Origin: Arcticibacter pallidicorallinus
Lineage (GTDB): Bacteria; Bacteroidota; Bacteroidia; Sphingobacteriales; Sphingobacteriaceae
Direction: 5' to 3'
Length of the DNA stretch: 64,000 bases
NCBI RefSeq assembly: GCF_003002875.1
Contig: NZ_PVTH01000003.1
Span: 124,001-188,000 of the forward strand
The notes under the pieces are model-generated. The model was not told the DNA's origin, ran no database searches, and worked only from the letters and a program-made list of their open reading frames with translations. A program made the translations under genes and the position numbers. Shown here piece by piece: positions 1-64,000 of the stretch (its first letter is position 1; the number at the start of each line of letters is the position of its first letter).

Positions 1-228
1 TTCGTGATCGACTTCTGCCACCGCCCAGGCCAGCGCATTGTTTTCGATGAAGACTCTCAGTTCGTCTCTTTCTTCTGCCTTCAATTGCTTGGAGTCTGTG
101 AGTATATTGTGCGAAAAATCCCTCGGCAAAATGACCGCGGCAGCAAATACCGGCCCTGCCAGGCATCCCCGCCCCGCCTCATCACATCCCGCTTCGACAA
201 ATACATCCTGATAATAAGGCAACAACAT
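1..228 (-). CDS. rnhB: Ribonuclease HII, N-terminal part (cut by window edge)
   Basis: The minus strand from an ATG at 228 reads 76 open codons to the left edge of the window. The N-terminus carries [13 protein letters not shown] (residues 15-27), the signature of RNase HII, with the first two metal-binding acidic residues D16 and E17. The enzyme nicks RNA in RNA-DNA hybrids and starts removal of misincorporated ribonucleotides from DNA, in the cytoplasm. The remaining catalytic aspartates lie outside the window. It starts 3 bases after the stop of the PP2C gene, so it is probably the last or a late gene of that minus-strand operon. The family call is secure; the end and full length cannot be seen. 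Confidence 0.93.
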
Positions 229-231
229 TTT

Positions 232-1533
232 CTAATGAATTTTTAATGTCAGCAAAGTTATATCATCTGAATTCATTTTTGCCATCTTAGACAACTGAAT
301 ATCGATTAATACGCCCCGATTTATTATTTCTGGCCTTTCCTGACCATTTCTCAGCAGAATGGAGGACAATTCCTCTTCGGTGATAAAGATATCTTCTTCG
401 AAGCTTTCGATCAAACCGTCGGTATAATTAAATATTAAGGTATTTTCAGAGATTTTCTGTTTCCCTATATTCACAAATGGCAGCTGATCAAAGACTCCTA
501 ATAAAGTTGTTCCGGACTTGAGGGACGACACCGTGCCATCGACAACAAGCAAAGGTGCATTATGCCCGGCATTAACATACTCCATATTCCTTGTCCGTAT
601 ATTATACCGGCCCAGAAAAAGTGTAATGAATCGCTCTCCGTTGGTATTTTTAGTAACCACCTCGTTAAGCTTGCGAATAATAGTTGCCAAATCACGTTCA
701 ACAGAAGTCCAGGCACGGAGGCTAGCCTGCAGATTAGCCATAAGCAAAGCCGCAGAGATCCCTTTCCCTGAAACATCTGCTATACACCAGATGAATTCAT
801 CTTCGTCCAACCGGATAAAGTCGAAATAATCACCGCCAATACTCTGGTGAGGAAGATAGGTTGCGGAGATATCAAAGAATTCACTTTCGGGAAGAGTCAG
901 AGGAACGAGCATATTCTGAACTTCGCCCGCCAGCTCGATATCTCTTTGAAGCCTTTCTCTGTGAACGCGTTCTCTAAAGAGCTTTTTATTCTCCAGACCG
1001 ACGACTACGACGTTAATAAGCGTCTGAATAAAATTCAGCTCATGGCTGAGCAATTCAGGCACCGCGTTAAAATCGCCGATTAATACGAAGGCAAGCGTGC
1101 TGTTTTTATGTCTGACCGGTACGAAGTAGTTAAACCGTTGAAGAGAAGGATCGGTGAAGTCGTTGAGAGACGAAATGGTTTTAAGTGGGGCAAGGGTGGC
1201 ACACATACTCTGGGTTTCAGCAAGGCTTTCTACTGGCACACCAAAGCGTGAAACACATGCGAACCGTTTGTCCTGCTTGACCATCATCATCATGCTTCCG
1301 ACATTAAGATTAGTACGCAGAACCACTTCCAGCATTTCGTACAATACCGATGAGTCGCTATTCTTGTTGATGGCCAATGTAATTTCGAGCAACGAATTAA
1401 GCTCAGCCTGTCTTTTCAACAGCATTTGGACCAAATCTATGTCTGGCTGACGCTCGCTATGCCTTTCCTCTTTCACTGTGTAATCTGCAGATAATAACGT
1501 ACTATCGTTTAACGAACTAATCTTCCTTTCCAT
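232..1533 (-). CDS. GAF-PP2C (SpoIIE/RsbU-type) protein serine phosphatase
   Basis: A 433-aa soluble protein. Residues of about 40-190 resemble a GAF sensor domain and about 195-433 form a PP2C-type phosphatase of the SpoIIE/RsbU class. The metal-binding signatures are all present: GGDYFDF, ADVSGKG, YTDGLIES and a C-terminal DDITLL. Family members dephosphorylate serine on an anti-anti-sigma (STAS) partner in response to a signal sensed by the N-terminal domain. No anti-sigma kinase or STAS protein is seen nearby, so the target is unknown. The ATG at 1533 overlaps the end of the upstream glycosyltransferase by 25 bases, and the stop lies 3 bases from rnhB, which suggests translational coupling. 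The phosphatase is probably active; the sensed ligand cannot be read from sequence. Confidence 0.88.
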   Translation of the reverse strand: MERKISSLNDSTLLSADYTVKEERHSERQPDIDLVQMLLKRQAELNSLLEITLAINKNSDSSVLYEMLEVVLRTNLNVGSMMMMVKQDKRFACVSRFGVPVESLAETQSMCATLAPLKTISSLNDFTDPSLQRFNYFVPVRHKNSTLAFVLIGDFNAVPELLSHELNFIQTLINVVVVGLENKKLFRERVHRERLQRDIELAGEVQNMLVPLTLPESEFFDISATYLPHQSIGGDYFDFIRLDEDEFIWCIADVSGKGISAALLMANLQASLRAWTSVERDLATIIRKLNEVVTKNTNGERFITLFLGRYNIRTRNMEYVNAGHNAPLLVVDGTVSSLKSGTTLLGVFDQLPFVNIGKQKISENTLIFNYTDGLIESFEEDIFITEEELSSILLRNGQERPEIINRGVLIDIQLSKMAKMNSDDITLLTLKIH

Positions 1534-2642
1534 ATATACTTACCTGAGTTTCCTGCTATTCCAATATAAACGATGTAAACGATATGGATGACCGTAAGTA
1601 GTGGCAGATATATCATAAGCTCAGATCTTTTTGCGAAGGCTGTGACCGGATTAAGAAAAAACATTTCCGAAATATACTTCAGCGTTATTGCGACGAGAGC
1701 TAGAATCCAAAGATCTGCAAGGTACAATCCAGCCAGCACATTTGCAAAGATCGTGAGGTTAAAGAGCCATATAGCAACGCCCAGTGCCACAATTTTCTTA
1801 TCCTTATACTTGGTACTTTTGGACGCCCATCTTTTTCGCTGACTGATAAATTCAGGCAGGTTTTCCTTGGCATCGGTATATACGATAGCATCGGTAGACT
1901 TACAAAACCCGATTCTATCCGGATAACGGGACGCGACTTTGTGAAGAAAAAGCTCGTCATCTCCCGATGCCAGCTCGTCAATACCTTTGAATCCACCCAG
2001 TTCCAGAAAAACGTCTTTACGATAGGCCAGATTAGCTCCGTTGCAGGTAGAGGGCATCTTGTTTCCGATAGAGGAAGCCCCTAAGCCGATAAGGTAAAGA
2101 AATTCCAGAGTTTGAAGCCTTTCGAAGAAACTTTTCTCCTGATGATATACCACTGGTGAGGAGATAAGCTTACTATCAGTTTCCTGATAGTAACTCACTA
2201 CCGTTTTTATCCAATCTGCTTTCATCCGGCAATCTGCGTCTGTTGTAAAAATCAGCTCTCCGGATGCAAGATTGATGGCCTCGGCAATGGCCTTCTTTTT
2301 ATACGAGTTTAACTTTTCTTTTTCGTTGAGACGGATGAGGCGGACACCTTTGTCTTTGTAGGAAAGAACGATATCAGATGTACGATCTGTAGAATGATCA
2401 TCTACGATGATCAATTCGATAAGTTCCGGGGGATAGGATTGCGCCAGTATATCCTCGATCGTCAGTGCTATCTTGCTTTCTTCATTCCTTGCAGCAATCA
2501 GGATGCTCACCTTCGTTTTCAAAATACCTTCTACCGGCCGGAATACGGGAATAGAAGACCATCCTTTCCGAAGAAAAAATATCACTGATACATATATGCA
2601 TGTCAGCGCCAGAGTCAGGGTTTTAATTACGAGCAGTACCAA
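1509..2642 (-). CDS. Membrane-anchored family 2 glycosyltransferase
   Basis: A 377-aa protein with one N-terminal membrane segment (about residues 3-23), a GT2 catalytic domain and at least two C-terminal membrane segments (about 285-365). Visible motifs are VSILIAARNEES at the start of the GT-A fold, VDDHSTD, TTDADCRM (the DxD metal site) and QRKRWASK (the QxxRW acceptor site of processive-type GT2 enzymes). It should transfer a sugar from a nucleotide donor to a lipid or growing glycan at the inner membrane. The start is TTG, chosen because no ATG precedes the first membrane segment; it overlaps the YbhN-like gene by 20 bases. Coupling with that membrane protein suggests a shared glycolipid role, which is inference. 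The sugar and acceptor are unknown. Confidence 0.85.
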   Translation of the reverse strand: MVLLVIKTLTLALTCIYVSVIFFLRKGWSSIPVFRPVEGILKTKVSILIAARNEESKIALTIEDILAQSYPPELIELIIVDDHSTDRTSDIVLSYKDKGVRLIRLNEKEKLNSYKKKAIAEAINLASGELIFTTDADCRMKADWIKTVVSYYQETDSKLISSPVVYHQEKSFFERLQTLEFLYLIGLGASSIGNKMPSTCNGANLAYRKDVFLELGGFKGIDELASGDDELFLHKVASRYPDRIGFCKSTDAIVYTDAKENLPEFISQRKRWASKSTKYKDKKIVALGVAIWLFNLTIFANVLAGLYLADLWILALVAITLKYISEMFFLNPVTAFAKRSELMIYLPLLTVIHIVYIVYIGIAGNSGKYIWKGRLVR

Positions 2643-3597
2643 AGAAATTAAGCTTAAATACGAAGACGGATCCCAGGATGGCCGGAATGATAAGGTTAAC
2701 CAGCCAAATACAAGCGGTTGAGGCCATAATTGCGACTTCGTGATGAGTGATAAAACTAAAGAAATATGTTGCGGTCATTGCCCTGACACCAACGTCCAGA
2801 AGGTCGAGAGAAGGCAACGCTGATTGGATAAAGAACAAAATCAGAATCATCATGACCATGCTGAAAAATGGAATTTCAGGAATCAGCAATAGTATGACGA
2901 CACAATATTGAGTGGTAAATACTGCAAATCTAGCCAGGGAATAATTGAAGACGACTATAAGGTCTCTCTTATTATAACGAGCTAATACCATTATAAACTT
3001 CTTAAATCGCTTTAGAAAGGATATGCTGGTTAACAAGCCTATCAGGAGACGAATGTTGAAATAGAACAATAAAAAGAACAGAGAAAATATCGTCGTCAGG
3101 AAGAAGAGCGCATACAACACCCACGTGCTGGCATCAGTAAAACGCCAGATAAACCAAAGAATAGCGAAAGAGCCCAGAACATTGGTAATCACCATTTGTC
3201 CGACTGCACCCACGCCCATAGCAATGGCACCAAAAACACGCTTCCGGGGCGAAAGAAAGAATATCCTTCCGCCGTATTCTCCAATCCGGTTAGGGGTGAA
3301 GATGGCCCATGTTAAACCGCAAAAAACTGACTCTATGGATTTCCACAGGCTTATCCGTTCGACCCTATCTACCAAATATTTCCATTTAAGCGATTCAAGG
3401 AACCAGTTTAACAACATGAGAATGAAAAGCACCGTCATAGCCGAGTAGACTTGCCAGCTTTGCAGTTTTGCAGTAAGCATCTGGAAATCGCGCAGGTTGC
3501 TGTTGTCGTTCAGCTTGTGGGTAATGAATACCGCCGCAAGGATCAGCACAGAAAACTTCAGGATGATGCTTATTGCTTTTTTGCCAGTTTGATTCAA
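2623..3597 (-). CDS. YbhN / lysylphosphatidylglycerol-synthase-type integral membrane protein
   Basis: A 324-aa protein with about eight hydrophobic segments and the basic or glycine-containing loop motifs of the UPF0104/YbhN family (WAIFTPNRIGEYGGRIF near residues 95-111, and LPSLDLLDVGVRA near 262). This fold is the membrane half of lysylphosphatidylglycerol synthases, but no aminoacyl-transfer domain is attached. Stand-alone members are usually linked to lipid or glycan handling without a fixed function. The start is TTG at 3597: the frame has a TAA only three codons upstream and the next ATG lies after the first membrane segment. It is first in the run with the GT2 and PP2C genes and is divergent from ruvC across 133 bases. 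Confidence 0.78.
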   Translation of the reverse strand: MNQTGKKAISIILKFSVLILAAVFITHKLNDNSNLRDFQMLTAKLQSWQVYSAMTVLFILMLLNWFLESLKWKYLVDRVERISLWKSIESVFCGLTWAIFTPNRIGEYGGRIFFLSPRKRVFGAIAMGVGAVGQMVITNVLGSFAILWFIWRFTDASTWVLYALFFLTTIFSLFFLLFYFNIRLLIGLLTSISFLKRFKKFIMVLARYNKRDLIVVFNYSLARFAVFTTQYCVVILLLIPEIPFFSMVMMILILFFIQSALPSLDLLDVGVRAMTATYFFSFITHHEVAIMASTACIWLVNLIIPAILGSVFVFKLNFFGTARN

Positions 3598-3730
3598 AGC
3601 GATTTAATGTATGGTGCAATGTTACGGAAAAGTTGAGAACCATAGCCCAATTTGATCAATTGCGTCGGATAATTCCTTGATATTAGACGCCATTTCAAGA
3701 TAGCGCCATAAAAGTTGTAATATTGCCGTT

Positions 3731-4300
3731 GTGATAATAAAGGAAAAGGCTAAGGAACGTCTGATCCTGGGAATTGACCCGGGAACGGCAATTATGGGAT
3801 ATGGCCTGGTGCAGGAAATAAAGGGAAATGTAGGGCTCGTCAGCCTGGGGGTTGTAAAAATGGATCATCTGGATGACCATCCCCTGAAGCTTAAGAGAAT
3901 ATTTGAGAAGACGGTTTCTTTGATAGACCAATATAAACCGGATTGTCTGGCTATTGAAGCACCGTTCTACGGTAAAAATGTTCAGGTTTTGCTTAAACTG
4001 GGGAGGGCGCAGGGGGTTGCAATCGCCGCCGCTCTATCGAGGGACATCCCTATCTTTGAGTACTCTCCACGTAAGATCAAACAGTCGATAACCGGTAACG
4101 GAAATGCGGGCAAGGAACAGGTTGCTTCCATGCTTCAACGCCTTTTAAAATTCACAGAAACTCCACAATATCTGGATGCAACAGATGGTCTTGCGGTAGC
4201 TGTATGCCATTCGTTCCAGCGCAATATGAGCGAACCGGGTAAAAAATCTTATTCAGGGTGGGAAGCGTTTGTCAAAGACAATCCGGCGAGAAAGAAATAA
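3731..4300 (+). CDS. ruvC: Holliday junction endodeoxyribonuclease RuvC
   Basis: A 189-aa protein that resolves Holliday junctions made during recombination, working with RuvAB. The first catalytic aspartate is D16 in LGIDPGTAIMGYG, the catalytic glutamate is E76 in AIEAPFYGKN, and the last acidic pair lies in YLDATDGLAVAVCH near residues 148-151. Length is normal for the family. The start is GTG at 3731, followed at once by the family N-terminus. ruvA is in the same window (35877-36461) but not in the same operon. It is transcribed divergently from the YbhN-like gene and convergently with the HIT gene, with 39 bases between stops. Confidence 0.96.
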   Translation: MIIKEKAKERLILGIDPGTAIMGYGLVQEIKGNVGLVSLGVVKMDHLDDHPLKLKRIFEKTVSLIDQYKPDCLAIEAPFYGKNVQVLLKLGRAQGVAIAAALSRDIPIFEYSPRKIKQSITGNGNAGKEQVASMLQRLLKFTETPQYLDATDGLAVAVCHSFQRNMSEPGKKSYSGWEAFVKDNPARKK

Positions 4301-4339
4301 CCCGCCGGAATATGTTAGCTAGTTTTGCAGCAGCGGCAC

Positions 4340-4738
4340 TTATCCGGCGAATTCAGCCGCGATAGACTGAGCAGTATATTCCATTTCCTCTTTGGAAAAG
4401 CTAAGTTTGGCTGAAGCAAAGTTCATATCCCCCATGGAATTCATAGGTATGAGATGAACATGGGCGTGAGGTACCTCCAGCCCCATAACGGTGATACCGA
4501 CACGCTCGCAGGGGATAACTTTCCTGATACTTAGTGCGACTTTCTTCGCGAATAGCATCAAGCCTGTATAAGCATCATCATCGAGGTCAAATATATAGTC
4601 TACCTCCTGCTTGGGGATAACCAACACATGCCCTCTTGTTAATGGGCTAATGTCGAGAAAAGCCAGACAATCCGCATCCTCGGCCACTTTATAAGCCGGG
4701 ATTTCGCCTGATACTATTTTTGAGAATATCGATGACAT
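4340..4738 (-). CDS. HIT-family nucleotide hydrolase (HINT-like)
   Basis: A 132-aa protein of the histidine triad superfamily. The triad HAHVHLIPM places the histidines at 91, 93 and 95, and the N-terminal SIFSKIVSGEIPAYKV is typical of HINT/HinT-type members. These enzymes hydrolyse adenosine phosphoramidates and related nucleotides. It follows greA with 6 bases between them, so the two are almost certainly co-transcribed from upstream of greA. The physiological substrate cannot be read from sequence. Name and family are secure. Confidence 0.93.
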   Translation of the reverse strand: MSSIFSKIVSGEIPAYKVAEDADCLAFLDISPLTRGHVLVIPKQEVDYIFDLDDDAYTGLMLFAKKVALSIRKVIPCERVGITVMGLEVPHAHVHLIPMNSMGDMNFASAKLSFSKEEMEYTAQSIAAEFAG

Positions 4739-4744
4739 AGCTAT

Positions 4745-5218
4745 TTATCTGGAGATTTCGAGAACTTCAAATTCGATTTTTCCTGCCGGTACTGCGATCT
4801 CGACCGTATCTCCTACTGATTTTCCAAGAAGCCCTTTTGCGATAGGTGATTTGACAGATATTTTACCTGCTTTAAGATCCGCTTCGGTTTCAGATACCAA
4901 CTGGTATTGCATTGTCGCACCGTTTTTTACATTCTTGATTTTCACGATCGAGAGAGCAAGTACTTTAGATGTGTCGAGCTTAGATTCGTCGATTAGGCGG
5001 GCATTCGCAAGTGCTTCCTGCAGCTTAGATATTTTTGCTTCGTGATGACCCTGGGCTTCTTTAGCCGCATCATATTCAGCATTTTCAGATAGATCACCCT
5101 TATCCCGTGCCTCTGCAATTGCTTTCGCAATTTGATTGCGTCCTTCAGTTTTCAAAAAGTGTAATTCTTCTTTCAACTTTTCTAATCCTTCTTTGGAATA
5201 ATAAATTACCTCTGACAT
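4745..5218 (-). CDS. greA: Transcript cleavage factor GreA
   Basis: A 157-aa protein that binds the RNA polymerase secondary channel and stimulates cleavage of backtracked transcripts. The N-terminal coiled coil (about residues 5-75) contains the tip motif DLSENAEYDAAKE with the acidic residues that act at the polymerase active site, and the C-terminal domain ends with the usual GDTVEIAVP segment. The ATG at 5218 begins YYSKEGLEKL, typical of the family. It heads a two-gene run with the HIT gene and is separated from dxs upstream by an apparent terminator at 5244-5289, so it should have its own promoter close to 5219-5243. No clean TAnnTTTG was found there. Confidence 0.97.
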   Translation of the reverse strand: MSEVIYYSKEGLEKLKEELHFLKTEGRNQIAKAIAEARDKGDLSENAEYDAAKEAQGHHEAKISKLQEALANARLIDESKLDTSKVLALSIVKIKNVKNGATMQYQLVSETEADLKAGKISVKSPIAKGLLGKSVGDTVEIAVPAGKIEFEVLEISR

Positions 5219-5243
5219 TATAAATTTTTGTTTAAAGACCTAT

Positions 5244-5289
5244 AAAAAAGGACAAGACTACACCTGCATACGCTGATATAGTCTTGTCC
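5244..5289 (-). terminator. Intrinsic terminator after dxs
   Basis: A perfect 11-bp inverted repeat (GGACAAGACTA at 5250-5260 and TAGTCTTGTCC at 5279-5289) encloses an 18-base loop. Read on the minus strand, the stem is followed directly by six T residues (complement of 5244-5249). It lies between the dxs stop at 5376 and the greA start at 5218, which fits rho-independent termination of dxs. Confidence 0.85.
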
Positions 5290-5375
5290 GTGAATAGTAC
5301 GAATATAATATTTACATTTCTATAAATGCAAATTTAGGCTCAAATGTTTCTTAACTGCTATTGAAAATTTACAAA

Positions 5376-7304
5376 TCAGCTTGCTATGCTTCCAGCGATC
5401 ATCTTGATCGACAGTTTTTTAACTTCAGCTACAACAGACGCTGCATCGTAACCACATTCTGCCCAAAGCTCATTCTGGTCGCCGTGATCAACGAAGCGAT
5501 CAGGAATGCCCAGGCGTACGACAGTAGCGGAGTATCGATTGTCGGCCATGAACTCCAATACAGCAGTTCCCATACCTCCCTGAATACATCCGTCTTCAAC
5601 AGTGATCACTTTTTTGAATTTGGAAAACACTTCATGCAGCATATCTTCATCGATCGGCTTTAGGAATCTCATGTCGTAATGAGCAGGATTAATACCCTCC
5701 GCTGACAGGAGATTAAGAGCCTTTGATACCTCATTTCCAATATGACCTATAGTAAGAATGGCTACGTCCACACCTTCTGCGACCTTTCTTCCTTTTCCTA
5801 TTTTCAATGCTTTCATAGGAAGTTTCCAGTTTGGCATAACACCATTCCCTCTGGGGTAACGTATGGAGAATGGCCCCATACCATCCTGCTGAGCCGTGTA
5901 CATCAGGTTCCTGAGTTCTTCCTCATCCATAGGAGCAGTAACGATCATGTTAGGAATACATCTCATGTATGCCAAATCGTAAGCGCCGTGGTGAGTCGCC
6001 CCGTCAGCACCGGCAAGCCCTGCCCTATCAAGGCAAAAAACCACATTGAGCTTTTGAATGGCAACGTCATGAATCACCTGATCATAGGCTCTTTGCATGA
6101 AGCTGGAATATATATTGCAAAAAGGAACCATCCCCTGCGAAGCAAGTCCTGCTGAGAAAGTCACAGCATGCTGTTCAGCGATGCCTACATCAAAAGCGCG
6201 GGCAGGCATAGCTTTCATCATGATGTTCATGGAACTGCCACTTGGCATTGCCGGAGTTACGCCCATAATCTTCGGATTTGCTTCAGCAAGCTCAACAATG
6301 GTGTGTCCGAATACGTCTTGATATTTTGGTGCCTGCGGCTTATCGCTGACCGACTTTTTGATTTCGCCGGTTATTTTATCGAATAAACCCGGGGCATGCC
6401 ATTTGGTCTGATCCTTCTCCGCAAGGGCATAGCCTTTCCCTTTGACCGTTACGCAATGCAACAGTTTGGGACCGGGGATCTTGCTAAGATCCTTTATTAC
6501 TTTTACAAGCTGCTTGACATCATGACCATCGACGGGGCCAAAATACCGGAAGTTAAGTGCTTCAAAAAAATTACTTTCTTTGAGAAGGGTGCCTTTTATA
6601 CTCTTTTCAATCTTTTTGATAGCTTGATGAGCGTTAGGGCCGAGTTCTGAGATTTTCCCCAGAACATGGGAAATATCATCTCTAAACCTATTGTAAGGTC
6701 TGGATGTGGTTATGGTTGTAAGATATTCTTTTAATGCCCCCACATTGGGATCAATCGACATACAGTTGTCGTTCAGTATCACCAGCAGGTTGCTGTTCTC
6801 AATGCCTCCATGATTGAGCGCTTCGAAAGCAAGTCCGGCAGTCATTGCCCCGTCGCCTATCACGGCGACATGCTGGCGGTCTGTTTCGCCTTTTGCACGG
6901 GATGCAACTGCCATGCCGAGTGCAGCTGATATAGATGTAGAGGAATGGCCGACACCGAAAGTATCATATTCACTTTCACTTCTTTTGGGAAAGCCACTGA
7001 TGCCATTATATAAGCGGTTGGTATGAAATCTCGATCTCCGTCCAGTTAATATCTTATGACCGTATGCCTGGTGCCCCACGTCCCAGACAAGCTGGTCGTA
7101 CGGAGTATTCAAAGCATAATGAAGGGCTACAGTTAATTCAACGACGCCTAAGCTTGCTGCAAAGTGACCTCCATGGACGGAAACCACATCAATTATATAC
7201 TGTCGTAATTCATGCGATAATTGCTCTAACTCAACTTCACTAAGTAGCTTTAAATCAGATGGATAGTTTATTTTATCTAATAATTCCCCAGCCTTTACTT
7301 TCAT
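5376..7304 (-). CDS. dxs: 1-deoxy-D-xylulose-5-phosphate synthase
   Basis: A 642-aa enzyme that condenses pyruvate and glyceraldehyde 3-phosphate to DXP, the first step of the MEP isoprenoid pathway, using thiamine diphosphate. The cofactor motif runs from AVIGDGAMTAGLAFEALN to ILNDN (about residues 148-180), the catalytic glutamate lies in IAEQHAVTF (about 373-381), and the C-terminal transketolase domain ends with KVITVEDGCIQGG and LGIPDRFVDHGDQ. Length is typical. The ATG at 7304 begins MKVKAGELLDKINYP. It is transcribed alone, divergently from scpA across 123 bases, and ends at a strong terminator. Confidence 0.97.
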   Translation of the reverse strand: MKVKAGELLDKINYPSDLKLLSEVELEQLSHELRQYIIDVVSVHGGHFAASLGVVELTVALHYALNTPYDQLVWDVGHQAYGHKILTGRRSRFHTNRLYNGISGFPKRSESEYDTFGVGHSSTSISAALGMAVASRAKGETDRQHVAVIGDGAMTAGLAFEALNHGGIENSNLLVILNDNCMSIDPNVGALKEYLTTITTSRPYNRFRDDISHVLGKISELGPNAHQAIKKIEKSIKGTLLKESNFFEALNFRYFGPVDGHDVKQLVKVIKDLSKIPGPKLLHCVTVKGKGYALAEKDQTKWHAPGLFDKITGEIKKSVSDKPQAPKYQDVFGHTIVELAEANPKIMGVTPAMPSGSSMNIMMKAMPARAFDVGIAEQHAVTFSAGLASQGMVPFCNIYSSFMQRAYDQVIHDVAIQKLNVVFCLDRAGLAGADGATHHGAYDLAYMRCIPNMIVTAPMDEEELRNLMYTAQQDGMGPFSIRYPRGNGVMPNWKLPMKALKIGKGRKVAEGVDVAILTIGHIGNEVSKALNLLSAEGINPAHYDMRFLKPIDEDMLHEVFSKFKKVITVEDGCIQGGMGTAVLEFMADNRYSATVVRLGIPDRFVDHGDQNELWAECGYDAASVVAEVKKLSIKMIAGSIAS

Positions 7305-7411
7305 ACAGTAGTAGCGTAAAAAAAAGTTTAAACGACAAAGTAACTCAATATTATTTATAAAATAATAGTTGGAACAGTTTTATTTATGATTTACAGACCG
7401 AATTAAATCTT

Positions 7412-7419
7412 TATTTTTG
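7412..7419 (+). promoter_or_regulatory. Promoter -7 element for scpA
   Basis: TATTTTTG matches the Bacteroidota housekeeping -7 consensus TAnnTTTG exactly. It lies 8 bases before the GTG start of scpA, so the predicted transcript would have almost no leader. No clear -33 TTG was found about 20 bases upstream. The assignment rests on the motif alone. Confidence 0.5.
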
Positions 7420-7427
7420 AAGCAGTT

Positions 7428-8186
7428 GTGATACATCAGGATACTTATGACATCAGGTTGCCGCAATTCGAGGGCCCCTTTGACCTCTTATTGTTTTTTA
7501 TCGAGCGGGATGAGCTGGATATACATGAGATTGCTATAGCAAAAATCACTGACGACTTTCTGGCTTACATCCAGGAGATGACGGCACTGAACATCGAGCT
7601 TGCCAGCGAATTTATATTTATAGCTGCTACTTTGATGAGACTTAAGGCAAAAATGCTTTTACCCAGACCGGAGCAGGATGATGAGGGCAATGAGATTGAT
7701 AACCGGGAAGACCTGGTGAGGAAGCTGATTGAATACAAGAAAATAAAGATGGCCTCAGAAGAGATGCGCCTTCTTGAAGATAAGCGCATGAGACTTCAAA
7801 AACGGGGAAACATAGGAGATGATCTTTTACGAATTGCCGGCGAGGCGGAACATGGTGAGGAGCTTTCTACTTTTAGTCTTTACACGCTTCTTCTAATGTA
7901 TGAGAAAGTAAGAACGAGAAACAGTCAAAAAAGCGTTCAGGTCACACACACCGTTGTACAATATCCATATACTATTGAACAGCAGAAAACGGCCATCGCT
8001 GAACTGCTTCGACTAAATGCCCGGATGGACTTTTCAGACATGAAAAAACACTCCGAGAACCGGGTGCATTTCATATTTAACTTTCTGGCTGTATTGGAGA
8101 TGTTGCAGCAGCAGCTCATTTCGATCCAGACAGGTATTGGGTTTAACAATTTCAGGCTGGAATCGAACAACCATCCTACACAATAG
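7428..8186 (+). CDS. scpA: Segregation and condensation protein A
   Basis: A 252-aa kleisin that bridges SMC heads in the bacterial condensin complex and supports chromosome segregation. The N-terminus has the ScpA hallmark [19 protein letters not shown] (about residues 14-32), and the next helices ([22 protein letters not shown] type) follow the family pattern; the C-terminal winged-helix part is also present. The start is GTG at 7428, since the first ATG in frame would remove the conserved N-terminus. glyA follows after 25 bases and is probably co-transcribed. No scpB or smc gene is in the window. Confidence 0.93.
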
Positions 8187-8211
8187 AATATACAAATCAT
8201 CAAGTAAAATA

Positions 8212-9483
8212 ATGAACAGAGACAACGTAGTTTTTAAACTCATTGAAGAAGAGCAAGAACGCCAGGAGAGTGGCATTGAACTTATTGCATCGGAGAACTT
8301 TGTCAGCAAACAGGTTATGGAAGCGGCTGGTTCTGTGCTTACAAACAAATATGCCGAAGGTTTGCCCGGAAAACGCTACTATGGTGGCTGTGAGATAGTA
8401 GATGAGATTGAAACTATTGCAATTGAGCGTGCCAAAAAGCTATTTAATGCAGAATGGGCGAACGTGCAGCCGCATTCAGGAGCTCAGGCTAACTCAGCTG
8501 TTTTCCTTGCCGTATTAAAGCCAGGAGATAAGATTTTGGGATTTGATCTTTCGCATGGAGGACACTTGACTCATGGATCGCCAGTAAATTCATCCGGAAA
8601 ACTTTATACACCATTCTTTTACGGCGTAGATAAGGAGACGGGATTAATTGACTATAAGAAGCTTGAAGAAGTAGCTCTGGCAGAAAAACCAAAGCTAATC
8701 ATCTGTGGTGCTTCCGCATATTCAAGGGAATGGGATTATAAGTTCATCCGCCAGGTTGCTGATAAAGTTGGAGCATTGGTACTCGCTGATATTTCCCATC
8801 CTGCAGGGCTGATCGCAAAAGGCTTGCTTGAGAATCCGCTTCCGCACTGTCACATCGTGACCACTACAACGCATAAGACCCTCAGAGGACCGCGTGGAGG
8901 TTTGATTTTACTTGGAAAAGATTTTGACAATCCTTTCGGTTTAAAGACCCCAAAGGGTGAGATCAGGAAAATGTCTTCCCTGTTGGATATGGCTGTTTTC
9001 CCCGGTACCCAGGGTGGTCCATTGGAGCATGTTATCGCAGCGAAGGCGATTGCCTTCGGGGAAGCACTTAGCGATGAGTATATGGAGTATATTAAACAGG
9101 TCAAGAAAAACGCAGAAGCAATGGCACAAGCCCTCGTATCTCGCGACTATCAGATCATCTCCGGTGGCACTGACAATCACCTGATGCTGATCGACCTGAG
9201 AAATAAGAACATTACCGGCAAAGTTGCGGAGGCCGCTTTACAGAAGGCTCATATCACCGTTAACAAAAACATGGTTCCTTTCGACGACAAGTCGCCCTTT
9301 GTCACCTCCGGTATACGGGTTGGTACAGCGGCTATTACAAGTCGCGGTGTCAAGGAAGAGCAAATGGAAGCAATCGTTGAATTGATCGATGCCGTACTGG
9401 CTGATCCTGAAAATGAGGAAAATCTAAAAAACATTAAGACTAAAGTCAAGGATATGATGGCGAATTTCCCATTATACAAATAA
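8212..9483 (+). CDS. glyA: Serine hydroxymethyltransferase
   Basis: A 423-aa PLP enzyme that interconverts serine and glycine while charging tetrahydrofolate with a one-carbon unit. Visible landmarks are [15 protein letters not shown] (47-61), the folate and PLP region [12 protein letters not shown] (84-95), and the Schiff-base lysine K222 in [14 protein letters not shown]. The reading frame is open 25 codons further upstream inside scpA, but family members start at the ATG at 8212 ([10 protein letters not shown]), which is used here. It ends at a near-perfect hairpin terminator. gcvH, another part of glycine one-carbon metabolism, is also in the window. Confidence 0.97.
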
Positions 9484-9489
9484 TGCTTT

Positions 9490-9520
9490 GGGAAGGAGAA
9501 TAATATTCTCCTTCCCTTTT
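9490..9520 (+). terminator. Intrinsic terminator after glyA
   Basis: The arms GGGAAGGAGAATA (9490-9502) and TATTCTCCTTCCC (9504-9516) are perfectly complementary, with a TTTT tract at 9517-9520. It begins 6 bases after the glyA stop. The nominal one-base loop means the innermost pairs must open to form the hairpin. The next gene starts at 9538. Confidence 0.85.
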
Positions 9521-9537
9521 ACCTATAAACCTTTATC

Positions 9538-9963
9538 ATGCTATCAACAAAAAAAGAAAAAAGCCCTTCTGCCGGACTTATCCTTGTCGTTGACGATAAC
9601 GAGATAAACAGATACGTAACCAATAAAATATTAACACAGTGCGGATTTGAAGTCGATCTGGCTGAAGACGGACAGATTGCGGTCGACAAGGTTGCTACTA
9701 AGCAGTACGATCTGATTTTGATGGATCTCCATATGCCGATACTCGACGGCTTGAAAGCGACGGAAATAATCCGGTCATATAATCAAGGTGAATTTAGTGA
9801 ACTTCCTATTGTAGCACTTACCTGTTCCATATCAAATAGGGATCTAGACCAGATCGGAAAAGCAGGATTGACTGACTATATACGAAAACCTTTTGTACCT
9901 GATCATTTAAAAGAAAAGGTGAGAAACCTCCTCGGCTTGCATTCAACATGTCCTGAATCTTAA
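9538..9963 (+). CDS. Stand-alone CheY-like receiver protein
   Basis: A 141-aa protein made of one receiver domain with no output domain. The acidic pair is D19-D20 in LVVDDNEINR, the phosphate acceptor D63 sits in LMDLHMPILDG, and the conserved threonine and lysine are T95 and K117 (YIRKPF). The DNEINR motif is typical of receivers that accept phosphate from hybrid sensor kinases. No kinase is nearby, so the partner is unknown. It follows the glyA terminator by only 17 bases and may rely on read-through or on a promoter overlapping that hairpin. Confidence 0.88.
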   Translation: MLSTKKEKSPSAGLILVVDDNEINRYVTNKILTQCGFEVDLAEDGQIAVDKVATKQYDLILMDLHMPILDGLKATEIIRSYNQGEFSELPIVALTCSISNRDLDQIGKAGLTDYIRKPFVPDHLKEKVRNLLGLHSTCPES

Positions 9964-10096
9964 AAAATTTTTCAAGAAGACATAAAAAAGAAAAAGCCGG
10001 AAACTATGGAAGTACCCGACTCTTTCATCTAAATTAACGCTCTCAGGTATTGTTACGGAAATGCGTATAGAAGGTTACAATTAATTTTAATATTTT

Positions 10097-10798
10097 TTAT
10101 TCGGCGTAAGCAATCGCAAGAATACTGAGTTTTAAACCCGGCACCTCCAGAAGCGAAAGCGCGCAAGCTTCGAGAGTTGCTCCTGTTGTAATTACGTCAT
10201 CTACCAGCAGGACGTGCTTATCTGTCAGATCCTCGAGGTTTGCCAGACGGAATACTTCGATCATATTTTCGAAGCGCTCAAACCTGCCCTTATGAGTTTG
10301 CGTAGCTGTAGACTTGAATCGATGCAAATATTTGTTGCCTAAAGGAATCTTCAGCGTCTTTGCCAGACCTTCAGCGATACACTGGCTCTGATTGTAGCCT
10401 CGCGATTTCAGCCTTGACGAATGAAGAGGCACGGGAATAACGAAATCAATCTCTGAAGCATAGTCGACTGCTTTAAGTTCCCGGCCATACATTTCGCCAA
10501 GCAGGTTACCGAGCAGCGGCCTGTTCTTATACTTGAGATGGTGAATAATATTCTGGACCTTACCCTGCTTATGGAAATACAGGTAAGCGCAAGCTTTCTG
10601 GACGGGAATGCGACCCCAGAACTGGCGTGCTACGGGGTTGTCAGCCTGAAGATGGAAGTTGCTATAAGGCAGATCATAAAGACAAGTGGTGCAGAGTTGA
10701 TATTCCTGGGAAACGAGGTGATTACCACAAGCGCAGCAAAGATCAGGAAAGAACAACGATAAAAAATCCTCAGCGTACTTCTTAACCGTGCTCACCAT
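10097..10798 (-). CDS. comF: ComF-family phosphoribosyltransferase-like protein
   Basis: A 233-aa protein with an N-terminal zinc-ribbon-like segment of paired cysteines (CCACGNHL and CTTCL, about residues 21-40) and a C-terminal type I phosphoribosyltransferase fold with the PRPP loop VLLVDDVITTGATLEAC (about 195-211). ComF proteins act in DNA uptake during natural transformation, and in many bacteria the exact biochemical role is unsettled. It lies 13 bases downstream of rlmN on the same strand and is probably in the same operon. No other competence genes are in the window. Confidence 0.88.
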   Translation of the reverse strand: MVSTVKKYAEDFLSLFFPDLCCACGNHLVSQEYQLCTTCLYDLPYSNFHLQADNPVARQFWGRIPVQKACAYLYFHKQGKVQNIIHHLKYKNRPLLGNLLGEMYGRELKAVDYASEIDFVIPVPLHSSRLKSRGYNQSQCIAEGLAKTLKIPLGNKYLHRFKSTATQTHKGRFERFENMIEVFRLANLEDLTDKHVLLVDDVITTGATLEACALSLLEVPGLKLSILAIAYAE

Positions 10799-10811
10799 CT
10801 CATCAACGCAT

Positions 10812-11861
10812 TTACTTTTCTTTGATAGCTAGTTGACCACAAGCGGCATCTATGTCCTTTCCGCGACTTCTTCGTATATTGGTAATGACACCCTGCTTTC
10901 TAAGGTAATTGGCAAAAGCTTCTGTCTTGTCTTCTTCTGCGTTTTGGAAAGAGGCAAATGAAATCGGATTATATTCGATAATGTTAACTTTACAAGGCAG
11001 GTGTTTACAAAACTTGGCTAATTCTGCAGCATCTTCAAGGCCATCATTGAAGTTATCGAATAGGATATACTCGTAGGTAACAGGATTTTTTGTCTTTATG
11101 AAGTAGTATTTCAATGCCTCTGCAAGCGCTTTAAGCGTATTTTGCTCGTTAATCGGCATAATCTCGTTCCTCTTCACATCATTCGCAGCGTGAAGGGACA
11201 ATGCCAGATTAAACTTTACCTGATCGTCCCCCAGTTTTTTGATCATTTTTGCGATACCCGCGGTAGAAACGGTAATCCGCTTTGGAGACATGTTAAGTCC
11301 GTCAGGCGCTGTTAACCTGTCGATCGAGCGCAAAACATTTGCATAGTTTAGCAAGGGCTCTCCCATACCCATGTACACGATATTTGAAAGGGGAATGCCA
11401 TAGTTTAGCTTAGCCTGCTGATCGATTAAGACTACCTGATCATAGATTTCACCTGCATCCAGGTTTCTCTTACGTTCCATATAACCCGTTGCGCAGAATT
11501 TACACGTAAGACTGCAACCAACCTGAGAACTAACACAGGCCGTCATACGCTCAGGAGTCGGGATAAGGACACCCTCAATAATGTTATTGTCTGCTAACCT
11601 GAACGTATTTTTGATTGTTTTGTCGGAGCTATGTTGGGACTGATGAATATTAACCACATTGAGGCTAAACCTCTCGTTCAACTTTTCCCTCAAAGCTTTC
11701 GGAAGATTGGTCATTTCTTCAAAGCTTCTGGCTGACTTCATCCATAGCCATTCAGAAATCTGCTTGGCGCGGAACGCCGGCTCGCCCTCTGCAATAAGCA
11801 CTTTCTTAAGATCCTCAACGGAAAGGTTCCGTATTTCTTTTTTTTCAACAATCGCGTTCAC
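10812..11861 (-). CDS. rlmN: Dual-specificity 23S rRNA/tRNA adenine-C2 methyltransferase RlmN
   Basis: A 349-aa radical SAM enzyme that methylates C2 of A2503 in 23S rRNA and A37 in some tRNAs. The iron-sulfur cysteines are C116, C120 and C123 in CSLTCKFCATG, the SAM-binding motif is MGMGEPLLNY, and the C-terminal cysteine needed for the methylation cycle is C341 in AACGQLA. The start is GTG at 11861 because an overlapping ATG is in a different frame with an immediate stop. A -7 element lies just 4 bases upstream of it. comF follows. Confidence 0.95.
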   Translation of the reverse strand: MNAIVEKKEIRNLSVEDLKKVLIAEGEPAFRAKQISEWLWMKSARSFEEMTNLPKALREKLNERFSLNVVNIHQSQHSSDKTIKNTFRLADNNIIEGVLIPTPERMTACVSSQVGCSLTCKFCATGYMERKRNLDAGEIYDQVVLIDQQAKLNYGIPLSNIVYMGMGEPLLNYANVLRSIDRLTAPDGLNMSPKRITVSTAGIAKMIKKLGDDQVKFNLALSLHAANDVKRNEIMPINEQNTLKALAEALKYYFIKTKNPVTYEYILFDNFNDGLEDAAELAKFCKHLPCKVNIIEYNPISFASFQNAEEDKTEAFANYLRKQGVITNIRRSRGKDIDAACGQLAIKEK

Positions 11862-11865
11862 ATCA

Positions 11866-11873
11866 CAAAGTTA
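11866..11873 (-). promoter_or_regulatory. Promoter -7 element for rlmN
   Basis: On the minus strand these bases read TAACTTTG, an exact TAnnTTTG match. Only 4 bases separate it from the GTG start, so transcription should start at or inside the start codon region. No -33 element is visible at the expected distance. Confidence 0.4.
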
Positions 11874-12039
11874 CTTAATAATCTGAGGACCACTGTAATG
11901 ATATGGTAAGGATTGCACACATTTGTGATGAAATTTTCTTAAAACGAGAACGTCCCCAATAAAATGCGTATAATTGTTTTCCAAATATTGCGATAGCTAT
12001 GCCATTGATCAGCACGAAATTATACGTTTATACTGAAAT

Positions 12040-13218
12040 ATGAATACCTATTATTCCGCAGACTACATCCTACCCGCCTCCTCTTCTCCTATCAAAAATG
12101 GCTATATAGCGGTCGATGAATTTCAAGTAATTCAAGGAGTTTACACAGAATACGAGGCTGAGGTTAAGGGCATTCCGAAGGGAAAACGCCTCAAAGGCGT
12201 GATAGTACCGGGTTTTGTCAATACACATTGCCATTTGGAACTATCGTGGTTAAGAGGAAAAATTGAACGAAACAGAGGTCTGGTACCCTTTATTCAAGAC
12301 GTGATCCGACTCAAACGATGTGAGCATGGAGATACTTCTGAAAGTATGTATGAGTCCGACCGGGAAATGCTTGAGAATGGAATTGTAGCAGTCGGGGACA
12401 TATCCAATGCTATCGACTCAAAGCCAGTTAAGCTCAAGAGTGCAATAAAGTATCACACTTTTGTGGAAACTCTGGGATTTGATCCTAACCAGGCGAAAAC
12501 GATTTTCGAGTCGGCTTGCACCTTGAAAAACGATTTCGCACCTCTTAAGGCTTCCATTGCACCTCATGCGCCATACTCAATATCTAAAGAATTGCTAAGA
12601 TACATCAGTCGTGAGTGTGGTAACTCGGAGAGTCTTATGTCTATTCATAACCAGGAAAGTGAAGAGGAAAACACTCTCTTCAGATATAAGACAGGTCTTT
12701 TCCTGGACTTTTACCAAGGAATGAATATGGATACTGATTTTTTTAAGGCCCAGGCCAGAAGCTCAGTTCAGTCTATTTTTTCTCATCTCGGAAAAAAGCA
12801 AAAGATCCTGCTGGTGCATAATACTTATACGAGTTTGAAAGACATCTATTTCACGAAACGATCCGGCAGGGATATCTTTTGGTGTTTTTGTCCAAATGCA
12901 AACCTCTATATTGAAAACAGACTACCGAAAGTAGAGCTATTCCGGCAAAACGACCTGGTCATCACCCTCGGAACTGATAGCCTTGCCTCGAATGACGGGC
13001 TATGCATCTTATCCGAGCTAAAAACGCTCCACAAACATTTCCCCACTCTTCGACTGGATGAAACTATAAAATGGGCGACGCTAAACGGCGCGAAATTTTT
13101 GGACATGGACGAAGATTTTGGAAGTATCGAGGTTGGCAAAAAACCCGGCCTGAATCTAATCAGCAATGTCGAAGGATTGATGCTCACACCAGAGTCGACG
13201 GTAGAAAAACTGGTTTAG
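12040..13218 (+). CDS. Amidohydrolase, cytosine/S-adenosylhomocysteine deaminase-like (TRZ/ATZ type)
   Basis: A 392-aa metal-dependent hydrolase. The metal-binding motifs can be followed in order: NTHCHLELSWLRG (about residues 62-74), a central IAPHAPYS (about 184), MSIHNQESEEE (about 206) and LGTDSLASND (about 311). A short N-terminal strand region and a C-terminal EVGKKPGLNLI complete the composite domain of this family. Members deaminate or dechlorinate nitrogen heterocycles, nucleosides or aminofutalosine. The substrate cannot be set from sequence, and no menaquinone genes are near to support aminofutalosine. The ATG at 12040 is used. The acylphosphatase gene follows after 49 bases. Confidence 0.8.
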   Translation: MNTYYSADYILPASSSPIKNGYIAVDEFQVIQGVYTEYEAEVKGIPKGKRLKGVIVPGFVNTHCHLELSWLRGKIERNRGLVPFIQDVIRLKRCEHGDTSESMYESDREMLENGIVAVGDISNAIDSKPVKLKSAIKYHTFVETLGFDPNQAKTIFESACTLKNDFAPLKASIAPHAPYSISKELLRYISRECGNSESLMSIHNQESEEENTLFRYKTGLFLDFYQGMNMDTDFFKAQARSSVQSIFSHLGKKQKILLVHNTYTSLKDIYFTKRSGRDIFWCFCPNANLYIENRLPKVELFRQNDLVITLGTDSLASNDGLCILSELKTLHKHFPTLRLDETIKWATLNGAKFLDMDEDFGSIEVGKKPGLNLISNVEGLMLTPESTVEKLV

Positions 13219-13256
13219 TTATTACTTTTCAATATATAAATCTTCTTTCATTTGCC

Positions 13257-13264
13257 TAAGTTTG
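13257..13264 (+). promoter_or_regulatory. Possible promoter -7 element before acylphosphatase
   Basis: TAAGTTTG is an exact TAnnTTTG match ending 3 bases before the ATG at 13268. A start site 5-7 bases downstream would fall inside the start codon region, so either the transcript is leaderless or the match is chance and the gene is read from the amidohydrolase promoter. Confidence 0.35.
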
Positions 13265-13267
13265 CAA

Positions 13268-13549
13268 ATGAAACATTTTACAATCACCGTATACGGTAAG
13301 GTTCAAGGTGTATCTTTCAGAGCGGCAACAAAGGCGATTGCAGATCAACTGTCCATTAAAGGGATAGTCAAAAATCAGCCAGATGGATCTGTTTATATAG
13401 AAGCAGAGGGCGATCAGTTCTCTGTCAATTACCTGCTTGACTGGTGTAAAGAGGGTCCCGATAATGCGGTCGTCGAGAAGGTGGACGTCTCTGAAGGAGA
13501 AATAAAGAACTATCTTAACTTTGAGATAGTTAAAAAACGTCGTATCTAA
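13268..13549 (+). CDS. acyP: Acylphosphatase
   Basis: A 93-aa protein matching the acylphosphatase family over its full length. The phosphate cradle is YGKVQGVSFR with catalytic R18, and the catalytic asparagine is N36 in GIVKNQPDGSV. The enzyme hydrolyses carboxyl-phosphate bonds of small acyl phosphates in the cytoplasm. The ATG at 13268 is chosen over a TTG two codons upstream because it gives the normal N-terminus. It sits 13 bases before the flippase gene and is probably co-transcribed with it. Confidence 0.93.
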   Translation: MKHFTITVYGKVQGVSFRAATKAIADQLSIKGIVKNQPDGSVYIEAEGDQFSVNYLLDWCKEGPDNAVVEKVDVSEGEIKNYLNFEIVKKRRI

Positions 13550-13562
13550 ACCACAGGCAAGC

Positions 13563-15071
13563 TTGTCAAACATTAAAAAATTCGCAGGACAGACTGCTAT
13601 CTATGGATTGAGTACCGTCATATCGCGGGTACTTGGTTTTCTTCTGACGCCCCTGTATGTAAAACTCTATCCGACCAAGTTATACGGTGTCTTCACCGTT
13701 ATGTATGGTTGGGCCTCTATACTAAACGCCATGCTGGCCTTCGGTATGGAGACTACCTTCTTCCGGTATTTAAACAAATCAGGAAGCGACAAAGAGAAGG
13801 TTTACAGTAATACCTTTATAGTAATTTTATTTCTCGCATCAATCTTCGTGGGAATGGCGTTCCTGTTTTCAGGAAGCATCGCTCAATGGATGGTTACTGA
13901 CTATACGACAAGCCTTACGGATTATGCTCAGTATATCAGGCTTTTTATTCTCATTCTCGCGGTTGATGCGCTAGCCGTCATTCCCTTTGCAAAATTGCGG
14001 GCTGAAGGAAGGCCTCTTAAATTTGGAATAATTAAAATAGCAAATATTCTCAGTTTCGTAGGACTTAACCTATTCCTTCTTTTGGCAGTACCTGCTATCA
14101 TTAAGAACGACCTGATATTCGCAGACTTTTTTCAGGAGTGGTACAGACCTGGCTGGCTCGGCTATGTTTTCATTTCCAATCTCGTTGCCAGTGCTGTGAC
14201 CCTGGTGCTCTTACTGCCCCAGATAATGGAGCTGAAGCTGAAAATTGACGGCCCTTTAATTTCGGATATGCTGAATTATAGCTTTCCGGTTCTGGTAGCA
14301 AATCTCTCGTTCATCATAAATGAGAACTCCGATAAGATTTTTTTAAAAGAACTGCTCCCCGAAAGCATAGCCGACCAGGAAGTGGGTATTTATGGTGCCT
14401 GTGCGAAGCTGGCAATTTTCCTCAGCATCTTTGTCCAAGCCTTCAGATTGGGAGCTGAGCCGTTCTTCTTTAGTCATGCAAAAAACAAAAATTCGGGAGA
14501 TACCTATGCTACTATAATGAACTACTTCATTATAGCCATTTCGCTTATTTTTGTCGGCATAGCAGCGAATATCGAAATTCTGAAGCATTTCATCAGTGCG
14601 AAAGACCCCATTCAACGAGAACTCTACTGGTCAGGCCTCAAGATTATCCCTGTACTATTACTTGGCTATGTGAGCCTGGGCATATACATGAACCTATCCA
14701 TCTGGTATAAGTTATCGGACCAGACAAGATACGGACTGTATATCTCGGGGATAGGGGCTTTAATGACCATTATTCTAAATATCATTTTCATTCCAAAGTA
14801 CAGTTATGTAGCTTCTGCATGGATATCGTTTGCTGCGTATTCGACGATGATGGTTCTTTCTTATTTGCTTGGACAAAAACACTACCCAATTCCCTATAAT
14901 GTAAAGAAAGCGACAGGTTACCTTCTGGCTTCCATTATCCTGGTGATCATATCCTACCATCTTTTTGACAGAAATCTCATTGCAGGTAATATCTTATTCA
15001 CTTTATTTGCCCTTTCAATTCTTTATATAGAAAAAACGAACCTACGGAAGATATTATCCGGAAAATTTTAA
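13563..15071 (+). CDS. Polysaccharide flippase-type membrane protein (MOP/Wzx superfamily)
   Basis: A 502-aa protein with about 12-14 hydrophobic helices, starting with KKFAGQTAIYGLSTVISRVL, the N-terminus seen in Bacteroidota oligosaccharide flippases. The MOP superfamily moves lipid-linked sugars across the inner membrane. The start is TTG at 13563, supported by the family N-terminus and the absence of any earlier ATG. It sits outside the glycan locus at 49-64 kb, which carries its own Wzx, so it probably serves another glycolipid. The neighbours dut, TPR, DUF4292 and EnvC-like genes are envelope-oriented apart from dut. Confidence 0.85.
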   Translation: MSNIKKFAGQTAIYGLSTVISRVLGFLLTPLYVKLYPTKLYGVFTVMYGWASILNAMLAFGMETTFFRYLNKSGSDKEKVYSNTFIVILFLASIFVGMAFLFSGSIAQWMVTDYTTSLTDYAQYIRLFILILAVDALAVIPFAKLRAEGRPLKFGIIKIANILSFVGLNLFLLLAVPAIIKNDLIFADFFQEWYRPGWLGYVFISNLVASAVTLVLLLPQIMELKLKIDGPLISDMLNYSFPVLVANLSFIINENSDKIFLKELLPESIADQEVGIYGACAKLAIFLSIFVQAFRLGAEPFFFSHAKNKNSGDTYATIMNYFIIAISLIFVGIAANIEILKHFISAKDPIQRELYWSGLKIIPVLLLGYVSLGIYMNLSIWYKLSDQTRYGLYISGIGALMTIILNIIFIPKYSYVASAWISFAAYSTMMVLSYLLGQKHYPIPYNVKKATGYLLASIILVIISYHLFDRNLIAGNILFTLFALSILYIEKTNLRKILSGKF

Positions 15072-15084
15072 CTGATACTACACA

Positions 15085-15522
15085 ATGAACATGAACGTTA
15101 AAGTAATAAATAAATCAAATAATGCACTTCCTGCATATGAAACGGCTCTTTCCGCAGGAATGGATATTCGGGCTTTCATTACAGAAGACATTATCCTGAA
15201 GCCTTTTCAGCGATTGCTTATTCCCAGCGGACTATTTATTGAACTTCCGAAGGGGTGCGAGGCTCAGATCCGCCCAAGAAGCGGGCTTGCACTCAAGCAT
15301 GGCATTACTGTACTGAACTCTCCGGGAACTATCGATGCCGATTATCGAGGAGAGATTAAGATTCTATTGATCAATTTGTCCGACACGGATTTCCGTATTC
15401 AAAGCGGTGACCGTATAGCACAGATGATTATTGCTAAACATGAGCAGATATCATGGGAAGCTGCAGAAAGTTTAAACGAAACAAGCCGTGGCACAGGGGG
15501 CTACGGACATACAGGAATATAG
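15085..15522 (+). CDS. dut: Deoxyuridine 5'-triphosphate nucleotidohydrolase
   Basis: A 145-aa trimeric dUTPase that removes dUTP and supplies dUMP for thymidylate synthesis. All five family motifs are visible: AGMDIRA (about 25-31), [11 protein letters not shown] (about 68-78), [12 protein letters not shown] (about 87-98), GDRIAQMI (about 112-119) and the C-terminal P-loop-like [10 protein letters not shown]. Two ATGs (15085 and 15091) are possible and differ by two residues. It starts 13 bases after the flippase and is followed 4 bases later by the TPR gene, so it lies in the middle of an operon. Confidence 0.96.
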
Positions 15523-15526
15523 TTAC

Positions 15527-17242
15527 ATGTTACGAAAAAGATTTCTTATTTCTCTCACACTTAGTTGCCTCGCCAATTCTGTCTTTGCCCAGAAGGAGAA
15601 CATCAAAGACCGTAGTTTGTCAGGGGTTGACAGCATTGAAATAAGGAACACCTTTTTTTCTGGTCTTAGGGAAAAAACCTCAGGGAGAATTGACGAGGCG
15701 GAGCGTTCTTTTAAACGAACCGTAGAGCTTGACTCGCTAAACGGCGCTGCCCTTTATGAACTGAGCAATATATATAGGATCAAGCAGCAGATTGGACTGG
15801 CTGAGCAGTATGCAGTTAAAGCTGTTGCGGCAAATCCAGACAATAAGTGGTTCCTTTTACTCCTGACAGATATCTACAAGCAAACGCAAAAGCTGGACCA
15901 GCTTCCCGAAGTTTACGACCGACTTACCAAACTTGAGCCGGGTGCCGATGAGTATCTTCACGATAAGGCGAACGCATTAATACTTCTGGGTCGAACAAAA
16001 GAAGCAGAGCCGATTTATACTGAAATTGAATCAACTTTTGGACCTTCACCAAGACTGGAGACACTCAAGCAACGTCTGTTGATTAACGATCCCGATCCGG
16101 ATAGAGGGATCTCAGTTCTTGAAGAGCTGATCAAGAAGAATCCGGCTGATATAAGAAACTATCTTGCGCTGACAGAATTATATCTTAAAACAGGTTTAAA
16201 GGAAAAAGCACTCAACAGACTGAAGGAAGCGAATAAGATAGAGCCGAAAAACCCTTATGTTATTCTCTTAATGGCCGATGTCTATCGCTCGGAGGGCAAA
16301 GATGCTGAAGCGTTCAAAGAGCTAAAGAAGGTTGTAGCAGATGATATGTTGGATTTTGACGTAAAAGCTCAGATCATCTTTTCCTACTTTCCGAAGATCA
16401 AAAATCCAGTCTCGTTATCTGAAGCTACCGAACTTGCGCTTCTTGCTACACGGAGACATCCGAAGGAGTCAAGGGCATTCGCTATTTATGGAGACCTGCT
16501 GGCTCAATCAAAAGATCTTAAAGGAGCGCGGGAAGCATATAAGCAGGCGTTATCAATTAGCGAAAAGGAGATCCGAATCTGGGAACAACTATTAGAGATC
16601 GAGATGTCAATGGGCGAATTCGAGAAGGTGCTGGAGGATGGTGAACAGGCATTAACACTATTCAAAGACCGCTCTTCGCTATATTTTTTCACCGGTATTG
16701 CCTACGCTCAGCTTGAAAACCACGAAAAGGCGATTGAGCGCTTTTCTCAGGCGACTAGCCTGGACACGGAAAATGCTGTCTATCAGTCGCAAGTTCAGGC
16801 CAGTCTGGGCAATTCATTAAATTCTTTAAAAAAGTATAAAGAGGCTGATGCTGCCTTTGATAAAGCGTTGACCCTTGACCCTGTAAATGCATACGCATTG
16901 AACAATTATGCCTATTATTTATCGTTAAGGAAAGAACACTTAGAAAAGGCAGCCAAGATGTCTTCGCAGGCTAATGAGTTGGACCCCGAAAATGCATCTT
17001 TCCAGGACACTTATGCATGGGTCTTATTTCAGCAAAAAAAATATGCGGACGCCCGGATATGGATTGAAAAAGCGATTAAAAACAATGCGGGCAGCGGAAT
17101 TCAATTTGAGCATTTCGGAGATATTTTATTTCATCTGAAGGAAACTGACCTAGCGCTGGAAAACTGGACGAAAGCCAGAACATTAGGTGTTAAATCAGAA
17201 ATATTAGATAAGAAGATAAATGAAAAAAAATACTTTGAATAA
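15527..17242 (+). CDS. Secreted tetratricopeptide-repeat protein
   Basis: A 571-aa protein with a signal peptide (residues 1-21, ending ANSVFAQ) followed by tandem TPR helices over almost the whole length, such as GRIDEAERSF, NGAALYELSNIY, NPYVILLMADVYRSEG, NAYALNNYAYYLSLR and FQDTYAWVLFQQKKYADA. TPR arrays hold protein complexes, so a periplasmic or outer-membrane-associated scaffold role is likely. The ATG at 15527 gives the signal peptide; the frame is open 13 codons further up, overlapping dut. Its end overlaps the DUF4292 lipoprotein gene by 23 bases, which suggests that the two products work together. Confidence 0.85.
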   Translation: MLRKRFLISLTLSCLANSVFAQKENIKDRSLSGVDSIEIRNTFFSGLREKTSGRIDEAERSFKRTVELDSLNGAALYELSNIYRIKQQIGLAEQYAVKAVAANPDNKWFLLLLTDIYKQTQKLDQLPEVYDRLTKLEPGADEYLHDKANALILLGRTKEAEPIYTEIESTFGPSPRLETLKQRLLINDPDPDRGISVLEELIKKNPADIRNYLALTELYLKTGLKEKALNRLKEANKIEPKNPYVILLMADVYRSEGKDAEAFKELKKVVADDMLDFDVKAQIIFSYFPKIKNPVSLSEATELALLATRRHPKESRAFAIYGDLLAQSKDLKGAREAYKQALSISEKEIRIWEQLLEIEMSMGEFEKVLEDGEQALTLFKDRSSLYFFTGIAYAQLENHEKAIERFSQATSLDTENAVYQSQVQASLGNSLNSLKKYKEADAAFDKALTLDPVNAYALNNYAYYLSLRKEHLEKAAKMSSQANELDPENASFQDTYAWVLFQQKKYADARIWIEKAIKNNAGSGIQFEHFGDILFHLKETDLALENWTKARTLGVKSEILDKKINEKKYFE

Positions 17243-17999
17243 GATAGTACTTCTATGTTTAGCAGTACTATGCTTTTCTTGCAAAGCCAAAAAGGAAGCA
17301 GCAACAGTTGTAAATACAGTACCGGCTGAAGTAAGCAGTAAAGCAGAATCTATAAAAGCAATCACTGAAAATAATTTTGCATTTAAAACTCTTTCCGCGA
17401 AGGCGAAAATTGACTTCAAGCTTAATAATTCTTCCAATGGTGCAAATCTAAGCCTGAGAATACGGAAAGATGAGGTAATATGGATGTCAATTACTGCGAT
17501 CGCAGGAATTGAGGTAGCCAGAGTTATGATTACCCCCGACAGCATTAAAATCTATAATCGTCTTCAAGGAGAATATCTGGCAAAGCCGTTTAACTTCATT
17601 TCTCAATATTCCAATCCAAAGATTGATTTTCAGACCCTACAAAATCTGATAATTGGTAATACTATAAAAGGTTCTGTATCGCCCGCGTCTGAAATCACCA
17701 TAGGCAGCAACCAAACAGTTGTCAAGTCTTCTGAAGATGACATTGCTTACGAACTGCTTTTTAATGAATATTTTAAGCTGATTGAAAATCGCATGCAGGA
17801 TATAAAAGGACAACAGCTCGTTGCAAACTATAGTGAATTTCAGGCCCTAAACGGCCGAAATCTCCCCTATTCTGTGAATCTGTTTTCGAAAGCAGGCAAT
17901 AAAAACGTACGAATTAATATCAAGTACTCGAGCGTTTCTGCAAATGAACCGGTTGATTTTCCATTCAGTGTTCCCAAAAGGTTTACAGTAAAGGATTAA
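17220..17999 (+). CDS. DUF4292 lipoprotein, LolB-like
   Basis: A 259-aa lipoprotein: the signal peptide ends at the lipobox LCFSC with C21 as the lipidated cysteine. The body matches the DUF4292 pattern (FKTLSAKAKIDFKLN near residue 57, then LSLRIRKDEVIWMSITAIAG near 80). An opening on reducing the sugar-free 'core' strand pattern followed by a glycine-rich acidic segment recalls LolB and LppX-type lipid carriers, which bind acyl chains in a half-barrel. A role in lipoprotein or lipid delivery to the outer membrane is inference. It is coupled to the TPR gene by a 23-base overlap and followed 18 bases later by the EnvC-like gene. Confidence 0.75.
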   Translation: MKKNTLNKIVLLCLAVLCFSCKAKKEAATVVNTVPAEVSSKAESIKAITENNFAFKTLSAKAKIDFKLNNSSNGANLSLRIRKDEVIWMSITAIAGIEVARVMITPDSIKIYNRLQGEYLAKPFNFISQYSNPKIDFQTLQNLIIGNTIKGSVSPASEITIGSNQTVVKSSEDDIAYELLFNEYFKLIENRMQDIKGQQLVANYSEFQALNGRNLPYSVNLFSKAGNKNVRINIKYSSVSANEPVDFPFSVPKRFTVKD

Positions 18000-18017
18000 T
18001 TAAATAGATTTGTGCAC

Positions 18018-19277
18018 ATGAGTCTTACCAAGATTTTTTTAGTCTTCGCTTTCGTTTTCGTTACTGGTTCTGTATTTGCGCAGAGCAGTGCTGAGCTCAA
18101 GCGCCGCAAGGAAGCACTTACCCGGGAAATTGAGATGCTGAGACGATCTCAGAATAAGGTGGTGAATAACAAGCGACTGTCGCTTAAGCAGATCAATGCA
18201 CTGAATGCTCAGATAAGACTCAGGGAGGCTAAGATAAGTACTATTAATTCGGAAGTCAGACTGCTTGACAATCAGATTTCCGAGAATACTAACAATGTAC
18301 GTTCGCTGCAAAGCCAATTGGTAAAATTAAAAAAAGAGTATGCAGCGATGATTTTGTTCGCGTTTAGAAATCAAAGTTCATATAGCAAGCTAATGTTCAT
18401 ATTTGCGTCCAGCGACTTTAATCAGGCTTACAAGAGACTCAAGTACCTCCAGCAGTTTGGGGATTACAGGCGTAAACAAGCAAGATATATACAGGAGACA
18501 CAGAGGGAGTTGGGGCATAAAATTCAGCAACTGGATCACAACAAGAGAGAGAAAAGTTCATTGTTAGAAGACCAGGAAAAAGAGAAAATTACTCTCGGGA
18601 AAGAAAAGAGTAATCAATCGATACAGCTCAACAAACTAAGCAAAGAGGAAAAGCAGCTCCGCCAGGAGCTTACCCAAAAGCAGAGAGAATCAGCAAGATT
18701 GAACCGGGCGATACAAAATGCGATCAGTCGGGAAATTGAAGCCGAGCGTAAAAGAGCAGCGGCAGCAGCAGCAGCGGCAGCAAAAGCGGCAGCGGCGAAG
18801 GGAGACGATACCGAAGCAAAACCCGTTGCTAAGGGTTCGAAGGTCCTATCTGCTACTCCTGAGTCGGCAAAAATGACGTCTGACTTTACTGGAAATCGTG
18901 GAAGCTTGCCATGGCCAGTGGCGAACGGGACGATAGTGGAGCGATTTGGCAGACATTCAATTGGGAACGTTTCTACAGAAAATAACGGTGTAAATATTCA
19001 AACCAATGAGGGTGCCATCGTACGAGCAATCTTTGGCGGTACGGTAAGCAGTGTCATGAATATGGGCGCATCTACTGCAATTATCATCCGTCATGGAGAA
19101 TATTTCACGGTCTATACTAACTTACGGTCGGTAAGCGTATCAAAAGGCCAGAAGGTGACAGTTAAACAACCGCTTGGTTCAGTCGCAACAGATCCGACAG
19201 ATGGTAGCACCGAAGTACACCTCGAGATTTGGAAAGGAACTACCCCAATGAACCCGGAAGCTTGGTTAGCTAGATAA
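18018..19277 (+). CDS. EnvC-like murein hydrolase activator with degenerate M23 domain
   Basis: A 419-aa periplasmic protein. It has a signal peptide (1-22, ending GSVFAQ), a long coiled coil (about 23-235), an alanine-rich linker (about 240-262) and a C-terminal LytM/M23-type domain (about 300-419). The zinc ligands of active M23 peptidases are not intact: the usual H-x3-D segment reads NNGVNIQT and the HxH motif reads VHLEIW. This fits EnvC/NlpD-type activators, which switch on cell-wall amidases rather than cutting peptidoglycan. The ATG at 18018 is preferred to a GTG at 18012. It lies 18 bases after the DUF4292 gene. No amidase gene is in the window. Confidence 0.87.
   Translation: MSLTKIFLVFAFVFVTGSVFAQSSAELKRRKEALTREIEMLRRSQNKVVNNKRLSLKQINALNAQIRLREAKISTINSEVRLLDNQISENTNNVRSLQSQLVKLKKEYAAMILFAFRNQSSYSKLMFIFASSDFNQAYKRLKYLQQFGDYRRKQARYIQETQRELGHKIQQLDHNKREKSSLLEDQEKEKITLGKEKSNQSIQLNKLSKEEKQLRQELTQKQRESARLNRAIQNAISREIEAERKRAAAAAAAAAKAAAAKGDDTEAKPVAKGSKVLSATPESAKMTSDFTGNRGSLPWPVANGTIVERFGRHSIGNVSTENNGVNIQTNEGAIVRAIFGGTVSSVMNMGASTAIIIRHGEYFTVYTNLRSVSVSKGQKVTVKQPLGSVATDPTDGSTEVHLEIWKGTTPMNPEAWLAR
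18755..18797 (+). repeat. GCA/GCG triplet repeat encoding an alanine tract
   Basis: A run of GCA and GCG triplets inside the EnvC-like gene encodes a stretch of alanines broken by one lysine. It links the coiled coil to the degenerate LytM domain. Triplet runs can change length by slippage without breaking the frame. Confidence 0.8.
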
Positions 19278-19317
19278 CTCACAATAATTAATAAACAAAT
19301 GGCGTTTATTTTTATTC

Positions 19318-19325
19318 TATATTTG
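19318..19325 (+). promoter_or_regulatory. Promoter -7 element for the tatA pair
   Basis: TATATTTG matches TAnnTTTG exactly and ends 19 bases before the first tatA ATG at 19345. This spacing leaves a normal short leader of about 12-14 bases. No -33 TTG is obvious upstream. It lies 40 bases after the EnvC-like stop. Confidence 0.55.
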
Positions 19326-19344
19326 TATAATTAATCAGGGGAAA

Positions 19345-19620
19345 ATGTTGAATTCTATATTGTTATTCCTTAACATGGGTACGCCGGAGCTGATGTTGAT
19401 TCTATTCGCAGTTTTGCTGTTATTTGGAGGCAAGAAGCTACCTGAATTAGCAAGAGGCCTTGGAAAGGGCATGAGAGAGTTCAAAGATGCCTCTGATGGT
19501 GTAAAGCGTGAGATACACCGAAATATTAACGCAGTCAATGACGACTTGAGCGTCGATCTAGATTCTAAGAAAACAACTGAATCAGAGCAGCAAACAGAAA
19601 AACCACATATAAATTCATAG
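19345..19620 (+). CDS. tatA: Sec-independent protein translocase subunit TatA (copy 1)
   Basis: A 91-aa protein with one N-terminal membrane helix (about residues 14-28), the hinge [21 protein letters not shown] (read in parts: [16 protein letters not shown] then an amphipathic helix) and a charged tail. This is the TatA/E pattern rather than TatB. TatA oligomerises to let folded twin-arginine proteins cross the inner membrane. It is followed 1 base later by a second, shorter tatA. tatC is not in the window. The pair has its own promoter element and ends at a terminator. Confidence 0.93.
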
Positions 19621-19621
19621 T

Positions 19622-19816
19622 ATGTTTAATACATTTTTATTAATCGGATTAGGTGCGCCAGAAATTATTCTAATTGTGGTTGCTATTCTGCTTCTTTTTG
19701 GCGGCAAAAAAATCCCGGAGCTTATGCGCGGTTTAGGGAAAGGCGTTAAAGAATTTAAAGACGCTAAAGACGGCGACGCTGATTCAGCCAGGGAAAATGA
19801 AAATAAGACTTACTAA
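19622..19816 (+). CDS. tatA: Sec-independent protein translocase subunit TatA (copy 2)
   Basis: A 64-aa TatA/E-type protein with a single membrane helix (about residues 9-25), then [20 protein letters not shown] and a short acidic tail. It is clearly similar to the copy before it, especially over the helix and hinge, so a tandem duplication is the simplest explanation. It begins one base after the stop of copy 1 and must be on the same transcript. It is followed by a hairpin terminator at 19850-19887. Confidence 0.92.
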
Positions 19817-19849
19817 GTTTTAGTACAGGATAACCTTTTTATTACTTAA

Positions 19850-19887
19850 CCCCATATTCGGCATTATTTGCCTGATATGGGGTTTTT
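19850..19887 (+). terminator. Intrinsic terminator after the tatA pair
   Basis: CCCCATAT at 19850-19857 and ATATGGGG at 19875-19882 form an 8-bp stem around a 17-base loop, followed by five T residues at 19883-19887. It lies 34 bases after the second tatA stop and just before the GatA-type gene. Confidence 0.85.
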
Positions 19888-19902
19888 CGATTTAGGAGAA
19901 TT

Positions 19903-21357
19903 ATGTACCTTCACGGAATGGAACCGTATATTTCCTTAACTATCTTACATCAAAAGATTAAAGAGGGCAAATTCACTTTAACAACAGTAGTAGAACATTA
20001 CCTGCAGCGAATTGACGCGGAATCTCACCTGAACGCATTTATCGAGGTATACAAAGACGAAGTACGGAATCTTGCTCCGGTCATAAATGCTAAGATTCTA
20101 AACGGCACAGCAGGTAGATTGGCAGGAATGGTTATCGGGATAAAAGATCTTATTTGCTATAAAGATCATGGTGTGTCAGCAGGATCCAGAATGCTTGAGA
20201 ACTACGTTTCTATTTTTTCTGCTACTGTAGTAGAGCGTCTATTAGATGAAGATGCGATTATTATCGGTCGTCTGAACTGTGATGAGTTCGCCATGGGTGG
20301 TTCTAATGAAAACTCCTACTTTGGCCACGTAAAAAATTTCGCTGATAATACAAAGGTTTCCGGAGGTTCATCCGGAGGATCTGCGGTGGCTGTCCAGGCA
20401 GGATTATGTATGGCAGCACTAGGCACCGATACAGGAGGCTCTGTGAGGCAACCAGCTTCGTTCTGCGGTATTATCGGCCTTAAGCCGACATATGGACGAG
20501 TTTCCAGACACGGCATCGTAGCTTACGCCTCGTCATTCGACCAAGTAGGGCCTTTGACTAAATCGGTGGAGGACGCCGCCTTGATAATGGAGATTATTGC
20601 CGGGCATGATGATTTTGATAGTACTTCATCTACTTTTCCTGTACCTAAGTATAGCCAGGAGCTGTCATTCGAAGGAAAAAAGAGAATTGCTTATCTGCCT
20701 GAAACCTTGCTGTCGGAAGGCTTGGATCCCGAGGTTAAGTTATTAACTGAGACGATGATCAAAAGGCTGCAGGACGAAGGTCATTCAGTTGAGCCTATTT
20801 CTTTCCCATATCTGGATTATGTTGTGCCGACCTATTACATATTGACGACTGCAGAATCATCTTCTAATCTGGCACGTTATGATGGTGTCCATTATGGATT
20901 TAGAAGTCCGAATGCGGCCGATCTTGAATCGACATATAAAAAATCCCGGTCTGAGGGCTTTGGAGCCGAAGTTAAGCGCAGAATCATGTTGGGTACTTTC
21001 GTCCTGAGTGCAGGCCATTATGCGTCTTTTTATGGAAAAGCGCAAAAGGTAAGGCGTTTAATCAGAGAAAAAACTGAGGAGATTTTGAGGGATCATGATT
21101 TCATTCTTTTACCAACATCTCCCGGCCCTGCGTTCGGGCTGGGTGAGAAGACAGACGACCCTGTAGTGATGTATTTAGCTGATATTTTTACTGTGCAGGC
21201 ATCCCTTGCAGGTATCCCCGCTATCTCGCTGCCTGTTAAGAATAACTCTAAGGGCCTTCCACTCGGCTTACAGCTGATAGGCAAGCGTTTTGGGGAAGCT
21301 GAGCTACTGTCGTTCTCCAAGTACGTTATGGATATGCATATGGCGGATCAAGAATAG
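19903..21357 (+). CDS. gatA: Amidase, aspartyl/glutamyl-tRNA amidotransferase subunit A type
   Basis: A 484-aa amidase-signature enzyme. The Ser-cisSer-Lys triad is visible in GMVIGIKDLICY (lysine), SGGSSGGSAVAVQAG and GTDTGGSVRQPASFCG. Sequence and length fit GatA, which releases ammonia from glutamine so that the GatB partner can amidate mischarged Glu-tRNA(Gln) or Asp-tRNA(Asn). gatB and gatC are not in the window. The start may be 19903 or the internal ATG at 19918, which lacks the first five residues. It is separated from the tatA pair by a terminator and is 30 bases before the lytic transglycosylase gene. Confidence 0.9.
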   Translation: MYLHGMEPYISLTILHQKIKEGKFTLTTVVEHYLQRIDAESHLNAFIEVYKDEVRNLAPVINAKILNGTAGRLAGMVIGIKDLICYKDHGVSAGSRMLENYVSIFSATVVERLLDEDAIIIGRLNCDEFAMGGSNENSYFGHVKNFADNTKVSGGSSGGSAVAVQAGLCMAALGTDTGGSVRQPASFCGIIGLKPTYGRVSRHGIVAYASSFDQVGPLTKSVEDAALIMEIIAGHDDFDSTSSTFPVPKYSQELSFEGKKRIAYLPETLLSEGLDPEVKLLTETMIKRLQDEGHSVEPISFPYLDYVVPTYYILTTAESSSNLARYDGVHYGFRSPNAADLESTYKKSRSEGFGAEVKRRIMLGTFVLSAGHYASFYGKAQKVRRLIREKTEEILRDHDFILLPTSPGPAFGLGEKTDDPVVMYLADIFTVQASLAGIPAISLPVKNNSKGLPLGLQLIGKRFGEAELLSFSKYVMDMHMADQE

Positions 21358-21387
21358 CCGGCAGGCTATTGGGTCTTTAACAAAAGA

Positions 21388-22575
21388 ATGATGAAGAGAA
21401 GAAAAGTGTTGACCGTATTGTTATTGATTTTCGGAACGTCTGGTGTATTTGGGAAACAGCGTAGCAATCCTTCACCTGACAGTTACCAGGTGGCTGCAGT
21501 TGCGGATTCCATAATCTTCAAACGTGCTCTCGAATCTATTCAAAACAGGGTTCCACTGACCTACAACGCGGAAGTTCAAAGATTTATAGATATTTATATT
21601 ACCAGACAAAAAAGCCGAATATCACAGATGCTTGGCTTGTCGCAATACTATTTCCCGATTTACAAGAAAGTCTTCGAGAATCGGAATGTTCCTGAGGAAT
21701 TGAAATACATATCTGTAATTGAATCTTCTTTGAATCCGCAGGCAGTATCCCATATGGGCGCTACCGGGCCTTGGCAGTTTCTTTATGAAGTAGGCAAACT
21801 CTATGGTTTGAAGATTTCAGACCTAGTAGACGAGCGTAAAGATCCATTCCTGGCGGCCAATGCTGCGGCTTCTCACCTACTTGAGTCTTACTATATGTAT
21901 GATGACTGGCTCGTAGCAATTGCTTCCTACAACTGTGGAAGGAATAATATTAAATGGGCTATGGAGAAAGCCGGGGGGAAGGGTGACTATTGGTCAATCA
22001 GACAATATCTTCCGACGGAAACTCAGAATTACGTACCGGCTTATATAGCAACGGTCTATGTAATGAATCACTACTGGAAGCACAATATCGAACCGGGAAC
22101 GACTGACTTGCCGTTTGAGACAGAAACTATTTCGGTAAGTTCTCCGGTCACCTTTAGTGCTATTGCTTCGGCAAGCAACTTAACGACAGAGGAAATCGCG
22201 AGATTGAATCCAGCATATTTACAAGGCGGAATCTACGGAAGTGAGGAATACCCTCAGAGGCTGGTGTTGCCTGCTAATCGAAAGCCCTATTTCGATTTGG
22301 TGAACGACGTTATGAATGGCCAAACAGTATCTGATGCCAGATTACAAGCTGCTAACAACATCTTTTATAAAACCAGAGGAGCCGGAGTGAAGGGTACCAG
22401 TCGTACCCGAAGCGGAGACCAGGTTATCATGTATCGGGTTCAGCGCGGCGACACGCTTTCTTCTATTGTTGCCCAGTTTAAAGGAGCAACAGAAGAAGAG
22501 ATTATAGTAATTAACAAACTAAAAGACTCTTCTTCTGTAAAAACCGGAATGGTTCTCAAAATTATTGGTGGATAA
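21388..22575 (+). CDS. LysM-containing lytic transglycosylase (MltD-like)
   Basis: A 395-aa secreted enzyme with a signal peptide (about 1-23), a family-23-type lytic transglycosylase domain (about 65-250) and a C-terminal LysM repeat (YRVQRGDTLSSIVAQF, about 348-393). The catalytic glutamate lies in ISVIESSLNPQAVS, followed by GATGPWQFL and IASYNCGRNN. The enzyme cleaves peptidoglycan glycan strands, leaving anhydromuramic ends, and LysM binds the wall. It converges on the OmpA lipoprotein gene with only 6 bases between the stops, and no terminator is visible there. Confidence 0.92.
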   Translation: MMKRRKVLTVLLLIFGTSGVFGKQRSNPSPDSYQVAAVADSIIFKRALESIQNRVPLTYNAEVQRFIDIYITRQKSRISQMLGLSQYYFPIYKKVFENRNVPEELKYISVIESSLNPQAVSHMGATGPWQFLYEVGKLYGLKISDLVDERKDPFLAANAAASHLLESYYMYDDWLVAIASYNCGRNNIKWAMEKAGGKGDYWSIRQYLPTETQNYVPAYIATVYVMNHYWKHNIEPGTTDLPFETETISVSSPVTFSAIASASNLTTEEIARLNPAYLQGGIYGSEEYPQRLVLPANRKPYFDLVNDVMNGQTVSDARLQAANNIFYKTRGAGVKGTSRTRSGDQVIMYRVQRGDTLSSIVAQFKGATEEEIIVINKLKDSSSVKTGMVLKIIGG

Positions 22576-22581
22576 TCCGAC

Positions 22582-23112
22582 CTACTTTCCCTGAGAAATC
22601 GTAATCTCTACACGTCTGTTTTTAGCCCGACCTTCAGGAGTGCTGTTCACAGCGACGGGCTTGGTATCACCTAACCCAGTAGTACTAACAGAAGCTTCAG
22701 AAAGCCCCATGCTGACGGCAAATGCCTTAACTGAAGCTGCTCTTTTTTCTGAAAGCCATTTATTATACTCCGGAGTTCCGGTTTTGTCTGTGTGACCCTC
22801 GATAAGAAGTTTTGCGGAGCCTTTTTCCTTTATAACCTTAACTAATTTCTGCAGCTTCTCTTTAGCGGGCTCAGTCAAGTACGACGAGTTTGTTGGGAAA
22901 AGAATTTCTGAAGCAAATGTTACCTTGACCCCACTCTGTACTCTGTCAACCTGTGTACCGGGCAGCTTATTCCGATAAGCGTCATATTCAGTATCATCTG
23001 TCACCTGTGCCTGGCTACTCGCCGGAGTCGATACAATAGCCTTTTTACTTTTACAAGAACCCAAGGCTCCTACAGCAGCCAGCGCCGCTATTACTAGAGT
23101 CTTTCTAACCAT
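22582..23112 (-). CDS. OmpA-domain outer-membrane lipoprotein
   Basis: A 176-aa lipoprotein with a signal peptide ending in the lipobox LGSC (C19) and a C-terminal OmpA/peptidoglycan-binding domain (about residues 65-175): LLIEGHTDKTGTPEYN, LSEKRAASV and the closing KNRRVEI. There is no beta-barrel, so it resembles Pal. It should tether the outer membrane to peptidoglycan. It lies 11 bases downstream of the DUF4198 gene in the same direction and is probably transcribed with it. Confidence 0.9.
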   Translation of the reverse strand: MVRKTLVIAALAAVGALGSCKSKKAIVSTPASSQAQVTDDTEYDAYRNKLPGTQVDRVQSGVKVTFASEILFPTNSSYLTEPAKEKLQKLVKVIKEKGSAKLLIEGHTDKTGTPEYNKWLSEKRAASVKAFAVSMGLSEASVSTTGLGDTKPVAVNSTPEGRAKNRRVEITISQGK

Positions 23113-23123
23113 TTGTTTATATA

Positions 23124-23912
23124 TTATTTATTTAAGAAGCTAAAACTAAAAGACGAGAACCATCTGTCGAAGTCAGCTGATTTTTCTGCGGGTAGTATAT
23201 TCACTGCTTTAATAAGCCATTCGCCCGCACGGTTAAGCTTTACATACGCTTTACCTTCATCGTCGGTTACCTGAGACGATGCGAACAAGCTCCCGTTGAG
23301 CGTTCTGGTAGTAACCGAAACATAAGCTTTCTTCACTGGCGCCCCCTTGGATAATACCTGAACGGTAATATCCTCACCATATTTCATTTTATATGGGTTT
23401 TGCGATAAGACAATTTCAAAATCTCCATCTGCTTTAACTTCATAGGCACCTCCCGAAGGTTTGTCGGAAACAATAAGGGTCTTAAGCGAATAGTGATTAT
23501 TTACAGAAAATAGCTGCTTCATACCGGCCTTGTCTGCTACATCAGCAAACCCTTCCTCTGCGAACTGGTTATTAAGAGAGGTTCTTGATTTTTGCTCGAC
23601 ACTATTGAAAAGCTCCGCCGAAATGAGGTTTAATCCTGAGCCTTTATACGGGATAATTAAGGTTGATCTGACGGCTCCTGCCGTGTCAATCAAACTCTCA
23701 GGCTTCGACCCCCGATAAATATTGGCGCTCTTTAATCTGGAGTTTTCAACCTTACGATCCTCACCGGTATCAAACTTATTGCCCCTATAAATTTCAACAA
23801 CGAGATCTTCCTTTCCTTTTAAAGCAAACGTCTGAGGCCGAAGGTAGTACTCTTGAGCCAGGACTGTTCCAGACAAAAGAACAGTAAGAAACATAATATA
23901 TAGTTGCTTCAT
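23124..23912 (-). CDS. DUF4198-like periplasmic protein
   Basis: A 262-aa secreted protein with a signal peptide (1-19, ending GTVLAQ). The C-terminal half resembles DUF4198 in the segment GEDITVQVLSKGAPVKKAYVSV (read as separate strands) and in KLNRAGEWLIKAVN, ending in an aromatic SFSFSF tail. DUF4198 proteins are beta-rich and in some bacteria sit in nickel or cobalt uptake operons; here no metal transporter is adjacent except feoAB 2 kb away. The role is therefore unknown. A -7 element lies 18 bases upstream. The downstream partner is the OmpA lipoprotein. Confidence 0.6.
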   Translation of the reverse strand: MKQLYIMFLTVLLSGTVLAQEYYLRPQTFALKGKEDLVVEIYRGNKFDTGEDRKVENSRLKSANIYRGSKPESLIDTAGAVRSTLIIPYKGSGLNLISAELFNSVEQKSRTSLNNQFAEEGFADVADKAGMKQLFSVNNHYSLKTLIVSDKPSGGAYEVKADGDFEIVLSQNPYKMKYGEDITVQVLSKGAPVKKAYVSVTTRTLNGSLFASSQVTDDEGKAYVKLNRAGEWLIKAVNILPAEKSADFDRWFSSFSFSFLNK

Positions 23913-23930
23913 ATGGATTATTTAGAAAAT

Positions 23931-23938
23931 CAAACTTA
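23931..23938 (-). promoter_or_regulatory. Promoter -7 element for the DUF4198-OmpA operon
   Basis: The minus strand reads TAAGTTTG, an exact TAnnTTTG match, ending 18 bases before the ATG at 23912. No clear -33 element is visible at 19-21 bases. A similar element on the plus strand at 24044-24051 drives the divergent gene. Confidence 0.55.
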
Positions 23939-24043
23939 CAAGTTTTTGAGGTGGTGTGAAACTTTCCTACATGCAAATGTACGATAACAACACAAATTGA
24001 TTAGCGAAACCGTTTTCACACATAATTTTAAACGCTTTCCAGA

Positions 24044-24051
24044 TAAGTTTG
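24044..24051 (+). promoter_or_regulatory. Promoter -7 element for the 24062 lipoprotein gene
   Basis: TAAGTTTG matches TAnnTTTG exactly and lies 10 bases before the ATG at 24062. It is the same octamer, on the opposite strand, as the element of the divergent DUF4198 gene. No -33 element is evident. Confidence 0.5.
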
Positions 24052-24061
24052 TTAGAGAGCT

Positions 24062-24862
24062 ATGTTTAAGTCTCCCTATTTTAAGGTCAGGTATGTAACC
24101 TTCTTCTCATGTGTCGCTGTCATGAATATTGCCATTTCCTGCAATAACGGAGAAGTAAAAGATAAACATCCTCAGGCGAAGATGGGTATCGCCTCATCGG
24201 TGTTTCGGGATGATAGCAGCATTAACGGCTATGCTGATTCTATCAAGCTACATCTTTCCGAATTTGAGAAGAGAGAAAGCTTGGTTTTTAATAAAGATGA
24301 GTATTCTTTTTTTGTAACCAGATATTCAAGCAATGGCAACCCGGTTCTTTATGTTGAGCATGGTGAGGGAGAGATCGGATCGGTTAAGAAGTATTACTAC
24401 GTTCATCGACGCCAACTGCTTTTGTTAACAGAAGACGTTTTCAACTCGTATGAGAGCCCTCGATACAGATCTCAGAGAGAATATTACAGAAACGATGTTC
24501 TCTTTCACGCAGAATCGAGGTCTGCTGATGATGCGGCGACATTCAACACGGCGAAATACGAAAAAGTCGAGAGTAAAAACGTAAACATTGGCGAAACTCT
24601 GGAACAGCTGGAAAGTGCAATAACGAACAAAGGTAACTTCGATCTAACATTCGAAGGAATAACAGAATACCCGAAAGCCAGGTACATTATACTTAGTAAG
24701 AGGGAGCTCAAATCCTATCGTGCCGTGATTCGGGTTGAAAACGAAGATGAGTTTATACAAGAACTTGTTACTAACGCCGATAAATATAAAGGTTCCACTT
24801 TAAGTATCAATTGGGAGATTATAGATGGAGAGGCAATTTACAAAGGTGCTGAGAGAAGATAA
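24062..24862 (+). CDS. Hypothetical lipoprotein of unknown family
   Basis: A 266-aa protein that I do not recognise. The N-terminus has a basic stretch (KVRY), a hydrophobic segment and a lipobox-like AISC with the cysteine near residue 27, followed by NNGE, so it is probably an outer-membrane lipoprotein. The mature part is rich in charged residues and in YxxE and KxYY patterns with no recognisable domain or repeats. It is a single gene, divergent from the DUF4198 gene, and its stop directly abuts the stop of the SprT-like gene on the other strand. A promoter -7 element lies 10 bases upstream. Confidence 0.6.
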   Translation: MFKSPYFKVRYVTFFSCVAVMNIAISCNNGEVKDKHPQAKMGIASSVFRDDSSINGYADSIKLHLSEFEKRESLVFNKDEYSFFVTRYSSNGNPVLYVEHGEGEIGSVKKYYYVHRRQLLLLTEDVFNSYESPRYRSQREYYRNDVLFHAESRSADDAATFNTAKYEKVESKNVNIGETLEQLESAITNKGNFDLTFEGITEYPKARYIILSKRELKSYRAVIRVENEDEFIQELVTNADKYKGSTLSINWEIIDGEAIYKGAERR

Positions 24863-25480
24863 TCAACCAGCTTCGAAGATCTCAGCCATAGGGTGAAACA
24901 GATAGAGGCGTCCGGTAGCGATTTCGATACATTTATACCGTTTACGCACTTTCTCCAGTTTTTTAAACCTCCTTCCGTTCCGAATGACAAATGTTGCATT
25001 GCACGGGATGTTCTCCATCAACATTGCACGAGCATTGCCAAGGCTGGGAGGATTATACGAATGTATTGCTCTAAATAAGCTAACGTCAGTACAGCTTGAC
25101 GCAGATGGATTGATTAGATAGCTATAAATCTCTTTTTTTAGATCCTCAGGAAAAATATCCATTGTCAGAAATGGTTGCATCATCTTTCTGAAGTTGTTCT
25201 TCCATTCCTGCCCATGCGGCTTGACACTGCTTTTGTACTCATTCCATGTTTGCAAATGCGCAAACTCATGAACGGTAGTTATCAGAAATGCATATGGGTT
25301 GAGGTTATAGTTGACAGAGATGCGGTGATTAAGTCCTTTGTGAGGAGGTCTGTAGTCACCTAACTTCGTACTGCGTTTGCCTGCAACTTTAAAATCACAG
25401 CAGTATTCGTCAATCCATTGTGCAACTATTTTAGCAGCTGCTTCAGGGAGATAGTCAGATAATCTCTGCGCTTTGTTCAC
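24863..25480 (-). CDS. SprT-like zinc metallopeptidase-fold protein
   Basis: A 205-aa protein with the metallopeptidase signature HEFAHLQTW (about residues 82-90; HExxH zinc ligands plus catalytic glutamate) preceded by a basic, tyrosine-rich N-terminal region. This is the SprT-like fold, whose eukaryotic member SPRTN removes protein-DNA crosslinks; the bacterial roles are poorly known. The start is GTG at 25480. It follows feoB after 13 bases and is probably on the feoAB transcript. Its stop abuts the stop of the convergent lipoprotein gene with no spacer. Confidence 0.82.
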   Translation of the reverse strand: MNKAQRLSDYLPEAAAKIVAQWIDEYCCDFKVAGKRSTKLGDYRPPHKGLNHRISVNYNLNPYAFLITTVHEFAHLQTWNEYKSSVKPHGQEWKNNFRKMMQPFLTMDIFPEDLKKEIYSYLINPSASSCTDVSLFRAIHSYNPPSLGNARAMLMENIPCNATFVIRNGRRFKKLEKVRKRYKCIEIATGRLYLFHPMAEIFEAG

Positions 25481-25493
25481 CGCTTTCTTCCCA

Positions 25494-27608
25494 TTATTTT
25501 AGAACATTATAAACCACCAAACTTGAGATATAAGCAAGCAGCGTCATATAAGTGAACTGTATAAATGGCCATTTCCACGATTTTGTTTCCCTATAGACTA
25601 TCGCAATTGTACTAATACACTGCATAGCAAATGCATAAAAAATCATTAAAGAAAAGGACGACGCAAGGGTAAACACCGGCAATCCTGTATCTGCATTTTT
25701 CGCATTTCGCATTTTCTCGGTAACAGAAGATATATGTGCTTCGTCGTCGCTTACACTATAAATAGTAGCCATTGTGCCGACAAAAACCTCCCTTGCTGCA
25801 AAAGAAGTAATTAGAGCAATACCGATTTTCCAGTCATAACCTAGAGGTATAATAGCAGGCTCAATGAACTTTCCAACCACCCCTGCATAAGAGGATTCTA
25901 ATAACTCCGATGACTTATGCAATTCCAATTCCTCCGACGAGTATTCACTTATTATCTGAGGTGACTCGTATTTGTGTTCGACTTCTGCGCGTTTTCCCGG
26001 CGGACCATAATTAGACAAAGCCCAAAGTACGATGGATATAGCAATAATGACTTTACCAGCTTCAAACACAAAGGTCTTAACCTTCTCAAACATCGTTAGT
26101 AATACATTATCCCAGCGAGGCATTCTGTATACCGGCAACTCCATGATGAAATACCCTCTTTCCTTCGCCTTTAATATGTACTTAAAGGCCAAAGCAGCAA
26201 GAATGGCAGCAACAACACTTATAAGATACATTCCCATCAGCACAATTCCCTGCATATTTAGAAAGCCAGCTATCATTTTATCGGGAACTACTAAAGAAAT
26301 CAATACGGTATAGACGGGAAGTCTTGCGGAGCAGCTTATCAGAGGAACGACCATGATCGTGATCATCCGGTCTTTCCAACTTTCTATATTTCGGGCGCTC
26401 ATGATGGACGGAACGGCACAAGCAAGACTACCTATCATGGGTACGACCGACTTCCCATTCAACCCTACCTTTCGCATCACCTTATCCATCATGAAAGTGA
26501 CCCTCGCCATATATCCCGTATCTTCAAGCACGGAGATAAAAGCAAACAAAATAGCTATTTGGGGAATAAACACCAGAACACCGCTTAGCCCGGCTATAAT
26601 ACCGTCGCTAAGTAAATCTGTGAGAACGCCTGCAGGCAAATTTTCATGTACAAGGGTAGTTAACCATACGAAAGCTGCTTCGATAAGCGACATTGGCACT
26701 TCAGACCAGGCAAATATGGCCTGGAATATTAAGAAGAGAATTAAAAAAAAGATTAAGAAACCCCATACTTTATGAGTGAGCACCGCGTCTATTCTACTAG
26801 TAACCGTCTTCTTGGTCTGCTTAGGACCTGCAATCACTGTATCTGCTAAAATCTCATTGATGAAATTATAACGTGCAATTGTTTCTCTAGCCTTCGATGT
26901 ATCAGAATGAAACGAGAACTCGTTCTCCAGCTCTTCTACACGATCACTCTTATCTGTTGATAAAAACCGGAGGTCTTCATGTTGATGAGCGATTTGAAGA
27001 GCAGCATACGGTGACTCAATAAACAGCTCTTCTTTAATTTTGTCTATCAACCTCGGCGCGAGAGCAGAAACATCAATAGTATCTTTCTGCAACGGGTGAT
27101 CTGAGGTGAACGCAATGGCTTGCTTTAATTTATCGACGTTAAAACTCTGTCGGGCACTTATTGGGATGATCTGAACACCTAGCTTCTCAGAAAGCCCATC
27201 TATATCTATGTTAATTCCTGACTTAGATGCCAAGTCCATCATATTAAGCGCAATGACGACTGGAATTTTGAGATCAGCAACTTGAGTATATAGCAACAAA
27301 TTACGTTTCAAATTGGTTGCATCGACTACAACCACTACTACATCAGGAAAAGATGCATTCTGGCGATCGGCCAAAACTTCAAAAACAATGCTCTCGTCTT
27401 TACTTTTGGGATAAAGACTATATGTTCCGGGCAAGTCAATGATCTGTGCAACTCTTTTATCCGGAAGCTTGCATACACCGGTCTTTTTGTCTACAGTCAC
27501 GCCCGGAAAATTACCGACCTTTTGGTTCAGGCCTGTAAGGACATTAAATAATGTAGATTTACCTGTATTTGGGTTACCAACTAGAGCTACCTTCAATTCG
27601 CTTATCAC
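25494..27608 (-). CDS. feoB: Ferrous iron transport GTPase FeoB
   Basis: A 704-aa inner-membrane protein. Its N-terminal G domain has G1 GNPNTGKST (about 11-19), G3 DLPGTYS and G4 NMMDLA, and the membrane region holds the two Gate cores (around IPQIAILFAF and the GSLACAVPSIMSARN segment near residue 400). FeoB takes up Fe2+ using its G protein domain. The start is GTG at 27608, immediately after the TAA of feoA, so translation is coupled. Length and motifs are normal for the family. Confidence 0.95.
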   Translation of the reverse strand: MISELKVALVGNPNTGKSTLFNVLTGLNQKVGNFPGVTVDKKTGVCKLPDKRVAQIIDLPGTYSLYPKSKDESIVFEVLADRQNASFPDVVVVVVDATNLKRNLLLYTQVADLKIPVVIALNMMDLASKSGINIDIDGLSEKLGVQIIPISARQSFNVDKLKQAIAFTSDHPLQKDTIDVSALAPRLIDKIKEELFIESPYAALQIAHQHEDLRFLSTDKSDRVEELENEFSFHSDTSKARETIARYNFINEILADTVIAGPKQTKKTVTSRIDAVLTHKVWGFLIFFLILFLIFQAIFAWSEVPMSLIEAAFVWLTTLVHENLPAGVLTDLLSDGIIAGLSGVLVFIPQIAILFAFISVLEDTGYMARVTFMMDKVMRKVGLNGKSVVPMIGSLACAVPSIMSARNIESWKDRMITIMVVPLISCSARLPVYTVLISLVVPDKMIAGFLNMQGIVLMGMYLISVVAAILAALAFKYILKAKERGYFIMELPVYRMPRWDNVLLTMFEKVKTFVFEAGKVIIAISIVLWALSNYGPPGKRAEVEHKYESPQIISEYSSEELELHKSSELLESSYAGVVGKFIEPAIIPLGYDWKIGIALITSFAAREVFVGTMATIYSVSDDEAHISSVTEKMRNAKNADTGLPVFTLASSFSLMIFYAFAMQCISTIAIVYRETKSWKWPFIQFTYMTLLAYISSLVVYNVLK

Positions 27609-27830
27609 TTATATCTGATCCAATATTATTGTCGAAGCCTCTTGCATACGTAAGCTTAACTGATACCCGGAAACGGTTATAGCTATAGGATCTCCGAGAG
27701 GAGCAAAGCGATCCACCAAAATTAATTCACCGGGCAAACATCCCATTTCCATCAATTTTACAGACATTTCAAGATCTGTAAACTCTTTAACTACACCTGA
27801 TTGGCCGGGTAACAACTGCGATAGCTTCAT
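27609..27830 (-). CDS. feoA: Ferrous iron transport accessory protein FeoA
   Basis: A 73-aa SH3-like protein of the FeoA family, with the core LLPGQSGVVKEF, KLMEMGCLPGELILV and PLGDPIAITVSGYQLSLR. FeoA assists FeoB in Fe2+ uptake. The feoA stop and feoB start are adjacent. A well-formed promoter with a 13-bp palindrome between its -33 and -7 elements lies just upstream, which suggests iron-dependent repression. Confidence 0.93.
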   Translation of the reverse strand: MKLSQLLPGQSGVVKEFTDLEMSVKLMEMGCLPGELILVDRFAPLGDPIAITVSGYQLSLRMQEASTIILDQI

Positions 27831-27848
27831 ATCTATTTATAAGATGAC

Positions 27849-27880
27849 CAAAAGTAGGGCTTATTTGAAATAAATCCAAA
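27849..27880 (-). promoter_or_regulatory. feoAB promoter with candidate iron-repressor operator
   Basis: On the minus strand the -33 element TTTG (27877-27880) and the -7 element TACTTTTG (27849-27856) are spaced by 20 bases, the best promoter in the window. Between them lies the perfect 6-1-6 palindrome TTATTTGAAATAA at 27861-27873. A repressor bound there would block RNA polymerase. Fur- or DtxR-type control by iron is inferred from position and target genes; the palindrome is not a textbook E. coli Fur box. Confidence 0.65.
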
Positions 27881-28016
27881 TAACGCTTGTCACACAGGTC
27901 ACCTTTTAATGTAAAAAAGCTATTTCGATTTGCTGAAGGTCGGGCAATTGCAGCTTTTTCTAAAGACTCCGCAGGAAGTGAATAGGAGGAACGACAAAGC
28001 AACCGTCACAAGTAGA

Positions 28017-28415
28017 TTAAAAGACCTTAGCATATTTATCCCATCTTAAGCAGAAGTAGCTAAAAACAGCCATAGCTACTCCTAGAGCATCACAAAACAA
28101 ATCCCACCAATCACCCGACCGGTAGGTGAAGACTTTCCATTGTAACAATTCTATAAGGGCTCCAAAGAACACTGAAAAAAGAACAATTTTCAGTATGGTT
28201 GTAAAACGGAGCGAGTGTTCAGCTCGTTGTTTGAGCTTTCCCCTTAGAATCAATAACGTCAAGACATAAAAAAGACCTGTATGTACCAGCTTGTCAAAAC
28301 CTTCGAAGAACGTGGGTTGATCAGCCGTAATACTATCCATGTGCATATTGCAAAGGATTAATACCAGTATCAGCCACATAAGAGACAGATACTGATACCT
28401 GAGACTTCTAATCAT
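28017..28415 (-). CDS. VanZ-like membrane protein
   Basis: A 132-aa protein with about four hydrophobic helices and the VanZ-family features FDKLVHTGLFYVLTLLILR (about 41-59) and RSGDWWDLFCDALGVAMAV near the C-terminus. VanZ is named for low-level teicoplanin resistance, but most members have no assigned role. The ATG overlaps the last base of the gcvH stop (TAATG), so it is translationally coupled to gcvH. The neighbourhood gcvH-vanZ beside sprA and ruvA also occurs in other Bacteroidota. Confidence 0.83.
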   Translation of the reverse strand: MIRSLRYQYLSLMWLILVLILCNMHMDSITADQPTFFEGFDKLVHTGLFYVLTLLILRGKLKQRAEHSLRFTTILKIVLFSVFFGALIELLQWKVFTYRSGDWWDLFCDALGVAMAVFSYFCLRWDKYAKVF

Positions 28416-28795
28416 TACAGACCTATCTGATCTTTGTACTCGTCGGCAGAAAGAAGGCTCTCTATTTCAATGGTTGATTTAATCTCTATCTTGACCATCC
28501 AGCCATCACCGTATGGGTCCTGATTTACCAACTCTGGTGCTGAATCCAGCTTTTCGTTTAGCTCGAGGATGGTACCTGTCAACGGCATAAACAGATCAGA
28601 GACTGTCTTAACAGCTTCAACGGTTCCAAATACTTCGTCTTTTGCGACTTCAGCACCAATAGTATTGATATCGATGTATACAATATCACCTAATTCGCGC
28701 TGAGCAAATTCCGTGATGCCGACTACCGCCTCATTACCATTTACCCTGATCCACTCGTGATCCTTGGTGTACTTTAATTCTGAAGGAAAATTCAT
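28415..28795 (-). CDS. gcvH: Glycine cleavage system H protein
   Basis: A 126-aa lipoyl carrier that shuttles the aminomethyl group between the P, T and L subunits of the glycine cleavage system. The lipoylated lysine is K63 in [18 protein letters not shown]. Length is normal. The P, T and L genes are not in the window. It starts a two-gene unit with vanZ and has its own promoter in the 45-base gap after sprA. Confidence 0.96.
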
Positions 28796-28808
28796 GATGT
28801 TTTTTTTT

Positions 28809-28840
28809 CAAAAATAGCGATTGAAATGGCATTCTGACAA
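28809..28840 (-). promoter_or_regulatory. gcvH-vanZ promoter
   Basis: On the minus strand TATTTTTG (28809-28816) matches the -7 consensus TAnnTTTG, and TTG at 28838-28840 lies 21 bases upstream as a -33 element. The -7 element ends 13 bases before the gcvH ATG at 28795. It sits in the short gap after the sprA stop. Confidence 0.6.
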
Positions 28841-31800
28841 TTACTGGACCGTAAACCTAAGATTTATTCCAAAATTACTGAAAGATGTATTAAAAGTCTG
28901 AGAAGTATAAGGTCTGGAAAGGCTTCCGTCGTAAAATATTCGGATATTCAACCTCTGATTTAAAAGATAGTCCATCGACGGCCTAAGCGCAACGTTTCTG
29001 GCGCCTGAATACACCTCTGCCCCATCAACATCGGCCCTGTAAATCACCGTTTTTCTGTCATTGACGGCAAAGTCCAGCTTGAAATTAACATCATTTTTAG
29101 TCTTTTTATTACTCATAAGACCGAAAGGAAACCGGAAATCGGCCGATCTGTAACCAAAGCCAAAGACGATTCCGTCATCCTGCTGCTGTGCCAATTGACT
29201 GTTAGCCAGGCTTAAACTTAAGCCTCGGGTCTTACGATACTCGAAGTTGGCCGACACATTATTTTTCAACCGGAAATCTATACCGATTAGTGGTACAAAT
29301 TGCTCAAACAGCGTTACCTGTGAAAATTGGTAAATAGGCAAGTAATTCCCCTGGCCATCTTTAACGCTGACAAATCCATTCTGTTCCTGATACCGAATAA
29401 GCGATGAGAATCCGTTCACATTGTATGTGGAACGATAACTATGATTCAAGTTAAAGGACGCGAAACTTTCAAACAGATCATATTTAGTTAATCCGTTATA
29501 GGAGACCCGCCAGTTGGGAATAGGGATCTTAGGGAAGGTACGTAAGCTGACGGCTTCAGGAGACTTGCCTGTGTATGCAGCAATGAAGGAGGCAACTACT
29601 ACGTCTTGTGAATTCTTACCGTAGCCTTCACTAAAACCATCTACTTTTGATCTTGAATTTGGATTTTCGGCACCTAATCTCTCCGATACTATCGCCCGAT
29701 TTCTTTCAAACTTACGGAAGAGAGCAGCATTATCGATAGACGAGAAAGCAGTTCTTATCGAAGCGGATGAGATGCTGAAGTCTCCGGACGTGATCGGACT
29801 TTGGCTTTGAAAATCGTCAATTGCTAAGTTAAACCGAAAATTTGTTGAATAATTGAAGTTGGAACTTTTCGTTGCTGTGAGTTCAATCCTCAAATCCTTC
29901 AGGGGTTCGATGGTAGCTCTTATACTTATGTCTTCCTTCTTGCTTTTAACATATAATTGATTCAACAGTGTGTCTCTGCTGATCCAACCGTTTGTAACAG
30001 CTTTTGACCTGATGTCTTGCTGACTTCCAAACAAAAATCCCCAACCTGGTGCACTCTCGTCGAGATCATAACCGAAGACGTTTGTTCCCGGTGTGTAACC
30101 GGGTAAAAATGTGCCTTGGGTAAGTGTGTAAGCCCCTGTCATACTTTTGACTCCGGTAACCAGATTTTTAAGAAATGTCGAGAAGGACGCTTCATCTTTT
30201 GTGGATCTTCTGAAAGTACTGAACCTATTATAAAATCTTAGAAAATTCAGACTGGGGTTGAACTGGATGGTTCGCGAATTCTGAATACTGTTCCCAAGAG
30301 ATATTTCAGGATCCCTCAGCGTATTAGTGGATTCTGTAGTCCAATTGAAACTTGTCCCATAACGTACAACTGCAGTAGTCCAATTCAGCGCGGAAATCTT
30401 ACTTAATGGTAGATTATAGGTCAGGTTCAGATTGTGGTTGTAATCCGTGGTCCGTCCAAGTCGTTTCAAGTTTTCCCAAATAGTATCGCGAGCCATCCCA
30501 TTTATGCGGCCCTGAGGTTCATCAATAATCGAATAATTTGTTGCGTTGATGTCGACCTGCATGGATCTCGTTAAATTCCAGCTGATGCCATATAACCTGC
30601 TCATCTGAAAGTTCTTGTTAAATGTAGAGAGAGGAATTACGTTTGCGGGATCATTGTTCCTTAAGCCATTTTCAGCATAAAGCCTGTCTACATCAATTCT
30701 GAAATTTAAGAGCGAGGGTAATAGATTAAAGTTGATATCTCTTAACAAAGAAAATTGGTTGGACTTTATAATCTTAGCAAATGGCATCACTGGCTGAGGT
30801 TTGCGGCTATAGTTGTAGGCCAGACTAGCGCGATAGGTTTTCTGTATCGTTCTTTCATTAATAAAGTCACGATGATTGTATTCATTGTAAGCATAAGACG
30901 CGCTCCAATTCTCAATATCCCATAACCTCAGCTTATCTGCCGGGTTCATCCTTATTTTCCTAACATTGCTGAAATTGATACCGCGTCGTCGGGTATAATC
31001 ATCGACAATACGGTGCACAGAATCTCTTTGACTTTTCGACAGACCATTTAACGCTGTATTCAATTCGATATCCTGAGAACTTGGGTCATACTGTGGTATG
31101 CTAAGTTGAGACGACCAGTTCAAAAAGACGGGTATTTGCATCCCGGTTCGCTGAGGAAAAAGCTTCCCTAGTTCCAGTGAAGATGCGAGATCGAAGAAAC
31201 TATCGTCTGATCTGTTACGTTCACTTGTACGCCTGTCAATCGAGCCAAAACCCACCGTGCTTTTGCTTCCAGAAATAGACACTTCAGCGAAGTCGGCGAG
31301 CCTGGCGTTCAGACGGGCCGTTGCTGCCCACCCACCCCGTTCATCGAATTCAGATAGTCGAAGTTCGTTAAACCACACCTGTGCTGATTTATCTAATCCA
31401 TCATCTTGATTGCTATTACCCGAACGCCTCAAAGGATTTTTCACTCCCAGCATGTAGACCCTGACCTTGCTAAGATCCGGCTGGCCCACTACTCTGATGA
31501 TTCGCAGCCCATCCGCATATTCGAAGGGAACATTAGCCGGCCATGGAACGTCGCCAAATTTTGCTCTATTTCGTGCAACCTTAGCGGCCTGCAATTTTTT
31601 AAATTCAAGATTAAGCTTATTATTTTCGGGCCAGATTGCATAAGCGTCATTCGTACCGGGCGCGGTTATATCCAACGGGATCTCGTACTCGTAATAGTTA
31701 TCCTGGTTATCAGTTCCTATTCTGATAATGGCCGAGACTTCCTTATCGCGCAGCTGCTCGCCCTCCGCATGGATGAACATTTCGAGCTTTCCATAAGATC

Positions 31801-34800
31801 TGAAGTCGGTATAAGCTGTTTTAAATGCGGCCCTTGCATAGCCATCTCTGAGATCCTTTACTTGAATAGACAGCGATTGCTCATTTTGCTCTGCATCCCC
31901 CCGATAACTACTCAAATCCCTTTCCCGTATAATGCCAGGTGGTACGACGTAAGGAATGGGACTACGCTTTCCATTCTCTTCTATGTTGATAGTGCTGACT
32001 TCCATACTGGAATTATCCATTCCCGGACTTGCACCTAATGCAGGGTCTGCCAACACCTTCATCGAATTGTTTTCTGAGTTATACTTTCGCCATTCTCCGC
32101 GAACCAACTGTAATTTGGCCAGTCTGATAACGGCTGAATCTTGAAAATCAGTAAGGAACACCCGCATAAATCGAATCGACTTGAAGTCCTCAATGCCTCC
32201 TACACGCTGCTGATACTGGCTTATTGGAATTCTGAACTGATACCAGGAAGCCTGCTGTGTACTTCCGTTTGCCAGCTTGACGTTGGATGTCACCTTGTCG
32301 GCAATAAAATTCTGGCCGACTGCCATATCTCCCGGCCTTATTGACACTTTATACTGGTAGTATTCATCCGTCAGAGACATGTTGTTATCACGGTTTATAT
32401 CTTCACCGTCGGGCAAAGAAGTGGATGCAGCGTTACTTAAGCCGGTCTCCGTTAGTGATTGATCTGCCGTCCTTGAATTTCCCTCGGTGTTATTATAACG
32501 TTCATAGCGTCTCAGAATTCCTGCATTGGAATTATCAAAAGCGGGATCTCTGTAAAACTGGAAGTTGTCCGATGAGGGGTCCCGTGCAAGTAACGTAGCT
32601 GCATCAACGCTTAGCCGCGAGCTAATCTGGTTGATAAAATCTGAAAAGTGACGACTTTCTCCCTCATCGGCCATGCCGTCTAAACCAACATCCTGCGCTT
32701 TTCTCGCTGCCGAGCTATTCTCAAATGCCTGGTTCACTGGCTGTAGCTTTGGTACTCTTCCCCATTTTGTTAGTTCCGTTTGATCGTCCGAACCGTTTGC
32801 CGGCAACCCGTTCTCTAGTGACTTTCTTCCATCTTTAAGTATGTCCTCAGATATATTCCCAAGATTAATGTACAAATCTCCGCCTTTAGAATTTGGCTTA
32901 TTGATAAATGGATCTAGCATCCACAGTTCCAAATACTCCACATTTTGAGATTCGAAATCTGTAGACTCCAATTTTCTAAATACGCCACCCCATCTGCTCC
33001 TTGGACTTGTAAGCGTGCCATCTGCATTTACACCAGTCGTTGAATAATTATAAGAGCCACGTAACATGGGATAAAATGCGAGGTCTAGTGTTGGAAGAGC
33101 CTGCGGAATACCTGTTACAGACTGCTTTAAGGGAAAAACTTCCTGCTCAAATATCTGACGCACGTAGTGATCGGATAATTCATCCGCACTATTAGGAAGC
33201 CCCGCTGAGGCTAATGAGCTGCCTCTTCTGTAAAACACCGGATCGATGTTATAGAACGCCAATTGTGCCCTGTTAAATCCGTATGAGAGATCATTACTCA
33301 ATTCTGCTTCGGGAAAGAGTTTTGGAGTACCGGATATCTGCCAGCCGATTGCGCTCTTGAGATCGATGACAGATCTTGTCCCTTCAAAATCGTCCAGATA
33401 ACTAACGCCTCTGCTACCCGCAAAATCCAGCGCTCTAGAATGCCCCGGAATAAGTTTAGCATATTCCCCTGAAAAAGTAATAGTTGAAACCTCTCTCGTT
33501 TTAATAAATGGCAGTTTGTTAACCAGATGTGTAAGCCAGCGGGACTCTGAGGAGTAATTTGCATCGACTCCCCACATCGTGTTGGAGATAGGCTCCTCTC
33601 CAAAATTTACTTTGGCAGACAAGGGCTTTTCAGAAAGGCTCATAAAAGTTCCACCAACCTGGAGCTTGTCGTTAACCGTGTAGTCGAACCTGGAGCCAAA
33701 AAGAGACCGTTGCTGCAGCCCGAACAATTCGTTGCTCTCGAGCTTTATGCGAATAGGCTGGCCTGAATTCAACATTGCTTCGTTAAGAATGCGGACCCGG
33801 CCGATTGTATAATCAACCGTAAAATCGGTACCTTCAACAAGCGGCAATGTGCCCGCAACTACCTGCACAGAGCCCTCCGGCACATTCGTTGCGTTTAGCT
33901 GAAATTCAGAACTGACTTCAGATTGGTAAGTTCCTCTGATTATATACCGGTTGTATTTCTGGAAGAGCTGTTGTGCGTTAGTTCGCGTTGAATCATACAG
34001 AGCCTGAAACACGTACTTGTCTATCAGATTCTGCTCTGAAGGAGAAAATTTCGCTGCCAGATCCGAACCAAAAGGTTCAACTAAAGGGAACGTTATCCGC
34101 CCGTATTGCGGGTCGACAGTTAGCCCCTCCAAAAAATCAAATATCCCATCAAATCCTACGTCGTTGACTTGGTTTAATCGGTCAACATCGGTAAGCTGGA
34201 GCCAAAGCTTGCCATTGGTATTTTGTCCCTCTGTAATCTGAGGCTTCTCAACACCCGTATTCTCATCGAGACGATAGACATTTAGTTTAAAGTTTTCCTT
34301 ACTGATCTGATAGGCACCAAGAGAGTATATGTTTTTCATCATGAGGTCCCAGGTGGGAAGGCTCGTCTTCAGATTCTCGTTTTTCAGCAACTTGGTCAAT
34401 AAAGATTTGGGTTCATTAGGGTTTACCGGCACATCTGACGCGAATTGGCCAACTTGATACTCTACACCGTTCACTGTATATCGATAAGCAACTGCTAATA
34501 CCTCGTCAGCATTGAGAGCGAAGTTAAGCGAGATGTAACCTAGGCGGGGATGTAGTACATATTCCTGGTCTGTCAGCTTACGTGCATAAGATAGTTTGGA
34601 ATAATTATCCGTACCCCCACCTCCCTGAAAAAATGCGTAGGCAGCGTTTGAATTACTTAGAACAGCGTCTTGCGGGAATCTCTCTATTAGATTGTTGGAT
34701 TGTTGAGGGAAGCCAGGATCGAATGTACCGGCGGGATACCTTGAATAACCCTGACCGCCTTGGAAAAGTTCAGAACGGTAGGGCCTATTTTCTCCGAGAT

Positions 34801-35854
34801 CCATAAGAGCTAAGACATCCCGTGAATCTGACGAACTGTTTGTTCGGTTGGTTATCCACACCTCAATCTTTGTGATGTTCACATTACTTCTGATGAGTGG
34901 TATTCGATCGAGTGCCGCGTTATACTCATTTCGAAAGAACTGAGCTAAAAAGTAATGCCTGTTTGCTTCGTAATTATCTGCGCTTAAACGGAATTCGTTC
35001 TGCTGAGATCCATTTGCAACAGTTATTTCGCGATGCTGAGATTTTTGCTGAGAGAGTACACTTGTAACGTTTAATCGCCCAAACTGCATCTGGGTCTTCA
35101 CCCCAAACAATGCTTGACTCCCTGTAATTAAAGTTGAGTTTAGAGGCAAACTAACGTTACCAACTTCTATTCGCTGTAAGATATCGTCGGGGTTTCCAGC
35201 CTTATCGATCTTAATCTGATTCTCAAAATCGAACTGCGCCTCTGAATTGTAGTTTGTTGCGATGCGAAGTCTGCTACCTACCTGGCCCACAACATTCATT
35301 TGGATGCGCTGATCGAGATCCAGGCTAAATTGCTTCCTCTGACGCTCGGTCAATAACGGATTGCCATTTTTATTAATCTTGCCGGCGATAGTCACATCAG
35401 CCGTACCCTGAGGTTTGATGGAGATCGTCGAACCACCAAAGATCCGTTCAAAAATTCGATTATCAACAGATATTACCGGTATCAGGCCACTCGAATTTCT
35501 AAGACTATCCCGAGAAGCTGATAAGGTACGCCTTAAGTCATTCGTAATCTCCCTATCCACGTATTTTTGGTACTCCTCAATGGTCAAATACCGCGGTGCT
35601 CTATATAATTGTTCTCCGATCTTTTCCTGGAGGATGTATCGACGTGTCAGCGGATCAAATTCAACAGTCTTTTCGATATTGCCCGGAGTGGGCAAAAATA
35701 TTTGGGGCAATCTTCGAAAATTCGAAAAACGCGAATCATGAAAGCGATAAGGTAGCCGAATACTGTCTGATGTCTGGCCAGCTATATAGTGGGGAAAGGC
35801 AAGCAACAGCAGAAAAATGCCGCGCCACATAAACAAAACAAAGGCCGGTTTCAA
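28841..35854 (-). CDS. sprA: SprA, outer-membrane channel of the type IX secretion system
   Basis: A 2,337-aa outer-membrane protein with a signal peptide (about 1-26, ending HYIAGQ) and the strand-rich sequence of the SprA family, which forms the very large single-chain barrel of the T9SS translocon. It exports folded proteins that carry a C-terminal T9SS sorting domain. Length is close to that of known SprA proteins (about 2,400 aa in Flavobacterium). The sequence alternates beta-strand patterns with polar loops and ends in an aromatic strand. It lies 22 bases downstream of ruvA and upstream of gcvH-vanZ, the same order seen in other Bacteroidota. No other T9SS gene and no protein with an obvious T9SS C-terminal domain is in the window. 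Confidence 0.93.
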   Translation of the reverse strand: MKPAFVLFMWRGIFLLLLAFPHYIAGQTSDSIRLPYRFHDSRFSNFRRLPQIFLPTPGNIEKTVEFDPLTRRYILQEKIGEQLYRAPRYLTIEEYQKYVDREITNDLRRTLSASRDSLRNSSGLIPVISVDNRIFERIFGGSTISIKPQGTADVTIAGKINKNGNPLLTERQRKQFSLDLDQRIQMNVVGQVGSRLRIATNYNSEAQFDFENQIKIDKAGNPDDILQRIEVGNVSLPLNSTLITGSQALFGVKTQMQFGRLNVTSVLSQQKSQHREITVANGSQQNEFRLSADNYEANRHYFLAQFFRNEYNAALDRIPLIRSNVNITKIEVWITNRTNSSSDSRDVLALMDLGENRPYRSELFQGGQGYSRYPAGTFDPGFPQQSNNLIERFPQDAVLSNSNAAYAFFQGGGGTDNYSKLSYARKLTDQEYVLHPRLGYISLNFALNADEVLAVAYRYTVNGVEYQVGQFASDVPVNPNEPKSLLTKLLKNENLKTSLPTWDLMMKNIYSLGAYQISKENFKLNVYRLDENTGVEKPQITEGQNTNGKLWLQLTDVDRLNQVNDVGFDGIFDFLEGLTVDPQYGRITFPLVEPFGSDLAAKFSPSEQNLIDKYVFQALYDSTRTNAQQLFQKYNRYIIRGTYQSEVSSEFQLNATNVPEGSVQVVAGTLPLVEGTDFTVDYTIGRVRILNEAMLNSGQPIRIKLESNELFGLQQRSLFGSRFDYTVNDKLQVGGTFMSLSEKPLSAKVNFGEEPISNTMWGVDANYSSESRWLTHLVNKLPFIKTREVSTITFSGEYAKLIPGHSRALDFAGSRGVSYLDDFEGTRSVIDLKSAIGWQISGTPKLFPEAELSNDLSYGFNRAQLAFYNIDPVFYRRGSSLASAGLPNSADELSDHYVRQIFEQEVFPLKQSVTGIPQALPTLDLAFYPMLRGSYNYSTTGVNADGTLTSPRSRWGGVFRKLESTDFESQNVEYLELWMLDPFINKPNSKGGDLYINLGNISEDILKDGRKSLENGLPANGSDDQTELTKWGRVPKLQPVNQAFENSSAARKAQDVGLDGMADEGESRHFSDFINQISSRLSVDAATLLARDPSSDNFQFYRDPAFDNSNAGILRRYERYNNTEGNSRTADQSLTETGLSNAASTSLPDGEDINRDNNMSLTDEYYQYKVSIRPGDMAVGQNFIADKVTSNVKLANGSTQQASWYQFRIPISQYQQRVGGIEDFKSIRFMRVFLTDFQDSAVIRLAKLQLVRGEWRKYNSENNSMKVLADPALGASPGMDNSSMEVSTINIEENGKRSPIPYVVPPGIIRERDLSSYRGDAEQNEQSLSIQVKDLRDGYARAAFKTAYTDFRSYGKLEMFIHAEGEQLRDKEVSAIIRIGTDNQDNYYEYEIPLDITAPGTNDAYAIWPENNKLNLEFKKLQAAKVARNRAKFGDVPWPANVPFEYADGLRIIRVVGQPDLSKVRVYMLGVKNPLRRSGNSNQDDGLDKSAQVWFNELRLSEFDERGGWAATARLNARLADFAEVSISGSKSTVGFGSIDRRTSERNRSDDSFFDLASSLELGKLFPQRTGMQIPVFLNWSSQLSIPQYDPSSQDIELNTALNGLSKSQRDSVHRIVDDYTRRRGINFSNVRKIRMNPADKLRLWDIENWSASYAYNEYNHRDFINERTIQKTYRASLAYNYSRKPQPVMPFAKIIKSNQFSLLRDINFNLLPSLLNFRIDVDRLYAENGLRNNDPANVIPLSTFNKNFQMSRLYGISWNLTRSMQVDINATNYSIIDEPQGRINGMARDTIWENLKRLGRTTDYNHNLNLTYNLPLSKISALNWTTAVVRYGTSFNWTTESTNTLRDPEISLGNSIQNSRTIQFNPSLNFLRFYNRFSTFRRSTKDEASFSTFLKNLVTGVKSMTGAYTLTQGTFLPGYTPGTNVFGYDLDESAPGWGFLFGSQQDIRSKAVTNGWISRDTLLNQLYVKSKKEDISIRATIEPLKDLRIELTATKSSNFNYSTNFRFNLAIDDFQSQSPITSGDFSISSASIRTAFSSIDNAALFRKFERNRAIVSERLGAENPNSRSKVDGFSEGYGKNSQDVVVASFIAAYTGKSPEAVSLRTFPKIPIPNWRVSYNGLTKYDLFESFASFNLNHSYRSTYNVNGFSSLIRYQEQNGFVSVKDGQGNYLPIYQFSQVTLFEQFVPLIGIDFRLKNNVSANFEYRKTRGLSLSLANSQLAQQQDDGIVFGFGYRSADFRFPFGLMSNKKTKNDVNFKLDFAVNDRKTVIYRADVDGAEVYSGARNVALRPSMDYLLNQRLNIRIFYDGSLSRPYTSQTFNTSFSNFGINLRFTVQ

Positions 35855-35876
35855 ACCATTAGTTATTACTTTATTA

Positions 35877-36461
35877 TTACAAGCTCTTGAGCGCGAGCTT
35901 GATCAGCTGTTCCACTGAAAGACTATCCGTCTCTCGCTTCAGAACATTATCAACAGCCTTCTCAGCGACATTCTTCACGAATCCGAGCATGATCAATGCA
36001 GATAATGCTTCCTCCTTTACCGTATTATATTTCGGCATAGAAGTAAGTGTATCTGCTCCTTCTTTTTTAAGCTTATCCTGTAACTCCAGGATCATTCTTT
36101 GTGCGGACTTTGGCCCTATCCCCTTGATCCGTTGAATCAAAGGCACATCTCCTTTTACAATTGCCTGCTGAATCTCATCTGGGGTTATAGATGAAAGTAT
36201 CATTCTTCCAGTGCCGGGACCAATTCCGGATACAGATATCAAATGCAAAAACAATCGCTTTTCGCTTTCATCTATGAACCCATAGAGCGTGTGAGCGTCC
36301 TCCTTAATATGCTGCCAGACGAAAAGCTTACAATGCTCTCCTCCTGGCAGCTTAGAATACGTGTTGATAGATATATTGATGTGGAAACCTACACCACTGG
36401 CTTCTATGATAACATAAGTGGCGCATTTGAATACCAGTTTGCCGTCAATATATGCGTACAT
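35877..36461 (-). CDS. ruvA: Holliday junction branch-migration protein RuvA
   Basis: A 194-aa protein that tetramerises on four-way junctions and loads the RuvB motor. It has the N-terminal OB fold (MYAYIDGKLVFKC), two helix-hairpin-helix segments (LISVSGIGPGTGRMIL and LIQRIKGIGPKSAQRMIL) and the C-terminal domain (about 145-194) that contacts RuvB. Length is normal. It begins 8 bases after maeB and precedes sprA by 22 bases, so these genes may form one long transcript. ruvC lies separately at 3731. Confidence 0.96.
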   Translation of the reverse strand: MYAYIDGKLVFKCATYVIIEASGVGFHINISINTYSKLPGGEHCKLFVWQHIKEDAHTLYGFIDESEKRLFLHLISVSGIGPGTGRMILSSITPDEIQQAIVKGDVPLIQRIKGIGPKSAQRMILELQDKLKKEGADTLTSMPKYNTVKEEALSALIMLGFVKNVAEKAVDNVLKRETDSLSVEQLIKLALKSL

Positions 36462-36469
36462 AATACGAG

Positions 36470-38752
36470 TTAATTATTTGTAGCTTCTTCCTGCTTCTCC
36501 TGAACATCCACAACTGCAATAGTCACCATATTTACAATCTCCCTGACGGAACTGCCCATCTGCAACACATGAACCGGCTTATTCAGCCCCAGTAAGATAG
36601 GTCCAACAGCCTCGGCTTCACCCAATTCCTGCAATAACTTATATGCAATATTACCAGATTCAAGATTTGGAAAAACCAGTGTATTAGCGGGCGAATCAAC
36701 TAGCTTACTAAATGGGAAATTTTCCCGTAACATGGCGTTGTTAACCGCAAAGTTGCCCTGCATTTCGCCGTCCACTGTAACCTCCGGATGATTTTCGTGC
36801 AGAATACGAACGGCTTCCCGTGTTTTGCCGGGAATCTCTCCCTCATTAGATCCGAAATTTGAATACGATAGAACTGCCAATCGAGGATTTACATTGAATT
36901 TTCTAACGGATTTGTCGAGAAGAAGTGAAATACTTACTAGCTCTTCAGCAGTAGGATCCTTGTTCACTGTTGTATCACCGAAGAAAATCGGGCCTTTTTT
37001 GGTTAGCATCATATACATACCAGCCACCCTGTTTATCTTAGGGTCAGCGCCGATGACCTGTAAAGCAGGCTTAAGGGTTGAGCCATAATCCTTGGTTAAT
37101 CCCGAGATCAGCGCATCGGCCTCTCCAAATTCCACCATGCATGCTCCGAAATAGTTGCGGTCGCGCATAAGCTTCCGTGCCTGAAAAAGACTGATTCCTC
37201 TTCGTTGCCTCTTTGAATAAAGGTACTGGGCATACTCCTGAATGCGTGCATCATCTTCGAGCGGATCTATAATGGACACACCATTAAGATCCAGATCATG
37301 TTCCTTCATCGTCTTCAGAATAGCGTCGCGGTTACCCAATAAAATCGGTGTGGCTATACCTTCTTCTTTTACTATCTGAGCTGCCTTTAATATTCTATAA
37401 TGGTCGGCTTCTGCAAAGACCACGCGCTTAGGGTCAGACTTGGCCCTGCTGCTAAGCGCTCGTAAAATAGCATCATCACCGCCAAGCCTTCTGCTCAACT
37501 CCTCTTTGTAAGCATCCCAATCAGTAATGACTGCACGGGCTACCCCCGATTCTATTGCTGCCTGAGCAACAGCAGATGATACGGCTGTGATCAGGCGTGG
37601 GTCAGTTGGTTTAGGAATGATATAATCTTTTCCAAACCGAATATTATGAAGATTATAGGCGAGCATTACAGCCTCAGGGACTTGCTTCTTTGCCATATCA
37701 GCAATTGCTTTTACGGCAGCGATCTTCATCTCCTCGTTGATTGTGGTCGCTCTCACATCCATGGCTCCCCTGAAAATATAAGGAAAACCGAGAACATTGT
37801 TTACCTGATTAGGATAGTCAGATCTCCCCGTTGCCATGATAATATCCTTTCTGGTTTCAGTCGCCAGTTCATACGATATTTCCGGATTCGGATTCGCCAT
37901 TGCAAATACTATCGGATTCTCAGCCATGGTCAATAACGCTTCGGCAGAAAGTGAGTCTGCGGCCGATAGGCCAATGAAAACGTCTGCTTCTACCATAGCT
38001 TCTTCAAGCGTATGGAAGTCTTTGTCAGTAGCAAACTCAGCCTTTAATGGATCAATCTTTTCCCGGTCAGAACGAATCACGCCTGAGCGGTCTACCATAA
38101 TGATATTCTCCTTTTTTGCCCCAAGGCTAACATAAAGGCGCGAACAGGATATTGCCGCAGCTCCGGCGCCATTTACGACGATTCGGATGGTCTCCAGACT
38201 TTTATTTTGTAGCTCACAGGCATTCAGTAAAGCGGCGGCGGAAATGATCGCCGTACCATGCTGATCGTCATGCATCACGGGTATGTTCATCTCCTCCTTG
38301 AGCCTACGCTCAATTTCGAAGCATTCCGGAGCTTTAATATCTTCAAGGTTTATCCCGCCAAAGGTAGGTTCCAGAGCCTTTACTATATTGACAAACTGAT
38401 CGATATCCGTGGTATTCAACTCAAGATCGAACACATCTATATCGGCAAATATCTTAAATAGCAGTCCCTTGCCTTCCATAACAGGCTTGCCTGCTTCAGG
38501 ACCGATATTACCAAGTCCCAGAACTGCGGTTCCATTACTTATCACAGCAACCAGGTTGCCCTTAGCTGTATACTTATAAACATCTTCGGTATTTTCAGCG
38601 ATTTTTAAACACGGTTCTGCAACACCCGGAGAGTATGCTAATGTTAAATCACGTTGGGAATTGGTTGGCTTCGTTGGTACCACCTGGATCTTACCAGGTC
38701 TGCCTTGCGAATGATAATCTAATGCGTCCTTCTGTTTATTTAATTTATCCAT
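36470..38752 (-). CDS. maeB: NADP-dependent malic enzyme with phosphotransacetylase domain (MaeB type)
   Basis: A 760-aa two-domain protein. Residues of about 1-400 form malic enzyme (YSPGVAEPC, metal region [26 protein letters not shown], and the nucleotide motif [16 protein letters not shown]), and about 430-755 form a phosphotransacetylase-like domain that is usually regulatory in MaeB. The enzyme oxidatively decarboxylates malate to pyruvate with reduction of NADP. A -7 element lies 17 bases upstream of its ATG. It is the first gene of a likely maeB-ruvA-sprA unit. Confidence 0.94.
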
Positions 38753-38769
38753 TTGGCCCCTTTATGCGG

Positions 38770-38777
38770 CAAAACTA
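38770..38777 (-). promoter_or_regulatory. Promoter -7 element for maeB
   Basis: The minus strand reads TAGTTTTG, an exact TAnnTTTG match, 17 bases upstream of the maeB ATG at 38752. No -33 TTG was seen at the expected distance. The element lies between the lutB-like stop (38818) and maeB. Confidence 0.55.
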
Positions 38778-38817
38778 CAACTCTTTACAGATAAGATTGT
38801 GAAAATGTGTTAATTTA

Positions 38818-40203
38818 TTAATCAAGATTCCGCTTTCCCTGTTTCCACTGCTTGCTGAAAGATTTTGGAGCAACTGTCGGAAGATCCCGATGCTTTCCCC
38901 ATGTCTTCTTAAAGAACGTTTTGAGCATGAGATTTTTGATTTTCCCACCTACTGCATCCACCCAACTCCTTTTAAGCATGGCTTTCTGCCAACCTTTCCA
39001 TCCTATCTCTTCCACCTTCGGCGCCATTCCCTGCGCAACAGAATCCCTCCTGTTCAAAAGCAGCATCTTGTGGATATCGATCTTTACCGGGCATACCTCG
39101 GTGCACTTTCCGCACAAACTGGAAGCATAGCTCAAATGCTTAAAATCCTCCATCCCATCAAGGTGTGGTGTAATCACGGAACCTATGGGCCCGCTGTAGG
39201 TTGTTTCATAGGCATGACCTCCAACGTTTTTGTAAATCGGACAGGCATTCAAACATGCGCCACAACGAATGCAATACAAGCCCTGCCGCTGTTCTTTTTG
39301 AGCCAGAAGATCGGTTCGACCGTTGTCCAGCAACACAACGTACATTTCCTCTGGACCGTCCGTTTCGCCCTGCTGACGCGGACCGCTGAAGATGCTATTG
39401 TAAACCGTGAGGTTTTGCCCCGTCCCATGCGTTGAAAGCAGGGGCCAGTAAAGATCCAGATCATTCAAAGAAGGGATCAACTTCTCAATACCTACTATGG
39501 CAATATGAATCTTGGGGAAAGTAGTGGTTAGTCGTGCATTACCTTCATTCTCCGTCAGTGCAATACTTCCTGTATCGGCAATAAGGAAGTTCGCACCCGT
39601 TATTCCTACATCTGCGGTGGTATACTTTTCTCTCAAAAGCTCCCTGGCCTTAGCCGTTAGCTGCTCCGGAGTAGCATCCGCTGGAGTGCCAAAGCGCTCA
39701 TGAAAAAGCTTCGCAATATCCTCTTTGCTCAAATGCATGGCAGGGGTGACAATATGGTAGGGCTTCTGCCCAAGCAGCTGCACTATATATTCACCAAGGT
39801 CACTTTCAAGCGACTCAATATTGTTCTTTTCAAGAAAATCATTAAGATGGATCTCCTCAGTCGTCATCGACTTCGACTTAATTACCGACCGGGCATTTGC
39901 TTTTTTAATGATCTGGAGTATTTCGGATTGAGCCTCTTCTATATCGTTTGCCCATATCACCTTACCGCCTCTTTTAAGAAAATTCGCCTCAAACTCAGGA
40001 AGAAGCTTATCAAGGTTCTCCATCACCTTCCACTTGATGACATGAGCCTTTTTCTTGGACTGCTCTAAATTTGCCAACCTCGAAAGACCTCTGTTAACCG
40101 CCGTATTATACCTGCCGATATTAAAATTGATAACCCGGCGATGGTCCAGGTCAAATGCCTTTTCCCCGGAGGTCTCTTGAAACTGCTCAGCAAATTTTGT
40201 CAT
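38818..40203 (-). CDS. lutB: LutB/LldF-type iron-sulfur protein
   Basis: A 461-aa protein with an N-terminal LUD-type domain and two ferredoxin-like [4Fe-4S] sites, CIRCGACLNACP (about 312-323) and CGKCTEVCP (about 362-370). LutB works with LutA and LutC to oxidise L-lactate; neither partner is in this window, so the function here is uncertain although the domain architecture is complete. It lies 14 bases after the M61 peptidase gene on the same strand and is likely transcribed with it. It ends 65 bases before maeB. Confidence 0.85.
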   Translation of the reverse strand: MTKFAEQFQETSGEKAFDLDHRRVINFNIGRYNTAVNRGLSRLANLEQSKKKAHVIKWKVMENLDKLLPEFEANFLKRGGKVIWANDIEEAQSEILQIIKKANARSVIKSKSMTTEEIHLNDFLEKNNIESLESDLGEYIVQLLGQKPYHIVTPAMHLSKEDIAKLFHERFGTPADATPEQLTAKARELLREKYTTADVGITGANFLIADTGSIALTENEGNARLTTTFPKIHIAIVGIEKLIPSLNDLDLYWPLLSTHGTGQNLTVYNSIFSGPRQQGETDGPEEMYVVLLDNGRTDLLAQKEQRQGLYCIRCGACLNACPIYKNVGGHAYETTYSGPIGSVITPHLDGMEDFKHLSYASSLCGKCTEVCPVKIDIHKMLLLNRRDSVAQGMAPKVEEIGWKGWQKAMLKRSWVDAVGGKIKNLMLKTFFKKTWGKHRDLPTVAPKSFSKQWKQGKRNLD

Positions 40204-40217
40204 AAGTGATATTTGTG

Positions 40218-42023
40218 TTACAAATTAAGCCATTTTTTTCTTACCGCAAATTGTTGGGTAGATGCGTCTTTAGCTGCCTCGATGCGGAATTTTCCTTTAA
40301 TTTCCTTTTTCAACGTTACAGACAATGTTCTTACGAGTCCATCTCTCGATAACAAGACATCAACCCTATCTCCCACCTTCTTGTTTGCAATCAGTCGGTC
40401 AATACCCGCCTGATCATTTATACGATTCCCATTAATCGCAATTATTTCATCGTTTACACTGATCCCATCAGTCCAGGCCGTACCGGCACGGGTTACGCTG
40501 ACAACAGATAGCTTTCCATCTTTGCTCGATGCAGTCAGTCCCAGTGATGGTGTGTTCAAACCCGCATACTCGTCAACAAGCACCAAGCCGGCGTGATCCA
40601 AATGTACCTGAAAGTCAATCGGCGCAGCTTTATGCACATATTTACTATAGAAGTTATCCAGAGAAATCCCTCCGACCTTCTCCGCCATTCGCTTAAATTC
40701 TTCGCTGGTAAAGCCGCGATTCTGTTTCAGGAAATACTCATCGTACATTGCCTTGAGTACATCATCCAATCCTTTTGCACCCTTAGTCGCGTTTATTATC
40801 TCCAGATCGAGGATCATACCTAAAACCGCACCCTTATTATAATACGATATTCCTGTGTTTTTGGAGTTTTCATTCGGACGATAATACTTTATCCAAGCAT
40901 CAAAACTAGATTCCGCTACAGGCTGTACTCCCGCTCCAGGCTGATTAGACACCGTTTCAATATCACTGGATAAAACATTGAGATAAGCTTCCGGACTATA
41001 TACGTTGGTGCGTCGCAAGATCAGATTGTCGTAATAGGCAGTAAATCCTTCCGAAATCCAAAGATCGGTAGTATAATTCTCGGTGCTATAGTCAAACGGC
41101 CCTAATGCCGCAGGACGTAGACGTTTGACGTTCCACAAATGAAAGTACTCATGCGCAACAAGCCCCAGGAAGCCTTTATAGCCCTTATCCGTATTGTAGG
41201 CATCACGCGATGCACCTAATACTGTAGAGTTAAGATGTTCCAGACCTCCCCCGCCTGATTGAAAATTATGAACAATAAAGACATAACGCTTGTTAGGCAT
41301 GTGCTGAAATATGGACATCTGTGACTCAACAATTTTAGCCATATCCGCAGATAATTTAGCCTTATCATAATTGCCGCCTCCGTACATAGCAACCTCATGT
41401 TTAACTCCAGCAGCGGTAAACTCAAAAATATCCTGGTTACCCACTTCAATTGGAGAATCGAACAAGACATCAAAGTCAGATGCATAGTAAGTAAATGCTT
41501 TGCCTTTAACCGGCTCCAATCCCGTCGACACCTTCGTCCAGGCATGGTGAGGATGCACCGTTACAACTGATGGCAGCTGCAACATACCGTCGACATACAT
41601 AAACACTCCCGTGGGGGATAAAAATGCATGAGAAGCATCAACAAAGCTGGTCCGCACTGATATTTCAAAAGCATAGACTTTATAAAATACTTCGATCGCC
41701 TTGGCGCCTGCTGTCGCAACTCTCCATGTATTTTTGTTTACCTTTCTAAAAGAAACGGAACTCTGCCCCGCACCCTTAACAGAAAACTGCTCCACGTTCT
41801 TTGCGAACTCCCGTACCAGGTAAGATCCAGGAGCCCAAACAGGCATCTTCACATCGACAGAATCCGAGGAGATTCCGGATATATTCATTTTAACATCGAC
41901 ATAGTGAGCATTAGGCTCAGAAAATGACACTTCGAAGGAGATTTCCATCTTCGCTTCAGCATTTTTTACAGAAAGCAGCATACAAAAAAGTAGAAATGTG
42001 GCGAAAAAAAATAGCTTATTCAT
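40218..42023 (-). CDS. M61 glycyl-aminopeptidase-family peptidase with PDZ domain
   Basis: A 601-aa secreted metallopeptidase. It has a signal peptide (about 1-25), an N-terminal beta-rich domain (about 30-190), the catalytic region with zinc motif HEYFHLWNVKRLRP (about 285-298) and the downstream glutamate in WISEGFTAYYD, and a C-terminal PDZ domain (about 490-585). Members remove N-terminal glycine or alanine from peptides; the natural substrate here is unknown. The ATG at 42023 is preferred over a TTG four codons upstream. It heads a run with the lutB-like gene and is divergent from the efflux operon across 167 bases. Confidence 0.9.
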   Translation of the reverse strand: MNKLFFFATFLLFCMLLSVKNAEAKMEISFEVSFSEPNAHYVDVKMNISGISSDSVDVKMPVWAPGSYLVREFAKNVEQFSVKGAGQSSVSFRKVNKNTWRVATAGAKAIEVFYKVYAFEISVRTSFVDASHAFLSPTGVFMYVDGMLQLPSVVTVHPHHAWTKVSTGLEPVKGKAFTYYASDFDVLFDSPIEVGNQDIFEFTAAGVKHEVAMYGGGNYDKAKLSADMAKIVESQMSIFQHMPNKRYVFIVHNFQSGGGGLEHLNSTVLGASRDAYNTDKGYKGFLGLVAHEYFHLWNVKRLRPAALGPFDYSTENYTTDLWISEGFTAYYDNLILRRTNVYSPEAYLNVLSSDIETVSNQPGAGVQPVAESSFDAWIKYYRPNENSKNTGISYYNKGAVLGMILDLEIINATKGAKGLDDVLKAMYDEYFLKQNRGFTSEEFKRMAEKVGGISLDNFYSKYVHKAAPIDFQVHLDHAGLVLVDEYAGLNTPSLGLTASSKDGKLSVVSVTRAGTAWTDGISVNDEIIAINGNRINDQAGIDRLIANKKVGDRVDVLLSRDGLVRTLSVTLKKEIKGKFRIEAAKDASTQQFAVRKKWLNL

Positions 42024-42032
42024 ATTCGAGGA

Positions 42033-42040
42033 CAAAAGTA
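42033..42040 (-). promoter_or_regulatory. Promoter -7 element for the M61 gene
   Basis: The minus strand reads TACTTTTG, an exact TAnnTTTG match, ending 9 bases before the ATG at 42023. The TTG four codons before that ATG lies inside this element, so it is unlikely to be a start codon. No -33 element is clear. Confidence 0.5.
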
Positions 42041-42085
42041 GTCATTTACATAATACACTTATCGGTAGATAAAATAGTAAAATCC

Positions 42086-42142
42086 TTGATACACCTCAAC
42101 GATAGCGGTTTTTTTCCATCAAATTTCTGTAATTTGTATCAA
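42086..42142. repeat. 8-bp inverted repeat upstream of the efflux operon
   Basis: TTGATACA at 42086-42093 and TGTATCAA at 42135-42142 are perfectly complementary and lie 41 bases apart in the leader region before the efflux operon (ATG at 42191). They could be two halves of a dimer-bound operator, but the spacing is long and no regulator gene is adjacent. Chance is possible. Confidence 0.3.
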
Positions 42143-42190
42143 AACTAAATTTCGCTTCGCTCCTTCTCTCCAGTACTGCTTAATAATATT

Positions 42191-43261
42191 ATGAAATTAA
42201 AATACCTGTTCTACGCGTTACTCATAGGGGGACTTGCTGCCCTCGTCATCTATCGAATCACCACCAATAAAGAAAGTCAAAACCAAGGTCCCGGAAAAGG
42301 AGGTGCTGCCACTCAAAGACCGGCAGCTGTGAATGGTATTGAAGTAAGGCCTTCTGAATTCTCTAACTCCTTGTCTGTAACAGGCTCAATCGATGCAAAT
42401 GAGAAAGTAGATATCCGAAGCGAAGTTTCAGGGGTGGTAAGATCGATCTCCTTTAAGGAAGGCGGCAGAGTACAGAAGGGTCAGGCTCTCCTGAAGATTG
42501 ACGACTCCGAACTACGCGCACAGTTATCCCAGGCTCTCACCAGAGAGAATCTTGCTGCAGGCACTGAAAATCGCGCCAGACAATTATTGGAAAAAGAAGC
42601 GATCAGCCAGGAAGAATTCGATATTGCACTTGCAGACCTTAGATCCTTAAAAGCACAAACACAGTTGATAAGAGCGCAACTCGGAAAGACTACCGTAAAC
42701 GCTCCCTTTAGCGGCACCATAGGTTTGCGATCCATTTCGCAGGGTGAGTATGTTACCCCCACCACAATTGTTGCTACCCTTGTAAATACGAATCCGGTGA
42801 AGATAACCTTCTCCATCCCCGAGAAATATTCCAACCAGGTAAAAAACAATTCAAAAATCGTTTTTACGCTTTCCGGCAGCAATAAAAAGTACAGTGCTAC
42901 AGTTTATGCTATCGAGCCTCAGGTAGAGGCAGCAACGCGCACACTGCAATTGAGAGCCAGGGCAGCAAATGATGACGGAATGCTTATTCCTGGATCATTT
43001 GCAAACATTAATCTGCCTCTGAATACCATAGATGATGCTTTACTTGTACCAAGCGAAGCAATCATCCCCGTTCAAAACGGAAAGAAAGTATTCGTTTCTG
43101 CCAACGGCAAGGCAAAAGAAGTGATGGTGGAAACATCCTCCAGAACAGAAAAGGAGGTGCTGATAACCTCCGGATTAAAGGCCGGTGATACCGTTTTAAC
43201 CACTGGCATCATGACATTGAAAGAAGGAAGTCCTGTAAAAGTGAGAATAGCAAAGAAGTAA
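42191..43261 (+). CDS. RND efflux periplasmic adaptor (membrane fusion protein)
   Basis: A 356-aa HlyD/AcrA-type adaptor. It has an N-terminal membrane anchor or signal segment (about 4-20), a barrel-sandwich region (VDIRSEVSGVVRSISFKEG and NAPFSGTIGLRSIS), an alpha-hairpin (about 105-150) and beta-barrel plus membrane-proximal domains (LLVPSEAIIPVQNGKKVFV). It links the RND pump to the outer-membrane channel. The RND pump gene follows after 12 bases, so the two are one operon. Substrates cannot be predicted. Confidence 0.93.
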   Translation: MKLKYLFYALLIGGLAALVIYRITTNKESQNQGPGKGGAATQRPAAVNGIEVRPSEFSNSLSVTGSIDANEKVDIRSEVSGVVRSISFKEGGRVQKGQALLKIDDSELRAQLSQALTRENLAAGTENRARQLLEKEAISQEEFDIALADLRSLKAQTQLIRAQLGKTTVNAPFSGTIGLRSISQGEYVTPTTIVATLVNTNPVKITFSIPEKYSNQVKNNSKIVFTLSGSNKKYSATVYAIEPQVEAATRTLQLRARAANDDGMLIPGSFANINLPLNTIDDALLVPSEAIIPVQNGKKVFVSANGKAKEVMVETSSRTEKEVLITSGLKAGDTVLTTGIMTLKEGSPVKVRIAKK

Positions 43262-43273
43262 CAAAGGATTAGG

Positions 43274-46200
43274 ATGAGTTTATCAACGACCAGTATTAAA
43301 AGACCAGTATTTACCATTGTAATCAATCTGGTACTGATCCTGTTCGGGATCATCGGGTACACCTTTCTGGGGATCCGGGAGTTTCCGTCGATCGACCCTG
43401 CAATTATATCAGTCAGAACGAGCTATTCAGGTGCCAACCCCGATATTATAGAATCGCAGATTACCGAACCAATCGAAAAGGCAATCAACTCAATCGATGG
43501 TATCCGTACAATTACCTCTTCGAGTAATCAAGGGTCAAGTAATATATCGATTGAATTCAATCTCGACAAGAATCTTGAAGAAGCGGCTAACGATGTAAGA
43601 GATAAAGTTTCCCAGGCTTCCAGAAGTTTGCCTCAGGATATAGACGCTCCTCCTGTAGTATCAAAAGCCGACGCCGACTCGGAGCCGATCATCACCATGA
43701 CGGCGCAGAGCAGCAAGCGCGATCAGCTTGCGTTAAGTGATTATGCAGAGAATGTCATTTCCCAGCGCATACAAACCATTCCGGGAGTAAGTAGTGTCCA
43801 GATCTGGGGACAGAAGCGCTATGCGATGCGATTGTGGATAGACCCGATGAAACTTGCTTCATTCGGACTAACTGTTGCTGATGTAAGGACAGCTTTGACC
43901 CGGGAAAACGTGGAGCTTCCTTCAGGTAAGCTCACCGGAGATAATACGGAAATAGGTGTCAAAACCTTGGGCAACCTGTCCAGTCCCGAGCAATTCAATA
44001 ACCTGATCATCAAAACAAACGGCGATAAGATCATTCGCCTGAGCGATATCGGAAGCGCCGTTCTCGGTCCCGAAAATCCCGAAACCGAGATGACGCAATC
44101 GGGAGAACCCATGGTTGGCCTGGCAGTAGTTCCTCAGCCTGGAACCAACTATCTTGAGATCGCCAATGCTTTTTATGAAAGGTTTGAACAGCTTAAAAAC
44201 GAACTTCCAGAAGATATCAAGCTGGATATTGCCGTAGATAATACACTGTTTATCAAAAAGTCGGTTATCGAGGTAGCTGAAACCATTCTCATAGCCCTGG
44301 TCCTGGTAATTCTGATCATTTACCTGTTCTTCAGAGACTGGAGTATAGCCATCCGGCCGCTGATCGATATTCCGGTATCCCTCATCGCCACATTCTTCAT
44401 CATGTATCTGATGGGCTTCTCAGTGAATGTCCTTACTCTTTTGGCAATTGTTTTAGCCACGGGACTAGTAGTCGATGACGGGATTGTAGTGACCGAAAAT
44501 ATCTTCAAGAAAGTAGAAGAAGGAATGTCCCCGATAGAAGCGGCGATTAAGGGCTCTAACGAAATCTTCATGGCGGTCGTTTCCATTTCCGTCACCCTGG
44601 CTGCAGTGTTCCTGCCTGTTATTTTCATGGAAGGGTTCGTCGGACGACTGTTCCGCGAGTTCGGCGTGGTCATCGGGGCAGCGGTATTGATCTCAGCCTT
44701 TGTATCCTTAACGCTTACGCCTATGCTTAATGCTTACCTCATGAAAGGAGGCAAGCAGAAAAAGTCGCGTTTCTATAACCTGACTGAACCATACTTCGTC
44801 AAGATGAACACCGGATATGCAAACGCCCTATCCTCCTTTATGAAGAGGAAATGGTTAAGTTTCCCCATTCTCCTTGTGTGCGTAGGACTGATCGCGTTAT
44901 TCTATACCATCATTCAGAAAGAAACCGCTCCTTATGACGATAGAAGCTATTTAAGAACAGTAGTAAGTGCTCCTGAGGGCGCGTCCTTTGACTATATGGA
45001 CCGCTACATGAAAGAACTTACCCAGCTGGTCAATGATTCCATACCAGAAAAGAAAGTGAATCTGGTGATGACCTCTCCCGGCTTCGGATCGTCATCAATC
45101 AACAGCGGCCGGATGATCATAAACCTGGTGCAGCCCGACGAAAGAGAACGAAGCCAGCAAGAAATAGCACAAAAGCTTACCCAGCTCACAAGGAACTTCA
45201 GCGAGGGTAAGACCATGGTTACTGAGCAGCCAACTATTTCTGTAAACAAGCGAGGCGGTCTTCCCATTCAGTATATCATCCAGGCCCCTAACTTTGATCA
45301 GCTGGAAGAAAAGGTTCCGCAGTTTCTGGACATGGCATCCCAGGATCCCACATTCACGACAACAGACGTCAATCTCAAATTTAATAAGCCCGAAATCAGT
45401 ATTACTATAGACCGCGAAAAGGCGCAAAGCTTAGGCGTATCTGTCCTTGACGTTGCTCAAACCTTGCAATTATCCTTAAGCGGACAGCGTTTTGCATATT
45501 TCTTAATGAACGGCAGACAATATCAGGTAATCGGACAGTTCGAAAAAGCGGACCGCGAGGCACCGATAGATCTCACCTCCATATACGTAAAGAGCAATAC
45601 CGGACAACTTATTCAGATGGATAACCTGGTAACATTAAAGGAATTGAGCAGTCCGCCTCAGCTATATCACCATAACCGCTATTTATCCGCAACAATCTCT
45701 GCAGGCTTGGCTCCTGGCAAGAGTATTGGAGATGGAATAGAAGCGATGGACAGAATTAAGGAAAAGATCCTGGATGATAGCTTCTCGACTGACCTTGGAG
45801 GCGAATCACGGGACTTTGTAGAAAGCGGATCCAACACCGTATTTGCCTTCGGACTGGCACTACTACTAATTTATCTGATCCTCGCTGCGCAGTTTGAGAG
45901 CTTCGTCGACCCACTCATTATCATCTTAACTGTTCCGATGGCTGTTGCCGGAGCCTTGCTATCACTATGGCTATGTGGTCAAACCTGGAATATCTTCAGT
46001 CAGATAGGCACCATCATGTTGATTGGGCTCGTCACCAAGAACGGAATCCTGATTGTCGAGTTCGCCAACCATCTCCGGCAGGAGGGCAGGACGAAAATTG
46101 AAGCCATTCTTGAAGCATCAGAGGCAAGGCTCAGACCTATTTTGATGACAAGTCTCGCTATCGCACTCGGTGCTTTACCAATTGCAATGGCGATGGGTGC

Positions 46201-46390
46201 AGCAGCAAAGAGCCGTATGGGGATGGGAATCGTAATCGTCGGAGGTACCATATTCTCATTGGCCTTAACACTATTCGTCATCCCGGCAATCTATGCCATG
46301 TGGTCACGAGACAGAAGATCCAACAAACAACTGGAAGAGATCGATGCACTCGAAAAGAAAGAAGCAGTCGAGCTTAATTACGAGCACTAA
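43274..46390 (+). CDS. RND-family multidrug efflux transporter (HAE1/AcrB type)
   Basis: A 1,038-aa inner-membrane pump. It starts with IKRPVFTIVINLVLILFGIIG (read in parts; first membrane helix), has two large periplasmic loops and two sets of membrane helices. The proton-relay region ATGLVVDDGIVVTENI (about 395-410) carries the two aspartates typical of AcrB-type pumps. Length is typical for hydrophobic and amphiphilic efflux RND proteins. It works with the adaptor before it and the channel after it; the TolC-like ATG overlaps its stop (TAATG). Confidence 0.95.
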   Translation: MSLSTTSIKRPVFTIVINLVLILFGIIGYTFLGIREFPSIDPAIISVRTSYSGANPDIIESQITEPIEKAINSIDGIRTITSSSNQGSSNISIEFNLDKNLEEAANDVRDKVSQASRSLPQDIDAPPVVSKADADSEPIITMTAQSSKRDQLALSDYAENVISQRIQTIPGVSSVQIWGQKRYAMRLWIDPMKLASFGLTVADVRTALTRENVELPSGKLTGDNTEIGVKTLGNLSSPEQFNNLIIKTNGDKIIRLSDIGSAVLGPENPETEMTQSGEPMVGLAVVPQPGTNYLEIANAFYERFEQLKNELPEDIKLDIAVDNTLFIKKSVIEVAETILIALVLVILIIYLFFRDWSIAIRPLIDIPVSLIATFFIMYLMGFSVNVLTLLAIVLATGLVVDDGIVVTENIFKKVEEGMSPIEAAIKGSNEIFMAVVSISVTLAAVFLPVIFMEGFVGRLFREFGVVIGAAVLISAFVSLTLTPMLNAYLMKGGKQKKSRFYNLTEPYFVKMNTGYANALSSFMKRKWLSFPILLVCVGLIALFYTIIQKETAPYDDRSYLRTVVSAPEGASFDYMDRYMKELTQLVNDSIPEKKVNLVMTSPGFGSSSINSGRMIINLVQPDERERSQQEIAQKLTQLTRNFSEGKTMVTEQPTISVNKRGGLPIQYIIQAPNFDQLEEKVPQFLDMASQDPTFTTTDVNLKFNKPEISITIDREKAQSLGVSVLDVAQTLQLSLSGQRFAYFLMNGRQYQVIGQFEKADREAPIDLTSIYVKSNTGQLIQMDNLVTLKELSSPPQLYHHNRYLSATISAGLAPGKSIGDGIEAMDRIKEKILDDSFSTDLGGESRDFVESGSNTVFAFGLALLLIYLILAAQFESFVDPLIIILTVPMAVAGALLSLWLCGQTWNIFSQIGTIMLIGLVTKNGILIVEFANHLRQEGRTKIEAILEASEARLRPILMTSLAIALGALPIAMAMGAAAKSRMGMGIVIVGGTIFSLALTLFVIPAIYAMWSRDRRSNKQLEEIDALEKKEAVELNYEH

Positions 46391-47694
46391 TGAAATCTAA
46401 ACTTATATGTATTCTTAGCCTGATCTTTAGTATCGCAAATATTCAGGCTCAGGAGGTTCTAACCCTCGAAAGCGCAATCCGTATATCACTGGAAAATAAT
46501 TACAATATCAGGATCACCAGGAACCAGACAGAAATTGATCGCAACAACGTGAGCCTCGCTAACGCCGGGATACTACCGGTCGTTGGTGCAGATTTAGTTA
46601 ATAACAGATCCATACAAGAAACGCGTCAAACGCAGGCGGACGGCTCGGTCAGAGAAGTAAAAGACGCCAGGAACTCCAACCTCAATTACGGTATAGGCCT
46701 GGACTGGACAATCTTCGACGGCTTTGCCATGTTTGCCAACTACGACAGGTTGAAAGAACTTCAAAAACTTGGAGAGACGAATATGAAGGCGACTATCCTG
46801 AACACCGTATCGGACGTGGTCAATAACTACTATTACCTTATCCGCCTTCAGAAAGAAACAGACGCGACGGATACGGCAGTAGCCATATCCAGGCTCCGCT
46901 TGAACACCGCTGAAAACCGATACAAGATTGGAAAAGCGGCTAAGCTTGAGGTACTTAATGCTACAGTAGACCTAAATACCGACACCACTAACCTTCTGAG
47001 ACTAAGGGACATGGTAAGAGCACGGAAAATAATTTTGAATGAACTTCTTGCCCGTGATGTCAACACTGACTTTGCTATTCGTGATTCAATTGTAACAGAC
47101 CCATCACTTAAGTTCGATCAGCTGCTCAACCTAAGCTCACAACAGAATCCGGTCATTCAAACCGCTTTTATCAATGAACGCATCGCCCGCTTAAACCTCA
47201 AGCAGGTCAAAGCCACCCGTTATCCAACCTTAGGCGTAAACACAGGCTATAATTTCACAAGATCACACTCAGAGCTCGGCTTTGCGCGTGACGCGAAGGG
47301 ACAGGGCTTCACTTACGGACTTACCGCATCGGTCAACATCTTCAATGGCTTTCTTCAGAAGAGAAACGAAAAAAACGCCGAGATTCAGATTGAAAACGCC
47401 CAATTGGACTATAACAGACTGAAGCAAAACATAACCGCACAATTGTCCTCCGCATATCAAACTTACCTCACCAATCTACAGCTTGTCGACCTGGAAAGGA
47501 GCAATCAGAACGTGGCGAAGCAAAACATGGACATCACGCTGGCAAAGTTCCGTTTAGGAAGCGTCACTCCAGTGGAATTCAGGGAGGCCCAAAGAAACTA
47601 TCTTGAAGCATCCGTAAGGTTCACAGACTCTGAGTATCAGGCGAAACAGGCCGAGATAGCACTAAAAGAGCTGGCCGGAAATCTAACATTTTGA
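46390..47694 (+). CDS. TolC-family outer-membrane efflux channel
   Basis: A 434-aa secreted protein with a signal peptide (about 1-19, ending IQAQ) and the duplicated alpha-helical and strand pattern of the OEP/TolC family: a first hairpin near ATILNTVSDVVNNYYYLIR and a second near RLKQNITAQLSSAYQTYLT. It forms the outer-membrane duct of the tripartite pump. It overlaps the pump gene by one base. It is the last gene of the operon; the next gene starts 66 bases later. Confidence 0.92.
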   Translation: MKSKLICILSLIFSIANIQAQEVLTLESAIRISLENNYNIRITRNQTEIDRNNVSLANAGILPVVGADLVNNRSIQETRQTQADGSVREVKDARNSNLNYGIGLDWTIFDGFAMFANYDRLKELQKLGETNMKATILNTVSDVVNNYYYLIRLQKETDATDTAVAISRLRLNTAENRYKIGKAAKLEVLNATVDLNTDTTNLLRLRDMVRARKIILNELLARDVNTDFAIRDSIVTDPSLKFDQLLNLSSQQNPVIQTAFINERIARLNLKQVKATRYPTLGVNTGYNFTRSHSELGFARDAKGQGFTYGLTASVNIFNGFLQKRNEKNAEIQIENAQLDYNRLKQNITAQLSSAYQTYLTNLQLVDLERSNQNVAKQNMDITLAKFRLGSVTPVEFREAQRNYLEASVRFTDSEYQAKQAEIALKELAGNLTF

Positions 47695-47760
47695 TAAAAT
47701 AATTGAAACTTTTTCCTTTATATTTCGTAAATACGTCATATCTCTCACAGCAATACGGTT

Positions 47761-48150
47761 ATGGATAACTTCAAGTATAAATCGGTATTATTAATCGACG
47801 ACAGCTATGTCGACAATTTAATTAACTCGAAGATTATAGAAAGCCTCCACTTTGCCGACGAAGTTAAGATCATTAACAGTCCATTCGAAGCAATCAACTA
47901 TCTTAAAGACGCTGCCCGAACCGGAGAACTACCAGACATCATTTTCCTCGATATCCGCATGCCTGCCATGAATGGCTTCGAATTCATGAACAAGCTGGAG
48001 CCAATCAAGCACTTGCTGCCTTCCAACTTAAAGATATATATGTTATCTTCGTCTCTTGACCCAAGCGACCTAAGAAAAGTAAAAGAAAACAATCTTGTCA
48101 CTAATTTCATAGGTAAACCACTTACAGCTCGGGCATTGGAAGAGATATAA
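47761..48150 (+). CDS. Stand-alone CheY-like receiver protein
   Basis: A 129-aa single receiver domain. The acidic pair is D13-D14 (LLIDDSYVDN), the phosphate acceptor D64 is in FLDIRMPAMNG, the conserved hydroxyl residue is S96 (YMLSSS) and the lysine is K119 (FIGKPL). The DDSxxDN opening is common in Bacteroidota receivers fed by hybrid kinases. No kinase is nearby. It sits 3 bases before the BadF-like gene, so the two are probably co-transcribed. The link in function is unknown. Confidence 0.88.
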   Translation: MDNFKYKSVLLIDDSYVDNLINSKIIESLHFADEVKIINSPFEAINYLKDAARTGELPDIIFLDIRMPAMNGFEFMNKLEPIKHLLPSNLKIYMLSSSLDPSDLRKVKENNLVTNFIGKPLTARALEEI

Positions 48151-48153
48151 GAT

Positions 48154-49008
48154 ATGATTTTAGTTGCTGATAGCGGATCTTCAAAAACAGATTGGATACT
48201 TTCAATGGATGCTCAAAACACCATTGAATTCAGTACAAAAGGCATAAATCCCTACTTCAATAACGACAAAGAAATCAGCAGACTCGTAGCGCACGAACCT
48301 GAAGTGAAGAAGTATGCTGATCAAATCACCGAAGTCTACTTTTTCGGCGAAGGCTGCTCAAACCCGGACAAGCGGGAAATGGTATCCAACGGCCTTTCCA
48401 ACGTATTCAAGAATGCCTTTATCAATGTCGAAAACGATGCCATTGGCTCTGCCTACGCAACCTGTGGTAGCAGCAAAGGCTTTACTTGTGTCCTGGGTTC
48501 AGGTTCCAATATCGCTTTCTTTGACGGAGAACAAGTTCACTACGGTGTGCATAGTCTGGGGTTCGTTCTTGGAAATGAGGGTTCAGGAGCATATTTCGGA
48601 AAGCAGCTGATTACGTCATTCCTTTACGAAACAATGCCTAAGGGCTTGCGCAGAGCGTTCAAAGAGGAATTTAAGGTCGACAAGGAAGTTGTGATAAAGA
48701 ACGTCTACCAGAAACCTCTGCCCAATATCTACCTTTCCTCTTTTGTCCCTTTTATGGATAAGTATCGCTCAGATGAGTTTATAGAAGAACTACTCCTAAA
48801 AGGACTGGAACAGTTCATTGTTACTCACATTGTCCCCTATCCCGATTACCGAAAGTATCCCTGCCATTTTGTTGGCTCCGTAGCATGGCATTTCCGGGAC
48901 GTACTGCAGATTGTTTGTGATAAACACCATGTGAAGGTCGGGAAAGTTCTCCAGAGACCAATAGGAGAGCTTTTGAAGTATATCCAGCAAGAAGGAGTGA
49001 AAGCCTAA
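48154..49008 (+). CDS. BadF/BadG/BcrA-type ATPase, GlcNAc-kinase-like
   Basis: A 284-aa member of the ASKHA fold. The phosphate-1 motif is ADSGSSKTDW (residues 5-14) and the second nucleotide motif is VLGSGSNIAFFDG, then LGNEGSGAYFGK. The size and these motifs fit N-acetylglucosamine-kinase-like proteins, so phosphorylation of an amino sugar is likely, though BadF-type activators share the fold. It follows the receiver gene closely and converges on the Wzi-like gene with 14 bases between stops. A link to cell-wall sugar recycling is inference. Confidence 0.82.
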   Translation: MILVADSGSSKTDWILSMDAQNTIEFSTKGINPYFNNDKEISRLVAHEPEVKKYADQITEVYFFGEGCSNPDKREMVSNGLSNVFKNAFINVENDAIGSAYATCGSSKGFTCVLGSGSNIAFFDGEQVHYGVHSLGFVLGNEGSGAYFGKQLITSFLYETMPKGLRRAFKEEFKVDKEVVIKNVYQKPLPNIYLSSFVPFMDKYRSDEFIEELLLKGLEQFIVTHIVPYPDYRKYPCHFVGSVAWHFRDVLQIVCDKHHVKVGKVLQRPIGELLKYIQQEGVKA

Positions 49009-49022
49009 ATGAGGATGTCACT

Positions 49023-50594
49023 TTAAAAATCCTGATACTTATTTCGGAAGGATGCCTTCAATCCAAAGGCAACAAACTGCTGTTTATCATTAATCTGATC
49101 ATTGCTTTCTTTTCTATAGGTATAGCCTAGCTCTAATCTTAAGTTATTTTTCGGATTAAGCAAATACGCCAGGTTTGTATTAGCATAAAAAAGCTTGGTC
49201 TTCAACCCATGACCGATCTCTACCCCATAGTCGTCAATACGCGTAGTATAATCCAGGTATATATTCTTACCGTAATTTAGATCATTTATATCAAGGCCAT
49301 AAGTAGATACATTGGTCTGTACCTTAGCTTGCCAGCGATTATATCTATAACTGAAAACAGCAAGATACTCCCGGAAATTCGCGCCAAAAGGATGCGCCAA
49401 AGGCTCATTGAAATGCCCGTAGTTCTTTATACGCTGACTTGCGGAATAGGTATAAGGTCGCGCCGCATTATACTCGACAGTCGCATTTAAGTTTGAAACC
49501 TTAAACAGATCAAACGCCCGTAGCCCTATTTGCGCACCATGCTTGTTCGCCCAGTAGCCGTCTCCAGCAAATACCTCTTTTAGGGTAAACTCATTTATGG
49601 CAATCTGCCCGTAAGCAACGTAGTTCTTACTTAGCTTATAGCTACCATTTAGACCAAGCAAAAGCTTGTCAGGAGAGCCGTTATTATACTGAGTGGGCAA
49701 CAGGAATAGCAAAGGAACCGCATAGCTTAGCTCAGCACCCCTAGGAGCCCACATGACATTCTCAAACAACCCCAAGCTTAAGCGATCATTAACATTCCAG
49801 TCCAGGTAGTGAAAAACACCGTACTTCCTGTCATAGGGCGTCTCATCATCGAAAGGAATATCATACAAGTCCTGAAACTGCGCCCACATGGCGGTATACT
49901 GAACACGGCCCAAAGTACCCGTAACTTTCAAATAAGGATAGTTAAAGGCATAATCGGATAACAGCAGAGACCGGTAGCCGTTACCTATGAAGTTCTTTCC
50001 GTAACCCAGTTGAACGTTGATATATTTTGAAGGAGTGTAAGATAGGTTGGCCGTCGAATTAGAGTAATCAAATCCGTCATCTCCATAGAGCTTCGCATGT
50101 CCCTGACCAGGAATCACCTTGGTTCTTCTTACGTATGCGTCGTAGTACTCTGGATATACTCCCTGATTTTCACTGATCGACGCACTAAAAGAGAATTTCG
50201 ATCCAACGCGCCCCCCCACCTCGAGTTCTCGTGTATTGTTCCAGATAGTACGACCACCTTGTTTTCCAACCCACATATCCGGTAAAAAGTCAAAATTTAC
50301 CTCAAACTCGTCAGTCTTGACTTCAACAAGATGCTCTGTGAAAATCTTACGAAAGATCCAATTCTTACTATGCCATTCACTAACAGGAAGTTCCCTGATC
50401 GTAAGAGAATCCACCCTGGCGCCTTGCATAACGATTGGCTGCATTGCTGTATGGACTGACTTATCACTCAACCGGTAAAGACTATGGTTAGGATTGGTGT
50501 TTGATATCGGAAGAAGTGTAGATTGTGCAAACCCGACATTTACAAAAAGGCACAGTATTAGAGTTGATATAAATCTGAACATCAATTCACGCAT
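49023..50594 (-). CDS. Wzi/RemB-like outer-membrane beta-barrel protein
   Basis: A 523-aa secreted protein with a signal peptide (about 1-23, ending VGFAQ) and many amphipathic strands in the pattern of capsule-assembly Wzi barrels; in Bacteroidota, related proteins are called RemB. Examples are NVQLGYGKNFIGNGYRSLLL (about 195-214) and the aromatic C-terminal strands. Wzi holds capsule polysaccharide to the surface. Its ATG overlaps the stop of the wecA-like gene by one base (TAATG), so the first sugar transferase and the surface anchor are co-translated. It is the last gene of the glycan locus in this window. Confidence 0.8.
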   Translation of the reverse strand: MRELMFRFISTLILCLFVNVGFAQSTLLPISNTNPNHSLYRLSDKSVHTAMQPIVMQGARVDSLTIRELPVSEWHSKNWIFRKIFTEHLVEVKTDEFEVNFDFLPDMWVGKQGGRTIWNNTRELEVGGRVGSKFSFSASISENQGVYPEYYDAYVRRTKVIPGQGHAKLYGDDGFDYSNSTANLSYTPSKYINVQLGYGKNFIGNGYRSLLLSDYAFNYPYLKVTGTLGRVQYTAMWAQFQDLYDIPFDDETPYDRKYGVFHYLDWNVNDRLSLGLFENVMWAPRGAELSYAVPLLFLLPTQYNNGSPDKLLLGLNGSYKLSKNYVAYGQIAINEFTLKEVFAGDGYWANKHGAQIGLRAFDLFKVSNLNATVEYNAARPYTYSASQRIKNYGHFNEPLAHPFGANFREYLAVFSYRYNRWQAKVQTNVSTYGLDINDLNYGKNIYLDYTTRIDDYGVEIGHGLKTKLFYANTNLAYLLNPKNNLRLELGYTYRKESNDQINDKQQFVAFGLKASFRNKYQDF

Positions 50595-51775
50595 TAGTTC
50601 TTGGACACTTTATCAAGTATCTTCTCAGCAAATGTCTTGCTATCGTCCTCAACTTTAGCTATCATTGGCAGTTTGACAGATTCATTAAATTGAGGAGACT
50701 CATCTAAAAGCTCCTCTTTCAAGCTGATTTTTCTGCTAAATAGGTAGATAGAAAGCGCTGTATTGAGAAGAATAATCATAAATATCAAAATCCCAACCAA
50801 TTGGTTACTACCTACGCTTTGGAAAACTAATGCCGTAGCAATGAATATAGCAGCCACCACAGAAAGAACTGCAGTCGCCTGCATGTGTGTCAATCCCAAA
50901 GCAAGCATTCTATGGTGCAAATGATTTCTATCGGCCTTAAAAGGCGATTGATTATTCACAATACGGATCGCAAATACTCTTAGTGTATCAAAAAGAGGTA
51001 AGATCACAATAGCCATAGCTAATGCCGGTGCAGATGTTATGGAAGTAAAACCGAGATCGATAATATTTCCAGATGAAGTATTTATAAATTGAATACTTAA
51101 TACAGCAGCCAAAAACCCAACCATGAGGGAGCCGCAATCTCCCATGAAAATTCTCGCAGGAGATATGTTATGAATAAGGAAACCAGTAAGCGATCCAGCC
51201 AAAGCCAGACAGACGGAAGTCCATCCTAACTCTCCCGCGATGAAAAAGAGATACGCATAAACCAGTGAAAAAATTAACCCTAATGTTCCGGAAAGCCCAT
51301 CTATTCCATCTATTAAATTATATGCGTTTACAACCCCAACAATGGTTAAAACGCTAAGGGCTATACTAAATGGATAACTTAACTCATAAACTCCCATGAA
51401 GCCACCAAGATCCATCAGTCTGACATCTGCCATAATTGTGATAATAAAAGCAGCTATAAACTGGGCTATAAATTTTTTCATAGGGTCAACTCCTATTATA
51501 TCATCTTTCAGACCTATCATAAAAATGACGATTCCACCACTCAATAGATAGTTCGCCACTTTGAGAGTTGATAGATCAATAAAAATTGCTAGGGAAAAAA
51601 GAAATCCTGAAAATATAGCTAAACCACCCAAATTCGGAACAATTCTCTTATGGATTTTTCTATCTTCTGAAGGTGCATCGAAGAGACGCTTGCGTATTGC
51701 TATTGTTATCAATGGGGAAATCGATAAGGCAACAGATATAAGGCTTGTGATATAGATAAGAAGATTTGTTTTCAT
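50594..51775 (-). CDS. MraY/WecA/TagO-type undecaprenyl-phosphate sugar-1-phosphate transferase
   Basis: A 393-aa multi-spanning membrane enzyme with the family motifs VNAYNLIDGIDGLSG (about 150-164), FMGDCGSLMVGF (about 210-221; catalytic aspartate region) and the histidine cluster HLHHRMLALG (about 283-292). It transfers a HexNAc-1-phosphate (probably GlcNAc-1-P) from UDP to undecaprenyl phosphate, the first step in building a lipid-linked glycan. The Wzi-like gene is coupled downstream. The upstream gap of 245 bases contains the 21-bp inverted repeat and a -7 element. Confidence 0.9.
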   Translation of the reverse strand: MKTNLLIYITSLISVALSISPLITIAIRKRLFDAPSEDRKIHKRIVPNLGGLAIFSGFLFSLAIFIDLSTLKVANYLLSGGIVIFMIGLKDDIIGVDPMKKFIAQFIAAFIITIMADVRLMDLGGFMGVYELSYPFSIALSVLTIVGVVNAYNLIDGIDGLSGTLGLIFSLVYAYLFFIAGELGWTSVCLALAGSLTGFLIHNISPARIFMGDCGSLMVGFLAAVLSIQFINTSSGNIIDLGFTSITSAPALAMAIVILPLFDTLRVFAIRIVNNQSPFKADRNHLHHRMLALGLTHMQATAVLSVVAAIFIATALVFQSVGSNQLVGILIFMIILLNTALSIYLFSRKISLKEELLDESPQFNESVKLPMIAKVEDDSKTFAEKILDKVSKN

Positions 51776-51827
51776 ACAAATGAAAATGATTGCGCGGGTG
51801 ATTTTATGGAAATAGATGAATAATTAT

Positions 51828-51902
51828 TTAATGTCTACGTGGATTTATGAACAAATGAAACATAATTTTGTTTAAATTGTTATAAATCCACGTAGACATT
51901 AA
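51828..51902. repeat. Perfect 21-bp inverted repeat with 33-base centre
   Basis: The arms at 51828-51848 (TTAATGTCTACGTGGATTTA plus T) and 51882-51902 are exact reverse complements over 21 bases and enclose 33 bases. There is no U-tract on either strand, so it is not an ordinary terminator. It lies between the last glycosyltransferase (stop at 52021) and the wecA-like gene (ATG at 51775) and would form a long RNA hairpin in the leader of that gene. The centre contains TAATTTTG on the plus strand (51863-51870), which also fits the -7 consensus. Confidence 0.9.
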
Positions 51903-51923
51903 CTTTCCTATGAAACGATCTTG

Positions 51924-51931
51924 CAAAGATA
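51924..51931 (-). promoter_or_regulatory. Possible promoter -7 element for the wecA-like gene
   Basis: The minus strand reads TATCTTTG, an exact TAnnTTTG match. It lies about 150 bases upstream of the wecA-like ATG, so a transcript from here would carry the 21-bp hairpin in its leader. No -33 element is evident 19-21 bases upstream. Confidence 0.35.
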
Positions 51932-52020
51932 GTGATTGCGAGGAAAACTTGTCCATCTGGGAACTACTTTTTGATAACCTCGACCATTCTTTCGATTTGG
52001 ATTGATGACAATTTTTGGCT

Positions 52021-53196
52021 CTATATGTAGTTTTCTTCTAACATGGAATATAATTTTGTCTTATAGTTTTCCCACGTATATAGCTCCATCATAAGCTTCT
52101 TTGCGTTCTCACCAATATGTTCATAGCCGGCCCGATCATTCATAACCTGTGTTATATGGGCTTTCATTAATTCCGGTGTATCTGCAAGTAAATAATGTAT
52201 TCCTTCAATGGCTCCTTGTATTGGCGAGGCGGCTTTAGTTGTTAAGAGATTAACCTTTCCTAAGGCCATCGACTCCAATATCTTATTCTGTATGCCCCCC
52301 CCAGTCTGCATTGGAGATACAACAAGAGCACATGAATTCAGCACTCTATAAGGATCGTCCAAATATCCTGTCACATGTATGTTAGCAAATTTCGATTGAA
52401 GTGACAGTACTTTTTCGACCGGGTTGCTTCCAATAATATAGAAGGACATTTCAGGAAGCTCCCCTAACACATGATTTACAAACCATAGGACAGCATCAAT
52501 GTTCGGTTGGTAGTCCATCTTGCCAAAGAACGCAACGGAGTTCATGTACTGATCCTCTTTATAAACATATGAGAATAAAGCATTATTTACTCCATTAGGA
52601 ATCCAGCGTGTAGAACCAAATTTCGAATAATACTTACATTCATCATAGTTCACAAAGAATGTGTTTCTAAGAGACTTGACACACTCCTTCTCATATGTTA
52701 ATAATCTTTTGATTTCTATTCGATAGATTAATTTCCAAAACCAAGATGAAACCTTCTTTCTGGAGGAAAGATAGTTAAGTCCTATGGAATCAACTATATC
52801 CAAAAAGATCGGTTTTGAAAAACCCTCAACATATGGAACTAGTCGGACTAAGTTCACGATTGCAAAATCGACTGAACTAAACATCAGGTTTAGTTTTTGT
52901 TTCACTTCTGGAAAGTAATAGTATCGTACTTGCAACGGAGTACTAGTAAAAAAAAGAGCTGCTAACACGTTAATCGCAAACCGCATTCTTGATCTCACAA
53001 AAATCTTATAAGAGTCACAATTGCGCGTTATAAAATCGCGTGCATCAGAAGACATCCTTTCATCTGTAATTATTATTAATTGAATACTATACCTTTCCGA
53101 CAACACTTTAATCATATTATAGCTCTTCAATCGATCTCCACCTATTGGAGGAAAAGGAATCCGAGAAACCAGAAGAAGACATTTTTTTTTGTTCAT
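52021..53196 (-). CDS. Family 4-type glycosyltransferase
   Basis: A 391-aa GT-B enzyme. The N-terminal domain begins LLLVSRIPFPPIGGDRLKSY and the C-terminal domain has SPMQTGGGIQNKILESMALG (about 310-329), which is the donor-binding E-x7-E-like region of GT4 enzymes. It should add one sugar to the lipid-linked repeat unit at the cytoplasmic face. The ATG overlaps the preceding gene by 4 bases. An A9 tract on the coding strand lies at codons 3-5. It is the last gene of the glycosyltransferase run. The sugar is not predictable. Confidence 0.85.
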   Translation of the reverse strand: MNKKKCLLLVSRIPFPPIGGDRLKSYNMIKVLSERYSIQLIIITDERMSSDARDFITRNCDSYKIFVRSRMRFAINVLAALFFTSTPLQVRYYYFPEVKQKLNLMFSSVDFAIVNLVRLVPYVEGFSKPIFLDIVDSIGLNYLSSRKKVSSWFWKLIYRIEIKRLLTYEKECVKSLRNTFFVNYDECKYYSKFGSTRWIPNGVNNALFSYVYKEDQYMNSVAFFGKMDYQPNIDAVLWFVNHVLGELPEMSFYIIGSNPVEKVLSLQSKFANIHVTGYLDDPYRVLNSCALVVSPMQTGGGIQNKILESMALGKVNLLTTKAASPIQGAIEGIHYLLADTPELMKAHITQVMNDRAGYEHIGENAKKLMMELYTWENYKTKLYSMLEENYI

Positions 53197-54290
53197 AACA
53201 TTTGCACTAGATCATCAACTGCCTTTGAAAAAGCGTGATAGTTATATTTCTCTAATTGAAGGCGGCCATTTAGTCGTAAGCTATCTGCGAGCCGGCAATC
53301 AGATAGGACCTTCGTAATTTTTTGAGCAATATCTGCTTCAGAGTATGGATTAAAGTAGAGTGCTGCGTTACCGGCTATTTCAGGAAGACATGATGTATTG
53401 CTACATGTAATTGCACAGTCGCAACTCATTGCCTCCAACAATGGTATGCCGAACCCTTCATGAAGTGAGGGGAAAACAAAGCAAGATGCATTTTCATACA
53501 ATGACTTAGCTTCCGTATCTGAGACTTTTGATAGTAGCTTTATCTTTCCCTGAAGCCCCAAATCAGAAATTTTCATATTAAAAAACTTTCTCGATTCAGA
53601 GGATGTTACGCCGAGGATTACTAGGTCGTATTTAGATCTAATTTCATTAGGAAGCAAGGAGTAAGCATTGATCAAGCTTTCGAGGTTCTTATGGGGTGCT
53701 TCACCACTGACGTTGAATATGTATTGTTTTCCAGTAGAAGGATCATTCCCTACCGTTCTTTTATATATAGGGTCAACAGTATTGGGAATCACCACTATTT
53801 TGTCCATTTCAATATTAAACTTTTCAGCAATCTGAGAGCGTGAAAAATTTGAAACTGTGATAATTAGATCGGCGTTCTTAATTACTTTCGGAACAACAAA
53901 CTTGCGATAAATTCGACCAATGTTCTGCTTCAAGGAATTAGATCGTTTTAAATTTTGGAAGCTTTCCATGAAAATTAAGTCATGAACAACCAAGATCTTT
54001 TTCGCGCGAAAAGGAAAGACAATTGGCGCCGTATTGTACGGAAATATCATTACATCCTCTGGTTTCGTTCTTCGTAAAAAAAAAGGTAGAACAACTTGTT
54101 CCCAAAATATTGGATTGGTTTTTCCCAAAAATAGATACCTGACGTCGGATTTGGATGATGAGATATTTACTAAACCTACTATTCGGGAATCTGATCTCAG
54201 ATGAATTTCAAGAACTAAATTCCGAACGAATTTAGCCATTCCTCTTTCTGACTTAAAAGCCAAAGATGCGTCGTAGAAGATTTTCTTCAT
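53193..54290 (-). CDS. Family 4-type glycosyltransferase
   Basis: A 365-aa GT-B enzyme of the GT4 family. The donor-binding region is FPSLHEGFGIPLLEAMSCDC (about 270-289) with the E-x7-E pair, and the N-terminal domain has VVHDLIFMESF. It probably transfers mannose, rhamnose or a similar sugar to the repeat unit. Start and stop overlap the neighbours by 4 bases each, which is strong evidence for a single transcript. The coding strand contains a T9 run at about 54076-54084. Confidence 0.88.
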   Translation of the reverse strand: MKKIFYDASLAFKSERGMAKFVRNLVLEIHLRSDSRIVGLVNISSSKSDVRYLFLGKTNPIFWEQVVLPFFLRRTKPEDVMIFPYNTAPIVFPFRAKKILVVHDLIFMESFQNLKRSNSLKQNIGRIYRKFVVPKVIKNADLIITVSNFSRSQIAEKFNIEMDKIVVIPNTVDPIYKRTVGNDPSTGKQYIFNVSGEAPHKNLESLINAYSLLPNEIRSKYDLVILGVTSSESRKFFNMKISDLGLQGKIKLLSKVSDTEAKSLYENASCFVFPSLHEGFGIPLLEAMSCDCAITCSNTSCLPEIAGNAALYFNPYSEADIAQKITKVLSDCRLADSLRLNGRLQLEKYNYHAFSKAVDDLVQML

Positions 54291-55318
54291 GTTAACGTGG
54301 TTATTAATTGAGCTAAGGCTCTGCCTGTCTCTTTGTTCGAAAATCTTTCCCGTATCGTATCACGAGCATTATCTCCCACCATCTTCGCTAAATTTGGGTC
54401 GTCAATTAGTTGAATAATTGTGTCGCGAAATGATTCTAGATCTGCTGGAGGGAACAGGAACCCATTGAACCCGTGTCTAATAATTTCAGGTAAACCACCA
54501 ACATTACTCGTTATTACGGGTATTTTCATCGCCATAGCCTCGCAAACAGATAACCCAAATGATTCATAATACGTAGGAAGGAAGAAAATATCAGTACTTT
54601 GGAGTACTTGTTCGGGGTTTTCAATGTATCCTTCTATACTAATGAAATCCGACTCATTAGACACCACGTAATTCTGCAGATCCTCTAATAATGGCCCGTC
54701 CCCTACGATCCGAAATCGAATATCCTTTACTTTAGATACGCTTTCAACAACTTTTACTGCTTCCAAAATTCCCTTATCTTTAACTAGCCGTCCAATAAAT
54801 GTGATCGTGACTATTGAATCCGAACGACGACTTCCATCATATCTACTGATATCAATTCCATTGTAAATTATGCATCGCTTAGCTTTCCATAGTACATCAT
54901 CTTTGGAGATAGCTTTCGACACATAAACAATTTTCTTACAAAAAGAATAGCTCAAATTTATACACAGATAATAAATAAGTTTCTTTAATATTCCATTCAC
55001 TGAAAAGCTGCCTGTATGCTTGTAAGCGACAGCATGAGCTTTCATAAATGGCGCGAGGTATATTGCCCTATTTCCATTTAGTACTACAAGATCAACTGAG
55101 TTGGCACTAACATACCTGTTGATTTCCACAGAATTTTTTAAGAGATTTTCAGATTTAAAGAGAGACTTCCGGGTTGTACTTAACTTATTGTACAAATGAG
55201 GTGAAGCGACATAGAAATGCAGATGAGCGGTGCTCCTTAGCGCTTTCTCGATGCCAAGTAGAAATATCTCTCCGCCGCCGATAAATTTTGTACAGCTAAC
55301 AAATAGTATATTCTTCAT
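54287..55318 (-). CDS. Family 4-type glycosyltransferase
   Basis: A 343-aa GT-B enzyme. Its N-terminal glycine-rich FIGGGEIFLLG (about 12-22), the linker IVTITFIGRLVKDKGILEAV and the donor motif LPTYYESFGLSVCEAMAMK (about 251-269) are typical of GT4. The 4-base overlaps on both sides place it between the polymerase-like gene and the next GT4 in one unit. The sugar and linkage are unknown. Confidence 0.88.
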   Translation of the reverse strand: MKNILFVSCTKFIGGGEIFLLGIEKALRSTAHLHFYVASPHLYNKLSTTRKSLFKSENLLKNSVEINRYVSANSVDLVVLNGNRAIYLAPFMKAHAVAYKHTGSFSVNGILKKLIYYLCINLSYSFCKKIVYVSKAISKDDVLWKAKRCIIYNGIDISRYDGSRRSDSIVTITFIGRLVKDKGILEAVKVVESVSKVKDIRFRIVGDGPLLEDLQNYVVSNESDFISIEGYIENPEQVLQSTDIFFLPTYYESFGLSVCEAMAMKIPVITSNVGGLPEIIRHGFNGFLFPPADLESFRDTIIQLIDDPNLAKMVGDNARDTIRERFSNKETGRALAQLITTLT

Positions 55319-56589
55319 AGCTTGGTAGACGATTTTTTCAATATAAGAACATAAAATACAATAACAACAATAGAGTAAAACGGTAGTCGAAAAAGAACAT
55401 TTAGATCATACGTATACCACCTGGTTACCATAAATAATGAGATTGTAAACCAGACGCAGTAATAAAGGCTTTTTCTGGACGATGAATACAAATAATTTCC
55501 AATCAGAGCCAAATATGCGCCTAAAAGTGCTGGCCCGGCCCAACTAAGCATAGCGTAAATACCTATGGACGCCAAGCCTCCTCCTCCAGCGCTAACATTG
55601 TAAATACCGGTAAAGTGAGGATATTTCCAGCTTTCATCAAATAAACCAGGGGGAATGAAACTCGTGAAAAACAAGCCAAATGACAATTTTAAGCGGGCTA
55701 AAACAGGAACAACCTCATTTTGAATTAAGAAGATTGTCCCGTTTGCCCCATAGAGGATTTCCGCTTGATTGTTTATCAAAATGTTAGAACCGGCCGTGTT
55801 ATCCTCAAATATCCCTAAGCCGTTTTTAAATCGATCGATAGCGGTCAGAACAAACATACCCAGTGCCGCAAAGCAGATTATCCATTTCCAAGAAAATCGG
55901 TTTTCAAAAAAATAAAAAAAATACATCAACAAAGGGGGAACTATTAACATTCGCGTACCTCTCGACAGGGCATACAACAAAAAACTGAAGAAGATAAGAT
56001 GGACTGGCAACGAACTTGTCTTTTCAGGCTTAAAGACGAACATTGCAAAAAAAAAGATGCTAAAATATACACCGATGCCTCCAATAGCGTCAAGATTGTC
56101 TCTATATAGCTCATATAAGTTTCCAATTGCAAAAAACAAATTAGAGCCTCTTGTTGTAAGAAAACAGATAATTAGGGCACAGACAATTGTATTTATTAGA
56201 TAAAGCGTGTTTGATGAGAGTTTCGATTTAAGACTGGTGAATACTCCTCTCTTTATTGCACCGGAGTTGATCATCACATTAACAAATAAAATGAAAGAGA
56301 CCAAAACTACTAAGTTAACTGATGCTCCTACGCCGTAATAATACGCATTTTGAAATTCAGTGTAGGGGCTTAGTTGTGCACCCGTGAACTCTAAATAGTA
56401 ATGGAAGTTATAGGTGAATATATATAAAACTGCCACTAACAGCAGTTGCATGTTCCGGCAGACTAATACAGCCAAAATATTCGTACCTAAAAGGGTCCAA
56501 ATGAGATAGTCCCGACTTCCAGTTAAGAAAAATAAAGTAATGGCTGCGATAGCGTTAACAAGAACACATAACTTAAAAACCTTTAGCAT
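55315..56589 (-). CDS. wzy: Putative O-antigen/capsule polymerase (Wzy-like)
   Basis: A 424-aa membrane protein with about ten to twelve hydrophobic segments and a large hydrophilic loop near residues 260-340. Wzy proteins have low sequence similarity, so the call rests on topology, size and place inside the glycosyltransferase run, with a flippase in the same locus. It should join repeat units on the periplasmic side. A T9 run lies in the coding strand near 56047-56055. The start overlaps nothing upstream (6-base gap) and the end overlaps the next GT by 4 bases. Confidence 0.7.
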   Translation of the reverse strand: MLKVFKLCVLVNAIAAITLFFLTGSRDYLIWTLLGTNILAVLVCRNMQLLLVAVLYIFTYNFHYYLEFTGAQLSPYTEFQNAYYYGVGASVNLVVLVSFILFVNVMINSGAIKRGVFTSLKSKLSSNTLYLINTIVCALIICFLTTRGSNLFFAIGNLYELYRDNLDAIGGIGVYFSIFFFAMFVFKPEKTSSLPVHLIFFSFLLYALSRGTRMLIVPPLLMYFFYFFENRFSWKWIICFAALGMFVLTAIDRFKNGLGIFEDNTAGSNILINNQAEILYGANGTIFLIQNEVVPVLARLKLSFGLFFTSFIPPGLFDESWKYPHFTGIYNVSAGGGGLASIGIYAMLSWAGPALLGAYLALIGNYLYSSSRKSLYYCVWFTISLFMVTRWYTYDLNVLFRLPFYSIVVIVFYVLILKKSSTKL

Positions 56590-56595
56590 TCTCTC

Positions 56596-57498
56596 CTACA
56601 CTTGTTTTAAGATCCTAATCTTGCAGAAGGCGTCTGCAAACCGTAGCCTTACAATTCCCTCAACGACCGCTCTCATAATGAGTATCCTTTTAACTTTTCG
56701 TCTTATCCTAGATCCATAACATTTCTGAAAAAAGAGCAATCTACTAGTCATTGACATTCTATATTTAGTCTTAGAAAATCCATCACTAGATCGTTGGGAG
56801 CCTCCTTCAAGATGAATGATTGTGACACTTGGTAAATAACAAAGCTTATAACCTACTGCTGCAATTCTAAATGCAAGTTCTGCCTCTTCACAATACATAA
56901 AGAAATCCTTGTCGAACATTCCGACGCTGTAGAATATATCCTTTCTTAAGAACAGATCTGCTCCTGAAATAAAGGCAACCTTTGACAAAGGCACTTTCGC
57001 GCCAGGAGAAATAGCACTCGCCAATTTAGTCGAAAAATAGACAGGAAAAATATATCTCAGTCCTAACGACCAATAAATCTCTCGGTACGTTGGAAAATTA
57101 CCAAAAGATATTCCTGTTTTATGGTTCCGGTCAACCAGTCGCCCTCCACATCCTGCGATTCCTTCTTCCGAAGATCTTTCCATGAATTCATAAAACGACT
57201 TGACAGCATTTGAGGTCAGTACGGTATCGGAATTTAAAAAAAACAGATAATTCCCACTAGCTACGTTTGCTCCCGCATTATTTGCCCGGCCAAATCCAAC
57301 GTTCTCTGCATTTTTTATGAAAGTTATATCATGGAATCTTGCGGGAATTGCTTCGGCTGACCCGTCAGAAGAAGAATTATCGACGACTATTACTTCTATG
57401 GTAACATCCCTAGTATAGCGGTATATAGACTCTATACAGTCCGAGGTCATCGTCAAAGTATTATAGTTAACTATTATTATCGAAACATCACACTTCAT
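56596..57498 (-). CDS. Family 2 glycosyltransferase
   Basis: A 300-aa GT-A enzyme of the rhamnosyltransferase-like GT2 type. It begins VSIIIVNYNTLTMTSDCIES, then VIVVDNSSSDGSAEAIP, and has the metal-binding segment FLNSDTVLTSN (about 92-102). The C-terminal part lacks clear membrane helices. It should add one sugar to the lipid-linked unit. It is overlapped by 4 bases by the upstream acyltransferase gene and followed 6 bases later by the wzy-like gene. Confidence 0.88.
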   Translation of the reverse strand: MKCDVSIIIVNYNTLTMTSDCIESIYRYTRDVTIEVIVVDNSSSDGSAEAIPARFHDITFIKNAENVGFGRANNAGANVASGNYLFFLNSDTVLTSNAVKSFYEFMERSSEEGIAGCGGRLVDRNHKTGISFGNFPTYREIYWSLGLRYIFPVYFSTKLASAISPGAKVPLSKVAFISGADLFLRKDIFYSVGMFDKDFFMYCEEAELAFRIAAVGYKLCYLPSVTIIHLEGGSQRSSDGFSKTKYRMSMTSRLLFFQKCYGSRIRRKVKRILIMRAVVEGIVRLRFADAFCKIRILKQV

Positions 57499-58121
57499 AC
57501 TTGTCTAAGGCTTCTAGCTGGGGCACCCGCACAGATTGAGAATGCCGGAATACTTTTGGTAACTACTGAATTTGCACCCACAATGCTCCCTTCTCCTATT
57601 TCTATCCCTGGGAGTATAAATACGCCATCTCCTATATGAACATTCGACCGGATAATAACGGATCCTCTCGAAAATAACTCTCTTATGTTCGGAGGTACGT
57701 GTAACTCTCCCAAATTAGCTTTTCCATGTAAATGATCCGTGATTGTGACGCGAGAACCAATAAGAACGTCATCACCGATAACAACTTCATTTACACAAGC
57801 AATCCGGAAATCACTACCAACAGATACTCCTTTGCCGATTTTAACGCTCGGTCGCGGATTTGTAAGAACATCTCGGAAAACCTCAATTCTAAGGCGGGGA
57901 AGACAGCAAAAATTTTGTCCTACAGATATATATTTAGCTCCTATAATCGATACTGGCGACTTTATTGAAAAGGAGCTGTGAACCTTATCAAAGTCCGACG
58001 AAACATAGCCAGACATAATGCAATTCTGGAGTACTTTTAAATGCTTGAAGATATATTTTACGCCTGAACGTCCAAGCAGGCGTCCAAACTTGAATAGCAA
58101 TATTTTAATGTAACGGTTCAT
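57495..58121 (-). CDS. Hexapeptide-repeat acyltransferase (LbH family)
   Basis: A 208-aa protein with the left-handed beta-helix pattern of hexapeptide repeats (KIGKGVSVGSDFRIACVNEV, VVIGDDVLIGSRVTI, VHIGDGVFILPGIEIGEGS) and a C-terminal GAPARSLRQ cap. It resembles the WcaF/NeuD-like sugar acetyltransferases and probably O-acetylates the repeat unit. A 239-base gap upstream (58122-58360) shows no ORF, hairpin or -7 match, so the start of this transcription unit is not resolved. Confidence 0.8.
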   Translation of the reverse strand: MNRYIKILLFKFGRLLGRSGVKYIFKHLKVLQNCIMSGYVSSDFDKVHSSFSIKSPVSIIGAKYISVGQNFCCLPRLRIEVFRDVLTNPRPSVKIGKGVSVGSDFRIACVNEVVIGDDVLIGSRVTITDHLHGKANLGELHVPPNIRELFSRGSVIIRSNVHIGDGVFILPGIEIGEGSIVGANSVVTKSIPAFSICAGAPARSLRQV

Positions 58122-58360
58122 CTATTCGCAATTTACATGCTTCCAATCAACGTCTCGATGCAGTTTACAGCGTAACCGTCACGGCCGACAACCGCTTGAT
58201 ATACCATGCATTAAGAGCTTCATTTTAATAATTTCTGTATCGACTAACTCAACATACTATACTCACGAGAGTAACTTCGCGTAATGTCTCATCTACTTCG
58301 TTTTCACAAAGATAGCATTACATCTCAAATCTTGCGTGATGTCAAAGCCTAACGTCATAG

Positions 58361-59881
58361 TTACACCCATTTCTTGTTCCTCAGGAGAAATGAATTTCTT
58401 AAAATACAGGTTCTTTTACGTATCTGGTTTTTGACACAAAGAATAGAGAACTTCGGAAAAAGAATGATCGCCCTGAGTCTATATCGAGATATCAAGTAAT
58501 TTTTAGCCGCATTAGTAAACTGATTTTCAATTTCCAAATACAATTGGGAAAATCTTTCATAGTTGATCCGAATTTCTTTCATTCTTCGGTGACTTTCGGA
58601 GTACTTTAGAATTTCATCTAGTTCTTCAGCAAACTGCTCGGGAGAAATAACAACTTGACGTAACTTACTTCCTTCTCCCTCTCGAAATTGAGGATCTCGT
58701 ACTAATCTTTTTGCATAGTCAAAAAATTCTCTTAGGTCTGTATAAGTAATCTTGAAGTTTCTATTATGGCATACAACTTCCTCAACATAGTTTGCTGGAA
58801 GATCGTCCGATGTATAAGCGAGAATCGGCTTCCCATTTACCGCGGCATATTGAGACATCAGCCCGCCTGAAAGAGGATAGGTTCCTAAATAGATGTCGCA
58901 TTTAGTAAATAGCTCATTTATATCTTTTCTATGTCCCAACAAAAGCACTCGCTCTTGGTAGCCTTTTGCATCAATAAACATCTTAAAAACAGCTGGGTCT
59001 CCACTGCCGGCAAACAAAAGAACGATTTCGGGATTTTCTACCAAAAGCTGATCAAGGATGGTAAAAAACAATCCATTATCACCATAAACTTTATAAAAGC
59101 TACCTCCAGAGAAAACAATTACTTTGTCTTTTAACATTGCCCTTTCAGGGAATCCCTCGAACGGGGAGGGTTCCATTATGGGATAATAGGGAAGACGAGC
59201 TAACTGCTCATGCTTAAAAAATCTTTTACGAAGCGATATACTGTATCCATAATCCCGAAATTCGATATTCTTATGAAACAGTTTCGAACCTAACCAAAAT
59301 GCATGATCAGTAAGATTGATATTTATCCATTCAATATTGGGAAAGGCATGAAAAACTGATAACGCCATGCTGCAGCCAGGAGATAAATGAAGGAGCCCCT
59401 TATCGGGATTATACTCCAGAATTCTCTGATACAAATCTTGCCCCCTGGCAATTAGGGGCATTTCAATATCCATTTCGAAAACCTCCACTTGACTTGGAAA
59501 AGCCCTTAACTCAGCTTCAATTGTTGCAGAATACTTAGAATGTTTGTTTTCGAAAACATACAAAAAGCTGTAACCGAGCTTAATCAATGCACGGATATAC
59601 TGTTGAGTAAGTCCCCTGTTCTCCCAGCCGAAAGAATCATAAAACAAAATCCGTCCCGTATTAGAACGATTTGAAACTTGCTCAAACAATTTCGAGCTTA
59701 TCTTTTCTATCATCTCCTCGAGGTCGGGATCGGTATACACTATGTTGAAATTGTAGGCATGTATTGCAGCAGATTCGATATGCGCGAGAGACGAGCCATA
59801 TTCTTGCTTTAGAAATTTACCATTCGCCAAGCGCTTAATTTTCTCGAAGGCTTGATTTATATCGACTTCATTTATTTGCAT
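58361..59881 (-). CDS. Glycosyltransferase-like protein of unknown family (GT-B type)
   Basis: A 506-aa protein. Residues of about 75-300 contain a Rossmann-like segment beginning RILFYDSFGWENRGLTQQY, and about 255-400 have an GT-B donor-domain pattern: VIVFSGGSFYKVYGDNGLF, ILLFAGSGDPAVFK and CDIYLGTYPLSGGLMSQYAAVNGKPILAY. About 75 N-terminal residues and about 90 C-terminal residues do not match any family I can name. It could be a glycosyltransferase or a related sugar-processing enzyme of this locus. It is flanked by gaps of 118 and 239 bases, unlike the tightly overlapping genes around it. Confidence 0.6.
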   Translation of the reverse strand: MQINEVDINQAFEKIKRLANGKFLKQEYGSSLAHIESAAIHAYNFNIVYTDPDLEEMIEKISSKLFEQVSNRSNTGRILFYDSFGWENRGLTQQYIRALIKLGYSFLYVFENKHSKYSATIEAELRAFPSQVEVFEMDIEMPLIARGQDLYQRILEYNPDKGLLHLSPGCSMALSVFHAFPNIEWININLTDHAFWLGSKLFHKNIEFRDYGYSISLRKRFFKHEQLARLPYYPIMEPSPFEGFPERAMLKDKVIVFSGGSFYKVYGDNGLFFTILDQLLVENPEIVLLFAGSGDPAVFKMFIDAKGYQERVLLLGHRKDINELFTKCDIYLGTYPLSGGLMSQYAAVNGKPILAYTSDDLPANYVEEVVCHNRNFKITYTDLREFFDYAKRLVRDPQFREGEGSKLRQVVISPEQFAEELDEILKYSESHRRMKEIRINYERFSQLYLEIENQFTNAAKNYLISRYRLRAIILFPKFSILCVKNQIRKRTCILRNSFLLRNKKWV

Positions 59882-59999
59882 AATCGTATGATGAAAAAAG
59901 CAATTAACACTATTCTCCCTTTTTGCTAGCGTAGCTCAAAAAGAGTAAATACTCAGTGAAATCACACTCTACCGCTCTAGTGTTTCAATCGTTTCACAT

Positions 60000-61292
60000 C
60001 TATGTAAAAAGGAACTTCCTAAAAATGAAAAGCATCGTAAAAAAGTAGATAATGTAATTAATCATATAAGCTTGGGTCAGTCCAACAATCCCGCCCATTC
60101 TTAGAAGTCCGAGCCCCAATACCACAAAAAGAAGCGAAAAAATCATTTCGGTTACAACATAGGTCTTTGTCATTGTCTTAGCTAACATTAAGCAGGCCAG
60201 AATCCAACTTATAATTTTAAAAAAATCACCAATTAATTGATATAAGAACAAATCCTTCATGGGATTAAATTCTTGTGAAAAAACAAGGTCGATAATAAAT
60301 GTCCTTAAAATAAACGTAGCAACAAGTCCGAACGACAGAAGTGGTACCAAAATCTTATAAGCATTAATTATTTCTCGCCTAAGTATTGTTACATCTGAAA
60401 TCTCTGACAGTCTAGGTAAATAATACACACTGAACGATGTCGTTATGATCATAAGATACATGTTTGAAAGTCGATTCATTCCTTCCCACAATCCAGCCTG
60501 CGCACCCGAAATCTGCGTTATAGCATGTTCCCTCAAGATCATTTGTGAAACAGGGATTGTTGCAGCCGTCACTAGAGTCATCAACGAATATCTAAGGTAT
60601 TTCTTAGCTATCGATCTATCAAATCGAACTCTTAGCATCTTGAAGTTCACACGATTGTCATTACGTATCAAGAACACTGTTACTAGAAGCATGACACTTT
60701 GGTAAGTTACAGCACTAATCAAAGCACCCTTGATTCCCCAAATTACCACCAGGGTAATTGAAAATCCTAGCCCTAGAATGCTATCAGAAATACTTATCGT
60801 AACAAACTTCTTAAAATCTTTAAATCCATTGACTACGGAAAGGAGGGTTGTATTAAGTCCATAGAATAATATGGTACATCCAAACACCACGAAGATAAAA
60901 GCATAAGCTTCATCATGTAACAACTCTCTGCTCAACACGGAGTTGAAAGCGATAAGAAAAATTCCAGCCATAAGAGAGCATACTAAAACTATTTGTATTG
61001 CTACTCCTGTGTATTTTCTTACCTTCTCTTCATCTACATTGTTGAACTCGGAAATGAACTTAGTTACGCCGTTATTAATTCCCCCAGAAGCAAGCATTAA
61101 CATTATAGTTGCGAAATTATTCAGCTGTCCAAGGGTCGCTAGACCAGAGGGACCAACCATAATGGCGATTACCTTAACTGATACAAACCCTGTAAGCATC
61201 CTTACAAAGGTTGATAGCGCCGTGCTAGAGAACACTTTAATTATTTCTACGTTCCGAGCTGCTTTAACAATCGACCGAATGCTATTAATCAA
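60000..61292 (-). CDS. wzx: Wzx-type O-antigen/oligosaccharide flippase
   Basis: A 430-aa membrane protein with about 12 hydrophobic helices, starting [20 protein letters not shown] and then [21 protein letters not shown], which resembles O-antigen translocases of the WzxE type. It flips the undecaprenyl-linked repeat unit across the inner membrane for Wzy to polymerise. Its start overlaps the aminotransferase gene by 8 bases. Together with the Wzy-like gene it indicates a Wzx/Wzy-dependent pathway rather than an ABC transporter pathway. Confidence 0.85.
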
Positions 61293-62391
61293 TGCGCCAG
61301 TTATTTAGAATATCTACGACTCTAATATAGTCTTCCTCACGAAGGACTGGGCTGATGGGAAGACTTAACTCCTCATTGTGAATTTTCTCCGTTATTGGAT
61401 ATTGCCCAATAAACGTCGAGTTATAACAACCCTGCTTATGAGGTGGAATTGGGTAATGAATGATAGTTTGAATACCATTTTCAGTCAAATATGTCTGTAA
61501 TTCGTCTCTGCTCGGAGTAAATACAGGAAATAGATGAAATACATGGGAAGCCCAATCTTTAATAGTAGGCACCTTGATTCCAGGATTTCTTATATTTTCA
61601 ACATAATAGCGAGCAACTGCCTTTCTCTTTTTTGTGTCTGCATTCAGATACCTTAATTTGACATCTAATACTGCAGCCTGAATTTCGTCCAACCTGCTGT
61701 TTAAACCCCGATATTCGAATACATACTTCTTTGAAGAACCATAATTAGCTAGGGTACGTACCATCATGGCAAGCTCTTCATCATTGGTGGTGACTGCACC
61801 GCCATCCCCAAAGGCTCCCAAATTCTTACCGGGATAAAAGCTGTGACCTGCGGCATGCCCTAAAGATCCTGTTAACCGCCCGTTAAACTCGCATCCGTGA
61901 GCCTGCGCATTATCTTCAATTAGTTTTAAAGCGAACTTTGTACATATTTCTTCTATCTTGTCTGTATATGCGCACTGACCATACAGGTGAACTAACATAA
62001 TTCCTTTAGTTCTACTCGTGACTGCATTTTCAATCAAAGAGTCATCAATTTGGAGCGTTTCCAACGAAGGTTCTACAAGAATTGGCTTTAGTCGATTGTC
62101 GGTGATCGCCAATATGGAAGCAATGTAAGTGTTAGCAGGAACAATAATTTCATCCCCCTCCTGCATTATCCCCAGTTCAATGTACGCGCGTAGAATAAGT
62201 CGCAGAGCGTCTAATCCATTTGCAACACCAACAGTGAAACGAGTCCCAATATACCTCCCATAATTATTTTCAAATTGCAAATTCTCCGTACCTTGAAGGT
62301 ACCAGCCGGAATCAACTACTCTATTGATAGCTTCCTTTATTTCCTCCTCGTATTGTTGTGTTATCACTTGAAGATCTAAAAACTTAATCAT
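61285..62391 (-). CDS. fdtB: DegT/DnrJ/EryC1 sugar aminotransferase, FdtB/QdtB-like
   Basis: A 368-aa PLP enzyme. The N-terminal MIKFLDL is seen in 3-aminotransferases of dTDP-sugar pathways, and the PLP lysine is K189 in [19 protein letters not shown]. It should turn a dTDP-3-keto-6-deoxyhexose into a 3-amino-3,6-dideoxyhexose, later N-acetylated by the neighbouring acetyltransferases. That specificity is an inference from similarity and context; 4-amino sugars of the WecE type are the alternative. It overlaps the flippase and the GNAT gene by 8 bases each. Confidence 0.78.
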
Positions 62392-63328
62392 TTTTCAGCT
62401 CGATTTTATAAAAGTCGTGAACCACTCCTCGGGCTCCCATCATTTCCTTTTGTTGTATTAACCCAGCATTTAAATAGCTGCCCATCCTTTCTGTTGAGAT
62501 ACCGAAACTATAGTACCGTTTGTGGTTAAAGACATTGGTAATTAAAAAATGGTTCAGATAATCTAGTGCACCTATAACGCGTCCTGATTCCGAATTTGCC
62601 ATATACTGTGTATGCACCACATCGCCATAGTCAAAAATAACGAGTCCTGCAAGCAACGTACCCTGCTTTCTAGCCTCAAACAACCTAATATTCCCTGGAA
62701 ATAATTTAACTAACATTCCTATTTCAGACACTGTATGGGTTGGTCGGGTCGAAAATTTCGCAAGAACATCTACCAAAAGGTTCCAATATTCAGTATAATC
62801 ATGACTTTCATTGATTTCGATATTCTCCTTTTCACATTTTTTAACTGCTTGCCGTTTTGATTCAGAAAATCTGGGTCTACGGTTCAAATCGATAACGCTA
62901 GAAAGATCTCTACGAATAAGAACCGCCTGGTTAATAGTCAAGGCATAGAGGTCTTCTTCTGAAGGTAAAACGTTGAATATATTAGGCTTAACTTTATAAA
63001 TAATACTCTCAAAGCTTTTTTCGCGATAATATCTTAATAGCTCTCGAAATATCTCCAAAGTATCCAACGCACGTAAGTCAGAGTGCATTATTAATCCACC
63101 AAAGGTAAGTCCACCGTGACTTACAATTTCTCTCCCGGACTCATTAGCCGGAAATAGGGCTACAATTTTGTTTTTCTTCTGAACTATAACTGAATGATCA
63201 ACGAAACGATCCGAATGATATTCCAGGAAAGATCGGTTAAAAAGAAAAACGGAATTCTTTGCTATAGCGAGAAAACTGTTCCACTCCGATTCAAATTCCG
63301 CGCTATACCTAACGATTTTATACATCAA
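62384..63328 (-). CDS. GNAT-fold acyltransferase of the polysaccharide locus
   Basis: A 314-aa protein with the FemAB/GNAT-like architecture of sugar-pathway acyltransferases: an N-terminal half (about 1-150), then [16 protein letters not shown] and a second GNAT-like half with [21 protein letters not shown] (read in parts). No single catalytic residue can be named from sequence. It probably transfers an acyl group to an amino sugar or repeat unit. It overlaps the aminotransferase by 8 bases and the hexapeptide acyltransferase by 11 bases, so the three are coupled. Confidence 0.65.
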
Positions 63329-63800
63329 ACCTATTTACTTTTATAAGTTTCGCTGGAGTGCCTCCAATAACGGAACCAGACGGAAAACTTTGATTTACAA
63401 ATGAATTTGCAGCAACCACACAATAGTCGCCAAGCTGAACTCCGGGCATGATGACAGCATTAGCACCTATCCAGCAATGATCTCCGATTGTTACGGAATC
63501 TTTCATCAACGGATATACTCGCTGCAATATTTCACTTGCATTCGGCCCGGAATCTGCCATTATGTTTACTCCTGACGCGATAGAAACATTGCAACCAATT
63601 CTAATTTTAGCGGAAAAGCCATTTATTACGGTAAACATTCCTATGTATGTGCCTGCGCCTATTTCCAATATGTTTTTCTCAGCCCCATAAATGCTACAGA
63701 ACTTTGCAATTTTCACATCAGCGGCAATATGCACATTGTTTATTGAACTTGTATCATCAATAATTACGTTTTCCTCAATCTTTAGATTTGAAACCTTCAT
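63318..63800 (-). CDS. Hexapeptide-repeat acetyltransferase (LbH)
   Basis: A 160-aa left-handed beta-helix protein with repeats such as IGAGTYIGMFTVING, RIGCNVSIASGVNIM, VTIGDHCWIGANAVIMPGVQLGDY (in parts) and the cap VIGGTPAKLIKV. The size and context fit a dTDP-3-amino-3,6-dideoxyhexose N-acetyltransferase (FdtC-like) for the product of the FdtB-like enzyme. Exact specificity is inferred. Its start overlaps the end of the partial aminotransferase by 26 bases. Confidence 0.75.
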   Translation of the reverse strand: MKVSNLKIEENVIIDDTSSINNVHIAADVKIAKFCSIYGAEKNILEIGAGTYIGMFTVINGFSAKIRIGCNVSIASGVNIMADSGPNASEILQRVYPLMKDSVTIGDHCWIGANAVIMPGVQLGDYCVVAANSFVNQSFPSGSVIGGTPAKLIKVNRFDV

Positions 63801-64000
63801 CTTTTAAAAAGAAACCAATTAATTTGAAAATAAAAAGAATATCGTATTCGCTTAAATTTTGATGCACAGGAATAAACGCGGTATTTTCAGGATAAAACAG
63901 GCTTGCTTCAACTCCGTTATGTTGAAGAAATGTCTTCAACCTTATTTTATCAATAAACGTCGGAAGAGTAAACATAAATACGCTAGGAACCTCGCGCTTA
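63775..64000 (-). CDS. Aminotransferase C-terminal fragment (DegT/DnrJ-like), cut by window edge
   Basis: The frame is open from the stop at 63775 to the right edge of the window, so the 5' part lies outside. The visible 74 residues contain RLKTFLQHNGVEASLFY and then TAFIPVHQNLSEYDI, which is the C-terminal pattern of DegT/DnrJ/EryC1 sugar aminotransferases. No catalytic lysine is in the visible part. If correct, this is a second aminotransferase beside the FdtB-like one and may act on a different sugar. The stop overlaps the acetyltransferase start by 26 bases. Confidence 0.5.
   Translation of the reverse strand, partial: KREVPSVFMFTLPTFIDKIRLKTFLQHNGVEASLFYPENTAFIPVHQNLSEYDILFIFKLIGFFLKDEGFKSKD

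Follow-up and report, generated by a model that had tools for sequence, protein, structure and literature searches.

Inverted repeat between glycosyltransferase and wecA-like genes of Arcticibacter pallidicorallinus: a candidate intercistronic RNA hairpin

The inverted repeat and its predicted fold

Our question was what a long inverted repeat, located between two glycan genes of Arcticibacter pallidicorallinus, might do. The repeat is in the window, by which we mean the whole 64,000-nucleotide stretch of DNA analysed, within a gap of 245 nt. The gap is flanked by two minus-strand genes, one ending at 52021 and the next starting at 51775 (Table 1). Hence, the repeat is 118 nt past the stop codon of a glycosyltransferase gene and 52 nt ahead of the start of a wecA-like gene. 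The product of the latter has its best named match in Pararcticibacter amylolyticus (61%). A previous sequence-only reading had placed the repeat where a run of glycosyltransferase genes meets the gene for the initiating transferase, and the domains encoded on either side (PF13692 upstream, PF00953 downstream) agree. The repeat is also exactly where that reading put it, with arms perfectly complementary over 21 nt and 33 nt between them. It is real and far beyond chance. Base composition predicts 1.4e-6 such repeats per 64 kb, and 9e-5 per 4.1 Mb, for loops of 3-60. In the window, it is the sole perfect inverted repeat with an arm above 12 (loops of 3-80); the next are two with arms of 12.

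Table 1. Positions, in the window, of the inverted repeat and of features nearby
Feature	Position	Strand	Details
3' arm in minus-strand RNA	51828..51848	-	perfect 21-bp inverted repeat
5' arm in minus-strand RNA	51882..51902	-	perfect 21-bp inverted repeat
A/T-rich centre, 33 nt	51849..51881		13/16 self-complementary with one base skipped, 7/16 ungapped
TATCTTTG, TAnnTTTG -7 match	51924..51931	-	box at -12 to -5 would give a start at ~51919, ~17 nt before hairpin
TAATTTTG, -7 match in centre	51863-51870	+	sequence match
23-codon ATG-to-TAA frame	51828..51899	-	starts 3 nt into hairpin, ends at hairpin's last base; putative coding
wecA-like initiating glycosyl-phosphate transferase, downstream gene	50594..51775	-	Glycos_transf_4, PF00953, 3.7e-40
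Group 1 glycosyltransferase, upstream gene	52021..53196	-	PF13692, 9.3e-16

The minus-strand RNA from 51815 to 51915 is predicted to fold at -36.6 kcal/mol (z = -10.7), and none of 200 shuffles was equally good. The predicted fold has the perfect 21-bp stem, 5 bp more past one bulged base (26 bp), and then an inner helix of 5 bp. Once one base is skipped, the centre is self-complementary (p = 0.0018, 20,000 shuffles). Hence, the hairpin continues inward, imperfectly. Note that ungapped self-complementarity of the centre is not above chance (p = 0.33). Fold and position together bear out one part of the earlier reading, a potential RNA hairpin of high stability at the junction of the glycosyltransferase run with the gene for the initiating transferase.

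Rho-independent terminators combine a stable RNA stem-loop after a gene with a U-rich tract right after the stem. The stem-loop is present here, 118 nt past the stop codon. The tract is not; in the last 8 stem bases and the 10 following, the longest T run is 2 for the minus strand and 3 for the plus strand. Rfam provided no match above gathering score in the 64-kb window. A search with 351 bases returned 12 matches, all below gathering score, and 10 of these were to microRNA models. The best was mir-137 (42.2 bits, E 7.4e-8, gathering score 56.7). Since mir-137 is an animal microRNA model, and the score is below gathering, we take this match to be what a long hairpin yields. Membership of an Rfam family was rejected.

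Perfect hairpins at gene ends in this genome

We surveyed perfect hairpins, with arms of at least 11 and loops up to 40, in 41 stretches of the genome amounting to 864 kb, window included. Under a crude gene model, where the longest frames set starts and some frames may be false, there were 90 such hairpins. Convergent gaps had 27 of them, co-directional gaps 32 and divergent gaps 4; another 25 fell within frames and 2 at edges. Densities per kb were 2.08 for convergent gaps, 0.95 for co-directional gaps, 0.23 for divergent gaps and 0.03 for frames. Elements of 3' ends show such a distribution; it is from position that we infer a terminator role for the surveyed hairpins. Among the co-directional hairpins, 22 of 32 start within 40 nt of the preceding stop codon. 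No T run longer than 3 was found for 12 of these 22, and the other 10 had runs of 4-7. Note that T runs were scored in the last 8 stem bases and 10 following, and were compared among these hairpins only. The T count of our hairpin (7/18) is within the range of 1-11 for the stop-proximal co-directional group.

The sequence-only reading had argued that, with no U-tract, the hairpin is not a normal terminator. The U-tract is indeed absent. The argument built upon it is not supported, since 12 of 22 stop-proximal hairpins, assigned to gene ends by position only, similarly have no T run above 3. Hence, a 3'-end role is compatible with the lack of a U-tract. At the gene ends of this genome, long hairpins followed by few U residues seem to be nothing unusual and, as the survey suggests for this genome, an absent U-tract alone is no sign of an unusual element. 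A limited literature search found no mapped terminators lacking a U-tract in Bacteroidota, and PMC12207403 has no occurrence of 'Bacteroid'.

The position of the hairpin, 118 nt past a stop codon and 52 nt before a start, is atypical for a gene-end hairpin. Only 7 of the 32 co-directional hairpins are more than 100 nt past the stop. Ours is one of these, and motifs of repeat families are borne by at least 4 of the remaining 6. The 33-nt spacing between perfect arms is also large, and counts against a 3'-end reading. Allowing loops up to 60, there were 8 perfect arms of at least 21 in the surveyed stretches. Five had motifs of two repeat families. The remaining three, all motif-free, were our hairpin and two at gene ends, one at L122:6586 (21 nt past a stop codon) and one at L124:10115 (convergent), which speaks for a 3'-end role.

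Hairpins between cistrons that stabilise the message, or undergo RNase III processing, are a known class. Our hairpin resembles these in being a long perfect duplex between same-strand cistrons, and the genome encodes an RNase III domain, as well as a Rho domain. Terminator hairpins of the I-shaped type, which in PMC8355165 become L-shaped when extended by a poly-U trail, are similar in having a single strong stem after a gene with no U run following. However, our hairpin differs from the I-shaped type in its distance from the stop codon and its spacing. We propose an intercistronic RNA hairpin that causes partial termination, or processing or end protection. Transcription and all functional steps we infer, and we give the proposal an even chance of being correct.

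A leader of the wecA-like gene as the main rival

The main rival is a leader element. Here, a promoter at 51924-51931 would drive a 5' leader of the wecA-like gene, specific to this lineage, with the hairpin first and acting as attenuator or 5' stabiliser. In Flavobacterium psychrophilum the sigma-A -7 consensus is TAnnTTTG according to PMC9723704, which also gives the position of the -7 box. A minus-strand -7 element was the reason the sequence-only reading put the hairpin in a leader. The match exists; TATCTTTG, at 51931-51924, is the only exact minus-strand match in the gap and is just upstream of the hairpin, which would begin ~17 nt into the RNA. The placement in a leader depends on this single, near-chance match. 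There are 73 occurrences of TAnnTTTG in the window, counting both strands (0.57 per kb per strand). Hence, ~0.14 are expected per strand in the gap by chance, and the match is weak evidence. Furthermore, the 28 nt before the site contain no TTG, so no -33 element is visible. Our hairpin is nearer the next start than the previous stop, as is the case for 8 of the 32 co-directional hairpins, and this favours a leader.

The 23-codon frame that overlaps the hairpin is also consistent with a leader. It shares its reading frame with one of 42 codons that starts at 51956, has AGGA 6 nt before its ATG, and closes as the hairpin does. Ribosomes on this frame could possibly open the stem. However, the AGGA carries little weight, because, according to the introduction of PMC9723704, translation in this group begins in a way other than by Shine-Dalgarno use. 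A more specific version is a lineage-specific translational attenuator, where ribosomes on a short frame of about hairpin length would open the stem, and so set expression of the glycan-initiating transferase. We regard this as very improbable.

Leaders of Bacteroides capsule loci are read by UpxY, a NusG paralogue. The parallels are a glycan locus in a member of the Bacteroidota and a second NusG-domain protein in the genome. The differences are that our hairpin is inside a gene run, rather than at its head, and that the NusG-domain protein is encoded elsewhere, on contig C2, which also tells against a leader. This protein (L154:1252-1821; contig C2 of G000, ~325774-326052) has 189 aa and its gene is divergent from a neighbour, presumably for a polysaccharide-export protein, judging from its sequence. 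It is perhaps a specialised paralogue serving another glycan locus; nothing ties it to the hairpin site.

A conserved leader of wecA-type genes should be retained upstream of related genes. We compared the 400 nt upstream of the match start at 30 wecA-like loci, our own included, chosen from 110 (six from a set of 80 and 24 from a set of 30). Among the 29 comparison loci, of which L003 and L092 are the same place, the longest perfect arms were 6-10, versus 21 bp at our locus. Imperfect stems at these loci were judged by 100-nt fold energy alone. The strongest folds were between -16.2 and -35.5, compared to -36.6 at our locus, and the lowest value, close to ours, was for L094. In G005, the congener with the closest wecA-like protein (73%), the upstream sequence is different and has no stem. 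Since no arm of at least 11 is upstream of the wecA-like gene at the 29 other loci, a conserved leader family of wecA-type genes was rejected. The absence of a comparable stem at these loci fits an element tied to the gene junction, and not to the wecA-like gene. Relatives of the upstream glycosyltransferase (E up to 1e-30) were found in 2 of 200 other genomes; no comparable hairpin follows either, the longest perfect arms being 9 and 6. Separately, another congener has its wecA-like gene in two tandem copies, 58% and 62% identical to that in the window (G004:C106:160450-162943). We consider a leader possible, though less likely than the intercistronic role.

Copy number, mobility and inversion

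The sequence-only reading had asked for a search with the arm sequence, since a dispersed or locus-linked family would support a mobile or regulatory element. Allowing up to 3 mismatches in the 21-nt arm, the 4.12-Mb genome contains our two arms and no further place. On this basis, a dispersed family was rejected. Locus linkage fares no better, as none of the 29 other wecA-like loci has a comparable perfect arm. When the surrounding 251 nt were compared with the genome by BLAST, we found the locus itself on both strands and four matches of 16-31 nt (E 0.48-0.90). A 17-nt core, with one mismatch, was present in none of 59 other genomes, 5 congeners included; of the 60, only our genome has it. 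The reversed control of this core pattern gave one match in each of two genomes.

A wider search compared the 75-nt element with 399 genomes of the family, our own included. This DNA search scored two candidates per genome, and so has limited sensitivity. Outside our genome, 11 genomes had partial matches, 12 in all and 21-42 nt long. Their E values were 2.1e-5 to 9.9e-4 on a single-genome basis, from which ~0.4 would be predicted over 399 genomes, so the matches exceed the prediction. None of the 12 covers a whole arm and all overlap the A/T-rich centre. Moreover, 10 of 12 are inside frames of at least 200 codons, and no perfect arm longer than 8 is present within 40 nt of any of them. For these reasons, we take the partial matches to be driven by composition.

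Mobility offers another explanation, in which the hairpin is, or is the footprint of, a mobile palindrome, REP-like or otherwise, with its sole copy here. Long palindromes do occur dispersed in the genome, in two families at least, and these can also be far from stop codons. However, the target has the motif of neither, and no other copy of its arm at 3 mismatches. REPs, like our hairpin, are extragenic palindromes, but usually have >100 copies per genome according to the abstract of PMC2817692. Furthermore, a search of the genome for Y1_Tnp (PF01797), the RAYT-type transposase domain sought, gave 0 matches; the control search was positive in 5 of 14 genomes. The footprint of a small mobile element, suggested previously, thus has neither a second copy nor this domain to support it. 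The viral collection contained no exact 17-mer match, and by this search a viral origin was rejected. We consider mobility unlikely, with little chance of accounting for the hairpin.

The two palindrome families were observed as follows. One, with core ATAAGTCCGACTT...AAGTCGGACTTAT, is represented by 18 exact core matches, spread over 12 places of this genome (reversed control 0), with arms up to 29 bp and no Y1_Tnp domain in the genome. Examples are L161:3506-3573, L165:4250-4297, L124:1834-1877 and L175-L192, with a variant at L163:6467-6530. The other has units GTGAGGCCAC / GTGATGCCAC, with 11 GTGAGGCCAC and 8 GTGGCATCAC matches in the 864 kb sampled; examples are L128:4871-4950, L159:6991-7057, L172:5530-5588, L174:3307-3368 and L168:13710-13757. 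A further hairpin, at L133:18612-18658, has arms that are themselves palindromic (GTTCCACGTGGAAC twice), and is 9 nt away both from the stop codon before it and from the start that follows.

A palindrome may also arise by mutation. The hairpin could be a functionless product of template switching, a quasi-palindrome, consistent with its single copy, its absence from the relatives searched and its quasi-palindromic centre. Conversely, its stem is perfect over 21 bp, and gene ends are where stems of this kind cluster in this genome; we find this origin improbable. Perfect inverted arms could also mark a site for DNA inversion. The plus-strand -7 match that had been noted in the centre, TAATTTTG, is present, and flipping would change 19 of the 33 bases. 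However, the arms occur nowhere else in the genome. Invertible promoter segments of Bacteroides are far longer than 33 nt, and the spacing here is far below theirs. Inversion looks unlikely, and is the least probable explanation considered.

We return to the intercistronic hairpin. The stem would fold once the minus-strand transcript of the glycan operon is made. It would then most likely act where the glycosyltransferase message ends, by partial termination, and might also or instead block 3'-to-5' exonucleases or serve as an RNase III site. The upstream glycosyltransferase run would consequently be made at one level, and the wecA-like gene, with the one following it, at another. Complete termination would leave the wecA-like gene in need of a promoter inside the 52-nt gap before its start; this gap has only a one-mismatch -7 match (51784), and such matches occur at 7.6 per kb. 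The hairpin matters little by itself. If it sets the ratio of the glycosyltransferase run to the initiating transferase, it would give surface-glycan synthesis one point of local control.
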